Assembly: GCA_947627445.1 (NCBI GenBank)
Contig: CANQWA010000009.1
Span: 1 to 64,000 of the forward strand
Direction of reading: 5' to 3'
Length of the DNA: 64,000 nt
DNA from: an uncultured Ruminococcus sp.
GTDB lineage: Bacteria; Bacillota; Clostridia; Oscillospirales; Ruminococcaceae
Shown: piece after piece, positions 1 to 64,000 of the stretch
Layout of the letters: each line of letters starts with the position of its first letter
Position numbering within the stretch: position 1 is the stretch's first letter
The notes under the pieces: generated by a model
What the model saw: only the letters and a program-made list of their open reading frames with translations
Databases searched by the model: none
Told to the model about the DNA's origin: nothing
Program-made: the position numbers and the translations under genes

Positions 1-485
1 TACCGGATGGTGTGACAAGTATTGGCTATATGGCATTTTCTGGCTGTACAAGTCTGACAGAGATCACCATACCGGATGGTGTGACAAGTATTGGCTATAT
101 GGCATTTTCTGGCTGTACAAGTCTGACAGAGATCACCATACCGGATAGTGTGACAAGTATTGGCGAGGTTGCATTTGATGGCTGCACAAGTCTGACAGAG
201 ATCACCATTCCGGATGGTGTCACATATATTAACTGGGGTGCATTTGAAGATTGCACAAGTCTGACAGAGATCACCATTCCGGATGGTGTGACAAGTATTG
301 ACGGCTGGGTATTTTCTGGCTGCACAAGTCTGACAGAGATCAACATTCCGGATGGTGTGACAAGTATTGGCGGCTGGGTATTTTCTGGCTGTACAAGTCT
401 GACAAAGGTCACCATACCGGATAGTGTGACAAGTATTGGCGAGGGTGCATTTGAAGGCTGCACAAGTCTGACAAAAATCACCATT
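1..485 (+). repeat. 69-bp near-identical tandem repeats encoding LRR units
   Basis: Unit 'ccggatggtgtgacaagtattggc...gcattttctggctgtacaagtctgacagagatcaccata' recurs every 69 bp about 7 times with few substitutions. Confidence 0.9.
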
Positions 486-869
486 CTGAATTCGGCATGT
501 GAGATCGGTGATAACGAGACCACCATTCCAGAGACGGCAGTCATTTATGGCTATACCAATTCTACCGCACAGGATTACGCTGCTGCATACGACCGTGAAA
601 TGATTTTTCTTGACAATGCCCCTGTGACAGTTTCTACCGGCGACTACGATAATGACGGCGAAATTACGATGAAAGATGCCTACCATGTCCTGGTGGCATC
701 CAGTCGGGTTTCCATGGGCATGGGACACGGACTGACAGACGAACAGTTTGCGATCTCGGATATTGACGGCGACGGCACCGTCACCATGAGCGATGCGTAC
801 TGGATTTTGCTGTACAGTTCCTATGTTTCTCTGGGACAAGAAATTACCTGGGAAGAACTGCTGAGCTGA
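3..869 (+). CDS. BspA-like leucine-rich repeat (LRR_5) protein with C-terminal type I dockerin; 5' end lies outside the window
   Basis: Frame is open from the window edge. 23-aa repeats 'IPDGVTSIGxxAFxGCTSLTEIT'; C-terminal 'GDYDNDGEITMKDAYHVLV...DIDGDGTVTMSDAYWILL' duplicated calcium-binding dockerin segments. Confidence 0.93.
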   Translation, partial: PDGVTSIGYMAFSGCTSLTEITIPDGVTSIGYMAFSGCTSLTEITIPDSVTSIGEVAFDGCTSLTEITIPDGVTYINWGAFEDCTSLTEITIPDGVTSIDGWVFSGCTSLTEINIPDGVTSIGGWVFSGCTSLTKVTIPDSVTSIGEGAFEGCTSLTKITILNSACEIGDNETTIPETAVIYGYTNSTAQDYAAAYDREMIFLDNAPVTVSTGDYDNDGEITMKDAYHVLVASSRVSMGMGHGLTDEQFAISDIDGDGTVTMSDAYWILLYSSYVSLGQEITWEELLS

Positions 870-888
870 GTTTTCATCGGATAACATG

Positions 889-925
889 TACCCCCGGAAC
901 GATCAAAAACCGTTCCGGGGGTACT
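889..925. terminator. Bidirectional hairpin between convergent genes
   Basis: gtacccccggaacg / cgttccgggggtac perfect 14-bp arms. Confidence 0.8.
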
Positions 926-934
926 GTCAGTTTC

Positions 935-1897
935 TCATAGATATCCCAGCGTTTTCAGAAGAAACAGCCATATGGTCAATGTAAAAGCACTGAGCAGAGT
1001 GGTCAGCATCACCGCACAAGCGGTAATGGTTCCCTTGTGATTCAGATTTTTCGACATGACAAAGCAGCTTCCTGTTGTCGCACTGCCCAGCATGATGAGA
1101 ATGGCAATCAGCTTTTCGCCCCGGAATCCCATCCAGATGGCAATGGGGAGGAATATGGCACAGAATAAAACCAGCTTGATACCGGCGATCCCGAAGGACA
1201 GGGGCAGCTTTTCCTTGGCATCGTGCAGCTGGAAGGAAGCCCCCAGTGCGATCAAAGACAAGGGCGTGGCAATGCTGCTGAGATAGGATACGGATTTGGC
1301 GAAAATCGCCGGCTGGGGAATTTTCAGCACCGCCCAGAGAATGCCGGCAAGGATGCCCAGGATGATGGGGTTGGTCAGGACATTCTTTGCCGTGGACAGA
1401 AAGAGTTTTCCGGGGGTGGTCTTTCCCTGTTCCCGGTTGGCTGTGACGGAGAGGATAATGACTGCTGCAACATTGTACAGTGGAACGGTACCGATGATCA
1501 TGAGCGCTGCCATGGTTGCCTGACCGTAAATATTATTGACAAAGGCAACCCCCAGAATGGCGGCGCTGCTCCGGTAGGATGCCTGAATGATCTCGCCTCG
1601 CTCCGCCTTGTCCTTGTGGAGCAGGGAAAGCAGAATGGCAATGGCAATACAGCAAGCCGTTGCGCCGAAGCAGAACAAGACAAATCTGGTGTCCCAGACG
1701 CTCTGGAAATCTGCTGTGGACAGATCCATGAAAAGCAATGCTGGCAGGGGCGCTTTAAAAACAAACTGGTTGAGCTTAGAAGTCGTATGTTCATCCAGCA
1801 GGCGACACTTTTGCAGCCACCAGCCAAATACCATGATGAGGAACACGGGGATCGTGCCGTTGAGACTAAAAATCAGATTGGAAATAAAATCCTGCAT
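935..1897 (-). CDS. AEC (auxin efflux carrier) family transporter
   Basis: ORF 935..1960; likely start at internal Met 'MQDFISNLIFSLNGTIPVFLIMVFGWWLQK'. Polytopic membrane protein of AEC type. Confidence 0.85.
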   Translation of the reverse strand: MQDFISNLIFSLNGTIPVFLIMVFGWWLQKCRLLDEHTTSKLNQFVFKAPLPALLFMDLSTADFQSVWDTRFVLFCFGATACCIAIAILLSLLHKDKAERGEIIQASYRSSAAILGVAFVNNIYGQATMAALMIIGTVPLYNVAAVIILSVTANREQGKTTPGKLFLSTAKNVLTNPIILGILAGILWAVLKIPQPAIFAKSVSYLSSIATPLSLIALGASFQLHDAKEKLPLSFGIAGIKLVLFCAIFLPIAIWMGFRGEKLIAILIMLGSATTGSCFVMSKNLNHKGTITACAVMLTTLLSAFTLTIWLFLLKTLGYL

Positions 1898-1954
1898 CGT
1901 GAGGTCACACTCGATTCTTTTGAAGGATATGATTACGCAGCCGTATTTGGACAG

Positions 1955-1997
1955 AAACACAAACAGCCCCGGCAGTTTCTCAGGGCTGTTTGTGTTT
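1955..1997 (-). terminator. Hairpin downstream of the NUDIX gene
   Basis: aaacacaaacagccc / gggctgtttgtgttt perfect 15-bp arms. Confidence 0.75.
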
Positions 1998-2013
1998 AGA
2001 ATCTGTCTTTCTA

Positions 2014-2424
2014 TCAGAATTCCTTGATTGCTGCCTTTGCTTTTGATACGATGTTTTTATCGTTTTCATAGGTAAGGATGGTAGAGGCGTAGCCGATATC
2101 CACCCAGCGGATCTCAGCGATCTCCTCTTCTTGGGGGGTAAAATCATAATTTTTGGCGCGTGCAATGAAATAGACAACGGTCTTGAGTGTATCCCGTTTG
2201 GGAAAATAAGAAACCGTTTCCCGGAAAGTGGGGTCAACCATGACTTCGATGGAAGTCTCTTCCCGGATTTCACGGACAGCAGTCTCAATTTCGGTTTCGC
2301 CGACTTCCATGTGCCCTTTGGGAAACGACCAGTGTCCGCTGTTAATATGCTTGATCAGCAGAATTTCGATGTTGCCGTGGGATTTGCGGTAGACGATGGC
2401 ACCGCATGATTTTTCGTGCTGCAT
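2014..2424 (-). CDS. NUDIX hydrolase
   Basis: Nudix box-like 'GHMEVGETEIETAVREIREETSIEV'. Confidence 0.92.
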   Translation of the reverse strand: MQHEKSCGAIVYRKSHGNIEILLIKHINSGHWSFPKGHMEVGETEIETAVREIREETSIEVMVDPTFRETVSYFPKRDTLKTVVYFIARAKNYDFTPQEEEIAEIRWVDIGYASTILTYENDKNIVSKAKAAIKEF

Positions 2425-2528
2425 GGGCTTTCTCCTTGTAGTGATGATTGGTTATATATAGTATATCACATTTTTTTGGTTTTGTCCATCCATTTTTTCA
2501 GACGTATATAAATCTCCGAAATTCCGAA

Positions 2529-2575
2529 AGGCAACACCACACAAAGCCGTCAGCATTCTTTGTGCGGTGTTGCCT
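2529..2575. repeat. Hairpin of the GCACAA..TTGTGC family
   Basis: aggcaacaccacacaaag / ctttgtgcggtgttgcct, 18-bp arms with one mismatch. Confidence 0.75.
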
Positions 2576-2651
2576 CAATTGCCGAGGATGCTCCACGCAG
2601 CGTGACGGCGTTTTGACAGGGGGCAAAAAATGATTTCTCTCCAAATTTTAC

Positions 2652-2680
2652 TTGACGAAATCGGAAAAAAGTAGTACAAT
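2652..2680 (+). promoter_or_regulatory. Sigma-A-type promoter upstream of pduL
   Basis: TTGACG-17 nt-TACAAT. Confidence 0.7.
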
Positions 2681-2714
2681 AAAAAGAACAAAGAATACTT
2701 AGGAGGGTTATACC

Positions 2715-3296
2715 ATGTCTGAAAAATTTATTGTCGAAACTTCTGCCAGACACGTCCATCTGACCGCTGAGGCATTTGCCGTCCTCTTCGGTGAAGGCAA
2801 AGAACTTACTGTCAAGAAAATGCTCTCGCAACCGGGACAATTCGCCTGTGAAGAACGCATTACCATCGTAGGCCCGAAAAAAGAACTCCCGGGCGTTTCC
2901 ATTCTCGGTCCGTTTCGCAAGGACAATCAGGTGGAATTGTCAGCTACAGACGCACGTTCCATCGGCATCTCTGCTCCGGTTCGTGAATCCGGTGACGTTG
3001 CCGGTTCCGGTGCGTGTAAACTGGTGGGACCCGCAGGTGAACTGGAGATCTCTGAGGGCGTGATCGTAGCAAAGCGTCACATCCACTTTACACCGGAAGA
3101 TGCTGAAAAATTCGGTGTCAAGGATAAGGACATCGTGTGGGTTCGGGTAGATACAGACGGCAGAAAGGCAATTTTAGGCGATGTTGTCTGTCGTGTATCT
3201 CCCAGTTATGCCACAGCCATGCACATCGACACAGATGAATCCAATGCCATTGGCGCACCCCGTGACCTGATGGGTGAGATCGTCACTGTGGACTAA
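2715..3296 (+). CDS. pduL: Phosphate propanoyltransferase / PduL-type phosphotransacetylase
   Basis: 'SARHVHLT', 'VAKRHIHFTPEDAEKFGVKDKD' and 'AMHIDTDESNA' motifs of the PduL family. Confidence 0.9.
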   Translation: MSEKFIVETSARHVHLTAEAFAVLFGEGKELTVKKMLSQPGQFACEERITIVGPKKELPGVSILGPFRKDNQVELSATDARSIGISAPVRESGDVAGSGACKLVGPAGELEISEGVIVAKRHIHFTPEDAEKFGVKDKDIVWVRVDTDGRKAILGDVVCRVSPSYATAMHIDTDESNAIGAPRDLMGEIVTVD

Positions 3297-3356
3297 GAAC
3301 CTGTCTTCATCAGAAATATGTGCGGAGATGCCTTAAGCATTTCTATGAGAACACAA

Positions 3357-3419
3357 GGGAAGCACGGATGAAATCTGATGTGCATCAAGCCGTCAAGCGG
3401 GATTTCATCCGTGCTTCCC
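3357..3419. repeat. Perfect 19-bp inverted repeat (hairpin) between pduL and the cellulase
   Basis: gggaagcacggatgaaatc (3357-3375) / gatttcatccgtgcttccc (3401-3419), 25-nt loop. Confidence 0.85.
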
Positions 3420-3518
3420 AAGTTCTAAGAGGCAAGATTTCTGGATTCTTGTCTCTTGCTTTTGATGTTTTAGAACTTGTCTTTACCGGAAAATGCACAT
3501 GGAAAGGAATGGAATGGA

Positions 3519-5633
3519 ATGAAACAATGGAAAAAGGCGGCGGCGCTTTTGCTGGCTGGTATGATGACAGCCGGCATCTTCAGCGGCTGCGGCAAGAATA
3601 CCGGAGAAAGCTCAATAGAAGAATCTTCTACCGAAGCGGTCACCGAAGCAGCTGCCACCGAAGCGGCTGCCACCGAAGCAACCACGACAACTACCGTACA
3701 TGTCAGCCCTACTGAAATGGTTTCCTCTACCCTTGGTACGGAGATCACGGATATTGACGCCATTCTCAATCGGGACACCACCAATACTTATAATGCAAAG
3801 CTCAGCGATTTTATTGAAGAGGGCGATGTGGTACAGTCCTTTACCTTTATTGTGTATTCTGAGGACGGTTCTTCCAGCCTGGGGAATTATAAGGGCGGCT
3901 ATGGTGTTTCCGTGACGGAGGACTGTGCCAGCGCCACAGAAGAGGGTTGGTATCAGGCGGCAGATTTTGAGCAGTCTCAGAACAGTGCCTATGCAGAATT
4001 CACCTGGAATGTTCCTGCCGAGATTCAGTCCAGCATTGACGTGAACGGCGAAGTCATGTTCGGACATTGGTGGAGCGGGGTACAGAGTGTACGGCTCAGC
4101 AGCATTGTCTGCACCTATAGCCGTACCAGAGAAGTGCCGGTGGACGGGACAAATGCAGTGACGCCCGGTCTGTCGCTGGATTACAGCAGCGAATCTGGAA
4201 AAACCGCCAATGTTTCCCTCACAGAATTGATGGGCAGCGAAGATGTGCTGCAAACCGTCACCTTTGATATCAGCAGCAGCGGTTCTCTGGGAAAATTCAC
4301 CGGGGCATTCGGCGTATCTGTAGAGGAGGGCGCAGACTGCGAAACCGATAAGGGCTGGTATCAGACCAGCAATGTCTGTGTTTTCACAGATGCATCCAAC
4401 CTGTCCTTGACATGGATATTGCCGGAGGATGTGAAGGCAGCAGTTTCTGCCGGCGGCGATGTGATGCTGGGCTATTGGTGGAGCGATCAGGCAACCATCA
4501 CCTTGGACAAAGTCAGCATCCGCTACAGCAATTGTACCGGAACTATTACGGAACCGGTTCAATCGGAAAATAACAGCGAAAGGGTAGAAAACAATGCCGG
4601 TGCGATTCCCACCAGCGAAGAAGTCGATGCCATGACCTCGGCACAAATCGTGGAACATATCAATGTGGGCTGGAATCTGGGCAATACCCTGGATAGCTAT
4701 AATACCAAATCCAAGGACACCGAGATCGGCTGGGGCAACCCCAAAACCACCAAGCAGATGATAAAAGCCGTACAGGATGCCGGCTTCAATGCCGTGCGCA
4801 TTCCTGTGACCTGGGGAGAGCATATGTCCGATCAGGGAGACATTGACACAGACTGGATGGCACGTGTCAAAGAAGTGGTGGACTATGCCTATGACTGCGG
4901 TCTGTATGTGATCCTGAACGTACACCACGACGATTATCTCTGGCTGACACCCACCAATGCCAAGCTGGAATCCGACCGGACTGTGCTGTGTCATATCTGG
5001 GAGCAGATCTGCGCAGAATTTCAGGACTACGATCACCGTCTGATCTTCGAGGGCATGAATGAACCTCGTGTGGTAGGCTCTGCCACGGAATGGACAGGCG
5101 GCACAGCAGAGGAACACGAAGTGATCAATCAGCTCTATCAGGCATTTGTGGATACGGTACGTGCTTCCGGCGGAGAAAACCAGGAGCGGACACTGATTGT
5201 CAGCTCTCATGCGCAGTCTATCACAGAAACTGCTGTCAGCGCCGTGAAGGTACCAGACGATTCCCATGTGATTGTTTCCATTCACAGCTATGCGCCCTGG
5301 GATTTCTGCGGCGAAGAATCCTCCCGTTCTGACTGGGGCAGTGATGCAGATCAGGCAGAACTGGACAAAAATTTCCAGTATCTGGATGATATGTTTATCC
5401 GCAAGGGCGTTCCGGTGATTATTGACGAGTTCGGCGCAGTGAACAAAAACAACAACACATCGGCACGTGCGGCATGGTATCGCTATTATATCACCAGTGC
5501 CAAAAAACATGGCATCAAGTGTTTTGCCTGGGACAATGGAATTGCATCCGATGGCTTCGGGCTGCTGGACCGGGAGAATTGCACCTGGTACTATCCGGAG
5601 ATTGTGCAGGCAATGATAGACGCTGCCTCATAA
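3519..5633 (+). CDS. GH5-type endoglucanase, predicted lipoprotein, with two N-terminal CBM-like modules
   Basis: Lipobox 'LLLAGMMTAGIFSGCG'; GH5 signatures 'NVGWNLGNTLDSY', 'IFEGMNEPR', 'PVIIDEFGA'. Two paralogous ~110-aa modules end in '..GHWWSGVQSVRLSSIVCTYS' and '..GYWWSDQATITLDKVSIRYS'. Confidence 0.92.
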   Translation: MKQWKKAAALLLAGMMTAGIFSGCGKNTGESSIEESSTEAVTEAAATEAAATEATTTTTVHVSPTEMVSSTLGTEITDIDAILNRDTTNTYNAKLSDFIEEGDVVQSFTFIVYSEDGSSSLGNYKGGYGVSVTEDCASATEEGWYQAADFEQSQNSAYAEFTWNVPAEIQSSIDVNGEVMFGHWWSGVQSVRLSSIVCTYSRTREVPVDGTNAVTPGLSLDYSSESGKTANVSLTELMGSEDVLQTVTFDISSSGSLGKFTGAFGVSVEEGADCETDKGWYQTSNVCVFTDASNLSLTWILPEDVKAAVSAGGDVMLGYWWSDQATITLDKVSIRYSNCTGTITEPVQSENNSERVENNAGAIPTSEEVDAMTSAQIVEHINVGWNLGNTLDSYNTKSKDTEIGWGNPKTTKQMIKAVQDAGFNAVRIPVTWGEHMSDQGDIDTDWMARVKEVVDYAYDCGLYVILNVHHDDYLWLTPTNAKLESDRTVLCHIWEQICAEFQDYDHRLIFEGMNEPRVVGSATEWTGGTAEEHEVINQLYQAFVDTVRASGGENQERTLIVSSHAQSITETAVSAVKVPDDSHVIVSIHSYAPWDFCGEESSRSDWGSDADQAELDKNFQYLDDMFIRKGVPVIIDEFGAVNKNNNTSARAAWYRYYITSAKKHGIKCFAWDNGIASDGFGLLDRENCTWYYPEIVQAMIDAAS

Positions 5634-5823
5634 TCCGAACTTGCTGCACGATCCGATTCTTGTTGTGCAAATTGTATAATTCAGCAGGATGCAAACTGGC
5701 GAAAACGTAGAAACTCGTGATTTTTGAAAAAAATTTTCACAAAAACGTGCATTTTTTCGTGAAGTGTGCTATAATGATGGTAGTGATTTTGCTATTTACT
5801 GCAATAAGATTGGAGGCATTTCA

Positions 5824-6444
5824 ATGAGTCATCGAGTGATCACAATTGAAAGAGAATATGCCAGCGGCGGCAGAGAGATCGGAGAGATGGTTTCCCAGCG
5901 TCTGGGCATCCCTTGCTACAACCGGGAGATCTTAGAAATGGCGTCAGAGCGCTGTGGTGTTTCGCCGGAATATCTGGAAACGGCGGAAGAAGCTGCACCG
6001 AAAAGCTTTTTGTATACCCTGATGCTGACATCCAGTCCTACACGTTCGATTGAGGAAAATCTGCCCTTGTCTGACAAGGTGTATATCATTGAGACGAATA
6101 TCATACGGGAATTGGCAGAGCAGGGAGACTGTGTCATCGTAGGCCGCTGTGCCAGCTATATTTTGCGGGATAAGGAAAAGCTGTTCAATGCATTTATCTA
6201 TTCGGACATCCAGTCCCGGTGTGAGCGTGCTGTGAAAGAATATGGTGTTGATGCCAAAAAAGTGGAGGCAATGCTGCGCAAGACGGATAAGCGGCGTGAG
6301 ACGTTTTATAGTATCAATACCGGCGGTAACTGGTATGACAAATCCAATTATCATATTTGCCTGAACAGCGGCATGCTGGGTCTGGAATTATGTGCCGATA
6401 TTATTGTCAGCACCGTCAAGAGTACGATTTATCAGATGATATGA
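5824..6444 (+). CDS. Cytidylate kinase-like family protein
   Basis: 'MSHRVITIEREYASGGREIGEMVSQRLGIPCYNREIL' typical of the AAA cytidylate-kinase-like family. Confidence 0.85.
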   Translation: MSHRVITIEREYASGGREIGEMVSQRLGIPCYNREILEMASERCGVSPEYLETAEEAAPKSFLYTLMLTSSPTRSIEENLPLSDKVYIIETNIIRELAEQGDCVIVGRCASYILRDKEKLFNAFIYSDIQSRCERAVKEYGVDAKKVEAMLRKTDKRRETFYSINTGGNWYDKSNYHICLNSGMLGLELCADIIVSTVKSTIYQMI

Positions 6445-6663
6445 TGGGTATGAGCAGAAGCCAGCTTCGGGATGTGCCGGGGCTGGTTTTTTGTGCCGTG
6501 GGCAAAGCGCGCCGCACGGCATTTTTTTCGCCAATCCCTCCAAAAACGATGCCAAATCACCAAGATTCTGGTCAAACCCCGGGTAATCGCCCTTTCCTTT
6601 GTTAAAATAGCACAAAATGGACAAACAAAGTTTGTCAAAAAAGTAAATTATAAACAAAATCCC

Positions 6664-6692
6664 TTGACGAGAGAAAAAAAGTGTGCTATAAT
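6664..6692 (+). promoter_or_regulatory. Promoter of the major pilin gene
   Basis: TTGACG-17 nt-TATAAT. Confidence 0.75.
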
Positions 6693-6845
6693 AAATTTGC
6701 AATCGCGGGAGAGAACGTTGATAAGCCTCCTGCCAAAATCGAGTGCCTTTCCCCTGCGGATGCCGGCTTTGAAGCAGATGGACGGCGGACTCCAAAAAAC
6801 AAATTCAACTGATATTTTTTTATTCTTTGAAAGGTGGAATTACTT

Positions 6846-7328
6846 ATGAAGACCCCAAGCATGATGATGAATGAAGTTTTAAAGAAGAGAGCCAAGAAGA
6901 ACAAGAAGGGCTTCTCTCTGGTAGAGTTAATTGTTGTATTGGTTATTATGGCAATTCTGATTGCAGCTCTGGTGCCGTCTCTGGTTGGTTACATCCGTCA
7001 GGCAAGACAGTCTACTGCTAAGGATGAGGCTGCTGCTGCAGTATCTGCCGCTCAGACTATCGCTTCTTCTGCTTATGCCGATCCGAGCAGCACATATCAC
7101 AACAACTCTTCTGCCGGTGATGTTACGATCTCTGATTTTGGTGACACTGCTGAATTTGATGCTACAAGTGAAACTAACTACGTAGATGCGATCAAAGAGT
7201 TGGCTGAAGTAGATGGCACTATTAATGCAGTTAAGTTGACTGGTGGTCGCGTGAGCGACCTTGAATATACAACAACAAATGGTCAGCAAGTTAATTATAA
7301 CGGCAGGACATACACTGTTGCCTCCTAA
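6846..7328 (+). CDS. Type IV pilin (probable major pilin)
   Basis: Prepilin motif 'KKNKKG|FSLVELIVVLVIMAILIAALVPSLVGYIRQAR'; small, Ser/Thr-rich C-terminal domain. Confidence 0.92.
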   Translation: MKTPSMMMNEVLKKRAKKNKKGFSLVELIVVLVIMAILIAALVPSLVGYIRQARQSTAKDEAAAAVSAAQTIASSAYADPSSTYHNNSSAGDVTISDFGDTAEFDATSETNYVDAIKELAEVDGTINAVKLTGGRVSDLEYTTTNGQQVNYNGRTYTVAS

Positions 7329-7393
7329 TTGGATACTTTTGTTACTGCCTAATTCTAAAACTAAATTCTGAATCCAAATCATACCGAGTAATG

Positions 7394-7435
7394 CAGAGCA
7401 TTCAGCACTTTGGGTGCTGGATGCTCTGATTTTTT
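7394..7435 (+). terminator. Rho-independent terminator after the major pilin
   Basis: cagagcattcagcac / gtgctggatgctctg followed by attttttc. Confidence 0.88.
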
Positions 7436-7459
7436 CAGACATTTTTTGCACATTTTCTC

Positions 7460-7488
7460 TTTACAAATGTCATTTTTGGGTGTATAAT
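7460..7488 (+). promoter_or_regulatory. Promoter for the downstream pilus assembly operon
   Basis: TTTACA-17 nt-TATAAT. Confidence 0.7.
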
Positions 7489-7569
7489 AGGTTCTGGAGA
7501 AGCGTCTCCGCTGTTATGCCGGAGGGCGGGCTGTCCCGCCGAAAAACCATCACGGGAGAGTGAGAAAGA

Positions 7570-8814
7570 TTGCCAAAATATAGTTATCGGGCACAGGCAA
7601 TGAGCGGAAAGGTGGTACGCGGCACACAGGCTGCGACCGACCCCGAAGCGCTGCTGACCGCCCTCAAAGAAAAAGACCTGTTTTTGCTGGAGTATAAGCA
7701 GGCGTCTGCCACCGGCTTTGGCTCTAAGCTGAAATCTGCCGAGCTGACGGACTTTTGCCGCCAGCTGGGTACCCTGCTGAATGCCGGCGTATCGGTGATT
7801 CAGGCGTTTAATATCATCTCCAACCGTGAGAGTATATCCAAGTTTGCGAAAAAATGCTTTGCGGAGATCACCACGGACCTGAAACACGGCAAATCTCTGT
7901 CAGAGGCGATGGCAGATCAGGGAAAAGTATTTCCCGAGCTGCTCATCAGCATGGTGCGTTCCGGTGAAGCCAGCGGTAAGATCGGCGACACCTTCCTCTC
8001 CATGGGACAGCATTTCCAAAAGCAGAATCGGATCAAAAAGCAGGTCAAGAGCGCTATGATGTACCCCATTGTGCTGCTGATTCTGCTGATCGGTGTTATC
8101 ATTTTGATGTTTACCTTTATTCTCCCCATGTTCGGCGATATGTTTACGGATATGGAGCTGCCTCTGGTGACACGAATCTTTATGGCAATGAGTAATTCCA
8201 TGACCCATTACTGGTACATCTATATTATTGCAGCGGTAGGTCTTGTGGTAGGTGTGATTTTCCTTCTGCGAACTCCGTCCACCCGGTTTGTCATTGACAG
8301 AATGATCGTCACCATTCCCAAGATCGGTTATCTGGTGCGCATTGTGTATACTGCCAGCTTTTCCCGGACATTGGCTTCCCTGTATACCAGCGGTCTGTCT
8401 ATCGTCAACGCCATTCAGATCTCCCGGGACACGGTGAATAACAAGTATTTGCGTTCCCAGTTTGACAATTGTATCCGAAGCATCCGTACCGGTAACGCCC
8501 TGTCCGATTCCATTCGTGGGATGACGGGATTTGACAGCAAGCTTTCCGATACCATTCGGGTCGGCGAAGAAACCGGTAAGCTGGACGACATGTTGATCTC
8601 TTCCGCAGATGACTATGAATATGAATCCGATTCTGCCATCAAATCTCTGATGTCTGTGATCGAGCCGATTATGATTTGTCTGCTCGGTCTGGTGGTGGCG
8701 ACAGTTATGATCTCCGTACTGGTACCCATGTATTCCATGTACGGCAATATCGATGCAACCTCCGGCGCAATTCTGCCCTTTATCTGGAATTGGATCACAA
8801 GAGGGAGAGTCTGA
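7570..8814 (+). CDS. pilC: Type IV pilus inner membrane platform protein PilC / GspF family
   Basis: 'DFCRQLGTLLNAGVSVIQAF', 'MVRSGEASGKIGDTF', duplicated T2SSF domains; TTG start. Confidence 0.93.
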   Translation: MPKYSYRAQAMSGKVVRGTQAATDPEALLTALKEKDLFLLEYKQASATGFGSKLKSAELTDFCRQLGTLLNAGVSVIQAFNIISNRESISKFAKKCFAEITTDLKHGKSLSEAMADQGKVFPELLISMVRSGEASGKIGDTFLSMGQHFQKQNRIKKQVKSAMMYPIVLLILLIGVIILMFTFILPMFGDMFTDMELPLVTRIFMAMSNSMTHYWYIYIIAAVGLVVGVIFLLRTPSTRFVIDRMIVTIPKIGYLVRIVYTASFSRTLASLYTSGLSIVNAIQISRDTVNNKYLRSQFDNCIRSIRTGNALSDSIRGMTGFDSKLSDTIRVGEETGKLDDMLISSADDYEYESDSAIKSLMSVIEPIMICLLGLVVATVMISVLVPMYSMYGNIDATSGAILPFIWNWITRGRV

Positions 8815-8876
8815 TTTTTCATTATCGCATTCGCCATCCGCAACCGTGACAAACATCATGAAGGAGATAAAACCGT

Positions 8877-9788
8877 ATGAAAACGAAAGGTTACTCGGTT
8901 TGTGTATATATTACGAATAGCAAAATTCAGGTGGTCACAGGCTCGTTTACCAAAAATAAGATTTCGATAAAGAGCTATTGTGAAGAGCCTCTGGATGAGG
9001 GTTGTATGCTCAACGGCATCATCATGAACACCACGAGCGTGCAGGCAACACTGACTGCCATGTGGGAAAAATACAAGCTGCCCACTTCTGGTGTACATCT
9101 GGTGGTCAACGGCAACTCTATCACCGTCAAACAGATGAGGATTCCCCAGACAGCGCCCAATGCAGTTCGCAGTCTGATCCGAACAGAATTTCGTGAGGTG
9201 GAGAATATCCAGAATCTGCTCATTGACTATTCCGTGATCAATCCCCGGAACGCCGACGGCTCGTGCAGTATTCTCGCTGTGCTGTCTACCCGGGAGTTTA
9301 TCATGAATTATGTGAATCTGTTCAAAGAGGCAAAAATTGATATTGATGTGGTTGACCTGATGCAGAATTGCATTATCAAGCTGATGCTCTGGCTGAAATC
9401 CATGCAGAACAAAACGTTTACCGTGTTCATTCTGGACGGAAACATGCTGATGCAGAGTCTGTTTTCGGGCAATGACTTTATTATGACCAGACGAAGCCGT
9501 ATTCTCGCAGATCCGGCTGACCCCGGCTTTGAGCGCGAGATCGGACAGAACATCAACAGTATCATTCAGTTCAACAAGTCGGAGCAGACCGGCGCAGACA
9601 TTACGGATATGTTTTTCTGCGGCTTTCCTCCGGAAGCATTGCCTATCCTGCCCCGTTTTGCAGAAAATTTTGGTGTTACCACACGGGCGTTCCCCGATTA
9701 TCTGCCTACAGAATTGACCATTCCTCAGGGGATGCTTCCCGCAGACTTCATTGTCCTGCTGGGCAGTATGATCCGCTATTCATCTTAA
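8877..9788 (+). CDS. pilM: PilM-like actin-fold pilus assembly protein
   Basis: Position between pilC and pilN-like genes; PilM-like 'LVVNGNSITVKQMRIPQ' and actin-like architecture. Confidence 0.7.
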   Translation: MKTKGYSVCVYITNSKIQVVTGSFTKNKISIKSYCEEPLDEGCMLNGIIMNTTSVQATLTAMWEKYKLPTSGVHLVVNGNSITVKQMRIPQTAPNAVRSLIRTEFREVENIQNLLIDYSVINPRNADGSCSILAVLSTREFIMNYVNLFKEAKIDIDVVDLMQNCIIKLMLWLKSMQNKTFTVFILDGNMLMQSLFSGNDFIMTRRSRILADPADPGFEREIGQNINSIIQFNKSEQTGADITDMFFCGFPPEALPILPRFAENFGVTTRAFPDYLPTELTIPQGMLPADFIVLLGSMIRYSS

Positions 9789-9806
9789 ACGACGGGAGGC
9801 GTACAT

Positions 9807-10529
9807 ATGGCGAAAAAAGCGCCCAAAAAGGACATAAACCTATACCTACTGGTAGCCGGCCCAAAGAAATCCACCATGAAAAAGGGCTTGCTCTTTACGG
9901 TGCTCGGCATTGCCGCTGTGGTACTGATGGCAGTTGGTTTTACTTCCTTGAAGGTATATCAAAGCACACAGGAAAAGCTGGTAGCAGAACTGGAGGAAAA
10001 AACCCAGGATCCAGCGCTTTTGGAAAAGATCGAGCATGTAAACGAGCTGGCAAAGGACATTGCTACCATCCGGACTGCCGGTGATGCCTACGGAGCAGTC
10101 CGCGGAGAGATCGACTATGGCATTCGTTCCAGTTGTGACAATTTCACGCTGGATCTCATTGACAAGCTGATCCATTGTCAGGATTACCGCATCGGGTCGG
10201 AAATGGAGCAGATCGCCGCCATTACGGCAGTCTCTTACGACGGACAGACGCTGCATATCTCGGCAACTTCTCCGGATAGTCAGTATGTTTCTTCCTTTGT
10301 CTATAATCTGACACGTCTGAACATCTTCTCCGATGTCAGCTATTCCAGCTATACCCGTTCCGAAGTGGAAGACGAGAACGGTGAGGTCACGGTTTCTTAT
10401 GCCTACACCATTGATGCTGTATTTGTGACACATGAATACAATGACGCAGAAGAAAATCCAGAAGCCACTGGCGAAGGTGAAACTACCGATGATACAACAA
10501 CGGGCACAGAGGAGGTGGCTGCACAATGA
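9807..10529 (+). CDS. PilN-like pilus assembly protein
   Basis: 'KKDINLYLLVAGPKKSTMKKGLLFTVLGIAAVVLMAVGF' single N-terminal TM; syntenic position. Confidence 0.65.
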   Translation: MAKKAPKKDINLYLLVAGPKKSTMKKGLLFTVLGIAAVVLMAVGFTSLKVYQSTQEKLVAELEEKTQDPALLEKIEHVNELAKDIATIRTAGDAYGAVRGEIDYGIRSSCDNFTLDLIDKLIHCQDYRIGSEMEQIAAITAVSYDGQTLHISATSPDSQYVSSFVYNLTRLNIFSDVSYSSYTRSEVEDENGEVTVSYAYTIDAVFVTHEYNDAEENPEATGEGETTDDTTTGTEEVAAQ

Positions 10530-11275
10530 CCATGGAAGTCACAAGAAAACAGGCGATTCTCTTAGCGGTACTTGGTGTTGTACTGGTTCTGATCATTTAC
10601 GTACAGCTTCTGATTCGTCCCACATGGAACAAAATCAGCGAAGCAAAGGAACAGGCAGACACCCTGAATCAGCAATATGAAACGCTGCTCCAGCAGGCAG
10701 AAAGCTATGACATGAACCTGCAAGCGCTGGAGGACTGGCGTGTCAAAAACAGCGAAGAGACCAGCAAGCTCTATCCTCTGAGTAAGCCGGAGCGTATTGA
10801 CAATTTCCTAAACTCTGTCATTCACCAATGCGGTGCGACCATTACCGGTCTGGATGTTGCAAAAACACAGCAGTATTACATTGATGCAGAAAATAATCTC
10901 ATACTGGCTGATCCCGATGTGGTAGAAGAAGAAGCCGGAGACGGCTCCATGAACGGCGAAGAAGCCGCAACCTATACGGCGACCGGTGAATACCGGATGG
11001 ATTTGACGTATTCCATGAGCGGAAACTATGAGGATATGTGCCAGCTGATGGATTTTCTGAATAAAGTATCATTTCTCGGTCTGACATCCTATTCTTTTGA
11101 CAGCGTTGAGGACGAAGAAACCCATGAATTTGTCGATGACTATACCTTTACCATGACCATTTCGGCATATATGTATAAGGATCCGCTGAAAACCTTAGAG
11201 ATCGAAGAGACCAGCGATCAATCCCTGGAAGAATCTACCGATGAGGTGCTTGCTAACACCAACACCAACACATAA
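10526..11275 (+). CDS. PilO-like pilus assembly protein
   Basis: N-terminal TM 'AILLAVLGVVLVLIIYVQLLIRP' plus coiled coil; overlaps the pilN-like gene by 4 bp. Confidence 0.65.
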   Translation: MTMEVTRKQAILLAVLGVVLVLIIYVQLLIRPTWNKISEAKEQADTLNQQYETLLQQAESYDMNLQALEDWRVKNSEETSKLYPLSKPERIDNFLNSVIHQCGATITGLDVAKTQQYYIDAENNLILADPDVVEEEAGDGSMNGEEAATYTATGEYRMDLTYSMSGNYEDMCQLMDFLNKVSFLGLTSYSFDSVEDEETHEFVDDYTFTMTISAYMYKDPLKTLEIEETSDQSLEESTDEVLANTNTNT

Positions 11276-11388
11276 GGAACCGTCAAGAGATCCGTAGATA
11301 CTTTTGTTGGATATCGTGTTGCAAATCAGCTGGTTTTCGTTCCAGAAACTATCATTTTAACTCTTTAAGAACCCTAAGTAGGTGATGG

Positions 11389-11877
11389 ATGATGAAACAA
11401 GCGAAAAACTGCCGCCGCGGATCTGCCATGCTGTGGTCTGTTATGGTGATGCTGATGATCGCCATTATTGTCAGCGGTATCATCATGATCAGCCGGTTGT
11501 ATTTCACGCGGGAGCGTGACGAAAACTATCAGCTTCAGGCACAGCTATATGCGGAGTCTGCGGTAGAGATCATCAGAGATGATATTGTCGGCAATCAGGA
11601 GCTGAGTGCCTATGTCAGCGATAGCAATACCACCAATACTTATACGCTGGAATTTCCGGATGCCAGCAACTGGGATTGTACGGTGACAGTGAGCCATTCT
11701 GTGGTCAATCTTTCATCAGACGAAACCAAAAAGAAGAGCGGTCAGATCTATCTCACCGCACGGGTTATGCGTGAAACCTCTGGCGGCAAAAAACTGGAGA
11801 TGGCAGAGGTCTGTGCGAAGATGCATTTTGATGATGCCACAAACAAATGGGAATTTGATGGTTATTATAACTTGTAA
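11389..11877 (+). CDS. Minor prepilin-like protein (PilX/GspK-like N-terminus, no Glu5)
   Basis: 'CRRGSAMLWSVMVMLMIAIIVSGIIMISRLYFTRERDENYQLQAQLYAESAVE'. Confidence 0.6.
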   Translation: MMKQAKNCRRGSAMLWSVMVMLMIAIIVSGIIMISRLYFTRERDENYQLQAQLYAESAVEIIRDDIVGNQELSAYVSDSNTTNTYTLEFPDASNWDCTVTVSHSVVNLSSDETKKKSGQIYLTARVMRETSGGKKLEMAEVCAKMHFDDATNKWEFDGYYNL

Positions 11878-11895
11878 TGCAGGAGGCGACTCTCG

Positions 11896-12204
11896 ATGCG
11901 GAAGAAACACAAGGGTACAACAATCGTTGAAGTCGTGGTGTCTTTTGCCTTGATTTCACTTTCACTTGCCATGGGTATGGCAGGCATTTCCTGCGGTGCA
12001 CACTTTATGAACGAGGGCGCGCGGCTGAAAAATGAGGAACGTAAGACGGCTGTGCAGGAGCTGAAAACAGGCACACCTGTGGAAACGCCTGTGAAGATCT
12101 ATATTACCGACAGTGATGACGTGTCAGCCAGAAGAGAAGTGGACGTCACAGAAGTTTCGGCAAATGGCTTCAAGCGGTATGAACTGATCGGAGGCGGTCC
12201 ATGA
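11896..12204 (+). CDS. Minor prepilin-like protein
   Basis: 'RKKHKG|TTIVEVVVSFALISLSLAMGMAGI' type III signal peptide with Glu5. Confidence 0.75.
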   Translation: MRKKHKGTTIVEVVVSFALISLSLAMGMAGISCGAHFMNEGARLKNEERKTAVQELKTGTPVETPVKIYITDSDDVSARREVDVTEVSANGFKRYELIGGGP

Positions 12205-12788
12205 TGAAAAAGCGGAAAAAGAATCTCAAGGGCTTTACTCTGGCGGAAGAGGTCATCACAGTCATTCTAATCGGCATTTTGATTGTGACTGCCACAGGTA
12301 TTCTCATGAGCGCCATCCGCATCTTTTCACAGAATGTGATCTCTCTGAATGCACAGGCGAGAGGCATAGCGGTCATGGATCAGCTGACAGATAACCTGAC
12401 CTATGCCAAAAAATTGGAGACGGTGAACAGCACCAGCGCATTTTCTACAGATGCCGCCAATCCGTGCTCTTATGAGATGATATTGTATCCGGAAACCACT
12501 GGGGACAATAATTCTCTTAGCAGCAATGTCCGGCTGAAATATGTGTCCGGCAATACATGGCAGACACCGGTACAGAATAAGCTCTGTCAGCTGAATTCCT
12601 ATGAGGTGGAGTATAACATTGAGGCAAACGGCAGCTTTGCTGTTATCAAGCTGGAAGTCAAACGCCATGGCAAAACATGGTATACCGAGCATCGGACGAT
12701 AGAATTGAAAAACGACCCCCTGAACGGCAGTACATTTACCTATACCAGTACAGGCGGGGAATATTTGTATATCGGCAGCTTGGAATAA
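12201..12788 (+). CDS. Minor prepilin-like protein (PilW-like)
   Basis: 'KKNLKG|FTLAEEVITVILIGILIVTATGILMSAIRIFS'; overlaps the upstream gene. Confidence 0.78.
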   Translation: MMKKRKKNLKGFTLAEEVITVILIGILIVTATGILMSAIRIFSQNVISLNAQARGIAVMDQLTDNLTYAKKLETVNSTSAFSTDAANPCSYEMILYPETTGDNNSLSSNVRLKYVSGNTWQTPVQNKLCQLNSYEVEYNIEANGSFAVIKLEVKRHGKTWYTEHRTIELKNDPLNGSTFTYTSTGGEYLYIGSLE

Positions 12789-12979
12789 TTTGTGATGCGA
12801 TGCAATCCATTCGATAAGAGCCTGTCTGGTATCTGGAGATAATCGGATTTTGAAGCAGATTTTCGTCCTGACTATGAACGTCCGATGCAGGAATCCTGCA
12901 TGTATCTCAAGGAGGACGGGCTGAGTCAAAACAGAAAAATGCCGGAAAACGGCGATGGAAAGAACCGAAACAAGCTCTG

Positions 12980-13026
12980 AGAACCTGCCGGAAAAACAGG
13001 CGCATGTTCTTGTGCAGACAGGTTCT
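12980..13026 (-). repeat. 47-bp palindromic intergenic repeat, copy 1
   Basis: rc = AGAACCTGTCTGCACAAGAACATGCGCCTGTTTTTCCGGCAGGTTCT. Confidence 0.8.
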
Positions 13027-13054
13027 AAACGCATTTTAAGAAGGGTGAGAGAAA

Positions 13055-14734
13055 TTGCAGAATTTACCAATTGGTGAAGTGCTGAAGGAATACGGCTATA
13101 TTACGCAAGAGCAGATCGAACAGGCACTACAATATCAGAAGTCACAGACCGGCGGCAAAAAAGCACGTCTGGGTACGCTGCTTGTGGAAATGGGCTTTGT
13201 CACTGAGCTGCAAGTATTACAAGCGCTCGGTTTGAAGCTGGATCTTCAAATGGTCAATCTGGAAGAGTACGATGTCGATGTCGATGTCGCTGCAAAAATA
13301 CCGAAGCAGCTTGCAGAAAAGTATAACGTCATTGCCGTTTCTGAGAACGACGGCAGATTGCAGCTGGTCATGTCAGACCCGCTGAACTTCTATGCACAAG
13401 AGGACATCCGGCAGATCGTGGATATGCCTCTGGAAGTCCTGCTGTGTGAGGAGGCGAAGATCCGGAAGGCCATCGAGAACTACTATTCAGAGATCAGTAC
13501 CAAGCAGGCGGCGAAAAAGGCGAATATTTCTGTTGAAGACATCGAAGTGCCTCAGCTGACAGCAGATGATGCAGATGACGACGTACCGATCATCAAGCTG
13601 ATCAACTCTCTGCTGGTACGCGGCTACAGCACCAATACCAGTGATATTCATATTGAGCCGGCGAAGGAATATACCCAGGTTCGTATGCGTATTGACGGTG
13701 AAATGGTCAGCTACCTCACACTGGAAAAATCTCTGCACAATTCCATCGTTGCCCGTATCAAGATCATGAGCAACCTGAATATTGCAGAAAAACGTGTGCC
13801 TCAGGACGGTAACTTCCACGTTGTCCTGGAGGGCATTGAGATTAGTATGCGTGTGTCTGTGCTTCCTACCACACACGGCGAAAAGGTCGTTATGCGTTAT
13901 CTGACCTCGGATACGAAGATCGATCACGCTGGACGGTTCGGTATGAATGAGCATTCTTACAATTTGTTGATGAAAATGATGTCAGCCCCCAACGGCATCA
14001 TTTATATCACAGGACCTACCGGTTCGGGTAAAACCACGACGCTGTACATGGTACTCCAGTATCTGGCACAGCGACCGGTAAACATCTCAACCATCGAGGA
14101 TCCGGTGGAAAAAGATCTGCCGGGCATCACACAAACATCCGTCAACGTTGCCGCAGGGATGACTTTTGCCGTGGGACTTCGTGCGCTGCTTCGTCAGGAT
14201 CCGGATATCATCATGATCGGTGAGACACGTGACGGTGAGACTGCTGAGATCTCCGTACGTTCTGCCATCACCGGACACCTGGTAGTTTCCACACTGCATA
14301 CCAACGATGCAATCTCCTCCATTGTACGTCTGGCAGATATGGGCGTTGCGCCGTATCTGATCTCCAACTCTGTAGTCGGCATTGTGGCACAGCGTCTGGT
14401 GCGTAAGGTCTGCCAGTACTGTAAGTATGAAACCGATGCTACGCCGGAGGACATTGCCATCATCGGAGAAGGCATTCCTAAGATCTGGAGAGGCAAGGGC
14501 TGTAAGGTGTGCAGCAACACAGGATATAAAGGAAGAATCTCCATTCACGAGATGGTTTATATTGACAAACACCTGAAACGAATGATCGCCAATGGTGCTG
14601 ACAGCGAAGAAATGACGAAATATGCAAAAGAGTCCCAGGGAATGCAGTTTCTTCTGGACAGCGCTATTGAACTGGTAAAGGAAGGCGTTACCACGCCGGA
14701 AGAAGTACAGAAGATCGCATATTACTCCGATTAA
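13055..14734 (+). CDS. pilB: Type IV pilus extension ATPase PilB / GspE
   Basis: T2SSE N-domain plus Walker A 'GPTGSGKTTTLY', 'DPDIIMIGETRDGETAEI', two CxxC pairs 'CQYCKYE..CKVC'. Confidence 0.95.
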   Translation: MQNLPIGEVLKEYGYITQEQIEQALQYQKSQTGGKKARLGTLLVEMGFVTELQVLQALGLKLDLQMVNLEEYDVDVDVAAKIPKQLAEKYNVIAVSENDGRLQLVMSDPLNFYAQEDIRQIVDMPLEVLLCEEAKIRKAIENYYSEISTKQAAKKANISVEDIEVPQLTADDADDDVPIIKLINSLLVRGYSTNTSDIHIEPAKEYTQVRMRIDGEMVSYLTLEKSLHNSIVARIKIMSNLNIAEKRVPQDGNFHVVLEGIEISMRVSVLPTTHGEKVVMRYLTSDTKIDHAGRFGMNEHSYNLLMKMMSAPNGIIYITGPTGSGKTTTLYMVLQYLAQRPVNISTIEDPVEKDLPGITQTSVNVAAGMTFAVGLRALLRQDPDIIMIGETRDGETAEISVRSAITGHLVVSTLHTNDAISSIVRLADMGVAPYLISNSVVGIVAQRLVRKVCQYCKYETDATPEDIAIIGEGIPKIWRGKGCKVCSNTGYKGRISIHEMVYIDKHLKRMIANGADSEEMTKYAKESQGMQFLLDSAIELVKEGVTTPEEVQKIAYYSD

Positions 14735-14771
14735 CGGAATGAAATGGCATACAGAAAGGTGCGTAATTGTT

Positions 14772-15821
14772 ATGACAATGAATGAATTGATTATGAAGGC
14801 ACGGGAACGGAAATGCTCCGATATTCACATCACCGAGGGAATGCCGGTTTCCTTCCGTATTCACGGACAGCTGGTAGACAGCGGGTTTGCATTTCCGGCA
14901 GAGGAAACCAAGCAAATGATTCTCTCTATGATGAGTCCGGAGCAGATTGCACAACTGGACGGCGGTGACGATGTGGACTTTGCCATTGAGACGCCGGACT
15001 ACTGCCGTCAGCGTGTCAACGTATTCAAACAGATGAAAAAAACAGCAGCCACCATCCGACTGCTGAACAATACGATTCCGACTCTGGAACAGCTGAAAAT
15101 GCCCAAGGTACTGCAAGAAATGGCAGATCAGCCCCGTGGTCTGATTCTGGTAACAGGACCGACCGGCTCGGGTAAATCCACCACATTGTCTGCCATGATC
15201 GACTATATCAACAAAAATCGTGCCGAACATATCATCACCATCGAGGATCCGGTGGAATATGTGTATGAATGCGGCATGTCCGTGATCCATCAGCGTGAGA
15301 TCGGCGTGGATTCCAAGAGCTTTGCCGATTCTCTGCGTTCTTCTCTTCGTGAAGATCCGGATGTGATCCTCGTGGGAGAAATGCGTGACTATGAGACGAT
15401 TTCCGCTGCCATCACGGCGGCAGAAACCGGACACCTGGTCATGTCCACCCTGCATACCACCGGTGCTGCTGCGACCTTGGATCGTATCATCGACAGCTGT
15501 CCGCCCCACGGACAGAATCAGGTGCGGACGCAGCTTTCCACGATTTTGAAGGGTGTTATCACCCAGGCGCTTGTGCCCTTGGCAACCGGCGGCGGACGTG
15601 TGGCAGCCACCGAGATCCTGGTGGGAACAGAAGCCGTAGGAAGTCTGATCCGTGAAAACAAGTGCTTCCAGTTACCTACCGTCATGCAGTCCAGTGCTGC
15701 ACTGGGTATGCATACGCTGAACGCAGACCTGGCAAGACTATTCCGTCAGGGCGTGATCAGCAGAGAAGATGCCATTCGTGTATCCAACAACAAAAATGAA
15801 GTTCTCGACTTGTTGAGTTGA
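14772..15821 (+). CDS. pilT: Twitching motility / retraction ATPase PilT
   Basis: 'SDIHITEGMPVSFRIHGQL', 'GPTGSGKSTTLSAMIDYIN', 'EDPVEYVY', 'REDPDVILVGEMRDYETI'. Confidence 0.93.
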   Translation: MTMNELIMKARERKCSDIHITEGMPVSFRIHGQLVDSGFAFPAEETKQMILSMMSPEQIAQLDGGDDVDFAIETPDYCRQRVNVFKQMKKTAATIRLLNNTIPTLEQLKMPKVLQEMADQPRGLILVTGPTGSGKSTTLSAMIDYINKNRAEHIITIEDPVEYVYECGMSVIHQREIGVDSKSFADSLRSSLREDPDVILVGEMRDYETISAAITAAETGHLVMSTLHTTGAAATLDRIIDSCPPHGQNQVRTQLSTILKGVITQALVPLATGGGRVAATEILVGTEAVGSLIRENKCFQLPTVMQSSAALGMHTLNADLARLFRQGVISREDAIRVSNNKNEVLDLLS

Positions 15822-15830
15822 CGTTTTGTC

Positions 15831-15850
15831 AGAACCTGTCTGCATCAGAA
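15831..15850 (+). repeat. Partial (left-half) copy of the 47-bp intergenic repeat
   Basis: AGAACCTGTCTGCATCAGAA directly upstream of the giant prepilin RBS. Confidence 0.6.
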
Positions 15851-15869
15851 AGGAAAGAGGTGTGTCCAT

Positions 15870-18800
15870 ATGAAACGACAAAACAAGGGTTTTTCTTTGG
15901 TAGAATTAATCGTTGTTCTGACGATCATGGCGATTGTTGCGGCAGTCTGCACGCCCAGTATTTCAGCATATGTACAGGCGGCAAAGATACAGAATTATCA
16001 GACTGCGTTGAACAACCTGGTGGATGAGGTACAGACACAGCTGCCACAGAGCCGGTATTGGAACTGGGAAGGCGTACAGGAAAATGCAGAGGCGATTCTA
16101 CGTTCGGAGACTGGGCGTGAAGTGACTCTGGATGCGGCAAACAGTACCGCCAATAAAAAGGTCTATCAGATCCAAAACGTCAGCAATGACACCAATGTGG
16201 TGTACCATCTGACGTTGGAATATCCGGCAGATGAGATCGGCACCAAGCAGAATGTGAAGATTTCGGCGACATGTGAGGGATATGACACGGTCAAGGCGGA
16301 TGAGGATTGTGATGTGCTGCTGAAGGCGAATTATACGGATACGAGCGGATATCCGACGCAGAGCATGAGCCAGATCGTCGATCAAGACCAAAGCGGCTGG
16401 AAACCCATGGAAAACATGGGCGGTAGATATGATTATTGGAAAGAATTCAATGCAGAACACCGTGAAAATAATTTTGCTCCGAGTGATAGTAACGGCGTGC
16501 CATATAAGAGTGATGATGCGTTTTATCTGAACCTGACAGATTATCCCTCTGGTACGTGCGAACAAGTTATATTTAAAATGCAAAGATATTACATCGGAGA
16601 ATCTGGTGTAGAATTAGGCTATACGGATAACAATGGAAACTGGGTAACAGTACCGGAGAGTTATAAAGAAGGTGATGAATATACAGCAGAAGAATATTAT
16701 TATATAAATGAAAGCGGAGATAAAATTTATGTCAAATCCTATGTATATTCACAGATGGGATTTGTGAATGATACTGGAGACTGGAAGCTGTATTATTTCG
16801 ACAGCGATGGCACATGGCACTCGTTATTAGATGAAAGTCATACAGCTGGAGAAAAAATCTACGTGAAGCAGCTTTACTATGTTGAAAATGGAGAAAAAAC
16901 CATAATAGATCATGAATACCAAGCACCGAGCGGTAGTGTGGTGAATACAGAGTTTGTAGAGTACACTCTTGAAAATAAGTATTTTACACAATCAGGAGAT
17001 GGAAGTACAGGTACAGTTCAAGAAGTAGAAAAAGATTTACCAAATTACACCATTACAAAAAAGGTTACCTATTATTTTGCGCCGGTATATCCGGTACTGC
17101 AAACACAAGATGCAAAAGGAACTGGCGCACAATATGCAACAAAAAGCGATTTCAGCAATGTAGAAATTTTTGTCGGATATGATGCATATGGAGATGAAAT
17201 ATGGCTGAAATATACAGATATTTTCTATCTGGCAGAGGGTAACTACTGGATGAAGGATACCGAAGAAGCACAGCTTTACAAAGATTATTATAATGATGAT
17301 ATAGACGAAGGCAAAGCAAATGGAGCGGCTAGACTCTGGAATCAAGATGATAACAAGGAAAATATCTACATCAAGTATAAAATTACTGAACTGCCGGCAA
17401 GCACCCGTGGCTGGCTGGCAATTACGGGAATGGTACAAGGATCGAAAACAACAGAGGATGCAATTTCACCCTTGATTGATGAAAATCTGCAGGCGTATAT
17501 CAACTATCACAGAACAGAAGAAGATGGATATGATCCTGATCCAAAGATTTACCATTTTGAAGAGGGTTGGACCACTGATGTATATGTCGATCTTTCAAAA
17601 TGCGGATATGAAGTCGGAAATATCCTGAAAGTTACAGTAACCCATATTAATGCAGATTATATTTTAGAAAATTTAGGTGATTCCGGCATATTCTGGGTTG
17701 AAATGTTGCCATTAGGCGGTACATCAGGCACATTCCAATTCTATAATGAGATATATGATTTTGATGAAATTATTTCAGTTGAAAAAATAGATTCCGACAG
17801 CATTTTGATCAGTATTTTGATGAAATGGGACACTTATCCTTATTTCAAGTTTCTTTTCCGAGGCACACAAGAAGGCTTCGATATGAATATGGATATCTCC
17901 ATGGAATGGGATACAGGTGACAGTAAAACATCCACCGAAACTACCGAAGTCTACACCCCCATGCTCACCATCAACGGTGACGAGAGCTATACCAATATTA
18001 CCGTGGACTGGTCCAAGTGCGATTTGACAAAGCTGACAAAGGGCGGCAGTACGGCATTGCAGCCGTCGGATATCGGGATTAAATTCAAAAAATATCCACC
18101 AAATTTGAAATACATCGTCTACAATCAGGATTACAGTCAGAGTTCACCTGAGCAGACGCTTACCACTTATCTTGTACAAAATTTGCCGGCTGCACTGAAA
18201 TCCTCTATCACCAATGATATGAAAATGCATCTGTATTGCAAGGGCGTCAGCGCAAATGATATCGAATGCGAGATCATGCCGGATAATATTATGGTAAAGG
18301 AAGAGGATGATGGTGAGATCAAACTCGATCCGGATAAGACATATCATACGGTTACAATTGTTGGCGAAGACGGCGTACTGGTCAACGCAGAGGGCAGTAT
18401 TGGCTTTAACGTTGAGGATGGCTATGACTTTGCATTCCAGCTGAAAGCAGCAAAAGGCTATGATATTAGTGGAGCAGTTGTAACTGTTACGGATCAGGCA
18501 GGTAATGAGATTACCGGTATCACACAAGAAGGAAACCGCTATACCATTCCGTCTGTTACAGAAGATGTTACTGTTACTGTCACCGGCGTAGTACCGCTGA
18601 CTTATGTGGTATCTTTGCCGGAGGAATATGAGGGCTATACAATCCTGAAACCGGAAAATATAGATCTGTCTGCTGTTCCGTACGGTACAACGCTGGTATT
18701 TGGCGTTACAGTAGAACCGGGCTATCAGGAGGGCTTCAAGTTCCAGGCAAACGGTTCGACAATTCCATTGAAAGAAGGCGTCTATTCTGTCACTGTCAAG

Positions 18801-21800
18801 GGCGATACAGAGATCACCTTGACCGAAACAGCTCCCATCATCTACAAGCTGTCCCTCAACGGCAATGGCAACGGCTATACCAGCCAAATCGAAGTTGGCG
18901 AGGCACGCTATGGCGAGAGCTTCATCTTCACCGTTGAAAAGCAGCTGGAGAATATGCAGCTGATCGTAATGGACGGCGACGCTGTGATTGAGCCTAACGC
19001 AAAAGGAAAGTACGTCATCGAAAATGTAGACAGAGATCATACGGTCAGCATCACTGTGACAAAGGAAACACAGACCGTCACATGGACCGGTGCGGATGGC
19101 TATAGCATCACACCGGAAGCAGGCTATGATCCCTATGGTGACGATCGAAACAAGGTGGAGGTCAAGACAGGCAGTAAGTTTACATTCACCGTGGATACAG
19201 AAGAGGACTATAAGCAGCCCACTGTGAAGGTGAACGGTCAGACGCTGGCACCTAATGCAGACGGTTCGTACACCGTTCCGGCTGTGACAGAAGATACGGC
19301 CATCACTTTAGAGAATACCGGTCTGGAGACATACCAGATTCAGCTGCCGGCGCAGGAGGATCGCATCGGCTATACGTTCTACGGAGATGCGATCCAGTAT
19401 GTAGAATATGGCAAGGACTTCCGTGTTCAGATCTGGGCAGATCAGGGCAACGAAATCATCGTTAAGGATAACGGCACGTTGATCCAGCCGGATGAATACA
19501 ATAACTACACCATACCCAACGTCAAGGAAGATCACGAGATTACCGTTACAGTAGAAGGTGCAAAGCTGACAGTGACTTTTGAGAAGCAGGATGGCTATAC
19601 CTTTATGGTAGACGGTGAGGAAGTGGATCAGGCAATCGTGAATTACGGGGAGTCACTGACCTTCCAGATCACAGTAGATGAGGGATATTCCGATAGCTAC
19701 AGTGTGTACAGGGACAGCTGGTCGCTGGTGGAGCCTGCATCCGACGGCACGTATACCGTGGATTCCGTGACGCAGAATAGTACGATCTCGCTCCAGAATG
19801 CAGGAAAGCAGCAGTTTAAGATCATCTTATCCGATTTCTGGAATCATCCGGGTTTGGATTATAGCAGTCAATCGGGAGGTCAAGAGGATTCAGTCGGATA
19901 TGGTGAGGACTACAGCATTTCTGTTAAGAGTTTGCAAGACGGTTATGATGTATATGCAGTAGATAATGGCGAGGAATTTAAGATTCCGGATGATGGTGTA
20001 TATACCATACCCAATGTCCGGAAAAATCACACCCTGACCTTTACCCTGAAGGAAAAGCCGGGATATGCTGTCAAATATCGGGCTGTTGCCGGTTATACGG
20101 TTGATCTGAAGGGCGGCGAATGGGTAGAACCCGACGCAGGATCGTACATCTTCACCGTTACCTGGAATCCGGATGCGATGGAAACGCCTACAGTCAAGAC
20201 GGACGGCGGTGTATTGGAACCCACCAGCACCACAGAACAGGACGGCATGACAGTTGCAGAATATACGATTGAGAAGATCACCAGTAACACCACCATTCAT
20301 GTAAGCGGCAAGAAAATCGGCGGCGGTGATGATGAAAATACAGTTACCGGACCCATAGACGATTCCAGCACGACAATTGCATTGGATGCAAGCAGAGAAA
20401 TTGTCAGCATGGATATTGAATTTGACATGAGTTCATTAGGTGCAAGCAACTGGTTGCAGAATTTCTATCAATTTGATGACTGGCAGATGTCTACCTATAT
20501 CTGGATGAATCCTACAGAGAATTCAAGTGGATTTAACCAATTATACGGAGATTATTTTGACATGGATAATACGAAAATTGATGGAAATGTCGTACATTTC
20601 GTATTCAAAGAGGGATTCCATGCAAGTCAGTTACAAATAACAGGTAGTCCGATTTTGGCGGGAGACTACACCATCACTTATGCAGACTCTGCCTCTGCTA
20701 TCTCCATCAGCTCCGTAACCAACCGCATTTTCTCAATCTCTGACATTCTCACCGGTAAGGCACAGAATAAGCCTGCTGGGTCAAAACCCGCAGCAACCAC
20801 CACCATCACCACAACCACCAAGACCACAACCACTACTACCGCCGCAACCACAACTACCACGGAAATGACCACCGATTCACCATCACCGGCAGTACCCACC
20901 TATGCAGTGGCACTGGATGAGGAGAGCGCAGCATATTGCGATCTGGAAGTTGTATCCGGCGACGGCACAACAGGGTCGACCTATCAGTTCCGTGTGGTTC
21001 CTAAGACAGGATATGAGGCTGGCGATGTATCTGTCACCGCAAACGGCTTCCCGTGCTGGAGTTCCGGCAATGGTATCTGGAATTTGACGATTCCAGGTGC
21101 AGACTGCATCATCCACGTGATTGGAATTACGCCTGGTACATCAGCTGAAACTACTGCGGCAGAGACGACTGTCCAAACGACCACTGCTGAGGCTGAGAGC
21201 ACCACAGCGGACGAGACCGACAAAACCACGGCTGAGATCGTGACAACTGAGGCAACCACAGAAGAATCCACCGAAGCTGCTGCAACTGCTGCTGAAACCT
21301 ATGCAGTCGCTCTGGACGAGGAGAGTGCCGGCTTTTGCGAACTGGAAGTCGTTTCCGGCGACGGCACAAAGGGTTCGACCTATCAGTTCCGCATCGCAGC
21401 AAAGGACGGCTTTGAACTGAGCAACATTGCTGTTACCGCAAATGGTTTTCCGTGCTGGATTTCCGGTACCGATATCTGGAATCTGACCATTCCGGGTGCG
21501 GATTGTGTGATCCACGTGACGGCAAATCTGACACAGATTGTGACAACAACCACAACCGTGACAACCACAACCACGACCACAACCACCATCATGACTTCTA
21601 CCACAACTGTGGCAGCAGTTGTGACGACGATTCCTCAGGCTGGAGAAACGCCGGAGAAGATCACAGCGGCGCTGCAGCAGCTGTCCGGCAGAAAGACGTT
21701 GCTTGGCATGATGCTTTTGTCCCTGGACGGCACGCCAAGTCAGGCTTCCACCACACAGACCACATCGACGACAACCACAACGACTGCATCTGCTTTACAA

Positions 21801-22238
21801 GGTTTAGAGCCAAAAACAAAAGACATCAATCATTTTACCTTTGAAACACCTTATGACATCTCCGAATTCATTTATAAGAAGGAGGAAGAGGAACTTCTGC
21901 CGACACGAATTCAGTTTAAGCTGATGCAGGCGGCAGGAAACAGTGGGTATTGGTTCAATTGCTATATGGAAGGCAGCTATTCTGTTGACAGCAAAGATGG
22001 CAGCGGAACGATTTTCAGCTTCTTGAATGTCAGCAGCAGCGGCGATGCCAAGATGAGCGATGACATTCGGATACAGGACAATGCGGACGGATCGACGACT
22101 GTGACGCTGGAACTGAATGGCGAGAAGCTGGAAGCGATGTCCGTGTTGAGAAATGTATCTCTGCGGTTCAGTAATTACTGGGCATCGGGCAATTGGAATC
22201 AGATCGAAGTGGAATCTGTGACATTCCTGTATGATTAA
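15870..22238 (+). CDS. Giant (2122-aa) prepilin-like protein; putative pilus-associated adhesin with repeat and CBM-like modules
   Basis: N-terminus 'MKRQNKG|FSLVELIVVLTIMAIVAAVCTPSISAYVQ'; multiple ~80-aa beta-repeat units; Thr-rich linkers; duplicated 'TYAVALDEESA..CxLEVVSGDGTxGSTYQFR' module; C-terminus '..YWASGNWNQIEVESVTFLYD'. Confidence 0.9.
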   Translation: MKRQNKGFSLVELIVVLTIMAIVAAVCTPSISAYVQAAKIQNYQTALNNLVDEVQTQLPQSRYWNWEGVQENAEAILRSETGREVTLDAANSTANKKVYQIQNVSNDTNVVYHLTLEYPADEIGTKQNVKISATCEGYDTVKADEDCDVLLKANYTDTSGYPTQSMSQIVDQDQSGWKPMENMGGRYDYWKEFNAEHRENNFAPSDSNGVPYKSDDAFYLNLTDYPSGTCEQVIFKMQRYYIGESGVELGYTDNNGNWVTVPESYKEGDEYTAEEYYYINESGDKIYVKSYVYSQMGFVNDTGDWKLYYFDSDGTWHSLLDESHTAGEKIYVKQLYYVENGEKTIIDHEYQAPSGSVVNTEFVEYTLENKYFTQSGDGSTGTVQEVEKDLPNYTITKKVTYYFAPVYPVLQTQDAKGTGAQYATKSDFSNVEIFVGYDAYGDEIWLKYTDIFYLAEGNYWMKDTEEAQLYKDYYNDDIDEGKANGAARLWNQDDNKENIYIKYKITELPASTRGWLAITGMVQGSKTTEDAISPLIDENLQAYINYHRTEEDGYDPDPKIYHFEEGWTTDVYVDLSKCGYEVGNILKVTVTHINADYILENLGDSGIFWVEMLPLGGTSGTFQFYNEIYDFDEIISVEKIDSDSILISILMKWDTYPYFKFLFRGTQEGFDMNMDISMEWDTGDSKTSTETTEVYTPMLTINGDESYTNITVDWSKCDLTKLTKGGSTALQPSDIGIKFKKYPPNLKYIVYNQDYSQSSPEQTLTTYLVQNLPAALKSSITNDMKMHLYCKGVSANDIECEIMPDNIMVKEEDDGEIKLDPDKTYHTVTIVGEDGVLVNAEGSIGFNVEDGYDFAFQLKAAKGYDISGAVVTVTDQAGNEITGITQEGNRYTIPSVTEDVTVTVTGVVPLTYVVSLPEEYEGYTILKPENIDLSAVPYGTTLVFGVTVEPGYQEGFKFQANGSTIPLKEGVYSVTVKGDTEITLTETAPIIYKLSLNGNGNGYTSQIEVGEARYGESFIFTVEKQLENMQLIVMDGDAVIEPNAKGKYVIENVDRDHTVSITVTKETQTVTWTGADGYSITPEAGYDPYGDDRNKVEVKTGSKFTFTVDTEEDYKQPTVKVNGQTLAPNADGSYTVPAVTEDTAITLENTGLETYQIQLPAQEDRIGYTFYGDAIQYVEYGKDFRVQIWADQGNEIIVKDNGTLIQPDEYNNYTIPNVKEDHEITVTVEGAKLTVTFEKQDGYTFMVDGEEVDQAIVNYGESLTFQITVDEGYSDSYSVYRDSWSLVEPASDGTYTVDSVTQNSTISLQNAGKQQFKIILSDFWNHPGLDYSSQSGGQEDSVGYGEDYSISVKSLQDGYDVYAVDNGEEFKIPDDGVYTIPNVRKNHTLTFTLKEKPGYAVKYRAVAGYTVDLKGGEWVEPDAGSYIFTVTWNPDAMETPTVKTDGGVLEPTSTTEQDGMTVAEYTIEKITSNTTIHVSGKKIGGGDDENTVTGPIDDSSTTIALDASREIVSMDIEFDMSSLGASNWLQNFYQFDDWQMSTYIWMNPTENSSGFNQLYGDYFDMDNTKIDGNVVHFVFKEGFHASQLQITGSPILAGDYTITYADSASAISISSVTNRIFSISDILTGKAQNKPAGSKPAATTTITTTTKTTTTTTAATTTTTEMTTDSPSPAVPTYAVALDEESAAYCDLEVVSGDGTTGSTYQFRVVPKTGYEAGDVSVTANGFPCWSSGNGIWNLTIPGADCIIHVIGITPGTSAETTAAETTVQTTTAEAESTTADETDKTTAEIVTTEATTEESTEAAATAAETYAVALDEESAGFCELEVVSGDGTKGSTYQFRIAAKDGFELSNIAVTANGFPCWISGTDIWNLTIPGADCVIHVTANLTQIVTTTTTVTTTTTTTTTIMTSTTTVAAVVTTIPQAGETPEKITAALQQLSGRKTLLGMMLLSLDGTPSQASTTQTTSTTTTTTASALQGLEPKTKDINHFTFETPYDISEFIYKKEEEELLPTRIQFKLMQAAGNSGYWFNCYMEGSYSVDSKDGSGTIFSFLNVSSSGDAKMSDDIRIQDNADGSTTVTLELNGEKLEAMSVLRNVSLRFSNYWASGNWNQIEVESVTFLYD

Positions 22239-22289
22239 GGCTGTTTTGCAGTGGAATCCAAAAAGGAATCCTTGCATCAACCAGCGATA

Positions 22290-22334
22290 AAAAATCCCCG
22301 GGTATCGGCATATGCCGGATATCCGGGGATTTTT
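22290..22334. terminator. Hairpin between convergent giant prepilin and pilD
   Basis: aaaaatccccg...cggggattttt with further internal pairing. Confidence 0.8.
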
Positions 22335-22425
22335 ATGTCTGACATGGCTTTGGAATCAAGCCGCTGCTCCAATGCACAGGCTGAGCATGTTTTCAAGTGG
22401 ATGGACGACAGGTACAACGACTCCA

Positions 22426-23208
22426 TCAGAATCCACATACATGTAAATACAGATCTGAAATGGGCACACCCACAAACACCGATGCCGCTACACCCAGCGA
22501 CAAATACGGTCCAAACGCAAACTGAGAATCTCCCGTGCGCTTCTTATGGATTAACCCAAAAATACTGCCGACCACCAAGCCAATAAACAGCGCCGGAACA
22601 ATGCGTTTCACCCCGACAAACAACCCGGCAGCAAACATCAGATAAGCATCGCCTCTGCCCATCGCACGTTCACCGGAAAAAATCACAATCAGGATTAAGG
22701 GCACAGACGCAGCAAAAGCCCCGATGATATGAGAAAGCAGCGTGTCATTTCCGGTAATCACGTCCACCACTGTCATGCCGATTCCCAGCAGCGTGATAAA
22801 CCCGATCACATACATGCTGATAAGCTGCGTGTCCAGATCCATAAAGAACACGACCAACAGCGCAGAAAACAGCAGGCAAACCAGTGCAGCCTGAATGGGC
22901 TGATCAAAAAAGCCAAAATAAGCAAATACCCCGACATAAAGCAAAGCGTTCAATCCCTCTACCAGCGTATACCGGAAGGAAATCTTCGCCCCGCAGCTGC
23001 GGCATTTTCCTTTCAACAAGCACCAGCTCACAATGGGAATCAGGTCACGCTTTAGAATCTGCGTGCCGCAGGTCATACAATGAGAATGGTTCCGCCAAAG
23101 GGATTCTTCCTTTGGCAGCCGGTAAATGCACACATTTAAAAAGCTGCCGATCGCTGCACCGAATGCCAATGCAAAAAAGAATAAAAACGCATAGCAATAA
23201 TATAACAT
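22426..23208 (-). CDS. pilD: Type IV prepilin peptidase (A24 family)
   Basis: 'GSFLNVCIYRLPKEESL', 'CMTCGTQILKRDLIPIVSWCLLKGKCRSCGAKI', 'FFMDLDTQLI', 'GRGDAYLMFAAG'. Confidence 0.94.
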   Translation of the reverse strand: MLYYCYAFLFFFALAFGAAIGSFLNVCIYRLPKEESLWRNHSHCMTCGTQILKRDLIPIVSWCLLKGKCRSCGAKISFRYTLVEGLNALLYVGVFAYFGFFDQPIQAALVCLLFSALLVVFFMDLDTQLISMYVIGFITLLGIGMTVVDVITGNDTLLSHIIGAFAASVPLILIVIFSGERAMGRGDAYLMFAAGLFVGVKRIVPALFIGLVVGSIFGLIHKKRTGDSQFAFGPYLSLGVAASVFVGVPISDLYLHVCGF

Positions 23209-23222
23209 TCCTTGTACTCCTC

Positions 23223-24296
23223 TCAAAAAAATTCTGCCAGTATCGTATTTGAAACCAAAAAGCCCTTTGGTGTAAAGGCGACACGTCCGTTGAAAAGCTC
23301 CAGATAACCCAACCGGTTAAGCCGATGGATCAGCGGCATTTGATCTGAGAGCCACTCTGCCGGAACGCCTTCTCGCAGCCGCATTCCCAGCATGATCCGT
23401 TCTTCCATGGAACAGGGCGTCTCGTCCTCTGTTTCTGTTTGCTGTACAGATGCATGCAGAAAGCCTTCCACTGACGATGGCACAGAGAACCGTTTTCCAT
23501 GCCAGCAGGAATGCGCAGATGGTCCGATGCCGAGATAAGGAAGGCATTTCCAGTATTTGCAGTTGTGACGGCTCTGAAACCCGGGTTTTGCAAAGTTGGA
23601 GATCTCATATTGGACAAAGCCGGCACTTGCCAGGCATTCCACCGTTTGTAAATAGAGATCCGCTGCCGCATCCTCATTGGGGCACTGCTCCGTCATATGC
23701 ATTTGTGCAAAGGGTGTGCCCGATTCCACTTTCAGCAAATAGGCTGAGATATGCTGGATGGGCAATGCCGTCATCTGTTTGAGTGTCTCTTCCAGTTCTT
23801 CCGCAGTTTGTCCCGGCAGAGCCAGCATCAAGTCACAGGAGATATTTTCAAATCCCACAGAGACCGCCCGGAGAACGATCTCCAATGCTTCCTGGGAAGT
23901 GTGCAGGCGGCCAAGCCGTTTGAGTTGCACATCACAGAAGGACTGCACGCCGATAGAAAGCCGATTGATCCCAAGCCGGAACAGCTCATGCAGATCTTCT
24001 TGGGATACGGTAGCAGGATTACATTCCAGTGTGATCTCGGTATCTGATGCCAAAGGAAAGGCTTTTTTTGCTGTCGTTAGGATTTGTTCGATTTGTCGGG
24101 GCAGCAGAAGAGAAGGCGTACCGCCGCCGAAATAGATCGAATCCATGGCAATGTTTTCGCTGTAAGCCAAGAGATTCCGGCAGACAGTTTTTGTATACGC
24201 TTCTGTCAGTTCCGGAAAAGCCGGGATGGAGTAGAAGTTGCAATAGGGGCATTTCCGGCGGCAGAAGGGGACGTGGATATAAAGTCCTGCGCTCAT
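23223..24296 (-). CDS. hemW: Radical SAM family heme chaperone HemW
   Basis: 'GLYIHVPFCRRKCPYCNFYS', 'IYFGGGTPSLL', 'GVQSF', 'YEISNFAKPGFQSRHN'. Confidence 0.93.
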   Translation of the reverse strand: MSAGLYIHVPFCRRKCPYCNFYSIPAFPELTEAYTKTVCRNLLAYSENIAMDSIYFGGGTPSLLLPRQIEQILTTAKKAFPLASDTEITLECNPATVSQEDLHELFRLGINRLSIGVQSFCDVQLKRLGRLHTSQEALEIVLRAVSVGFENISCDLMLALPGQTAEELEETLKQMTALPIQHISAYLLKVESGTPFAQMHMTEQCPNEDAAADLYLQTVECLASAGFVQYEISNFAKPGFQSRHNCKYWKCLPYLGIGPSAHSCWHGKRFSVPSSVEGFLHASVQQTETEDETPCSMEERIMLGMRLREGVPAEWLSDQMPLIHRLNRLGYLELFNGRVAFTPKGFLVSNTILAEFF

Positions 24297-24610
24297 GAAT
24301 TCAGGACATCATTGCGAATGGGCTTTACCAGAGGAGCGATAAAGGCGTCAAACAGGCGGCAGAGGACATATGCCACAGCAACACATGCCAATCCCCAGAT
24401 GGAATTGCCCTTGAAGTAGATGTAAAGCACCATGATCAGAGCGGCAATGTATACGACAGCGCTAAAGATCATAGAGGGCGTACCGTTGACGCAGTGATGA
24501 CCGCAGTTTTTGCATGCCTTTCCACGGGTGTGAAGACCGCCGGCAAAGGCTTTCGTGATGGGATTAAAGGATTTTTCGCCGCAGTGCGGACAGGTATAGA
24601 TGGATTTCAT
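24293..24610 (-). CDS. Small zinc-ribbon membrane protein of unknown function
   Basis: 'YTCPHCGEKSFNPITKAFAGGLHTRGKACKNCGHH' followed by two hydrophobic helices. Confidence 0.65.
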   Translation of the reverse strand: MKSIYTCPHCGEKSFNPITKAFAGGLHTRGKACKNCGHHCVNGTPSMIFSAVVYIAALIMVLYIYFKGNSIWGLACVAVAYVLCRLFDAFIAPLVKPIRNDVLNS

Positions 24611-24868
24611 AGAAAACGTCCTTTCGTGATAGAAACCTGTCCGCACAGAGCCGCGTGTGTTTTTCATGTCCTCGTCAAAACGAAGCCGGTCCATTCGCAC
24701 ACTGCTCCTTTGCGGACAGGTTTGAAAAGAACCGCCCGTACAGACAGGCGGTTTCTTTCATGATCAGAGCCTGTTTCGGTTCTTTCAATCATCGTCTTTT
24801 CGGTATTGCCTAAAGCAGTAAAACGGACTGGAAAATCAGGTGAGATTTTGAAAATGGATTTTTGGGAA

Positions 24869-25249
24869 TCAATCCAGTACCGCAATAACCTCCACCTCGA
24901 CCAGAACGCCCTTGGGCAGTTCTGCAACGCCCACGCAGCTTCTGGCTGGCTTTGCATCGCCCAGAGCCTCGGCATAAACCGCATTAAACGCTCCGAAATC
25001 CTTTGCTACATCTTTGAGGAAGCAAGTGGTTTTGACAACCTTGTCAAAACCGATACCTGCCGCTTCCAGAACTGCTTTCAGATTTGCCATGACCTGCTTG
25101 GACTGTCCGACGATGTCCGTAGCTTCTACTGTGCCGGTCGCCGGGTTAATGGCAATCTGACCGGAGGTGTACAGCATATTCCCGATCTGAATTGCCTGGG
25201 AATACGGTCCGATGGCATCCGGTGCATTTTTTGTGTAAATGATTTCCAT
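24869..25249 (-). CDS. RidA family (enamine/imine deaminase)
   Basis: 'TKNAPDAIGPYSQAIQIGNMLYTSGQI', 'RSCVGVAELPKGVLVEVEVIA'. Confidence 0.95.
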   Translation of the reverse strand: MEIIYTKNAPDAIGPYSQAIQIGNMLYTSGQIAINPATGTVEATDIVGQSKQVMANLKAVLEAAGIGFDKVVKTTCFLKDVAKDFGAFNAVYAEALGDAKPARSCVGVAELPKGVLVEVEVIAVLD

Positions 25250-25270
25250 AAGAATTCTTCCTTTCGTAAT

Positions 25271-26467
25271 TTAATTCACCAAATGAAATCCTGCTGACGT
25301 TAGTGCATGACGAATTTGTTCAATGTGCGGATAATCTCTTGTTTCCATAGTGATCCGCAGGAAACAGCCATTGACATCACTGCCCTCATTGGCACGCTCA
25401 TGATGGATGGAAATGACATTGCCGCCCAACTCTGCAATGATACGGGACACATCCCGAAGCTGACCGGGCTTGTCTACCAGTTCAATATTCAGCATACAGG
25501 AACGTCCGGACATGAGCAGTCCACGCTTGATAACACGGGACAGAATCGTCACGTCAATGTTACCGCCGGAAACCAGACAAACCGTTTTCTTGCCCTGAAT
25601 CGGAACTTTCCGGAACATGGCAGCAGCAACCGCTGCTGCGCCTGCGCCTTCGGCAATTAACTTTTGTTTTTCGATCAATGCCAGAATTGCCGCTGAGATT
25701 TCATCGTCCGTTACTGTGACGATCTCATCCACATACTTGGATACATATTCAAAGGTATGTGTTCCCGGCTCTTTGACCGCAATGCCATCGGCAATGGTGG
25801 AAACATTTTCTAAACAGGTGATCTTTCCGTCCTGAATGGAGTTAAACATGCTGGGCGCACCGGCTGCCTGTACACCGTAAACCTGGATCGCCGGATTCAG
25901 TTGCTTGATGGCAAATGCCACACCGGAGATCAGTCCGCCTCCGCCCACGGGAACGATCACGGCTTCGACATCCGGAAACTGGTCGAGGATCTCCAGACCG
26001 ATGGTGCCCTGTCCGGCAATGACGTTTTCATCGTCAAAGGGGTGGACAAAGGTGTAGTTGTGAGCCCTTTGCAGTTCCACTGCTTTGGCGTAGGCATCAT
26101 CGTAGACACCCTCCACCATGCAGACCTCTGCGCCATAGCTTTTGGTTGCCTCCACCTTGGAGATGGGTGCGCCGTCCGGAAGGCAGATGAGGGCTTTCAT
26201 GTTGTTTTTGGATGCGGCAAGAGCTACGCCCTGGGCATGGTTTCCGGCAGAACAGGCGATCACGCCTCGTTGTTTTTCCTCCGGTGTGAGCTGGGACATC
26301 ATGTAGTATGCACCTCGTACTTTGAAGGAACCGGTCACTTGAAGGTTTTCGGTTTTGAGGTACAGATCCACATCGGGGCAGAGATTTGGTGCGTGAATCA
26401 GATCCGTTTTGCGGATGACGCTGCGCAGCACATGATTTGCCTGATAGATTTTATCTAAAGTCAGCAT
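25271..26467 (-). CDS. ilvA: Threonine ammonia-lyase with C-terminal ACT domain
   Basis: PLP motif 'GSFKVRGAYYMM', 'CSAGNHAQGVA', 'PVGGGGLISGVA', ACT-like C-terminus. Confidence 0.92.
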   Translation of the reverse strand: MLTLDKIYQANHVLRSVIRKTDLIHAPNLCPDVDLYLKTENLQVTGSFKVRGAYYMMSQLTPEEKQRGVIACSAGNHAQGVALAASKNNMKALICLPDGAPISKVEATKSYGAEVCMVEGVYDDAYAKAVELQRAHNYTFVHPFDDENVIAGQGTIGLEILDQFPDVEAVIVPVGGGGLISGVAFAIKQLNPAIQVYGVQAAGAPSMFNSIQDGKITCLENVSTIADGIAVKEPGTHTFEYVSKYVDEIVTVTDDEISAAILALIEKQKLIAEGAGAAAVAAAMFRKVPIQGKKTVCLVSGGNIDVTILSRVIKRGLLMSGRSCMLNIELVDKPGQLRDVSRIIAELGGNVISIHHERANEGSDVNGCFLRITMETRDYPHIEQIRHALTSAGFHLVN

Positions 26468-26785
26468 TGCCAATCAATCCTTTCGTGGTAAAATACCAAT
26501 CCTGCAAACGCAAGGACTTGGAAAATTTTCAAGCGTGCTTGAAAATTCGAGGAGCAAACGAACAAGGTCGTTTCCCCTGTAAAAGCAGAGCAGCAAAAGC
26601 AAATATACTTGCCTCTATTGCCAATCGTCCATACCGGACGGCAGAAATTCCGCTTGCCTGCGGCATCGTCCGCACATACGTCAGGATACTTTTGACCTTT
26701 TCTGGGACAAATGGAATTTCTGCTTGCCGCCTACCGGGCGTTGAGCGGCAGTATCAACACATCCTATAACTGATTCAAGGTTACA

Positions 26786-27970
26786 CTACTGCTGTACCAA
26801 CAGCTGATCAATCAGCTGCCGAGCCGCACGAGCGCTCCTGCCGCATTTCTGCAAAGCAAAACGCTCTGCCTCTGCCTCCAGTTCTTCCGGAGACATTTTC
26901 AAACCGGCTTGCTCTGCCAGTGCATGAACGATCTCCAAATACAGTTTCTTTGGGGGACGGCTGAACGTCACGGTGATGCCAAACCGCTCTGACAAGGAGA
27001 TCCGCTCCTGAATGGTATCATTCTGATGTTTGTCGCTGCCGTCGTCAAAGGTCTCCTTCACCAAATGGCGGCGGTTACTTGTGGCATAGATCACGGTGTT
27101 TTTCATCCGCGCGGCAACACTGCCTTCCAGAATCGCTTTCAGCATGCCGAAATCCGGGTCATTCTCTGAAAATGTCAGATCATCAATGAACAAAATAAAT
27201 TTCAGGGGATTTCCGGATAATTTCTCCATCAGCCGGGGAATGTGACAAAGCTGGTTTTTGTTCAGCTCAATGAGCCGCAGCCCTTCTTTCCGGAATGCAT
27301 TGGCAATTGCCTTGACGGTTGCAGATTTTCCTGTACCGGCATCTCCGGACAGCAGCACATTAGAAGCAACTTTGCCCCGGAGCAATGCCTTGGTATTGTC
27401 AATGACAACCTGACGTTCCCGTGTATATCCTGCCAGATCTTCCAGTGTAATGGGGTCAGGACAGGTGACAGGCAACAGTTCTCCGGCTTGTCCCAGTGTG
27501 AACATATGCCACCGAGCATAAATGCCGTAGCCGTGACAATGAATCTGTGACAGGCGTTCCTGATATAATACCGTCAAATCAACCTCATGTGTGTTCCAAC
27601 CCGGCAGAGGAACGCAGAATGGCATTTCTGCCTGAAGCTGTGCCGGTGTCAGGGATGCCACACGTGTCAAGAGCTTTAATTCGGTGAAAAGGCACTGCAT
27701 CATATGCGCCGGAATCGGTTGACCTGCCCCTGAACGTCGGACACAGACATTCTCATGGGTTAGCACAAGCTGTTCCATATAGGTTGTCAGGTCGTCGCCG
27801 TGACAGTACAATGCCGCCGCCATTTCACTGTAACAGCGTATTCCAGAGAGGGTGTTCTGAGAATCGGTTTGACAGAACTGCATCAGTGCGTGGATCAACG
27901 GATCGTCCCGGAGACTGCGGAATATTACCAGCGCTTCTAATCCGCAGCCAATCTCTTCCCGAAGTCTCAT
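26786..27970 (-). CDS. DUF815-type AAA+ ATPase
   Basis: '[19 protein letters not shown]', '[52 protein letters not shown]'. Confidence 0.88.
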
Positions 27971-29052
27971 GCCAGCAGACCGATGATCTTTTCGGTGCAC
28001 TCGGTGCAGGAGAGGGGTGTCACGCCTTCTCCTGCAATATCAGCGGTACGATAGCCTGCTTCTAAGAACTGGTCAACGGCATCTTCCATTGCCTGTGCCT
28101 CCTCCATGAGATCCAAGGAATACCGCAGCATCATTGCCGCAGACAGAATGGTCGCAATGGGGTTTGCTTTGTTCTGACCGGCAATGTCTGGTGCAGAGCC
28201 ATGGATGGGTTCGTACATGCCCCGCTTGCCAGCGCCGAGAGAGGCGGAGGGGAGCATGCCGATAGAACCGGTGATCTGTGACGATTCGTCGGAGAGAATG
28301 TCGCCGAACATGTTGGAAGTGACTACCACATCGAATTGGCGGGGATTTTTCACCAGCTGCATCGCTGCGTTATCCACCAGCATATCGGTCAGTGTCACAT
28401 CCGGATACTCCTTGCTCACTTCGTGAACTACTTCACGCCACAGACGGGAGCTTTCCAGGACATTTGCCTTGTCGATGCTGATGACGTTTTTGCTGCGCTT
28501 ACGTGCAGTCTCAAAGGCGACACGGGCAATGCGCTGGATCTCCATTTTGCTGTAGCATTCGGTGTCATAGGCTTCTTCGCCGTATTTTCCTTCCCGGCGG
28601 CCGCGTTCGCCGAAGTAAATACCGCCGGTCAGTTCACGCACCATCATGATGTCAAAGCCCTGTGCCACGATGTCTGCACGCAGAGGGCAGGAATCCTTCA
28701 GCGCCGGATACAGTTTTGCTGGGCGAAGATTGGTGAACAGACCCAGAGCTTCACGGATGCCCAGAAGGGCTTTTTCCGGGCGGAGGTGGGGAGGCATGGA
28801 ATCCCATTTGTTGTTGCCCACAGCGCCGCCGACTGCACCCAAGAGAACGCTGTCGCTTGCCAGGCAGCCGTCAATGGTTTCCGGAGGGAGCGGCACGCCG
28901 GTTTCATCGATGGCACAGCCGCCGATGAGGTAGGGGATGCAGTTGAAGGTGTGACCGAATTTTTTGCCGATTTGCTTCAAAACGGCTACGGCGCTGTCTA
29001 CAATTTCGGGACCGATGCCGTCGCCGCGAAGGAGAGCGATGCGATAATTCAT
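27967..29052 (-). CDS. leuB: 3-isopropylmalate dehydrogenase
   Basis: '[12 protein letters not shown]', '[16 protein letters not shown]', '[27 protein letters not shown]'. Confidence 0.95.
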
Positions 29053-29260
29053 GAGAAAAACTCCTTTTTGTAGATTTTCTTGCATACTTTATTATTATAC
29101 ATCATCTGGGAAGAAAAAACAAGTGGTTTTTCTGAATAATGCACAGTTTCTGCAAAAATTTCGGCATCCGAGTTTGCAACCGGCAGTGTTTTTTGGACTG
29201 CCGCATATGACGAAAACCCACAGATCCGTCTGCTTTCAGACAGATCCATGGGTAAAGTCC

Positions 29261-29509
29261 TCATCTAAACACCAAACAAAGCACCGCAGTCAAAACGCAG
29301 CTGAATAGCATCATCGCCCCCGTCACCAACCAGGAATGCCCCTTCGGCTTGGCGGGAGAAGCCTCCTGTATCAGCGCATGAGCATCACTATGGGACAATT
29401 GCTGAGGCAGCTGCGTAATACCCGGCTTGAGATAAAACACCGCCCGTTCAAAATACAAACTATCCGGATGATTGATCTCAATGATCTTTTTGTTGACACC
29501 CTTTACCAT
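29261..29509 (-). CDS. Small hypothetical protein with C-terminal TM
   Basis: ORF with plausible start 'MVKGVNKKIIEINHPDSLYFERAVFYLKP' and terminal hydrophobic helix. Confidence 0.5.
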   Translation of the reverse strand: MVKGVNKKIIEINHPDSLYFERAVFYLKPGITQLPQQLSHSDAHALIQEASPAKPKGHSWLVTGAMMLFSCVLTAVLCLVFR

Positions 29510-29791
29510 GGTCAAAACCTCCCAAGAAAAATATGTCATGGTAAAATTATGGACAATTTCCGGCAGGTTCAAACAATGCAGAGGGCTTTTTCCAGAATTT
29601 TTCTCACGCATGCTTTGTCAGCTCGGCATATATACTTCCCTTTATTGCCTTCGGGCAAAATACCGGCATCCTGCGTCAGTTTCCCTTGCCTTGCGTCAGC
29701 AAGGCTGCGGCAAACTTCCTTGTCTGACAAAATTTTGCCTCGAAATCTATGGCGCACTTTGCCATAGCGGAAAGTATCACACATCGCCGAC

Positions 29792-30079
29792 CTATGCGCC
29801 ATTGCAAAGCTCTGCCTTTCGGTCAAGGGCTCGGTTACGAAAATACACCAGAAAATTCATGCCTACCATCAGCAGATTGATGGCATACGCAGTTAGGACA
29901 AAATTAATGTTGTGGGTGATCAGCTTAGCGCTGATACCGGCAATATAACCTGCGATCAGCAGCAGAATAAAAGGCAGGCTCATACCCTTGGCGCTTCTGC
30001 ACCGATAGTTCTTTACCAGATTCATGGGCCAGCTGCATCCAAAGCATACCAGCATGACCATTTCTAACATTTCACTCAT
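29792..30079 (-). CDS. SemiSWEET / PQ-loop-like small membrane protein
   Basis: 'CFGCSWPMNLVKNYRCRSAKGMSLPFILLLIAGYIAGI' three-helix pattern. Confidence 0.65.
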   Translation of the reverse strand: MSEMLEMVMLVCFGCSWPMNLVKNYRCRSAKGMSLPFILLLIAGYIAGISAKLITHNINFVLTAYAINLLMVGMNFLVYFRNRALDRKAELCNGA

Positions 30080-30253
30080 ACCAATAACCTCTTTTCTCCA
30101 ATTTCCCAAAATCTCTTGTCTGGTTGTTGTTTTTCTTTCTGTTATCATTATACCATGGAATTATTCATATGTCTAATATATAATTATATAAAAAACAATA
30201 GCTTTCAGCCTATGAATATGAATAGATGACCCAAAAAAACAGGAGGAAATGGT

Positions 30254-31174
30254 ATGGAATTGCTGCAATTGGAATATTTTTATGCGGTGGCACAAAACCA
30301 GCATGTGAGCCGGACAGCAGAACAGCTGCATGTTGCCCAGCCGACGCTGACCCAGAGCATTCGCAGGTTGGAAAAGGAACTGGGCGTGCCTTTGTTTCGG
30401 CACAGCGGCAGAAACATTGTGCTGACAGAATACGGGGAATATCTGCAGGACACCTTAACGCCGATTCTGAAAAAATTGCACCAAATCCCGCAAGCGATCC
30501 AGGAATTGGGAAAGATTCGGCAGCGGACGGTGCGGCTGAATGTTCTGGCAGCGTCATCATTGGTGACACATGCGCTGATCTCCTATCAGCAGCAGCATGA
30601 CGGGGCAAATTTCAAATTGATTCAGAATTCTCAGTGTGAGGATTCGGACATCACGATTTTCACCCGGGCTTCTTTTCAGCAGCCTCCGGAGAACAAGGGA
30701 CGCTGGCAAATATTTACGGAGCGGATCTTTTTGGCTGTGCCCTTGAGTTCTCCCTATGCGGAGCGGGACAGTGTACTGCTGAAGGATTTTGCCCATGAAG
30801 ATTTTATCAGTCTGTCCGGCTCACGAAGCATTCGCAGTATTTGCGATAAGTATTGTCTTCGGGCAGGATTTGTGCCGAATATTATATATGAAAGTGACAG
30901 CCCTGATACGGTGAAAAATCTGATTGCCGGGGGACTTGGTGTGGGATTCTGGCCGCATTATACCTGGGGACAGGGGGATATGGAGCAGATTCATTTGTTG
31001 CCTATTGCAGAACCGGCATGTCAGCGTGATATTATCATACAGCTGCATCAGCATGCCTTGGAACATGCGGAATCTGTAAGCTTTTATGCGTTTCTGGGAC
31101 AGTATCTGCGGCAGTTGAAATGCAGGTTATCCCTTGCGTCCGCATCCCCGGAACCCGGCACTTCTCTCTCATGA
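30254..31174 (+). CDS. LysR family transcriptional regulator
   Basis: 'LEYFYAVAQNQHVSRTAEQLHVAQPTLTQSIRRLEKELGVPLFRHSGRNIVLT' HTH. Confidence 0.94.
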   Translation: MELLQLEYFYAVAQNQHVSRTAEQLHVAQPTLTQSIRRLEKELGVPLFRHSGRNIVLTEYGEYLQDTLTPILKKLHQIPQAIQELGKIRQRTVRLNVLAASSLVTHALISYQQQHDGANFKLIQNSQCEDSDITIFTRASFQQPPENKGRWQIFTERIFLAVPLSSPYAERDSVLLKDFAHEDFISLSGSRSIRSICDKYCLRAGFVPNIIYESDSPDTVKNLIAGGLGVGFWPHYTWGQGDMEQIHLLPIAEPACQRDIIIQLHQHALEHAESVSFYAFLGQYLRQLKCRLSLASASPEPGTSLS

Positions 31175-31217
31175 AAAAGGACGCTTCACCATTTCGTGAA
31201 AGCGTCCATTCGTTTGA

Positions 31218-32750
31218 TTATTCAGCCGTCAGCGGCATGATCTGCTCTGCCGTTCGGAAGGGAGAAGCCGGAATGCCATTTTTCCCGAACAGTGTAACCG
31301 GACCGTAATTTACCCATGCGTACCGTCCGGCAACAGGCTTTTTTACTGCCTTGCTGGTGAGTAGAATCGAATGGTTTCGGATGACAGCCTTCGCCGGATG
31401 CCATACACCGTCTGTGCCGGCAAGCTCAAAGCCTTCCGGCTCACCGTGCCATTCCAGTCCGTCATCTGCATAATCGAAGCAAACGGTCATTTCACTTCCC
31501 TGGACAAAAGCACTGCGGTACAGCGGTGCAAACGCAGCCAGATGTTCGGCACCATAGACCAGTCTGCGTGCCAGTAAAGCCAGCCGATGTCCTACTGGCT
31601 GTTTGTCCGTGGGATGGATATTGCCGTATTCGCCGCAATCCAGGATCACCGCCAGACCGGTATTTTTTACCGTGCGGAAAACCTTGAGCTGTGCCTCCCG
31701 CAGCTTGCTCCACTGCTCCTTTTCCTCCATATCTGCAAGAGTATACATCGGAAGCTGCACCAGCAGAAAGGGCAGGGAATCATCTTCAAAATCTTGCCGC
31801 CACCGTGCGATCATGACGCTGAGCAGCGTGGCGTATGTATCCGGACGGTGATCGTCGTTTTCTCCTTGATAGTAGAAAACCCCCCGGAGTGTATAAGGGA
31901 CGATTGTTTTCAGCATGGTATGATACATCCCGGCAGGGCGATAGGGGCTCTTGATGCCCATAGGTCCCGGCCATCTGTTTTCACCGCAGCGGCGGATGAT
32001 TTCCTCCCAGGGTGTCTGTGGGTTTTCCTGATAACATGCGGCAGCCATTTTTTCCCAGGCGGTGTGGTAGATCACATAGGCATCGTATGCGGCAATCATT
32101 TCCTCGTTGGTTTTTTTCTCCGTGGCTTTCCGGTAATCTTCCAGGTAAGGGTGTCCTGCCTGATGTACAGCAAGATCTTTTTCCGGCATCCAGCAGCTCA
32201 CGGAAGAGCCGCCGTAATTGCAGCCGATGATCCCGACAGGAACGCTTGTTTGTTCTGCCAGTTCTTTTGCGGCAAAATAGGCAACTGCGGACCATGTGCC
32301 CGATGTTTCCGGAGAGGCAGTCTGCCATCGGGCGGCTGCCATGTCCTGGTGATACTGCTCGTCGATAAAGGTGTTTCGGGGAACCTGGTAGCATCTCACG
32401 TTGGAATCGGCACACACTTTCAGTTCTTTTGCGCCGTTTTTGGCTTGGCTCAGGAACAGTTCCATATTGGATTGTCCGCCGGCAAGCCAGACCTCGCCGA
32501 ATGCTACGTCAGAGAAGGTGATGGTTTCATGGTCGCTTTGTACGGTGAGGGTGCAGTCTGTCCCGGCTTGTATGGGAGGAAATGTGATGCGCCAGTTTCC
32601 GTCCGGCGGAACGATCTCCTCGGCAGTCAGATGCAGGGGGGCGATGGAAACGGTAACGGATTTGCCGGGTGTGCCTGTGCCGAAGATGGTGAGAGGCTTT
32701 TCCCGTTGCAGTATCATGTGGTCGGAGAAGATGGAGGGTAATTTGAACAT
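31218..32750 (-). CDS. Sialate O-acetylesterase-like SGNH esterase
   Basis: 'EVWLAGGQSNMEL', 'GVFYYQGENDDHR' typical of the family. Confidence 0.88.
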   Translation of the reverse strand: MFKLPSIFSDHMILQREKPLTIFGTGTPGKSVTVSIAPLHLTAEEIVPPDGNWRITFPPIQAGTDCTLTVQSDHETITFSDVAFGEVWLAGGQSNMELFLSQAKNGAKELKVCADSNVRCYQVPRNTFIDEQYHQDMAAARWQTASPETSGTWSAVAYFAAKELAEQTSVPVGIIGCNYGGSSVSCWMPEKDLAVHQAGHPYLEDYRKATEKKTNEEMIAAYDAYVIYHTAWEKMAAACYQENPQTPWEEIIRRCGENRWPGPMGIKSPYRPAGMYHTMLKTIVPYTLRGVFYYQGENDDHRPDTYATLLSVMIARWRQDFEDDSLPFLLVQLPMYTLADMEEKEQWSKLREAQLKVFRTVKNTGLAVILDCGEYGNIHPTDKQPVGHRLALLARRLVYGAEHLAAFAPLYRSAFVQGSEMTVCFDYADDGLEWHGEPEGFELAGTDGVWHPAKAVIRNHSILLTSKAVKKPVAGRYAWVNYGPVTLFGKNGIPASPFRTAEQIMPLTAE

Positions 32751-32840
32751 AACATCATACCTCTCGTTTGGTATTGGTTCTCGGTAAATGGCTTCTCGGT
32801 CAGTTTAAGGCGTGCGGGCACGCCCTAACTTGGTGTTTTC

Positions 32841-33986
32841 TCAGACTTTCTTTCCGTTGATCAGAACCAGCCAGGGATCGCACAGCAGATCCAGTGGATC
32901 TCCGTCGTACAACTGCACATCCGCATCCATTCCCGGTGCAATACTTCCCACATGCTTTTCCACACCCAGGATTTCAGCGGCACCGGCAGTGATGGCATAC
33001 AACGCCTCTTCTCGGCGCATACCGCCTTTCACTGCCAATCGTGCCGCAGTGGAAAGATACTGTATCGGGATCACCGGATGATCGGTGCAGAGTGCGATCC
33101 GCACCCCGGCATGCTTCAACTCTGCTGGATTGGTAATCGTCAATGCCCGCATTTCCGGCTTACAACGATCACACAGCATCGGACCAGCGATCACCGGCAC
33201 ATCCTGTTCCGCCAGTACATCGGCAATTTGATATCCCTCTGTTCCGTGTACGATCACATAGTCCAGATGAAATTCCTCTGCGATCCGGATTGCCGTGCAG
33301 ATATCATCCGCACGGTGACAGTGAAAATGCGCCTTAATATCCCGTTCCAGCAGCGGTAAAAGGGCTTCACATCTGGCGTCAAAATCCGGCATATGCTCGT
33401 CCGGATCGCTTTCCGCAAAGGCAAGCTCCTGCTGATACCGCTTTGCCTTCGCCAGGCCTTCTCGGATGATGGCAGCCGTTGCCATCCGTGTTACCGGCGT
33501 TTCATCTCGGTCGTTGTAAACGCTTTTTGGATTTTCACCCAGTGCGAATTTCAACCCCGTGCCGATTTGCATCCGATCTGCCACACAGCCGGCAGTCTTG
33601 AACACCGCCATGATACCGCCGCAGGCATTGGCGCTGCCCGGAGAAACCATGACAGTCGTCACACCGGCGGCTCTGGCTTCTTCAAAGCAGCGATCCAGCG
33701 GATTCACCCCATCAATTACCCGGAGATGGGGTGTAAAGGGATCAGTGGATTCGTTGCAGTCATCGCCCTCAAAGTCAATGCCGTTTTCGATGATGCCCAG
33801 ATGGGTGTGTGCATCCACAAAGCCCGGCAGCAGCAGCGAACCCTTTGCATCCACATCCCCGGGAGAAAGCTGCTCCGGCGTACCGGCTTTTACGGCAGTG
33901 ATTTTTTCGTTTTCGATAGAAATATAACCATTTTCAATGACGCCGGTATTTGTCATGGTCAGTATTTTGGCATTCCAGATGATCAT
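32841..33986 (-). CDS. Amidohydrolase family protein
   Basis: 'LLPGFVDAHTHLGI', 'HCHRADDI', 'CTDHPVIP', 'GSIAPGMDADVQLYDGDPLD'. Confidence 0.88.
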   Translation of the reverse strand: MIIWNAKILTMTNTGVIENGYISIENEKITAVKAGTPEQLSPGDVDAKGSLLLPGFVDAHTHLGIIENGIDFEGDDCNESTDPFTPHLRVIDGVNPLDRCFEEARAAGVTTVMVSPGSANACGGIMAVFKTAGCVADRMQIGTGLKFALGENPKSVYNDRDETPVTRMATAAIIREGLAKAKRYQQELAFAESDPDEHMPDFDARCEALLPLLERDIKAHFHCHRADDICTAIRIAEEFHLDYVIVHGTEGYQIADVLAEQDVPVIAGPMLCDRCKPEMRALTITNPAELKHAGVRIALCTDHPVIPIQYLSTAARLAVKGGMRREEALYAITAGAAEILGVEKHVGSIAPGMDADVQLYDGDPLDLLCDPWLVLINGKKV

Positions 33987-33989
33987 TGG

Positions 33990-34727
33990 TCAGTCTTCCT
34001 CTGGCATGTTCCAGTTGTGGTAAACATTTTGCACGTCATCGTTATCCTCCAGATGCTCCAGCAGAAGATGCATCTTCTTGATGGATTCTTCCTCTTCCAG
34101 CGTGGTATAGGTTGCCGGAAGCTGCATCACCTCAGCAGAAAGCACATGATAGCCCTTTTCCGTCAGACCCTCCCGGAGACCGCTCAGGGCAGCCGGTGCG
34201 CAGGAAACCTCAATCACCTCTTCATCATCCGCTGTCATATCGTCTGCATCCAGTTCAAAGCAATCCTCCAGTACCTGATCCTCGTCCAGACCGGTGTTTT
34301 CCAGCACCAGAATGCCTTTTTCACGGAACAGAAAGGAAACGCAGCCCGGTGTGCCTAAGTTTCCGCCATATTTGTCGAAATAGTGGCGGACATCCGCAGC
34401 AGTACGGTTCTTGTTATCCGTCAGGCACTCCACGATGACTGCCACACCGTTGGGACCATAGCCCTCGTAGACAATGGTTTCGTAGTTGTTCTTGTCGCCC
34501 TCGCCGGCTGCCTTTTTGATGACACGGTCAATGTTGTCATTGGGCACATTGTTGGATTTTGCCTTGGCAATGAGATCGCGCAGCTTGGCATTGCTGCTGG
34601 GGTCGGGACCGCCCTCTTTGACACAGACGGTAATCTCTCTGCCGATCTTGGTGAAGATTTTTGCCTTGACGGCATCCGTTGCTTCTTTTTTTCGTTTGAT
34701 ATTATTCCATTTTGAATGTCCTGACAT
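33990..34727 (-). CDS. yebC: YebC/PmpR family transcriptional/translational regulator
   Basis: 'MSGHSKWNNIKRKKEATDAVKAKIFTKIGREI', 'YEGYGPNGVAVIVECLTDN'. Confidence 0.96.
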   Translation of the reverse strand: MSGHSKWNNIKRKKEATDAVKAKIFTKIGREITVCVKEGGPDPSSNAKLRDLIAKAKSNNVPNDNIDRVIKKAAGEGDKNNYETIVYEGYGPNGVAVIVECLTDNKNRTAADVRHYFDKYGGNLGTPGCVSFLFREKGILVLENTGLDEDQVLEDCFELDADDMTADDEEVIEVSCAPAALSGLREGLTEKGYHVLSAEVMQLPATYTTLEEEESIKKMHLLLEHLEDNDDVQNVYHNWNMPEED

Positions 34728-34739
34728 CTCAAAAACTCC

Positions 34740-35114
34740 TTACTTGATTTCTGTATAGATCAAGGCAAACAGTTCGCTCAGACGCTGTTGTTCTCCCTTG
34801 AGATGAAGATAGCCGAACAGCGCTTCCAGTCCGGTTGCCTTGTGATAATCCTTTGCTGTTGTGTGCCGCGGCACGGTATTGTGGGCATTTCTGCCCCGCT
34901 TATAGACAGCCAGTTCTTCCTCTGTCAGCAGAGAAAGCAGCAGATCAGCTGCCTTTGCCTGTGCTTCTGCGCAAACCAGCCGGATTTTTTTGTCGTGCAG
35001 TTTCGCTGCCTGCTGGTTGGCTTCTTGTAAAAGCTGCTGGCGTACCATGAGATCATAAACCCCATCACCGAGAAACGCCAGCGCCAGAGGACTGTATTCC
35101 TGCAGGGATTGCAT
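34740..35114 (-). CDS. mrnC: Mini-ribonuclease 3
   Basis: 'SPLALAFLGDGVYDLMVRQ', 'YKRGRNAHN', 'YHKATGLEALFGYLHL'. Confidence 0.93.
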   Translation of the reverse strand: MQSLQEYSPLALAFLGDGVYDLMVRQQLLQEANQQAAKLHDKKIRLVCAEAQAKAADLLLSLLTEEELAVYKRGRNAHNTVPRHTTAKDYHKATGLEALFGYLHLKGEQQRLSELFALIYTEIK

Positions 35115-35187
35115 CGACTGTTTCCTCCTTTCACAGACAAAAATATCCGAAGGTAAGAGACAAGAAAAGGCGAGGATTTACCTGGGG

Positions 35188-35216
35188 CAACACCGCACAA
35201 TCTTTGTGCGGTGTTG
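35188..35216. repeat. Hairpin of the GCACAA..TTGTGC family
   Basis: caacaccgcacaa tct ttgtgcggtgttg, perfect 13-bp stem. Confidence 0.8.
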
Positions 35217-35266
35217 GTTGCCCTGGACAAAATGCTTGCTTCTTGCCTCTGTATTTCCTGCTTCTA

Positions 35267-36679
<1,413 letters not shown>

Positions 36680-36757
36680 TCAGCGGCAAAGGGTTGCCGA
36701 AAGGACGTGCGCTGAACCCTATGAGAACAAGTTCTCCGATACGGAACAGGCGCTTAC

Positions 36758-37039
36758 TTACTGTGCAGCGTATACGCTGACCTTCTTGCGATCACGGCCG
36801 ACACGCTCAAACTTGACAGTACCGTCAACCATGGCAAACAGGGTGTCGTCAGAACCAATGCCGACGCCTGTGCCCGGGTGAATGTGAGTACCTCTCTGGC
36901 GAACCAGAATGTTGCCTGCCTTTACGAATTGACCGTCCGCACGCTTTACGCCCAGACGCTTGGATTCGGAGTCACGGCCGTTCTTGGTAGAACCAGAACC
37001 CTTTTTATGTGCGAAAAACTGCATGCTAAGATTCATCAT
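36758..37039 (-). CDS. rpmA: 50S ribosomal protein L27 (with N-terminal extension)
   Basis: '[42 protein letters not shown]'. Confidence 0.97.
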
Positions 37040-37044
37040 GATCG

Positions 37045-37371
37045 TTACACCTCCATGTGTATCAATTGGATATGTGCAGGATAAGCCTTTGCGATCAACT
37101 GCAATTGAAGTTCAAGCCCTTGGAAAAGCTTTTGTGCATCCTCTGAAAATGCCGAATCGGTCAGCCGGAGAGTCACAGCGGCTATTTCGGCGTTTTCTTC
37201 TGCTGCAATGGAGAGCTGATAGATCTCTGTCATGAGATTTGCCACTGTCTGCACCGCAGATGTGACGGCTGCACAGACAATATCAGCGCCTGCTTCTGCA
37301 TAGCCGGAATGCCCTTCTACAGAGCAGCCCATGCACTGGTTACCTGCAAAGTAAAACCGTGCAGTGGTCAT
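37045..37371 (-). CDS. prp: Ribosomal-processing cysteine protease Prp
   Basis: Lies between L21 and L27; '[30 protein letters not shown]'. Confidence 0.93.
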
Positions 37372-37682
37372 TATGCCTCAATGGCTTCGATCTGCACCTG
37401 GGTATACGGCTGTCTGTGACCCTGCTTTTTCTTTTCGCCCTTCTTTGGCTTATAGGTCATAACCGTAATCTTCTTTGCCTTGCCGTTCTTGATGACTTTG
37501 GCACGGACAGAAGCACCGTTGACATAAGGTGACCCGATCTTCAGACCGTCCTCACCGCCTACTGCGATCACCTTGTCGAAAACAATGTTTTCTTCTGCTT
37601 CGACGTTCAGCTTTTCAATAAAGAGCGTATCGTTTGCCTTTACCTGATACTGCTTTCCGCCGGTTTCGATTACTGCGTACAT
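37371..37682 (-). CDS. rplU: 50S ribosomal protein L21
   Basis: '[25 protein letters not shown]', '[24 protein letters not shown]'. Confidence 0.97.
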
Positions 37683-37764
37683 ATTCTGGCACCTGCCTTT
37701 TTACAAAAACTCGCTGCTTCAGGTACACAGGAGTGTTTTCTGACCTGACACATGCGGCTTTTTT

Positions 37765-37793
37765 ATTTTACCACATTTTTGGTAGCTTGTCAA
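37765..37793 (-). promoter_or_regulatory. Promoter of rplU-prp-rpmA
   Basis: rc TTGACA-17 nt-TAAAAT. Confidence 0.7.
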
Positions 37794-38021
37794 TGGCTTT
37801 TTTCAAAAAAATGGGGAGCTTCAAACAGATTTTCCCGAATTTTTGCGATTTCTTACCAATTTTATGGGCAAAAAAGCCGTGACAAATCGCCAAAAATATG
37901 GTATCGCACGGGAATCCAGTATTTCTCTGCCGATCACCTTTGTTTGGCGAAACGATACAAAGGACACCAGACGAGTGATGTCCGGTGTCCTGGTAGTTTT
38001 TGTATGGGCTTTGGGCGTGAT

Positions 38022-39158
38022 TCAGCTTTCCAGAATCTCCGTCCAGGAAGCCTCTGTGCCAAGAGCTTCATAAGAAGTATATTTCAAAATGCGGTAAGCG
38101 TCTGAGGCAGAAACAGCACCGTCACCGTCAGTATCAGCGGCTTGCTGTCCCCGGTCGGAAAGCACCGGCGTTTCGCCCATGGATGCAGCGGAATTGCACA
38201 GCAGCGCCTGATAGGCGTCCTGCATGGTGATACTTCCGTCACGGTCGCAGTCGCCGCGGGTGAGAAACTGGACAAAACCTTCACCCTTTGAAGGATCACC
38301 GGCAAATCCAGGTTCATCGCAGCTCACCTTCAAATCTACATCTTCAACGCCGTCCACAGTCTGTATTTTTTTGATGAGATTCAGCATTTGTGCAGGCTGA
38401 ATACCGGTTTCGGCATAGGCAGATGTATCAAATTCCAGCCAATACTCGTTTGTTTCCAGTTCTACGTCAGGGCGTTCTATGTCATAAACCTTTGTCACAT
38501 CGATGATGCCGCATTCTGGCGGAAAATCGGATGCTTTTAGAGTGACGCCATCTTTGACATCAATGGTGAGCAGCTGGGCAGATTGGGCACCGATCGGAAA
38601 ATATCCCGCATAAATCCCGTTCAGCAGATCTGAAGCAGAATAACCGAGGATTTCTTTTTTTACCGATACAAAAGCCGGATTTTGCTGCAAATATTGCAGC
38701 AGTTTTTCTTCGTCTGGCTGGTGGGGAAAACAGGATGTCGTTCCTTGACAAACCAGCAGATATTTTCCGTTTCCGCAATCCTGCAGATATACGCTGTTTT
38801 TCATTTCCGACTGCACATCTTTTGTCTGCATTTCATTTGACCAATATTCAGATTTGATGATCTGCTTTAGTTCATCTACCGAACTCTGCGGCATCACGGC
38901 GTTGTCTAACTGAATCTCATAAGAAAGTTTGGTGATGTGTGCCAGATAGAACATGTCTTCCGATAAATATTGGAAAGACGAGACATCATGCTTAAAATAG
39001 CTGTCTGTGTCCGCCTCCATTTCCTCAAAGACAAGTGCAAGGGGCTGCTCGTCAACGTACAGGGGGAAGGCGGCAGCAGGCAGACTGATTGTGCCGGTTA
39101 AAACAGCCGCTGCCAGTGAGAATGCGATACATTTCTTCATATTTTTCATAAAAATCAT
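38022..39158 (-). CDS. Secreted protein of unknown function with C-terminal type I dockerin
   Basis: Signal peptide 'KKCIAFSLAAAVLTGTISLPAAAF'; dockerin 'GDCDRDGSITMQDAYQALL...ADTDGDGAVSASDAYRILKY'. Confidence 0.88.
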   Translation of the reverse strand: MIFMKNMKKCIAFSLAAAVLTGTISLPAAAFPLYVDEQPLALVFEEMEADTDSYFKHDVSSFQYLSEDMFYLAHITKLSYEIQLDNAVMPQSSVDELKQIIKSEYWSNEMQTKDVQSEMKNSVYLQDCGNGKYLLVCQGTTSCFPHQPDEEKLLQYLQQNPAFVSVKKEILGYSASDLLNGIYAGYFPIGAQSAQLLTIDVKDGVTLKASDFPPECGIIDVTKVYDIERPDVELETNEYWLEFDTSAYAETGIQPAQMLNLIKKIQTVDGVEDVDLKVSCDEPGFAGDPSKGEGFVQFLTRGDCDRDGSITMQDAYQALLCNSAASMGETPVLSDRGQQAADTDGDGAVSASDAYRILKYTSYEALGTEASWTEILES

Positions 39159-39256
39159 CCTTTCTAAGATTGCATATACTTAAATCATATCATCATGTTT
39201 TCCAGTTGTCAACCTTTTTATTTTGCGTGAAGAACCTCTGGGTTTTCAGGACTTAT

Positions 39257-40426
39257 TCAGCTTTCCAGAATCTCCGTCCAGGAAGCCTCTGTGCCAAGAG
39301 CTTCATAAGAAGTATATTTCAAAATGCGGTAAGCGTCCGAGGCAGAAACAGCACCGTCACCGTCAGTATCAGCGGCTTGCTGTCCTCGGTCGGAAAGTGT
39401 CGGCGTTTTGTCCATGGATGCAGCGGAATTGCACAGCAGCGCCTGATAGGCGTCCTGCATGGTGATACTGCCGTCATGGTCGCAGTCGCCGCGGGTGAGG
39501 AGGGTGTATGCGCCGTTGTCGATGAGGTAAGGCGTCGGATCTACAATGTTTTCCGGTACGAAACCGCCTCCGGTACTCACATTTTTCACCTTGTCCAGAG
39601 CAGCCACTTCTTGGAGAATGGGATAGATCACATCCGGAGAGATATAATCGCCGTATGTCTCTGTATCCAGATAGATTGTATAGATTCTTTTCCAGCATTC
39701 CGGATGTTCTCCTGTCGTATTTTGCACCCTTTTGATGGAAATATCTGCCGGCAGATCAGAACGTGTCAATTCTACACCGTCATCGACTTCGGCATAAATA
39801 TATACATCCGTATATACAGCGTGCTGAACCTTATTATAATTAAAGCCCACTGCGTTCTTATCCAAGGATAAAAAAGACGGCATTTGACGCAGAGCATCGA
39901 TGAAAACATCTTCATAAAAATAAAGGGGGCAAAGAAAAGGAACCCAGGACAATGAATAGCTTCCGTCTGCATTTTTTTGTAATGTAATACCATACGTTTC
40001 ATCCGTTTCATCGGTTTCATCCGTATTATTCGTATTATCTGTTTTCTCCGTATTATCCGTTTCGTCCGTTTTCTCTGTGTAAAGAGGAAGGACATAATCC
40101 GGGTCCCAAGGCATGCGGAATGCTTTTCTTAACGCTTGTATTTCTGCATCAGAAAGTACAGCGCCTTTATCCAAGTGAATGTCATACTGGATTTTTGTCA
40201 ATGCAAAGCGTTCATGCACATCTTCACTTAGATAAGACCCGCCGCCGTCGGTTTCTTGCCAGTAGAAGATGTTTTCATCTGTCCGCATTTTTTCCAGCAT
40301 ATATGCTAAGGGTTCGGTATACTCTTTTTCGTCCGATGTCTCGGCAGCTGAGACGGACATCGGAAGCAATCCTGTCAAAATTGTCATAGCAGTAATGGCG
40401 GCAACGGCTTTTTTGGTTTTCATCAA
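39257..40426 (-). CDS. Secreted protein of unknown function with C-terminal type I dockerin (paralog of the previous gene)
   Basis: Signal peptide 'KKAVAAITAMTILTGLLPMSVSAA'; near-identical dockerin at the C-terminus; 'TEKTDNTNNTDETDETDET' linker. Confidence 0.88.
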   Translation of the reverse strand: MMKTKKAVAAITAMTILTGLLPMSVSAAETSDEKEYTEPLAYMLEKMRTDENIFYWQETDGGGSYLSEDVHERFALTKIQYDIHLDKGAVLSDAEIQALRKAFRMPWDPDYVLPLYTEKTDETDNTEKTDNTNNTDETDETDETYGITLQKNADGSYSLSWVPFLCPLYFYEDVFIDALRQMPSFLSLDKNAVGFNYNKVQHAVYTDVYIYAEVDDGVELTRSDLPADISIKRVQNTTGEHPECWKRIYTIYLDTETYGDYISPDVIYPILQEVAALDKVKNVSTGGGFVPENIVDPTPYLIDNGAYTLLTRGDCDHDGSITMQDAYQALLCNSAASMDKTPTLSDRGQQAADTDGDGAVSASDAYRILKYTSYEALGTEASWTEILES

Positions 40427-40706
40427 AAATCATCCTTTCTTCTAATGTCAAAAGTCAACTCCCAAACGATTGGAATTACTTATAATTATTGTTACGGAAG
40501 AATTGCAGTTCTCTTGCGGTTATGCGTACATCTCCATACAGATTGTCCATACAGATTGTAAGTAGAACGGATAATATCATATCCTTATTATATTATAATA
40601 TTATCCACTTGTCAACATGTTTTTTTGTAAAATTTATAAAAATTTTTTTCCAAAATTATCCCCAAACAATTTTCTAACCCTATAGGGGTCTGAAAGGCAT
40701 CATGCC

Positions 40707-42062
40707 TCACAAAGGCGTATTGCTGGATTCGATCTTCTCCAGCCGTTTATGGATCTTTTTCGTCCTCGCACCAACCAACTCGTCCAGATCCTTTTCCACC
40801 AGCATAATATGCTTCTGCGCCTTTTCCAGCACCTCATTGAACTTATTGAATTCCATCTTGACTGCCCCCAGAATCTCCCATACCTCACTGCTTCGCTTCT
40901 GGATGGCAAGAGTCTGAAATCCCATCTGCATCGAATTCAGCATCGCTGCCATAGTAGAAGGTCCTGTGATACTGACATGATAATCCCTCTGCAAAACCTC
41001 TACCAGACCGCTGTTTATCACCTCTGCATAAAGCCCCTCAAAGGGCAGAAACATGATACCAAAATTCGTGGTATACGGCGGTGAAACATACTTTTCCCGA
41101 ATGTCCTTGGCGCATTTTTTGACTGCCGTTTCTAATGTTTTTCTGGCGGCTTCTATGGTTTCCTTGTTTCCGGCATCATAGGCATTCTGCAAAGCATTAT
41201 ATGTATCCCCCGGAAACTTGGAGTCGATGGGCAGCCAGATATGCTCGTTCTCTGTCTGCCCTGGAAGCTTGACCGCAAATTCCACACGGTTTGTGCTACC
41301 CGGAATGGTGGGAATTTCTTTTTCGTATTGCTCCGGTGCAAGGATCTCCTCCAGAATGCTTCCCAACTGGATTTCTCCCAGAATCCCCCGTGTTTTGACG
41401 TTTGTCAGAACCTTTTTCAGATCGCCCACACCGGCTGCAATGGTCTGCATTTCGCCCAGGCTGGTATAGACCTTTTCCAGCCTTTCGCTTACGATGCTGA
41501 AGGATTTTCTCAGCTGTTCATCCAGCTTTTCGTTGACGGTATTCTGGATGGTGTCCAGCTTTTTCTGGTTGTCCTCTTGGATCTCGATGAGCCTTCTGGA
41601 AATGGTCAGCCGCATATTTTCCAGATTGTTGCTGTTTGTCTGCTCCAGAGTCCGGAAACGATTTTCCAGATTTTTCAGGGTTTCATTGACCATTTTTCCG
41701 GATTCCGCCTGCTTTTCAGAGATGGAGGTATTCATGTACAGCAGATTCTGATTGAGCTTTGCGTCCATATCCGAGAGCTTTTGGTTCAGAGCGGCACGGA
41801 TTTCCGTCAGCTGAACCGATTGGCTTTCGCCTAGGTTTTTCTGGATGGTTTCGATGCTGTCGCCCATGGCTTTGATGTTGGATTGGATATTGCTGGTGAG
41901 TTCCTGGCGTAACTCCCGGTTGGATGTGTTCAGACTTTGCCGGGTCATTTCAGTGAGTTGGGTGATGTCGGTTTTTTTCTGCTTCTGGAGAAACAGCTTG
42001 ATGGTGATGATCAGAAGAAAGACGAAGATGATGCCTTCCAGTATAACGGTCAGAATTTCCAT
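40707..42062 (-). CDS. rmuC: DNA recombination protein RmuC homolog
   Basis: N-terminal TM plus coiled coil; 'LGSILEEILAPEQYEKEI', 'LPIDSKFPGDTYNALQNAYDAG', 'TTNFGIMFLPFEGLYAEVI'. Confidence 0.92.
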   Translation of the reverse strand: MEILTVILEGIIFVFLLIITIKLFLQKQKKTDITQLTEMTRQSLNTSNRELRQELTSNIQSNIKAMGDSIETIQKNLGESQSVQLTEIRAALNQKLSDMDAKLNQNLLYMNTSISEKQAESGKMVNETLKNLENRFRTLEQTNSNNLENMRLTISRRLIEIQEDNQKKLDTIQNTVNEKLDEQLRKSFSIVSERLEKVYTSLGEMQTIAAGVGDLKKVLTNVKTRGILGEIQLGSILEEILAPEQYEKEIPTIPGSTNRVEFAVKLPGQTENEHIWLPIDSKFPGDTYNALQNAYDAGNKETIEAARKTLETAVKKCAKDIREKYVSPPYTTNFGIMFLPFEGLYAEVINSGLVEVLQRDYHVSITGPSTMAAMLNSMQMGFQTLAIQKRSSEVWEILGAVKMEFNKFNEVLEKAQKHIMLVEKDLDELVGARTKKIHKRLEKIESSNTPL

Positions 42063-42343
42063 GAAAATGCTCCTTTGGGTAGAGTTGCTGCCATGATACA
42101 AGTATCTATTGTGCCATAGATATGGATATATTATAGCAGGAAATTTGTGGATTTGTCAAGTTTTCGACTTCTTGCTTCCGGCGGCATCCAAAATAGAACC
42201 TGTTCCCGCAGAAGCTATGGGCGGCATCAAACTTTTGAGAAAAAATCTGCGCCTTTTGAGAAAAAATCTGCGCCAGAACTTGAAAAAAAAATCTTTTTGT
42301 GTTATAATAAAAAGACCATCTGCAACCCGAACTTTTCTTTGCT

Positions 42344-42390
42344 GGAATCTGCCGGAAAGACAGATGCATTTTCTGGCAAAGACAAGTCTT
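42344..42390 (-). repeat. 47-bp palindromic intergenic repeat, copy 3
   Basis: rc = AAGACTTGTCTTTGCCAGAAAATGCATCTGTCTTTCCGGCAGATTCC. Confidence 0.8.
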
Positions 42391-42426
42391 TATCACACCC
42401 CATGTACGAAAGAGAGGGAGCAACCT

Positions 42427-43443
42427 ATGGCAAGACATACCGGACAGCCATGCTTTTTGTGCGGTAAAATTTTCATAGAATCTGACGATGTTGTCGTATG
42501 CCCGGACTGCGGCACACCCTATCACCGGGAATGCTGGAAAAAGAACAATTGCTGCGTGAACACCGGACTTCATGCCTCCGGCGGCACATACCAGCCGGTA
42601 TCTACGCCGGAAACTGCGCCGGAAGAGATCGTCTGCGGCAACTGTGGTATGCACAATCCCCCGGATGCAGACCGCTGCGGCAATTGCGGCAAAATGCTGT
42701 CAGAATCAGTCCTTCAACCGGAATCGGAACAGCCGGAAATGACCGGCTTTGAACAATTTCAGGAAGCTGCGAAACAGGCTGCCATGGGTGATGCCTGCTG
42801 CGGCATGGATCCGGAGGATACCCTGGGCGGGGAAAAGGTAGGGGATGTGGCAGATTTTGTCTGCCGCAATACGCTGTACTATCTGCCGAAATTCCGGCGG
42901 TTTCACTTGAGCGGCAGAAAAATTTCCCTGAATTTTCCTTGCCTGTTTTTCCCCCATCTCTATTTTGCCAATCGGAAAATGTGGCTGTTTTCCATGTTGC
43001 TCACCTTTGTGTTGGCGCTTCTGAATCTGCCCCAGGCGGCACTGTCCTTTCAAGAAGTGCTGCCGGATATGATCGCCGCTGCACAGGAGCCTGCGGACGA
43101 CCTCTTCTTCGCCATGTATCCCAATATGGCAGAAATGCTCCAGAATATGCTGGATAAGCTAAACATTTGGGAAAATGTCTTTTACAATGCCTGGGTCATC
43201 TGTAATTACACCGAGTTGATCCTATCCATCTGCCTGGGAGTGCTGGGAAATTATATCTACTACCGCTATGTGCTGAAACGTGTCCGCCATATCCGCCAGA
43301 ACCATCTGCCGGATATCATGCGAAAGGCACAGCTGCAGATGCAGGGCGGCACAAACGGCTGGCTGATGCTGGGGATGCTGGTGTTGCAATACTTTTTGTC
43401 CCTGGTGATGGCGACCGTTTTGGTGGCATTTCTCATGCTATGA
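42427..43443 (+). CDS. Prokaryotic RING-finger/zinc-ribbon multi-TM membrane protein
   Basis: 'CFLCGKIFIESDDVVVCPDCGTPYHRECWKKNNCC' and 'VCGNCGMHNPPDADRCGNCGKML', then hydrophobic helices. Confidence 0.75.
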   Translation: MARHTGQPCFLCGKIFIESDDVVVCPDCGTPYHRECWKKNNCCVNTGLHASGGTYQPVSTPETAPEEIVCGNCGMHNPPDADRCGNCGKMLSESVLQPESEQPEMTGFEQFQEAAKQAAMGDACCGMDPEDTLGGEKVGDVADFVCRNTLYYLPKFRRFHLSGRKISLNFPCLFFPHLYFANRKMWLFSMLLTFVLALLNLPQAALSFQEVLPDMIAAAQEPADDLFFAMYPNMAEMLQNMLDKLNIWENVFYNAWVICNYTELILSICLGVLGNYIYYRYVLKRVRHIRQNHLPDIMRKAQLQMQGGTNGWLMLGMLVLQYFLSLVMATVLVAFLML

Positions 43444-43559
43444 ATGCGTATGGGAAAATCCGCATGAAAAATGAAAATGGTTTTTCTTTGGTGAAAAAAT
43501 GGTATCATGGATAGAAGCTAGAAAGAATTTTGTATTTTACAGAGAAGGAATATCCGTTT

Positions 43560-44555
43560 ATGGCAGAAAAAATCATTCCTATACAGAACAACAGCCAGTT
43601 TCAGGAGATCTGCGGCAGCTTTGATGAAAACATTCGTCTGTTGGAACAACGCTATCATGTTTCCATTGTCTGCCGTGGTGAGGAAATTCGTATACACGGC
43701 AGCGATGCCGGGACTGAACTGGCAGCAGGGGCGTTGCAGGCACTGATGCAGTTTGCCGGCAAGGGGCAGACCATCACGACTCAGTCCATTCACTATGTGG
43801 CAGAAATGATAGAAGCTGGTGCTGCTGGGCAGCTCTCCGAGATAGCAGATGACGACACCGTCTGTCTAACGGCTGCCGGAAAGCCGGTGCATACCCGTAC
43901 TGTGGGGCAGCGGCGTTATATCCGTGCCATCCAGAACAACATCATTGTATTCGGCATCGGTCCTGCGGGAACGGGAAAGACATATCTGGCAGTCGCTATG
44001 GCAGTGCGGGCGTTCCGCCGGCACGAGGTCAGTCGGATCATTCTCACCCGTCCTGCGGTGGAGGCAGGCGAAAAGCTGGGCTTTCTGCCTGGCGATCTAC
44101 AGGATAAGGTGGATCCATACCTTCGTCCACTGTACGACGGTTTGTTTGAACTGCTGGGAGCGGAAGCCTTTCAGCGGCATCTGGAACGAGGCTCCATCGA
44201 GGTTGCCCCTCTGGCGTATATGCGCGGCAGGACGCTGGACAATGCATTCATCATTTTGGATGAAGCACAGAATACCACCAGCGAACAGATGAAAATGTTT
44301 CTCACACGGCTGGGAGACGGCAGCCGCATGGTGATTACCGGGGATATTACCCAGATCGATCTGCCGGACAAGAAAAAAAGCGGACTGCTGGTGGCATCCC
44401 GGATTTTGCAGAAGGTAAAGGACATTGCTGTCTGTGAATTCAGCAACCGGGATGTGGTACGGCACAAGTTGGTGCAGGATATTATTCGTGCATACGAGAA
44501 GTTGTCCCATGAGGGGACAGAAAAATTGGACATGAAACAGAAAACCCAATCATAG
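43560..44555 (+). CDS. phoH: PhoH family ATPase
   Basis: 'FGIGPAGTGKTYLAVAMAVRAF', 'ILTRPAVEAGEKLGFLPGDLQDKVDPYLRPLYD', 'DEAQNTTSEQMKMFLTRLG'. Confidence 0.96.
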   Translation: MAEKIIPIQNNSQFQEICGSFDENIRLLEQRYHVSIVCRGEEIRIHGSDAGTELAAGALQALMQFAGKGQTITTQSIHYVAEMIEAGAAGQLSEIADDDTVCLTAAGKPVHTRTVGQRRYIRAIQNNIIVFGIGPAGTGKTYLAVAMAVRAFRRHEVSRIILTRPAVEAGEKLGFLPGDLQDKVDPYLRPLYDGLFELLGAEAFQRHLERGSIEVAPLAYMRGRTLDNAFIILDEAQNTTSEQMKMFLTRLGDGSRMVITGDITQIDLPDKKKSGLLVASRILQKVKDIAVCEFSNRDVVRHKLVQDIIRAYEKLSHEGTEKLDMKQKTQS

Positions 44556-44572
44556 AAAGGAGCGCATCCATC

Positions 44573-45082
44573 ATGCCAAAAGTAAAAGTTATGGTCAAAA
44601 ACAATCAGAATGAGATCCGTGTTCCCGTGGGAATCCGGATGCTGATCCGCCGCTGCTGTCAGGCAGTGCTGGTGGAAGAAAAATTTCAGCAGGACGCAGA
44701 AGTAAGCGTTTCCTTTGTGAGCAACGATGAGATCCGGCGGCTGAACAAGATCTACCGGAACAAGGATCGTGTCACAGATGTGCTGTCCTTTCCGCTGGGA
44801 GAGAATGGCCATTTTGACAGCAACAAGGAGACCGGATGCGCATTGCTGGGAGATGTGGTAATTTCGCTGGAAACTGCCATGAGGCAGGCGAATATGTACG
44901 GGCATTCTCTGGAACGGGAAATCGGCTTTCTGACCGTACATTCGATGCTCCATCTCCTGGGTTATGACCACGAGACAAGTCCCTTGGAGGAGCGGCAGAT
45001 GCGTGAAAAAGAAGAGGCAGTTCTCACAGAACTGGGCATTTCCAGAGAAGCCACATTTACCGATCCGGAGGACAATGCATGA
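44573..45082 (+). CDS. ybeY: Endoribonuclease YbeY
   Basis: 'LNKIYRNKDRVTDVLSFPL', 'HSMLHLLGYDHE'. Confidence 0.95.
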   Translation: MPKVKVMVKNNQNEIRVPVGIRMLIRRCCQAVLVEEKFQQDAEVSVSFVSNDEIRRLNKIYRNKDRVTDVLSFPLGENGHFDSNKETGCALLGDVVISLETAMRQANMYGHSLEREIGFLTVHSMLHLLGYDHETSPLEERQMREKEEAVLTELGISREATFTDPEDNA

Positions 45083-45975
45083 CAAAATCGGTTTTTGTGA
45101 CCCTTGCCGGGCATACCAATGCAGGAAAATCCTCGCTGCTCAATGCCATGATCGGTGAAAAGATCGCATCTGTCAGCGCAAAGCCCCAGACCACCCGGAC
45201 ACGCATTACGGGCATCAAAACAGTGGGGGAGACCCAGATGGTGTTTATGGATACACCGGGACTGCATAAACCCAATACCAAGCTCAGTGACCACATGTTG
45301 AAAGCCGTAAAGGATGCTGTGACGGATATTGATGCAGTGCTGTTTGTGCAGGACTGTACACGAGAGCTTTCCTCTCAGGAGGAGGAACTTCTGACTTCAC
45401 TGGAACGGACAAAAACGCCCACCATACTGGTGCTGAACAAAATTGATCTGTGTCCGGAAAAGGCAAAGCTGATGGCGGTCATTGCCAGGCTGAATGCCAG
45501 GTATTTATTTGCAGCGACCATTCCCGTGAGTGTGAAGGAAAACGACGGTGTAGAGATCGTGGAGCAAGAGGTGATGGCGCTGGCACAGCCTTCGCCCCAT
45601 TATTTTGCGGATGATAAATTCACCGACCAGCCGGAACGTGTGCTGGCTGCAGAGATGATTCGGGAGAAGATTCTGAACCTCCTCCGGGACGAAGTGCCTC
45701 ATGGCATTGCGGTTTCCATTGAGAGGATGTGCGAACGGGAGAATAAGGATCTCTTGGATATTGATGCCACCATCTACTGTGAAAGAGAATCCCACAAGGG
45801 GATCCTCATTGGTAAGCACGGGACAATGCTGCGGAAGATCGCCACACTGGCACGGCAGGATCTGGAGCGATTCTTTTACATTCAGGTAAATTTGCAGTGT
45901 TGGGTGAAAGTCCAGGAGGATTGGCGCAATAAAGAAGGGCTGATCCGAAATTTCGGACTGGGAAATCAGGACTGA
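45079..45975 (+). CDS. era: GTPase Era
   Basis: 'GHTNAGKSSLLNAMIGEKIASVSAKPQTTRTRITGI', KH domain 'IYCERESHKGILIGKHGTMLRKI'. Confidence 0.97.
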   Translation: MTKSVFVTLAGHTNAGKSSLLNAMIGEKIASVSAKPQTTRTRITGIKTVGETQMVFMDTPGLHKPNTKLSDHMLKAVKDAVTDIDAVLFVQDCTRELSSQEEELLTSLERTKTPTILVLNKIDLCPEKAKLMAVIARLNARYLFAATIPVSVKENDGVEIVEQEVMALAQPSPHYFADDKFTDQPERVLAAEMIREKILNLLRDEVPHGIAVSIERMCERENKDLLDIDATIYCERESHKGILIGKHGTMLRKIATLARQDLERFFYIQVNLQCWVKVQEDWRNKEGLIRNFGLGNQD

Positions 45976-46085
45976 CATATTGTATTTGTTGACAGAAGCG
46001 GTGTGCATTTCCAGCCATAATTTCATGCGGTTGTCAAAGACTAATGGTACAGAAAGTTTCATTTCTGATAAGGAGGTATTTGACA

Positions 46086-46280
46086 ATGGATGCATGGGAT
46101 AGCTTTTGCCAGACAGGGCGCATCAGCGATTATCTGCAATATAAACAGCAGCAGGACAGAAACAAGACAGTCAACAGCGCAGAAAGCGCAGCGGAGATTA
46201 GGGAGCAGATGCTGTATGGAGATGTTCCAGGGACTGGTCGTGGCAGAGCGAAACGCCGGCGACCGCGGAAAATTTATTGA
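46086..46280 (+). CDS. YqzL-like small protein
   Basis: 'MDAWDSFCQTGRISDYLQYKQ' in the conserved era-yqzL-recO position. Confidence 0.6.
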   Translation: MDAWDSFCQTGRISDYLQYKQQQDRNKTVNSAESAAEIREQMLYGDVPGTGRGRAKRRRPRKIY

Positions 46281-47034
46281 TATTTTCACCGACAGAAATA
46301 CGGTGCAGGAGGTGTATGTCCGGGGGGCAAAAAAAATGAGCTCTGCCGGAACATCCACCACCCAGCAGTTTTCTTACGCCCGCTTCAGCGTAAATCGGCG
46401 GCAAGAACGGCTGTATCTGGACAGTGCTGAACCTGTCCGGTTGTTTTACCGGCTGCGGGAATCTCTTTCTCGGCTGAGCCTGGCGATGTATTTTGCTGAA
46501 CTGATACGGCTTTCTGTCCGAGAGTATCAGAATCCTGGAGAGCAATGTGAGGCGCTGCGGCTGATGCTGAATACCCTGCATTTTCTGGAAAACGGAGAGC
46601 GGGATGAAGCGATGCTCAAGCCCTTGTTTGAACTGCGGCTGATGACGGAATTGGGCATGATGCCTGATCTGCTGGCTTGCCGCAGCTGCGGAGAATTTTT
46701 ACCAGAACGGCTCTGCTTCTCTGTGGAAGAGGGCTGTTTTTATTGTGCATCCTGCCGAAAATCCCAGATGAAAAATTCCATTCTGCTCCGAGCGCCGGCA
46801 TTACAGGCAATGCGGCATATGGTGTTTGCAGAATATGATCGGCTGTTCCATTTTCATCTGGGAGCAAATCATCTGGCGGCTGTTTCGATGTGTACCGAAC
46901 GGTTTGTGCAATATCATCTGGGGCTTCGCATAAAAGCGCTGGATTTTTATTATCATATTCAAGCAGCATCGCCTACATCATCACAGAAAGGAGAATCACA
47001 TGAACCCACATCATCAGACGCTGGAATTTCATAA
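46216..47034 (+). CDS. recO: DNA repair protein RecO
   Basis: 'GLVVAERNAGDRGKFIDIFTD', zinc motif 'CRSCGEF...CFYCASC'. Confidence 0.9.
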   Translation: MEMFQGLVVAERNAGDRGKFIDIFTDRNTVQEVYVRGAKKMSSAGTSTTQQFSYARFSVNRRQERLYLDSAEPVRLFYRLRESLSRLSLAMYFAELIRLSVREYQNPGEQCEALRLMLNTLHFLENGERDEAMLKPLFELRLMTELGMMPDLLACRSCGEFLPERLCFSVEEGCFYCASCRKSQMKNSILLRAPALQAMRHMVFAEYDRLFHFHLGANHLAAVSMCTERFVQYHLGLRIKALDFYYHIQAASPTSSQKGESHEPTSSDAGIS

Positions 47035-49390
47035 AATCCTGGATATGCTGGCAAATCTGTCCGCCAACCAGATCACACGGGATAAAGTACAGGCACTGAC
47101 GCCCACATCCGATCTGGCAGAGGCACGGGCAGAGTTGGAAAAAACCAATGACGCCCTGCGCTTGTCCATACAGTTCGGCGCACCGCCTTTCCATGCCTTT
47201 CAGGATATGCGTATGGGGCTTCGGCGTGCCAGATCCGGTGCAAGACTTTCCTTGAAAGATCTCATGGAGGTCGCTACGGTGCTGCGGCAAGTACAGTCTC
47301 TCAGCGATTGGTATGATCGATGCAGCGAGGTAGAATCTGCACTGGATGACCTGTTCACCCGGCTTGCGCCTGTCCCCTTTCTGCTGGAAAAACTGGATCG
47401 ATCCATTCTCTCGGAGGAAGAATTGGCAGACGCTGCCAGTCCTGCCCTGGCGGATATTCGGAAGAAGATCGCCCGTTCCCGGCAGAAGCTCCGGGATACC
47501 CTGGACAGCATGATGCGGCGGCAGGAGATACAGGAATGCTTACAGGACAGCCGTGTCACCATGCGTGACGGCAGATTTGTATTGCCGGTGCGTGCAGAAC
47601 ACCGGGGAAAAATTGCAGGGCTGGTACATGATACTTCTGCTACAGGGCAGACCATTTTTATTGAGCCGATCTCTGTGGTAGAGGCGAACAATGACATCCG
47701 TCTGCTGGAGATGCAGGAGGCAGAGGAAATAGAACGCATTGTGGAAGAACTGTGTGCGGATTGCGGCACATGGTCGGATGCCATCATTCAGGATCACGAG
47801 GTTTGTGCAGAGCTGAATCTCTATTTTGCCAAGGCACGTCTGGCAGAACAGATGCACGCTTTTGCGCCTGTACTGACAGATGACGGCGTGATCCGGCTGA
47901 AAAAGGCACGGCATCCTCTGATTCCTTATGAAAAGGCTGTTCCCATTACATTCACGTTGGGGGATGAGCACCGTGCGCTGATCATTACCGGTCCCAATAC
48001 CGGCGGTAAGACAGTGGCGCTGAAAACTGCCGGTTTGCTGACTTTGATGGCGATGAGCGGATTGCTGATTCCGGCGGCAGAGGGCAGTCAGATCTCGGTG
48101 TTCCGGCATGTACTGGCGGATATCGGTGATACCCAGAGCATTGAACAGAATCTCTCCACCTTTTCTGCCCATATGCAGGGGGTAATCCGTATCCTGGAAG
48201 AAGCAGACGAAAGCTCGCTGGTGCTGCTGGATGAGCTTGGCTCGGGAACGGACCCGGTAGAGGGTGCTGCTTTGGCGGAAGCCATTATTGACCGGCTGAA
48301 AGCAAAGGGCGCTAAGCTGATGGTTTCCACCCATTATCCGGAATTAAAGCTGTATGCTATAGAACAGCCGGATGTGGAAAATGCCTCCTGCGAATTTGAT
48401 ATAGAGACTTTCCGTCCTACCTATCGTCTGATCATTGGTTCTCCTGGAAAGTCTAACGCCTTTGCCATCAGTGCAGGACTTGGCGTGGGGAAGGATATCA
48501 TTGCCCGTGCGGAAGCCTTGGTCAGTTCGGAGAATCTCCGGTTTGAGCAGGCGGTGACGAAGCTGGAGGAAGCCAGACGGAAACTGGAGGCAGATCGGGA
48601 AGCGCTGCGGACTGCTGTCCAGCAGGCGGAGCAGAATGCGGAAAAGCTTCGGGAGGAACTCAGCCGCACCCAGAGGGATAAGGAAAATATCATGGAGCAA
48701 GCCAGACTGGAAGCCATGCGGATCGTAGAGACGACGAAGGCGCAGTCCAATGCGCTTTTGACCGAGCTGGAGCAGATTCGGAAAGAAAAGGAAAAAGCTT
48801 CTTTTGCAGAGGATGTGACCCGTGCCAAAGGCGATGCCAAACGTGGTTTTCGGAAGATGTATGAGACGGCGAATCCGGTGAGCGATATTCCTCAGGAGGA
48901 ATATGCACTGCCTCGGGAACTGCAGGTCGGGGATACAGTTTTGCTGGTGGATACCCAGCAGAAGGCTGTGGTTGCCGGAAAGCCGGATCGCAGCGGTATG
49001 GTGTTCCTGCAAATGGGAGCTATGCGTACCAAGGCGAATGTTGGGCGGCTGCGGCTGGTTGCCGGTGCAGAAGAGAAGCAGAAAAGTCAGGCGAAGCAGC
49101 AAAAGGGAAAAACTGCCGGGCGGGTTTCTGCCAAGACAGCGCAGCGCGGCAGTATGGAACTGGATATTCGCGGAAGTACCTGTGATGAGGGTGTTTATGA
49201 AATGGAGGCGTTTCTGGATCGTGCGGTAATCTCCCATATTTCGGTAGTGACCATTATTCACGGAAAGGGAACAGGGCTTTTGCGGAAGGCGTGTCATCAG
49301 CGGCTCAAGCAACTCAAATATGTGAAGTCCTTCCGGCTTGGTTCATTCGGGGAAGGTGAGGATGGCGTGACCATTGTTTCGCTGGAGTGA
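47000..49390 (+). CDS. mutS2: Endonuclease MutS2
   Basis: 'ITGPNTGGKTVALKTAGLLTLMAMSGLLIPA', 'LDELGSGTDPVEGAALAEAI', C-terminal Smr 'LDIRGSTCDEGVYEMEAFLDRAV...IIHGKGTGLLRK'. Confidence 0.97.
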   Translation: MNPHHQTLEFHKILDMLANLSANQITRDKVQALTPTSDLAEARAELEKTNDALRLSIQFGAPPFHAFQDMRMGLRRARSGARLSLKDLMEVATVLRQVQSLSDWYDRCSEVESALDDLFTRLAPVPFLLEKLDRSILSEEELADAASPALADIRKKIARSRQKLRDTLDSMMRRQEIQECLQDSRVTMRDGRFVLPVRAEHRGKIAGLVHDTSATGQTIFIEPISVVEANNDIRLLEMQEAEEIERIVEELCADCGTWSDAIIQDHEVCAELNLYFAKARLAEQMHAFAPVLTDDGVIRLKKARHPLIPYEKAVPITFTLGDEHRALIITGPNTGGKTVALKTAGLLTLMAMSGLLIPAAEGSQISVFRHVLADIGDTQSIEQNLSTFSAHMQGVIRILEEADESSLVLLDELGSGTDPVEGAALAEAIIDRLKAKGAKLMVSTHYPELKLYAIEQPDVENASCEFDIETFRPTYRLIIGSPGKSNAFAISAGLGVGKDIIARAEALVSSENLRFEQAVTKLEEARRKLEADREALRTAVQQAEQNAEKLREELSRTQRDKENIMEQARLEAMRIVETTKAQSNALLTELEQIRKEKEKASFAEDVTRAKGDAKRGFRKMYETANPVSDIPQEEYALPRELQVGDTVLLVDTQQKAVVAGKPDRSGMVFLQMGAMRTKANVGRLRLVAGAEEKQKSQAKQQKGKTAGRVSAKTAQRGSMELDIRGSTCDEGVYEMEAFLDRAVISHISVVTIIHGKGTGLLRKACHQRLKQLKYVKSFRLGSFGEGEDGVTIVSLE

Positions 49391-49407
49391 TTCTATTTGG
49401 ACAAACA

Positions 49408-49446
49408 TGAAAACAGCCGCAAGCGTTATGCCTGCGGCTGTTTTCA
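49408..49446 (+). terminator. Rho-independent-like terminator after mutS2
   Basis: tgaaaacagccgc / gcggctgttttca. Confidence 0.8.
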
Positions 49447-49581
49447 GTCCAATTCAATTTCTGACAAATGTTCCTGCATTTACCGGAATTCGTACCCATT
49501 TCGGAAACGCCGTCCGATTTATCAGTATTTACAAGCAGAGCCGAAGGATTTTCAAACAACCCTGCCTGTCATATACCGCTC

Positions 49582-49750
49582 TTAGAACTGGTTCTCATCG
49601 GATATTGCACCTGTCTTTTCGGCAAATTTTGCCGATTGCTGCGTGAAAAAAGCGCATCATACGGCAAGGTTGCTTTCGCTTTTTCGCCTTGCCCTCGTCA
49701 AAATGTTACTCGAAAATCCATGGTCAAATCCGATGAGAACAAGTTCTTAA
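49582..49750. mobile_element. MITE-like element with ~20-bp terminal inverted repeats
   Basis: Left TTAGAACTGGTTCTCATCGGAT; right (rc) TTAAGAACTTGTTCTCATCGGAT; internal sequence recurs in inverse orientation at 63594-63718. Confidence 0.65.
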
Positions 49751-50568
49751 CCTTTTACCGGAATTGCAGATGTATCACCAAGAATGTACTGCATCAATAC
49801 TGCTGCATCTTTTTGATTGATAACACCATCCTGATAACAATCCATCTGTGTAATCTGCTGTTCATTCGGTGTGATCTGCTCAAGCAACACCTGCTGAAGC
49901 ATTACCACATCAACTACCGAAACTTCGCCGTCTTCGTTGTAATCTCCTGGAAGGGCTGCTTTTGCATTGGCCACTGCGATTTCGGAATCCACTGTGTTCT
50001 CTGCTGTGAACAGATCCTCAGTTTCGCCGGGCGTCCATGCGCCTTCTGGTGGCACTTCTGCGGAAATCAGAATGAGATCCCAGTAGCTGAAGTAGTAGTT
50101 GGGGTCATCTGCCAGATACGTCACACTGACGCCGATGTACTGATAGTATTCACCAAGCATGGCAGCGCGATGGCTGGGAGAATTCTTCCACCCTTCTACA
50201 ACAGCTTCCGGTGTTTCAAAACCGGCAGCGATGTTTTCAGCGGCATAACAATTGGGGTCTAATTTAGTCTCTTCTACAGCGGTAAACCAATCTGTCCCAT
50301 CAGGACGAGAATGGCTATAGAGCGCTGTCAGTTCTTGTGAACGGACAGAAGCCACATCCAACAGAACCGGTGCCAATTGAACAGGCTGCAAACCGTTTTC
50401 CGCACGGAATTCGTTGATCAGAACTCCCACTTCTTCGGCATAAGCCAGTTCATCTGCCGTAGACACCTGGTCATTTGCAAACGCTGTTACTGCAAATTGC
50501 GGTAATGTCAGCATCATGCAGGCTGTCAGCAGCCAAGTTAAACAAATTTGCATTCTCTTTTTCATCAT
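49747..50568 (-). CDS. Secreted CAP/SCP-domain protein with C-terminal dockerin
   Basis: Signal peptide; CAP motifs 'LINEFRAENGLQPVQL', 'YSHSRPDGTDWFT', 'AAENIAAGFETPEAVVEGWKNSPSHRAAML'; 'GDYNEDGEVSVVDVVMLQQ...CYQDGVINQKDAAVLMQY' dockerin. Confidence 0.9.
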   Translation of the reverse strand: MMKKRMQICLTWLLTACMMLTLPQFAVTAFANDQVSTADELAYAEEVGVLINEFRAENGLQPVQLAPVLLDVASVRSQELTALYSHSRPDGTDWFTAVEETKLDPNCYAAENIAAGFETPEAVVEGWKNSPSHRAAMLGEYYQYIGVSVTYLADDPNYYFSYWDLILISAEVPPEGAWTPGETEDLFTAENTVDSEIAVANAKAALPGDYNEDGEVSVVDVVMLQQVLLEQITPNEQQITQMDCYQDGVINQKDAAVLMQYILGDTSAIPVKG

Positions 50569-50773
50569 GAACGCCTCCCTGTGGAATGCCGTGAATTTTT
50601 GTCTCATCGGCTGGTGTGTTTTCCTCTGTCATGCTTATAGTTTATCACACTTCAAAAGGCAAAAAAACGGTAAAAAACAGATATAATCCATGAAAAATCA
50701 GGCATAAAAAGAAGGCTCTGGAAACAAAAAAACACCGTGCACAATATCATTGCACGGTGCCAAAAAAAATTGT

Positions 50774-52444
50774 TTATTTTGACTTTATTGCATCTTCCTT
50801 CCGGATCTGTGCCCGCTTGATTTTGCCTCCCAGTGTCTTGGGAAGTTCATCTACATATTCGATAATGCGAGGATATTTGTAGGGTGCAGTGGTATGCTTG
50901 ACGTGATCCTGCAATTCCTTGGTCAGTGCATCGCTGGGTCGATATCCCTTTGTCAGCACGACAGTTGCTTTGACCACCTGACCACGAATGGGATCAGGTG
51001 CTGCTGTGATCGCACATTCCAAAACAGCCGGATGCTCGATCAGTGCGCTTTCTACCTCGAAGGGTCCGATACGATAGCCAGAGCACTTGATGACATCGTC
51101 ATTTCTGCCGACAAACCAGTAGTAACCGTCTTCGTCTGTTTCAAAGACATCGTGGGGACAATAGCTGCCGCCGCCCAGAATTTCCTCCGTCATTTCCGGA
51201 TTCTGATAATAACCGGTAAACAGACCGATGGGATAAGCGGTTTTTAGGTTCTGGATCACCAGTGCGCCGTGTTCCCGGATGCCTGATTCTGTACCGTCAT
51301 CCTTGCGGAGAACAATATCATACAGAGGAGAGGGCTTTCCGGTAGAGCCGGGCTTTGGTGTGATCCAAGGGAAATTTGCCACCAGAACAGGACCTTCTGA
51401 CTGACCGAATCCCTCCCGGATCTCCTTTCCGGTCAGTTCTTGCCAACGGTAGTACACCTCCGGATTCAAAGGCTCGCCGGCAGTGGCAAATGTCGCAACG
51501 CTGGAAAGATCATAAGAAGCTACATCCTCCTGAAGCATAAAGCGATACATGGTAGGCGGCGCACAGAAGGTGGTGACTTTATACTGCTGGAGTTTTTCCA
51601 ACAGTCTGGTGGGGATGAATTTGTCCATATCATAGGCAAAGATCACAGCGCCGCAGATCCACTGACCGTAGATTTTGCCCCAGCCGAATTTTGCCCAGCC
51701 GGAATCAGATACGCTCATGTGCAGTTTGTTCTCTTGCACCTGCTGCCAGTATTTCGCCGTAATGATGTGTCCCAGGGGATGGATATGATTGTGGACGACC
51801 ATCTTCGGATCACCAGTGGTGCCGGATGTGAAATAGACTAAAAATGTTTCCATAGCGGACGTTGCATCCTCGCCTGTGGGACGGGGGAATTCTTCAGAAT
51901 ATGCGGAGAATTCTTCTGCAAAGTTGTGCCAGCCGTCACGTTTGCCGCCCACCAGAATCTTATGCTGGATGCTGGGGACAGAGGGCTGTGCATTTTCTAC
52001 CTGTTGGATGACATAGCTGTCATCTACGCAGACCAGTGTGTGGATTTTGGCGCTGTTGCCCCGGTAGATCAGATCTTTTTTGGAAAGCTGAAGCGAGCCG
52101 GGGATGAGGATGGCGCCGATCTTATGTAATGCCACAGCGCATACCCAGTATTCCCAGCGGCGCCGCAGGATAAGCATGACAACAGTGCCTTTTTTGACGC
52201 CCAAGCTTTTGAAGTAATTGGCAGCCTGATTGGACAAGCGGGAAATGTCGGTGAAGGTGAATGTCCGTTCTTCGTCATGGTCATTGCACCAGACCAGCGC
52301 CTTTTTTTCCGGCTCTTGCTTTGCCCATTCGTCCACAATGTCAAATCCGAAGTTGAAGTTGTCGGGATAAGTAATACGAAAGTTTGATTTGAAGTCCTCG
52401 TAGCTGTCAAATTCGATACGAGGCAGGTATTTGTCTAGTAACAT
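50774..52444 (-). CDS. AMP-binding acyl-CoA synthetase (acetyl/medium-chain type)
   Basis: 'YFTSGTTGDPKMVVHNH', 'EGFGQSEGPVLVANF', 'GYRIGPFEVESALIEHPAVLECAITAAPD', 'PKTLGGKIKRAQIR'. Confidence 0.92.
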   Translation of the reverse strand: MLLDKYLPRIEFDSYEDFKSNFRITYPDNFNFGFDIVDEWAKQEPEKKALVWCNDHDEERTFTFTDISRLSNQAANYFKSLGVKKGTVVMLILRRRWEYWVCAVALHKIGAILIPGSLQLSKKDLIYRGNSAKIHTLVCVDDSYVIQQVENAQPSVPSIQHKILVGGKRDGWHNFAEEFSAYSEEFPRPTGEDATSAMETFLVYFTSGTTGDPKMVVHNHIHPLGHIITAKYWQQVQENKLHMSVSDSGWAKFGWGKIYGQWICGAVIFAYDMDKFIPTRLLEKLQQYKVTTFCAPPTMYRFMLQEDVASYDLSSVATFATAGEPLNPEVYYRWQELTGKEIREGFGQSEGPVLVANFPWITPKPGSTGKPSPLYDIVLRKDDGTESGIREHGALVIQNLKTAYPIGLFTGYYQNPEMTEEILGGGSYCPHDVFETDEDGYYWFVGRNDDVIKCSGYRIGPFEVESALIEHPAVLECAITAAPDPIRGQVVKATVVLTKGYRPSDALTKELQDHVKHTTAPYKYPRIIEYVDELPKTLGGKIKRAQIRKEDAIKSK

Positions 52445-52696
52445 CTGTTATGCGCCCTTTCTGTTATATACGGAATTCTCAGGTAAAACGCAGCGGTCTG
52501 ACGGAAAATTTTCCGCAGTTCTGCGTTAACGTTCTTGCCATACGTCGGTATTTCTGCGAATGCTTTTTGCATCTGCGAAAGATATTCTCGTCATTGATTT
52601 TGCGTTTTGCATGAAAGTTCCGTATCGCATGGAATCTGTTATCCGGACTGTTGGAAAATTGGATGATTGTCCGGACGTAACCATTCACATTATACT

Positions 52697-52772
52697 ATAT
52701 TTTGGAGTGGTTGTCAAGGAATTTTAAAGACAAAATATTTTGGAGTGGTTGTCAAGGAATTTTAAAGACAAA
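52697..52772. repeat. 38-bp exact tandem duplication
   Basis: atattttggagtggttgtcaaggaattttaaagacaaa x2 (52697-52734, 52735-52772). Confidence 0.95.
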
Positions 52773-52810
52773 CCCGCACAAAGAGCGCCTAACGGCTTTG
52801 TACGGGTTTG
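52769..52810. repeat. Hairpin of the CGCACAAAG/CTTTGTRCG family
   Basis: caaacccgcacaaag / ctttgtacgggtttg, one mismatch. Confidence 0.7.
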
Positions 52811-52965
52811 CCTTAGAGATAATGAGAACAAGTTCTGATTTCTGAAAATGGCATTCCGTGGAAACAGCTATGTTGGGATTTGACTTTTTTTTGAAGATGT
52901 GTTATAATAAGAATACCTATGGAAATGAGAAAAAATTCCCCGAACGAATATGGAGGTGCGCTGGC

Positions 52966-54117
52966 ATGAGTAATCATCAGAACAGACGTCCGCAGCCCCA
53001 ACAGAAGGGCAAAAAAACGAGACAGAAGGTACAGCCAAGAGCTCCGAGAGGATCCGGCGCAAAAAGAGCAGCCGATGTGATCGTTTCACTGGCACTGGTA
53101 GCTGTTGTTGGCGCTGGAGGTTGGAGATTCTATCAGAACATGCAGCCCATTGCTCAGGAAGGCGATCATCTTGCCGTTGGTCTGGTGACAGAACCCCTTA
53201 CCGAAGCCCCCACAGAGCCCTCGGTGATCTATCAGAATATCGCCGTCAGCAATGACGATATCCACAAGGGCAGCCTGATTCTGGTGAATTACGATACGGC
53301 TTATGAAGAATTTGATGCAGCTGAGATTGTCAGCATCTATGAGCATAAAACCGAAAACTACCACGTCAGCGGCACGGAAACAAGCATCCGCCAGCCGGCA
53401 ATGGATGCCCTAAATGAAATGCTGGATGCATTTTATGTGGCAACCGGACACAGCGATATTATTGTGATCAGCGGCTATCGCACCAAAGAGCAGCAGCAGG
53501 CGCTGTATGATGAGGATCTGGAACAGACCGGAGCATCCTCTTCGACACGTGTGGCACTTCCGGGACATAGTGAACATGAATCGGGATATTCTCTGGACGT
53601 TTCTCTTTATGAGGACGGGGTGCAATATGACTATGACGGCACAGGGGAATACGCCTGGATCGACAAAAACTGTGCCAACTACGGCTATATTCTCCGCTAC
53701 ACCGAGGATAAGACCGATGTGACAGAGATCCAGGCAGAGCCGTGGCATTACCGGTATGTAGGCGAGCCTCATGCTTCCTACATCATGAGCAACAATGTTT
53801 GTCTGGAAGAATATCTGACACTTTTGAAAAATTATGATAATGAAACACCCCTGCGGATCATCAACTGGGACGGTGAGATCTACGAGGTATACTATGTACC
53901 GGCAGACGGTGCTTCGGATACCACTTATGTGCTGGTGCCGCCGGATAAGGAATACACCATTTCCGGCAATAACAGCGATGGGTTTATTGTGACGGTAGAT
54001 ACAGGAGAGATTCAGAAATTTGAAGAGACACAGGAGGAGTCCTCTGAGGAAGAACCGGCTGATACGGACAAGCCGGAGGAAAATACGGACAACGCCGGAC
54101 AAGATACCGGTGCATAA
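52966..54117 (+). CDS. D-alanyl-D-alanine carboxypeptidase, VanY-like (M15)
   Basis: 'SGYRTKEQQQALYDED', 'PGHSEHESGYSLDVSLYE', 'EPWHYRYVGEPHA'; N-terminal TM. Confidence 0.92.
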   Translation: MSNHQNRRPQPQQKGKKTRQKVQPRAPRGSGAKRAADVIVSLALVAVVGAGGWRFYQNMQPIAQEGDHLAVGLVTEPLTEAPTEPSVIYQNIAVSNDDIHKGSLILVNYDTAYEEFDAAEIVSIYEHKTENYHVSGTETSIRQPAMDALNEMLDAFYVATGHSDIIVISGYRTKEQQQALYDEDLEQTGASSSTRVALPGHSEHESGYSLDVSLYEDGVQYDYDGTGEYAWIDKNCANYGYILRYTEDKTDVTEIQAEPWHYRYVGEPHASYIMSNNVCLEEYLTLLKNYDNETPLRIINWDGEIYEVYYVPADGASDTTYVLVPPDKEYTISGNNSDGFIVTVDTGEIQKFEETQEESSEEEPADTDKPEENTDNAGQDTGA

Positions 54118-54230
54118 AAACTGGTTTGCATAGGAAGAATGGTCGGATTTTCGAGCACGTTTTGGTGAGGACAAGAAAAAAGCCCCGGGCGGTCTGCCGT
54201 CCGGCAAGGCTTTTGACGCTGTGCGCACCA

Positions 54231-54275
54231 AGATCTGCCGGAAAGACATGCATGAGTTTCTATGTGCATCCATTT
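54231..54275 (-). repeat. Diverged copy of the 47-bp intergenic repeat
   Basis: agatctgccggaaagacatgcatgag...; conserved right half, weaker left half. Confidence 0.5.
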
Positions 54276-54359
54276 TAAATCACAGCAGCGCCGGGAATGT
54301 TTTGCCGCAGAATTTGTGCGGCATGATTCCCCATCACTGCGGAAAAGAGGTACATCATT

Positions 54360-54836
54360 ATGGCAAACGAAAATCAAACCCAGCAGGCACAGCAGCCTGC
54401 GCAGCAGCCGGAGCAGCCAAAAAAGCCCAACCAGTTTGCAGCCATTCTGACGGAGTTCAAGGAATTTATTTCCAAGGGCAATGTACTGGATATGGCAGTC
54501 GGTCTGATCGTTGGTTCTGCATTCACAGCCATCGTGACTTCTCTGGTAGATGACATCCTGATGCCTTTTATCGGGATGATGTTGGCTGGTATCAACTTTA
54601 GTACGATGGGAATCACCATTCCCTGGGGCAATCATCCCTTTATCGCGATCGGCAGCTTTCTCAATACATGTATTACCTTCCTGATGACGGCGGCTTGTGT
54701 GTTTATTGTGGTGAAGATGATCAATCTCTTCCGCCGTAAGAAAGAAGAAAAGCCAGCTGAACCGCCGAAGCCTACCAAGGAAGAGGAGTTGCTGACAGAA
54801 ATCCGCGACCTGCTGGCAGCGCAGAAGAAGGACTGA
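54360..54836 (+). CDS. mscL: Large-conductance mechanosensitive channel
   Basis: 'FKEFISKGNVLDMAVGLIVGSAFTAIVTSLVDDILMPFIG'. Confidence 0.97.
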   Translation: MANENQTQQAQQPAQQPEQPKKPNQFAAILTEFKEFISKGNVLDMAVGLIVGSAFTAIVTSLVDDILMPFIGMMLAGINFSTMGITIPWGNHPFIAIGSFLNTCITFLMTAACVFIVVKMINLFRRKKEEKPAEPPKPTKEEELLTEIRDLLAAQKKD

Positions 54837-54941
54837 TTTTTTTTGACCGGAAATTGTCGAATTTTGTGGATTTTAGGGCGTGTTGACACAATCTGAAATG
54901 TTCGGATGGTAAGCAGACGATTTGAAAGGTATTTGAAAATC

Positions 54942-54988
54942 AGAACCTGTCACCACCAGAAAATGCATCCACCTTTCCGGCAGATTCC
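54942..54988 (+). repeat. 47-bp palindromic intergenic repeat, copy 4
   Basis: AGAACCTGTCACCACCAGAAAATGCATCCACCTTTCCGGCAGATTCC. Confidence 0.8.
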
Positions 54989-55014
54989 GGCGAGAACTTC
55001 GCCGAAACCCGCAC

Positions 55015-55048
55015 AAAGCCATATCCGAGCAATCCGGGTATGGCTTTT
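55015..55048 (+). terminator. Terminator-like hairpin downstream of mscL
   Basis: aaagccatatccg / cgggtatggcttt followed by t. Confidence 0.65.
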
Positions 55049-55134
55049 GCATATCTGATTACCCAAATCCATTTTCCATATGGTGCTGAATGCCGCCGCC
55101 CCCAGAAGACACCCGCAAATATGAAATTCGCCCC

Positions 55135-55163
55135 TTGCATTCCCCACGGTTCTATGATATAAT
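55135..55163 (+). promoter_or_regulatory. Promoter of glmS
   Basis: TTGCAT-17 nt-TATAAT. Confidence 0.65.
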
Positions 55164-55246
55164 AAATGCAAGGCATTTATTCCATTGATTTGAAAGTCCT
55201 TGCAGATCCGCAAATCTATGATTTGCTCCCTGCATATCGGACAATT

Positions 55247-55275
55247 CTATCATAAAATCTTTTATTTTATGATAG
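55247..55275 (+). promoter_or_regulatory. AU-rich hairpin in the glmS 5' UTR
   Basis: ctatcataaaat / attttatgatag perfect 12-bp arms just upstream of the RBS. Confidence 0.7.
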
Positions 55276-55310
55276 GATAGGAAATATATATGAATTAGGA
55301 GGCAATATCT

Positions 55311-57134
55311 ATGTGTGGAATTGTTGGATACATCGGCAGCCGTGACTGCACCGAAGTCCTGCTCAACGGTTTGACCAAGTTAGAATACCGGGGCTATGAC
55401 TCCGCCGGTATCGCCGTATTCCAGAACGGCAAGATCTCCGTGGCAAAGTCCAAGGGACGTCTGAAAAACCTGGAAGAAAAAATGGAACAAGAAAACTCCC
55501 GGCCATTCGGTCATGTGGGCATTGGTCACACCCGATGGGCGACACACGGCGAACCTTCTGATGTCAACTCTCACCCCCACAGCGGCGGCAGAGTGACGAT
55601 TGTCCATAACGGCATCATTGAGAATTACAAGGAACTGAAAGATTACCTCATCTCCCAAGGCGTCACTTTTGACAGCGATACCGATACGGAGATCGTGGCA
55701 AAACTGTTGGATTACCGCTATAACGGCAGTCCGATTCAGACCATTTCTGCCACCGTCCGTGATCTGGAAGGCTCTTACGCCCTGGGCATCATCTTTGCGG
55801 ATCACCCCGATCAGGTCTATGCCGTCCGCTGCGAAAGCCCTCTTATCGTGGGCGTAGGCGAAAACGAAAGCTTTATCGCCTCCGATGTCCCGGCGATCAT
55901 CGAATATACCCGTGACTACTATCTGCTGGAGCATGAGGAGATCGCCGTGCTCAGCGGTGACGGTGTGCAGATCTTCGACAGTTTCGGCACACCCATCCAG
56001 AAAGAATTGAAGACAGCTGACTGGGATGTAGAAGCCATTGGCAAAGGCGGCTATGCCCACTTTATGCTAAAGGAGATTCACGAACAGCCCACGGCCATCC
56101 GGAACACCATCTCCCCCCGTATTCAGGACGGTCTGCCCAATCTGGAAGAATGCGGCATTACGCCAGAAGTTCTGCGCAGATTTCGCCATATTCAGGTGGT
56201 TGCCTGCGGAACTGCCATGCATGCCGGCACTGTGGGAAAATACGTTATCGAAAAGCTGGCAAAAATTCCCGTCACTGTAGATATCGCCTCGGAATTCCGC
56301 TATCGTGATCCTTTGGTGGGAGAGGGTGATCTGGTCATTATCATTTCCCAATCGGGCGAAACAGCAGACAGTCTGGCTGCTATGCGGCTGGCGAAATCCC
56401 TGGGTGCGAAAACCCTTGCCATTGTTAATGCCATGGGCAGTTCCATCGCCCGTGAAGCCGATATGCTGATCTATACCCACGCCGGTCCGGAGATCGCTGT
56501 GGCTTCTACCAAGGCGTATATGGTGCAGATCGCTGTCATGTATCTCTTTTCCTTTGAACTGGCATTTGCATTGGGTCAGATCGACGAAGCAGAATGCCGC
56601 CGTCTGATTCGTCTGTTACAGCAGACGCCGGATGCCATTCAAAGTATTTTGGAACACAAGGAAAAAACACAGTACATTGCCGCTTCGCTGATCAATGCAG
56701 ACAGCCTTTTGTATATCGGCAGGGGTTTGGATTACGCTCTGAGTATGGAGGGTTCACTGAAGCTGAAAGAGATCTCCTATATCCACTCGGAATCCTATGC
56801 TGCCGGTGAGCTGAAGCATGGCACGATCTCTCTCATCACCGACAATATGCCGGTGATCGCTGTTGCGACACAAAAGGCACTGATGGAAAAGACCATCAGT
56901 AACATCAAGGAAGTGAAAGCCCGGGGTGCAAAGGTGATTATGATCTGCCGCAGCAGTGATGATATAGATGCTGAGGCGGTAGATCTGATGTTTGGGCTGC
57001 CGGATTTTGAGGATATTCTCATGCCCATGATCGCTGTTGTGCCGCTTCAACTCATTGCGTATTATACGTCGGTATTGAAGGGCAATGATGTGGATAAACC
57101 GAGAAATCTCGCCAAATCCGTTACGGTAGAGTAA
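55311..57134 (+). CDS. glmS: Glutamine-fructose-6-phosphate aminotransferase (isomerizing)
   Basis: 'MCGIVGYIGSRD', 'GYDSAGIAV', 'GIGHTRWATHGEPSDVNSHPH', C-terminal 'KPRNLAKSVTVE'. Confidence 0.98.
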   Translation: MCGIVGYIGSRDCTEVLLNGLTKLEYRGYDSAGIAVFQNGKISVAKSKGRLKNLEEKMEQENSRPFGHVGIGHTRWATHGEPSDVNSHPHSGGRVTIVHNGIIENYKELKDYLISQGVTFDSDTDTEIVAKLLDYRYNGSPIQTISATVRDLEGSYALGIIFADHPDQVYAVRCESPLIVGVGENESFIASDVPAIIEYTRDYYLLEHEEIAVLSGDGVQIFDSFGTPIQKELKTADWDVEAIGKGGYAHFMLKEIHEQPTAIRNTISPRIQDGLPNLEECGITPEVLRRFRHIQVVACGTAMHAGTVGKYVIEKLAKIPVTVDIASEFRYRDPLVGEGDLVIIISQSGETADSLAAMRLAKSLGAKTLAIVNAMGSSIAREADMLIYTHAGPEIAVASTKAYMVQIAVMYLFSFELAFALGQIDEAECRRLIRLLQQTPDAIQSILEHKEKTQYIAASLINADSLLYIGRGLDYALSMEGSLKLKEISYIHSESYAAGELKHGTISLITDNMPVIAVATQKALMEKTISNIKEVKARGAKVIMICRSSDDIDAEAVDLMFGLPDFEDILMPMIAVVPLQLIAYYTSVLKGNDVDKPRNLAKSVTVE

Positions 57135-57155
57135 CCGCCAGAAATCCGTATTGAC

Positions 57156-57202
57156 AGAATCTGCCGGAAAGACGTGCGCCGCTTCTTGTGATAACAGATT
57201 CT
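57156..57202 (-). repeat. 47-bp palindromic intergenic repeat, copy 5
   Basis: rc = AGAATCTGTTATCACAAGAAGCGGCGCACGTCTTTCCGGCAGATTCT. Confidence 0.85.
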
Positions 57203-57227
57203 CAAAAACCAAAAAAGAGGAAGTATC

Positions 57228-58517
57228 ATGAAAAATATCAAACCTATCTTTCTGCTGCTCACCGCAGCAATTTCTATGACGGTCGTATGTTCCCTGACTG
57301 GATTTGCTGAAGAGGAGTCCTCCACAGCAGAGACTTTCACCTCGGGGGACTACGAATACATCTTGAATGACGACGGCAGCGCCACTCTGACCAAATATCT
57401 GGGCAGCGATGCAGAGATCGTGGTTCCCGATCAAGTCGATGATTATGACGTCACGGTTCTGGGCGGCGGCATCTTTGCCAACAAGGACTACATCACCTCC
57501 ATTGCCCTGCCGGAAACACTGACAGAATTAAAGGATTCCTGCTTTTACTGCTGCTCATCTCTGGAGACCTTCACCGTTGCCGACGGAAACAGTCAGTTTC
57601 AGGTGAAGGACGATGTGCTGTTCTCCGCAGACGGCACCTATCTCTACTGCTATCCCCTGGCAAAGAAAGGAGATTCCTACACGATTCCCGATGGCGTCGT
57701 GGAAATCTGGTCCTCTGCCTTTGCAAAAGCATCTCTGACGGATATCCAATTTCCCGACGGGCTGTTATACATTGACGACTGGACATTTTCCTATACCCAG
57801 CTGTCAGAGCTGCATTTGCCGGATTCCGTGACAGAGATCGGCGGCTATGCATTTGCCTACTGCAACAACCTGACAGAGATCGACTTTCCGGCAGATCTGG
57901 AGATCATTGATGCAGCTGCTTTTTGCAGCAACGAAAATCTCACTGCCATCCATTTGCCAGACGGTCTGCAAACCATACAAATGGCAGCTTTTGCTGGTAC
58001 TGGCATGAAGGACGTCACGATTCCCGCCAGCGTGACCTATATTGGCTTCTGCGCCTTTGGCTATGAAGCGGATATGGAAACAACTGTCCCCAATTTTACC
58101 GTTTACGGCGAGGTTGGCTCACAGGCAGAAATCTACTGCACAGACACCGACGAAGAAAACAGCTATGAAAATCATTTCAACTTTGCCAGCGTACTGTCAT
58201 CCGATGATGAATCTTCTGACGGCGAATCCCCTGTAAAGATAGAGACAAAGAAAACCACATCTACGGGAAAATGGTTCCTGATAGGCGCCGGCGTGCTGGT
58301 GTTGCTCATCGGCGGTCTGGTGCTGATACTGAGCGGCAGAAAGAAAGATGCTTCCGATGCAGGCAAAAAGCCCAGAAAATCCCATAAAACTGACAAAGAA
58401 GCCAAGGCAAAGCTCCATGCCGAAGAAGCGGAAATAGAAGAAGAACCAGCAGAACTGGATGCAACAAAATCGGATGTGGCAGAAGATCCCACAGACCCTG
58501 CCGACAACGAATCCTGA
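57228..58517 (+). CDS. LRR_5 (BspA-like) surface protein with C-terminal TM and acidic tail
   Basis: Signal peptide; repeats 'LPDSVTEIGGYAFAYCNNLTEI'; TM 'WFLIGAGVLVLLIGGLVLILSG'. Confidence 0.88.
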   Translation: MKNIKPIFLLLTAAISMTVVCSLTGFAEEESSTAETFTSGDYEYILNDDGSATLTKYLGSDAEIVVPDQVDDYDVTVLGGGIFANKDYITSIALPETLTELKDSCFYCCSSLETFTVADGNSQFQVKDDVLFSADGTYLYCYPLAKKGDSYTIPDGVVEIWSSAFAKASLTDIQFPDGLLYIDDWTFSYTQLSELHLPDSVTEIGGYAFAYCNNLTEIDFPADLEIIDAAAFCSNENLTAIHLPDGLQTIQMAAFAGTGMKDVTIPASVTYIGFCAFGYEADMETTVPNFTVYGEVGSQAEIYCTDTDEENSYENHFNFASVLSSDDESSDGESPVKIETKKTTSTGKWFLIGAGVLVLLIGGLVLILSGRKKDASDAGKKPRKSHKTDKEAKAKLHAEEAEIEEEPAELDATKSDVAEDPTDPADNES

Positions 58518-58547
58518 ACGGACTGCTCCTGAGGAAAGGAAGTTTTC

Positions 58548-60161
58548 ATGAAACTATTACACCATCTGAGCGGCTGTCTTGCGGCTGCGGCTGTCTTGTT
58601 ATGCATGACTGTATTTCCTGTCGGCGCTTCTGCCGAAGAAGAGGACAGCAATACCTTTGATGACGGCGTACTGACTTATACCAAGCTGGATAGTTCTACC
58701 GTATCCGTCACCGGCTGTGATACATCCGCCAGCTATGTCAGCATTATGCCCAAAATCGACGGCTATGACGTAGTCTCCATCGGTGAAGAAGCCTTTGCCA
58801 ATTGTAACAGACTGGTATCTGTTGCCATTCCTGTCTCCGTCACTACAATCGGCAGCGCCGCATTTTACGGCTGTACAGCGCTGGAACGGGTCGAGCTTCC
58901 GGACAGCGTGACTGTTATCGAGGACGGGACATTTTTCAACTGTGGGGCATTGCAGGAGATCACACTGGGCGATCAGGTTACTGCCATCGGGGATATGGCT
59001 TTCGGCTACTGTACAGCACTGACCACCATCAAACTGCCCGATACCACAGAAACCCTGGGAGATCAGCTGTTCTACTATTGTACGTCTCTGGAATCCATAG
59101 AGATTCCGGAAAATGTCACAGAGCTTGGTGCCTATACCTTTTATGCCTGCCTGTCTCTGGAAGATTTTACCATCCCGGCACAGTTAGAGAATATCGGCGC
59201 TATGAGCTTTCTGGGCTGTCAGAGCTTGGCGCAGATTCAGGTGGAAGAGGGAAACCAGAATTATTCTGTCATAGACAATGTGCTGTATGATACAAAAGAA
59301 AGCATTCTATATTTGTATCCGGCAGGAAGAACCGATACCTCTTTCGTTCTGCCGGACAGTGTGTTGGTCGTCTATGCCGGCGCATTTTTCTCTGCATCCG
59401 ATTTGCAGCAGGTCACACTCAACGATAAATTGCAGTACATCGGTGAAATGGCGTTTGATTTCTGTTCCAGTATCACGTCCCTGACCATTCCGGAAAATGT
59501 CACCACCATCGGAACCACAGCATTTTCCGACTGCACTTCTCTGACCTCTGTCACCTTTGCAGGTACGGACAGCGAGGACGGCGGCGATGGCGCTGCGCTG
59601 GATATCGGAGACTATGCTTTTTTCTGCTGTGACAATCTAAAAGAAGTCACACTGCCCAAGCGTGTTGCTTCCATCGGAGAATATGCTTTCGGCTGTACTT
59701 CTTCCACAGACGACAATACAGATCCCACCAAAGAAGAGTCCCTTACAGTGGAAGCACTGGATGGCTTTTTGCTCATTGGCTATACCGGTGCAGCTTCGGA
59801 TTATGTGAAGAGTTGTCGTGTCGATCTGAACTTCAAGTCCGTGAATTTCAATTGGACGGCTCTGGTTTTCTGGGTCATCGCTGCGGCGGCGGCTCTGGTG
59901 ATCGTGTTCTTTGCTGTGGGCATCATCCGCCGGAATATGATGACTGCCGAGGAAAAGGAAGCCTTGCGTGCAGCAAAGCAAAACCCGAAAGCGCCTCTTT
60001 CTCAAAAGAATGAAGCTGAGGAAGAGGAAGATTATCAGAGCATCCTGGATGATGACGAAGAGGATGAACCAGAAGAGATTCTCTCTTACGAGGAAACCAT
60101 TTCTCATGGTCATACCCATCACTTTGACCATTCGGATCAGATAGATCCAGATGAGGAATGA
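58548..60161 (+). CDS. LRR_5 (BspA-like) surface protein with C-terminal TM
   Basis: Signal peptide; repeats 'IPVSVTTIGSAAFYGCTALERVELPDSVTVI'; TM 'WTALVFWVIAAAAALVIVFFAVGII'. Confidence 0.9.
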   Translation: MKLLHHLSGCLAAAAVLLCMTVFPVGASAEEEDSNTFDDGVLTYTKLDSSTVSVTGCDTSASYVSIMPKIDGYDVVSIGEEAFANCNRLVSVAIPVSVTTIGSAAFYGCTALERVELPDSVTVIEDGTFFNCGALQEITLGDQVTAIGDMAFGYCTALTTIKLPDTTETLGDQLFYYCTSLESIEIPENVTELGAYTFYACLSLEDFTIPAQLENIGAMSFLGCQSLAQIQVEEGNQNYSVIDNVLYDTKESILYLYPAGRTDTSFVLPDSVLVVYAGAFFSASDLQQVTLNDKLQYIGEMAFDFCSSITSLTIPENVTTIGTTAFSDCTSLTSVTFAGTDSEDGGDGAALDIGDYAFFCCDNLKEVTLPKRVASIGEYAFGCTSSTDDNTDPTKEESLTVEALDGFLLIGYTGAASDYVKSCRVDLNFKSVNFNWTALVFWVIAAAAALVIVFFAVGIIRRNMMTAEEKEALRAAKQNPKAPLSQKNEAEEEEDYQSILDDDEEDEPEEILSYEETISHGHTHHFDHSDQIDPDEE

Positions 60162-60284
60162 TTCCGGGCTTGTTCTCAGAGACTATTCCCTATCCCGGAA
60201 CAGACTCTGAGTAAAAACAGCACCTGACGTTCCAAAGGAACATCGGGTGCTGTTTTGTTTTTCTGTGGAAGAGGAAAAAAGCGC

Positions 60285-60331
60285 AGAATCTGTCTCCACA
60301 AAAAGATACAGACATCTTTCCGGCAGATTCT
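60285..60331 (+). repeat. 47-bp palindromic intergenic repeat, copy 6
   Basis: AGAATCTGTCTCCACAAAAAGATACAGACATCTTTCCGGCAGATTCT. Confidence 0.85.
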
Positions 60332-60675
60332 TATGCTTCTCCAGTTTCAGATTTTTCCTCAGTATCCGCTTCTGTCTCCGGCAGTTTTACCTCAGCCGGC
60401 TCGTCAGAAGCCTCTTCGGCAGTTGCGCAGGCGCTGTCTTTACAGCAGCACTCTGCCGCAGATTCTTCTGCATCCTTTTCTGCCGGAGTATCCGCATCCT
60501 CTGCCTCATCGTCCTCGCTGTCATCACAATCACAGAATGCATCGGTCAGGTCATAATCTGACGCATCACATTCGCATGCGGTCTTTTTGTCGTGTGCTTT
60601 TTTCAGTGCAACAATGGTTGCCGCAGAAGCAGCCGCAGCTGCCAGGAGCATGGCAGCAATGGTACTACCCTTCAT
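60331..60675 (-). CDS. Small acidic, Cys-rich membrane-anchored protein of unknown function
   Basis: 'MKGSTIAAMLLAAAAASAATIVALKKAHDKKTACECDASD...FCDCDDSEDDEAED...ECCCKDSAC'. Confidence 0.65.
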   Translation of the reverse strand: MKGSTIAAMLLAAAAASAATIVALKKAHDKKTACECDASDYDLTDAFCDCDDSEDDEAEDADTPAEKDAEESAAECCCKDSACATAEEASDEPAEVKLPETEADTEEKSETGEA

Positions 60676-61051
60676 AGTCAAAACCTCATTTCTCCGAAAC
60701 ACCTCAGAGCCTATCTGCATCATCCACTAGGGGGGACAGGTTCCTGAATTTTCCGGCGCTGTTGTTTCGGTGAACAGCGCTTTCATCTTACAACAGATAG
60801 TATACCATATTTTTGCAAAAAATTCAAGCCCTTTTGCAAAATTTCCTGAAGATGCAAAAATTCCAGATCATGCCCGCACGCTTTGCCGGTTTCTGCGGAA
60901 GCGTGCTTTTTTCGGGGGAGGGTTCTCCTGGATGGCATTGTACCAGACTGCTCCAAAAAGTGATTTGTCATACAAATGGTCTTTTTACATGAATTCTGTA
61001 ACCTCTTGGCATTTATTCAAAAAAATTCCATCTAATTATAGAGAAAACTGC

Positions 61052-61080
61052 TTGCAAATCTCTGCCATATATGATATACT
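61052..61080 (+). promoter_or_regulatory. Promoter upstream of the CobW-type gene
   Basis: TTGCAA-17 nt-TATACT. Confidence 0.65.
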
Positions 61081-61082
61081 AA

Positions 61083-61117
61083 AGGCAAACTCGCACAATC
61101 TTTGTGCGGGTTTGCCT
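61083..61117 (+). repeat. Hairpin of the GCACAA..TTGTGC family at the predicted 5' end of the CobW transcript
   Basis: aggcaaactcgcacaa tct ttgtgcgggtttgcct; 16-bp stem with one wobble. Confidence 0.75.
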
Positions 61118-61148
61118 AAAGAAAAAATGAGAAAGAAGAGCGTTTGAT

Positions 61149-62258
61149 ATGACAAAGATTACCATATTTTCCGGCTTTTTGGGCGCTGGAAAAACAACCC
61201 TCATCAAAAAACTGATTGCTGAGGGTTATACCGGTGAAAAGCTGGTGTTGATCGAAAACGAATTCGGCGAGATTGGCATAGACGGTGGATTTTTACAGGA
61301 TGCCGGTGTGGAGATCACAGAGATGAATTCCGGCTGCATCTGCTGTAGTCTGGTGGGCGATTTTGGAAAGGCTCTGGCACAGGTGCTGGAGCAGTATCAT
61401 CCGGATCGCATTATCATTGAGCCTTCTGGTGTGGGCAAACTCAGCGATGTGATCCGTGCAGTACAGAATTTGCATGCATCGGATGTGGAACTGGACGGCT
61501 TTACCACAGTGGTGGATGCCAAGAAATGTAAGATGTATCAGAAAAACTTCGGCGAGTTTTTCAACAACCAGATCACCTATGCCAGCTGCCTGATCCTAAG
61601 CCATACCGCTGGGTTGGCGCAAGAAAAGCTGGATGATTGCATTCGCCGGCTGCGCACCTGCAATGATAGTGCGCCCATTGTGACAACAGATTGGGAACAA
61701 CTCACCGGTGAACAGATTGTGGAAGCAATGACCCGGAAGAATACACTGGATGATGAACTGGCACAGCTTCTGGCAGAACAGGAAGCGCATCACCATCACC
61801 ACCATCATGACCACGAACACGAGCATCACCATGATCACGACCATGAGCACGGAGAGGATTGCACCTGCGGCTGCCACGACCATGCGCATGAGCATCAACA
61901 CGATCACGACCATGCACACGGAGAGGATTGCACCTGCGGCTGTCACGACCACGACCATGACCAACATCACCATCATGCAGATGATGTATTCACCAGTTGG
62001 GGTGTGGAATCCCCTCAGACTTATACCGCAGAGGAGATCACTGCTGCACTCAAAGCGCTGAACGATGCAGATACCTACGGCATGGTGCTTCGTGCTAAAG
62101 GTATTGTACCGGCAAAGGATGGCAGCTGGATTCACTTTGACTATGTACCGGGCACGCCGGATGTACGTACCGGAAGCGCAGGCACAACCGGTCGGCTTTG
62201 CGTCATTGGGGCTGGCATTCAGGAAAAAGCACTGGCTGCGCTGTTTCGGGCGGAATAA
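61149..62258 (+). CDS. CobW/COG0523-type GTPase with internal His/Cys-rich metal-binding segment
   Basis: 'GFLGAGKTTLIKKL', 'EMNSGCICCSLVGDF', 'IIIEPSGVGKLSDV', long (H/D/E)n segment with duplicated 'HGEDCTCGCHDH'. Confidence 0.92.
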   Translation: MTKITIFSGFLGAGKTTLIKKLIAEGYTGEKLVLIENEFGEIGIDGGFLQDAGVEITEMNSGCICCSLVGDFGKALAQVLEQYHPDRIIIEPSGVGKLSDVIRAVQNLHASDVELDGFTTVVDAKKCKMYQKNFGEFFNNQITYASCLILSHTAGLAQEKLDDCIRRLRTCNDSAPIVTTDWEQLTGEQIVEAMTRKNTLDDELAQLLAEQEAHHHHHHHDHEHEHHHDHDHEHGEDCTCGCHDHAHEHQHDHDHAHGEDCTCGCHDHDHDQHHHHADDVFTSWGVESPQTYTAEEITAALKALNDADTYGMVLRAKGIVPAKDGSWIHFDYVPGTPDVRTGSAGTTGRLCVIGAGIQEKALAALFRAE

Positions 62259-62332
62259 GCAAGCTGCCAAAATATAGAATTTGTTCTCACAGAAGTCCTA
62301 TGAGAACGAATTCATAAAATCCCGGAACTGGC

Positions 62333-62466
62333 TTGACATTTTCGGAAAAATCGTGTATAATCGGATGTAGAAAGAGAGCACACCGGCAGCGGTGGTTTCC
62401 AATTCGATCAGGTCAGAAATAGCCGTCTCCAATTGTCACGCTGGGACGGTTATTTCCTTTTATGAA
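62333..62466 (+). ncRNA. Candidate small RNA or leader: consensus promoter followed by ORF-less ~100 nt ending in a hairpin
   Basis: TTGACA-17 nt-TATAAT (62333-62361); gaaatagccgtc...gacggttatttc hairpin at about 62415-62452, followed by ccttttat. Confidence 0.4.
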
Positions 62467-62634
62467 AAATGAGAACAAGTTCTAAAATCGTTGCGTTTTA
62501 TACCAATCCCCTTCATTCCGATAGATGGATCGATCGGATTTTGGAGGAGTAGTATTCCATGAGAGTTTCGTATAACAAGTTGCGACAGAATTGTCGCATC
62601 AAAACATGAGAAAAACACGAAAGGAAGATCGGTC

Positions 62635-63588
62635 ATGGCAGAAAATCAGGATATTCCGGTATATCTGTTCACAGGCTTTCTGGAGGCAGGAAAAACCAAA
62701 TTCATCCAGGAGACTCTGATGGACAAGCGGTTCAATACCGGAGAGAATACACTGCTGCTTCTCTGTGAGGAGGGCGAGGAGGAATACGATGTTTCCGTGA
62801 TGCCCAGTCCAAACATCTTTATCCGGACGCTGGAAGAACCGGAAGAGGTGAATCCGGAAAATTTGTCCAGGCTTCTGAAAGAATGCAACGCCACCAGAGT
62901 GGTGCTGGAATATAACGGCATGTGGCAGCTGGGATTATTGTTCCAAAATCTGCCGGAAAGCTGGACGGTGTATCAGGAGATGTTCTTTGTGGATTCCACC
63001 ACGTTTTTACCGTATAATGCCAACATGCGCAGCCTTGTGGTGGATAAATTGAACACCTGTGAACTGGTGATCTTCAATCGTTTTGAGAAAAGCATGGATA
63101 AGATGGAATTCCACAAGATCGTCCGGGGTGTCAGTCGACGGGCGGATATTGCCTATGAATATGCAAACGGTCAGGTAGAATATGATGATATTGAAGATCC
63201 ACTGCCTTTCGATGTGAATGCGCCGGTGATCCACCTGGCAGATACCGACTATGCGCTGTGGTATCGGGATATCATGGAAGAACCGAAGAAATATGACGGA
63301 AAGGTGATTTCTTTCCGTGGGATCGTGGCAGTAGATAAGAGCTTTCCGCCCAGGACGTTTGCGGTGGGAAGACATGTGATGACCTGCTGTGTGGATGATA
63401 TTGCCTATAGCTGTGTTGTAGCGGAATGGGATAAAGCCGGAATGTTACAGCAGCGGCAATGGATTCAGATCACGGGAAAGATCCATGTACAGAAGCACAA
63501 GCTGTATCGGGGAAAAGGTCCTGTGCTTGAGGTGCAGGATGTGATCATGACTGGTCCGCCGGAGCAGGAAATTGCAACATTTTATTAA
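62635..63588 (+). CDS. CobW-like P-loop GTPase domain fused to a DUF1980/YcgQ-like C-terminal domain
   Basis: 'YLFTGFLEAGKTKFIQ' Walker A; C-terminal 'GKVISFRGIVAVDKSFPPRTFAVGRHVMTCCVDDIAYSCVV...QWIQITGKIHV'. Confidence 0.75.
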   Translation: MAENQDIPVYLFTGFLEAGKTKFIQETLMDKRFNTGENTLLLLCEEGEEEYDVSVMPSPNIFIRTLEEPEEVNPENLSRLLKECNATRVVLEYNGMWQLGLLFQNLPESWTVYQEMFFVDSTTFLPYNANMRSLVVDKLNTCELVIFNRFEKSMDKMEFHKIVRGVSRRADIAYEYANGQVEYDDIEDPLPFDVNAPVIHLADTDYALWYRDIMEEPKKYDGKVISFRGIVAVDKSFPPRTFAVGRHVMTCCVDDIAYSCVVAEWDKAGMLQQRQWIQITGKIHVQKHKLYRGKGPVLEVQDVIMTGPPEQEIATFY

Positions 63589-63593
63589 GGCAG

Positions 63594-63718
63594 CACCGAT
63601 TGACGGGGGCAAGGCGAAAAAGCGAAAACAACCTGCTGTATGGTGCGCTTTTTCCACGCAACAATCGGCAAAATTTGCCGAAAAGACAGGTGCAATATCC
63701 GATGAGAACAAGTTCTTA
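63594..63718. mobile_element. Second copy of the MITE-like element (one end recognisable)
   Basis: Reverse complement closely matches 49582-49703; retains the ATCCGATGAGAACAAGTTCTTA terminus. Confidence 0.6.
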
Positions 63719-63767
63719 GTGTCAACATGCTCGAATACCGGAACATTCTGCGCACCATAGAGATCCA

Positions 63768-63805
63768 AACAACCGCCTGAGCTGTACAAGCCACAGGCGG
63801 TTGTT
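63768..63805 (+). terminator. Terminator-like hairpin
   Basis: aacaaccgcctg / caggcggttgtt followed by ttg. Confidence 0.75.
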
Positions 63806-63927
63806 TTGTCCCTTGCCTGCCAAAAAAGCTGCACACGTCCTTTCGGCAGATTTTGGCAGCAGAAAAGCACTGCCGAAAAAACAGTGCTTTTCTGTGATTG
63901 AGAAAGATGGATAAATAAGAGGTCATA

Positions 63928-64000
63928 CTAATCCTGCATACCGCGCAGGATCCAATCATACATTCCCTGATACTGGAGAGCAGAACTGCCCCAGGAGAAA
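63928..64000 (-). CDS. C-terminal fragment of a gene entering from the right; possibly a glycogen/starch synthase (GT5)
   Basis: rc translates to '..FSWGSSALQYQGMYDWILRGMQD*', reminiscent of the GlgA C-terminus 'FSWxxSAxxYxxxY'. Confidence 0.4.
   Translation of the reverse strand, partial: FSWGSSALQYQGMYDWILRGMQD

Follow-up and report, generated by a model that had tools for sequence, protein, structure and literature searches.

COG0523 proteins of the CobW–YciC–ZNG1 type are G3E GTPases (PF02492), represented structurally by YjiA (PDB 4ixm), and as metallochaperones they are usually treated as single proteins. Within the same G3E fold, the nickel GTPases HypB and UreG homodimerise in a GTP/metal-dependent manner; Ffh and FtsY heterodimerise. 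YcgQ (TIGR03943/DUF1980) is a membrane protein whose C-terminal domain bears an R..M.CC..D motif. In Bacillus anthracis, an ArsP_1 permease gene (BAS1632) and yciC (BAS1633) carry consecutive locus tags, and the regions upstream of both are bound by Zur in EMSA (PMC6336718). Here we analyse a two-gene locus of a gut Ruminococcus, lying in the window (the whole stretch of 64,000 nucleotides that was analysed), in which a canonical CobW gene is followed by a gene whose product joins a CobW-like G domain devoid of CxCC (psi-CobW) to a YcgQ-type domain (Table 1). No description of this fusion, or of a psi-CobW subunit, was found in the open-access literature, to which the search was mostly confined.

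Table 1. Features of the CobW/fusion locus, in window coordinates, with the evidence for each
Feature	Coordinates	Strand	Evidence
psi-CobW/OB fusion protein (P0001), 317 aa	62635..63588	+	ORF, Pfam domains, 15/16 same-genus genomes, dN/dS about 0.09
G3E (CobW-type) GTPase-like domain, residues 8–180, CxCC segment deleted	62656..63174	+	PF02492; YjiA by profile and by fold
P-loop GFLEAGKT, residues 14–21	62674..62697	+	G14, G19, K20 in 69/69; T21 in 68/69
CEEGEEEY, residues 44–51, in place of canonical CobW NEFGEIGI	62764..62787	+	E45, G47 in 69/69; C44 in 65/69
G3-type ExxG motif E-Y-N-G, residues 92–95	62908..62919	+	E92, N94, G95 in 69/69
NRFE, residues 148–151, at NKxD position	63076..63087	+	N 66/69, R 65/69; fourth residue D/E 31/69
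DUF1980_C domain, residues 195–310, predicted OB-fold	63217..63564	+	PF21537 E 1.4e-21; AlphaFold2 pLDDT 94.4; OB-fold neighbours
R-x-x-M-x-C-C-x-x-D, residues 246–255, candidate metal/thiol site	63370..63399	+	R, M, C, C, D in 69/69 fusions
Canonical CobW/COG0523 GTPase partner (P0002), 369 aa	61149..62258	+	PF02492 E 3.6e-41; CobW_C E 2.4e-6
Partner CxCC metal motif C-I-C-C	61335..61346	+	in 56/56 aligned partner rows
Partner His-rich putative metal-binding stretch	61788..61977	+	His density in sequence
Perfect sigma-70-type promoter in the intergenic gap	62333..62361	+	TTGACA-17-TATAAT, 12/12; in insert unseen in same-genus relatives

Architecture and motifs of the fusion protein

The ORF of the fusion gene starts with an ATG preceded by a ribosome-binding site (GAAAGGAAG). 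Pfam assigns residues 8–164 of the product to cobW (PF02492, E = 1.3e-4), with a score of 22.0 bits that only just exceeds the cut-off of 20.7. Used as a single sequence, the fusion had no match in the PDB; YjiA was matched (E = 1.9e-6) only when the query was the alignment of its 69 homologues. AlphaFold2 gives a confident model with two domains (mean pLDDT 91.7, pTM 0.73), the first of which is related by Foldseek to YjiA, HypB and UreG and the second to OB-folds (aspartyl-tRNA-synthetase anticodon domains, OBodies). The CobW_C domain that Pfam recognises in the neighbouring protein is absent. The DUF1980 homology of the C-terminus, on which the initial annotation had staked its reading, holds (PF21537, E = 1.4e-21, residues 195–310). 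At the level of sequence, the joining of cobW and DUF1980_C parts in one protein is thus confirmed.

The fusion had been described as a degenerate CobW that retains Walker A but has lost the CxCC motif, has VVLEYNGMW in place of the IIEPSGVG-type motif and shows no evident NKxD. Walker A is indeed kept (GFLEAGKT, residues 14–21), and the CxCC segment, present as GCICC in the 61149 gene, is deleted in all 35 fusions that were aligned with 56 canonical proteins. The replacement of IIEPSGVG is likewise borne out, but it does not entail the loss of G3, as ExxG is kept (E92 and G95 in 69/69); moreover, N148-R149-F-E sits at the very place of NKxD (N in 66 and R in 65 of the 69 fusion homologues whose alignment provides the motif counts of Table 1). 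The word degenerate therefore fits the missing CxCC, whereas catalytic degeneracy is unsupported, the nucleotide-binding motifs being invariant. From these motifs we infer that the fusion binds a nucleotide, which may not be GTP, since the fourth residue of NKxD, the Asp responsible for guanine specificity, is D/E in only 31 of the 69 sequences.

The fusion resembles COG0523 proteins in its G3E fold, its P-loop and the replacement of DxxG by ExxG, and it is found next to a true member of the family. It differs from them in having NR for NK and a DUF1980_C OB domain instead of CobW_C and, because both the CxCC segment and CobW_C are absent, it should not be classed with the COG0523 metallochaperones. 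HypB and UreG have the fold of its G domain in common, but they are homodimers with their own metal ligands and no OB domain.

The prediction that the fusion carries a YcgQ-type domain containing a Cys-Cys pair proved correct. In this domain, K223, R246, M249, C251, C252, D255 and W276 show little or no variation across the 69 sequences. Adding three membrane YcgQ proteins to the alignment leaves R, C, C and D in the 246–255 motif invariant and M conserved in at least 90%. Modelled alone (pLDDT 94.4), the domain again has mainly OB-type Foldseek neighbours, none of them close. The likeness to YcgQ stops at this soluble C-terminal domain: the transmembrane part is missing, with no Pfam match to PF09323 and a count of zero hydrophobic segments for the fusion ORF. 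The fusion further differs from YcgQ in being joined to a G domain and, with no transmembrane domain, a TIGR03943 score of 79.7 bits (below the cut-off of 88.8) and no neighbouring permease of the ArsP_1 (YcgR) kind, it is not to be filed as YcgQ/TIGR03943. In membrane YcgQ proteins, hydrophobicity and charge counts usually give three hydrophobic segments, with Lys and Arg most abundant in the loop before the last one and scarce after it; we lean towards an extracytoplasmic position of the OB domain in these proteins. In the fusion, the same domain is necessarily cytoplasmic, which implies a change of setting and is in tension with the explanation that we favour below. We also considered the OB domain as a nucleic-acid binder, in view of its tRNA-synthetase and SSB-type fold neighbours; this is disfavoured because the domain is membrane-attached in YcgQ and because its conserved residues are Cys, Asp and Arg.

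Homologues of the fusion are found in 15 of 16 same-genus genomes (68–82% identity, one being truncated by a contig end) and in 44 of the 149 genomes that made up the family sample, a few of them as partial matches. The fusion is widespread in Clostridia, where full-length members fall to 28% identity, and rare outside the class (in a phylum sample of 399 genomes, two from other classes). Most of the relatives that have names belong to Ruminococcus or elsewhere in the Oscillospiraceae, with R. albus 8 and R. flavefaciens among them. Comparison with the closest relative gives a dN of 0.12 and a dS of 1.3–1.4, that is, a dN/dS of about 0.09, equal in both halves of the protein; judged from these rates, the fusion is under strong purifying selection. 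A paralogue in decay, or a chance fusion that has no function, could account for the loss of CxCC and CobW_C, yet such a protein would hardly have full-length homologues of such low identity across Clostridia, and the dN/dS of both halves together with the invariant motifs leads us to reject this explanation, to which we give practically no credence.

Adjacency to the canonical CobW gene and a proposed metal-delivery pair

A CxCC-containing CobW gene adjoins the fusion gene in all 35 wide loci, the fusion gene usually lying 3–55 bp downstream; the gene order is reversed in L132, and the pairing in L111, L126 and L132 was settled by tblastn. Among the 80 named loci, pairing was found in 75 of the 75 testable ones, 60 by ORF calling and 15 by tblastn (including two cut by a contig end), while the remaining five start too near a contig end. 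A strong CobW match is present in 43 of the 43 genomes with the fusion versus six of 19 without it (Fisher p = 3e-9), a p-value that, like the one given below, overstates the evidence because the sampled species are related; the 19 fusion-less genomes were picked from hit lists, not at random. Thus, the proposed partnership between the fusion and the neighbouring CobW agrees with the adjacency of the two genes in every testable locus (35 wide, 75 named), and their co-occurrence, without which the initial annotation would have abandoned its reading, is complete in these 43 genomes.

The partner proteins have Ser-His/Arg-Thr at the NKxD place, with Ser as the first residue in 53 of 56 aligned partners, whereas Asn occupies this position in 35 of 35 fusions in the same alignment. 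The fusion therefore has the Asn without CxCC and its partner has CxCC with Ser, which amounts to a reciprocal motif loss: the aligned motifs show that the partner has lost the guanine-recognition Asn and the fusion the metal cysteines. The histidine content of the partners varies with the type of locus, the densest 40-residue stretch containing 10–26 His in 36 fusion-linked CobWs versus 1–12 in 20 permease-linked ones described below (Mann-Whitney p = 1e-9, uncorrected for relatedness), so that the His-rich stretch goes mainly with the permease-less form. Note that NKxD is missing from the canonical CobW partners in both fusion-linked and permease-linked loci, with P-loop and CxCC intact.

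The explanation that we favour, with a probability of roughly 0.55, is that two GTPases form a soluble metal-delivery pair in the cytoplasm, with the fusion as the obligate second subunit. In such a pair, the mode of action of the fusion would most plausibly be that of either half in a G3E dimer, and the two proteins perhaps form a physical heterodimer. The His-rich CobW would use its His stretch and CxCC to collect the metal, which is most likely Zn2+; the CobW and psi-CobW subunits would then pair as a nucleotide-dependent heterodimer, for which the HypB and UreG homodimers serve as a model and to which the Ffh/FtsY heterodimer may be compared; finally, nucleotide hydrolysis would cause the metal to be passed to a client docked on the OB domain, or through this domain (Cys251/Cys252/Asp255). 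A more specific version, which we put forward tentatively, is a heterodimeric metallochaperone that splits the work between a metal-Cys subunit without guanine motif and a nucleotide-motif subunit with an OB Cys-Cys transfer domain, a membrane permease system having thereby turned soluble. If two conserved genes form a unit in which the motif losses are reciprocal, metal hand-over by COG0523 proteins would become directly accessible to tests on a defined heterodimer.

The loss of CxCC with retention of the nucleotide motifs, the separate Cys-Cys domain and the obligate adjacency to CobW would also suit a regulatory subunit, of the sensor or GTPase-activating kind, which would bind nucleotide and, on its OB domain, metal, and would switch the partner CobW on or off without transferring metal. 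However, the Asn-Arg and ExxG motifs suit a nucleotide-sharing dimer equally well, no allosteric-type domain was recognised, and the sequence does not separate this reading from the metal-delivery pair; we regard a purely regulatory role as rather unlikely. Alternatively, the OB domain might dock one apo-enzyme, which would be the only protein metallated by the pair, with the psi-CobW half as a mere attachment to CobW. COG0523 proteins with one main client do exist (YciC/YciA, as cited in PMC6336718, and MigC-MurD, PMC12208494), and OB-folds are common binding modules. Nevertheless, no client gene is conserved next to the pair in the loci examined, and a P-loop that does not vary points to more than tethering, so that such an adaptor or insertase seems to us improbable.

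Permease-containing relatives and the question of zinc

In other Clostridia, the pieces of the fusion occur in loci that also encode a permease. Three-gene loci consist of CobW, a psi-CobW–ArsP_1 fusion of about 530 aa (psi-CobW domain, E = 1.6e-17; ArsP_1 permease, E = 1.9e-68) and a membrane YcgQ (DUF1980 plus DUF1980_C). In the four-gene loci L087–L089, CobW, a psi-CobW of about 210 aa, the permease and YcgQ are all separate (the last gene is not called in L090), and two genomes (G306 and G373) each have a four-gene locus plus a fusion pair. Since the same pieces are encoded separately in these organisms, the fusion unites two subunits of a membrane system but leaves out its membrane parts. 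The permease-containing forms (L073–L092) share with the fusion pair a CxCC-less G domain with EYNG or EWNG beside CobW and YcgQ; they differ from it by their membrane permease and membrane YcgQ, by the weak or absent His-rich stretch of their partner CobW and by their frequent proximity to znuABC/fur. In a tree of the psi domains, the fusions are monophyletic (100/99) and group with part of the permease-fused proteins (99/87), showing that the fusion shares ancestry with the psi-CobW subunit joined to the ArsP_1 permease elsewhere. We infer that the permease form is ancestral to the soluble fusion; the branches of the tree are long and its rooting is arbitrary.

A psi-CobW fused to, or beside, an ArsP_1 permease and accompanied by a membrane YcgQ is seen in L073–L086, L087–L090, L091 and L092, frequently with ZnuABC and a regulator of the Fur type as neighbours; 10 of 20 permease-type loci have a ZnuA and/or Fur-type cluster in their vicinity. 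These loci probably represent a COG0523-coupled metal transport system, in which the same G-domain pair would gate or load the permease/YcgQ complex. The association of YcgQ-like genes, together with ArsP_1, with COG0523 GTPases near zinc genes, which had been presented as established, is thus found in other Clostridia and has a parallel in B. anthracis (PMC6336718). The parallel lies in the consecutive tags of a permease gene and a COG0523 gene; it differs from the Ruminococcus locus in that a permease is present, and the fusion type is absent from the description in PMC6336718. DUF1980/YcgQ and psi-CobW seem to belong to a single COG0523-dependent metal system, and the domain shuffling between separate psi-CobW, psi-CobW–permease and psi-CobW–OB forms provides a functional lead for these uncharacterised families.

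The full model of the initial annotation, in which the fusion would be the partner subunit of a metal permease under zinc regulation, draws on the psi-CobW–ArsP_1 fusions of these relatives, often beside ZnuABC/Fur, and on the Zur-bound ArsP_1 permease gene numbered next to yciC in B. anthracis (PMC6336718). It conflicts with the gene content of the fusion loci: no ArsP_1 permease lies within 6 kb of the fusion in 115 loci (35 wide and 80 named), 26 of the 43 fusion genomes, including the Ruminococcus source genome, have none anywhere, and ZnuA or ZnuB is near only three of the 115 loci. No Zur box was found either. Far from the pair, the znuA gene of the source genome (L234, G000:C2:80577-81440) carries a Fur/Zur-like inverted repeat, ATAATGAATATGATAATCATT, right at its -10. 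No box of this type was seen upstream of the fusion/CobW pair, and the 9-1-9 Bacillus Zur box is not enriched upstream of 56 CobW genes (11.9 versus 11.85 in shuffles), a divergent box being possible. Hence, neither search gave a sign of the supposed zinc regulation. For the source genome, the permease-partner model is largely refuted, unless another permease family has been recruited, and we hold it to be very unlikely. What stands of the original interpretation is a CxCC-less partner subunit with a Cys-Cys domain; catalytic degeneracy, the permease link and zinc regulation are the parts that fell. Zinc is still the likely metal of the pair, in view of the neighbourhoods of the permease forms, COG0523 biology and BAS1632/BAS1633.

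Spacer, promoter and repeats at the window locus

The gap between the CobW and fusion genes is 376 bp in the source genome versus 3–12 bp in six other same-genus loci, an enlargement peculiar to the source genome among the same-genus loci examined. As the insert has its own promoter (Table 1), the two genes are no longer simply co-transcribed, and the fusion gene is possibly transcribed from this newly acquired promoter. An Rfam search of the region gave nothing credible.

An element within the extra DNA, at 62276–62483, has relatives among the small multi-copy elements of the genus, which bear a resemblance to type I toxin-antitoxin loci (copies L218–L226; L224 corresponds to G000:C2:100283-100416). 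The element comprises perfect -35 and -10 boxes and a predicted RNA of about 110 nt with two conserved hairpins, the second of which is terminator-like, with three pairs displaying compensatory changes. Several other copies include a convergent hydrophobic ORF of 33–37 aa, e.g. MNSYITWSDLIQFGIFFVGYTSLLYMIFHNKKK; in the window copy, this small ORF is lost and the RNA side alone is left. Among known families, only Hol_Tox comes up, at an E-value of 0.06, and there is no Rfam match; the element seems to be a type I toxin-antitoxin-like locus of a kind not described before.

The insert ends in a palindrome, TGAGAACAAGTTCT, with 74 exact copies in 2.58 Mb versus none for the reversed control. In the window, it is located at 36722, 49584, 49734, 52823, 62470 and 63703. 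Several inverted pairs of this palindrome are exactly 149 bp apart, which suggests that it is probably the end of a MITE-like repeat of about 163 bp; one copy of this repeat appears to lie directly 3' of the fusion stop codon (63589–63716).
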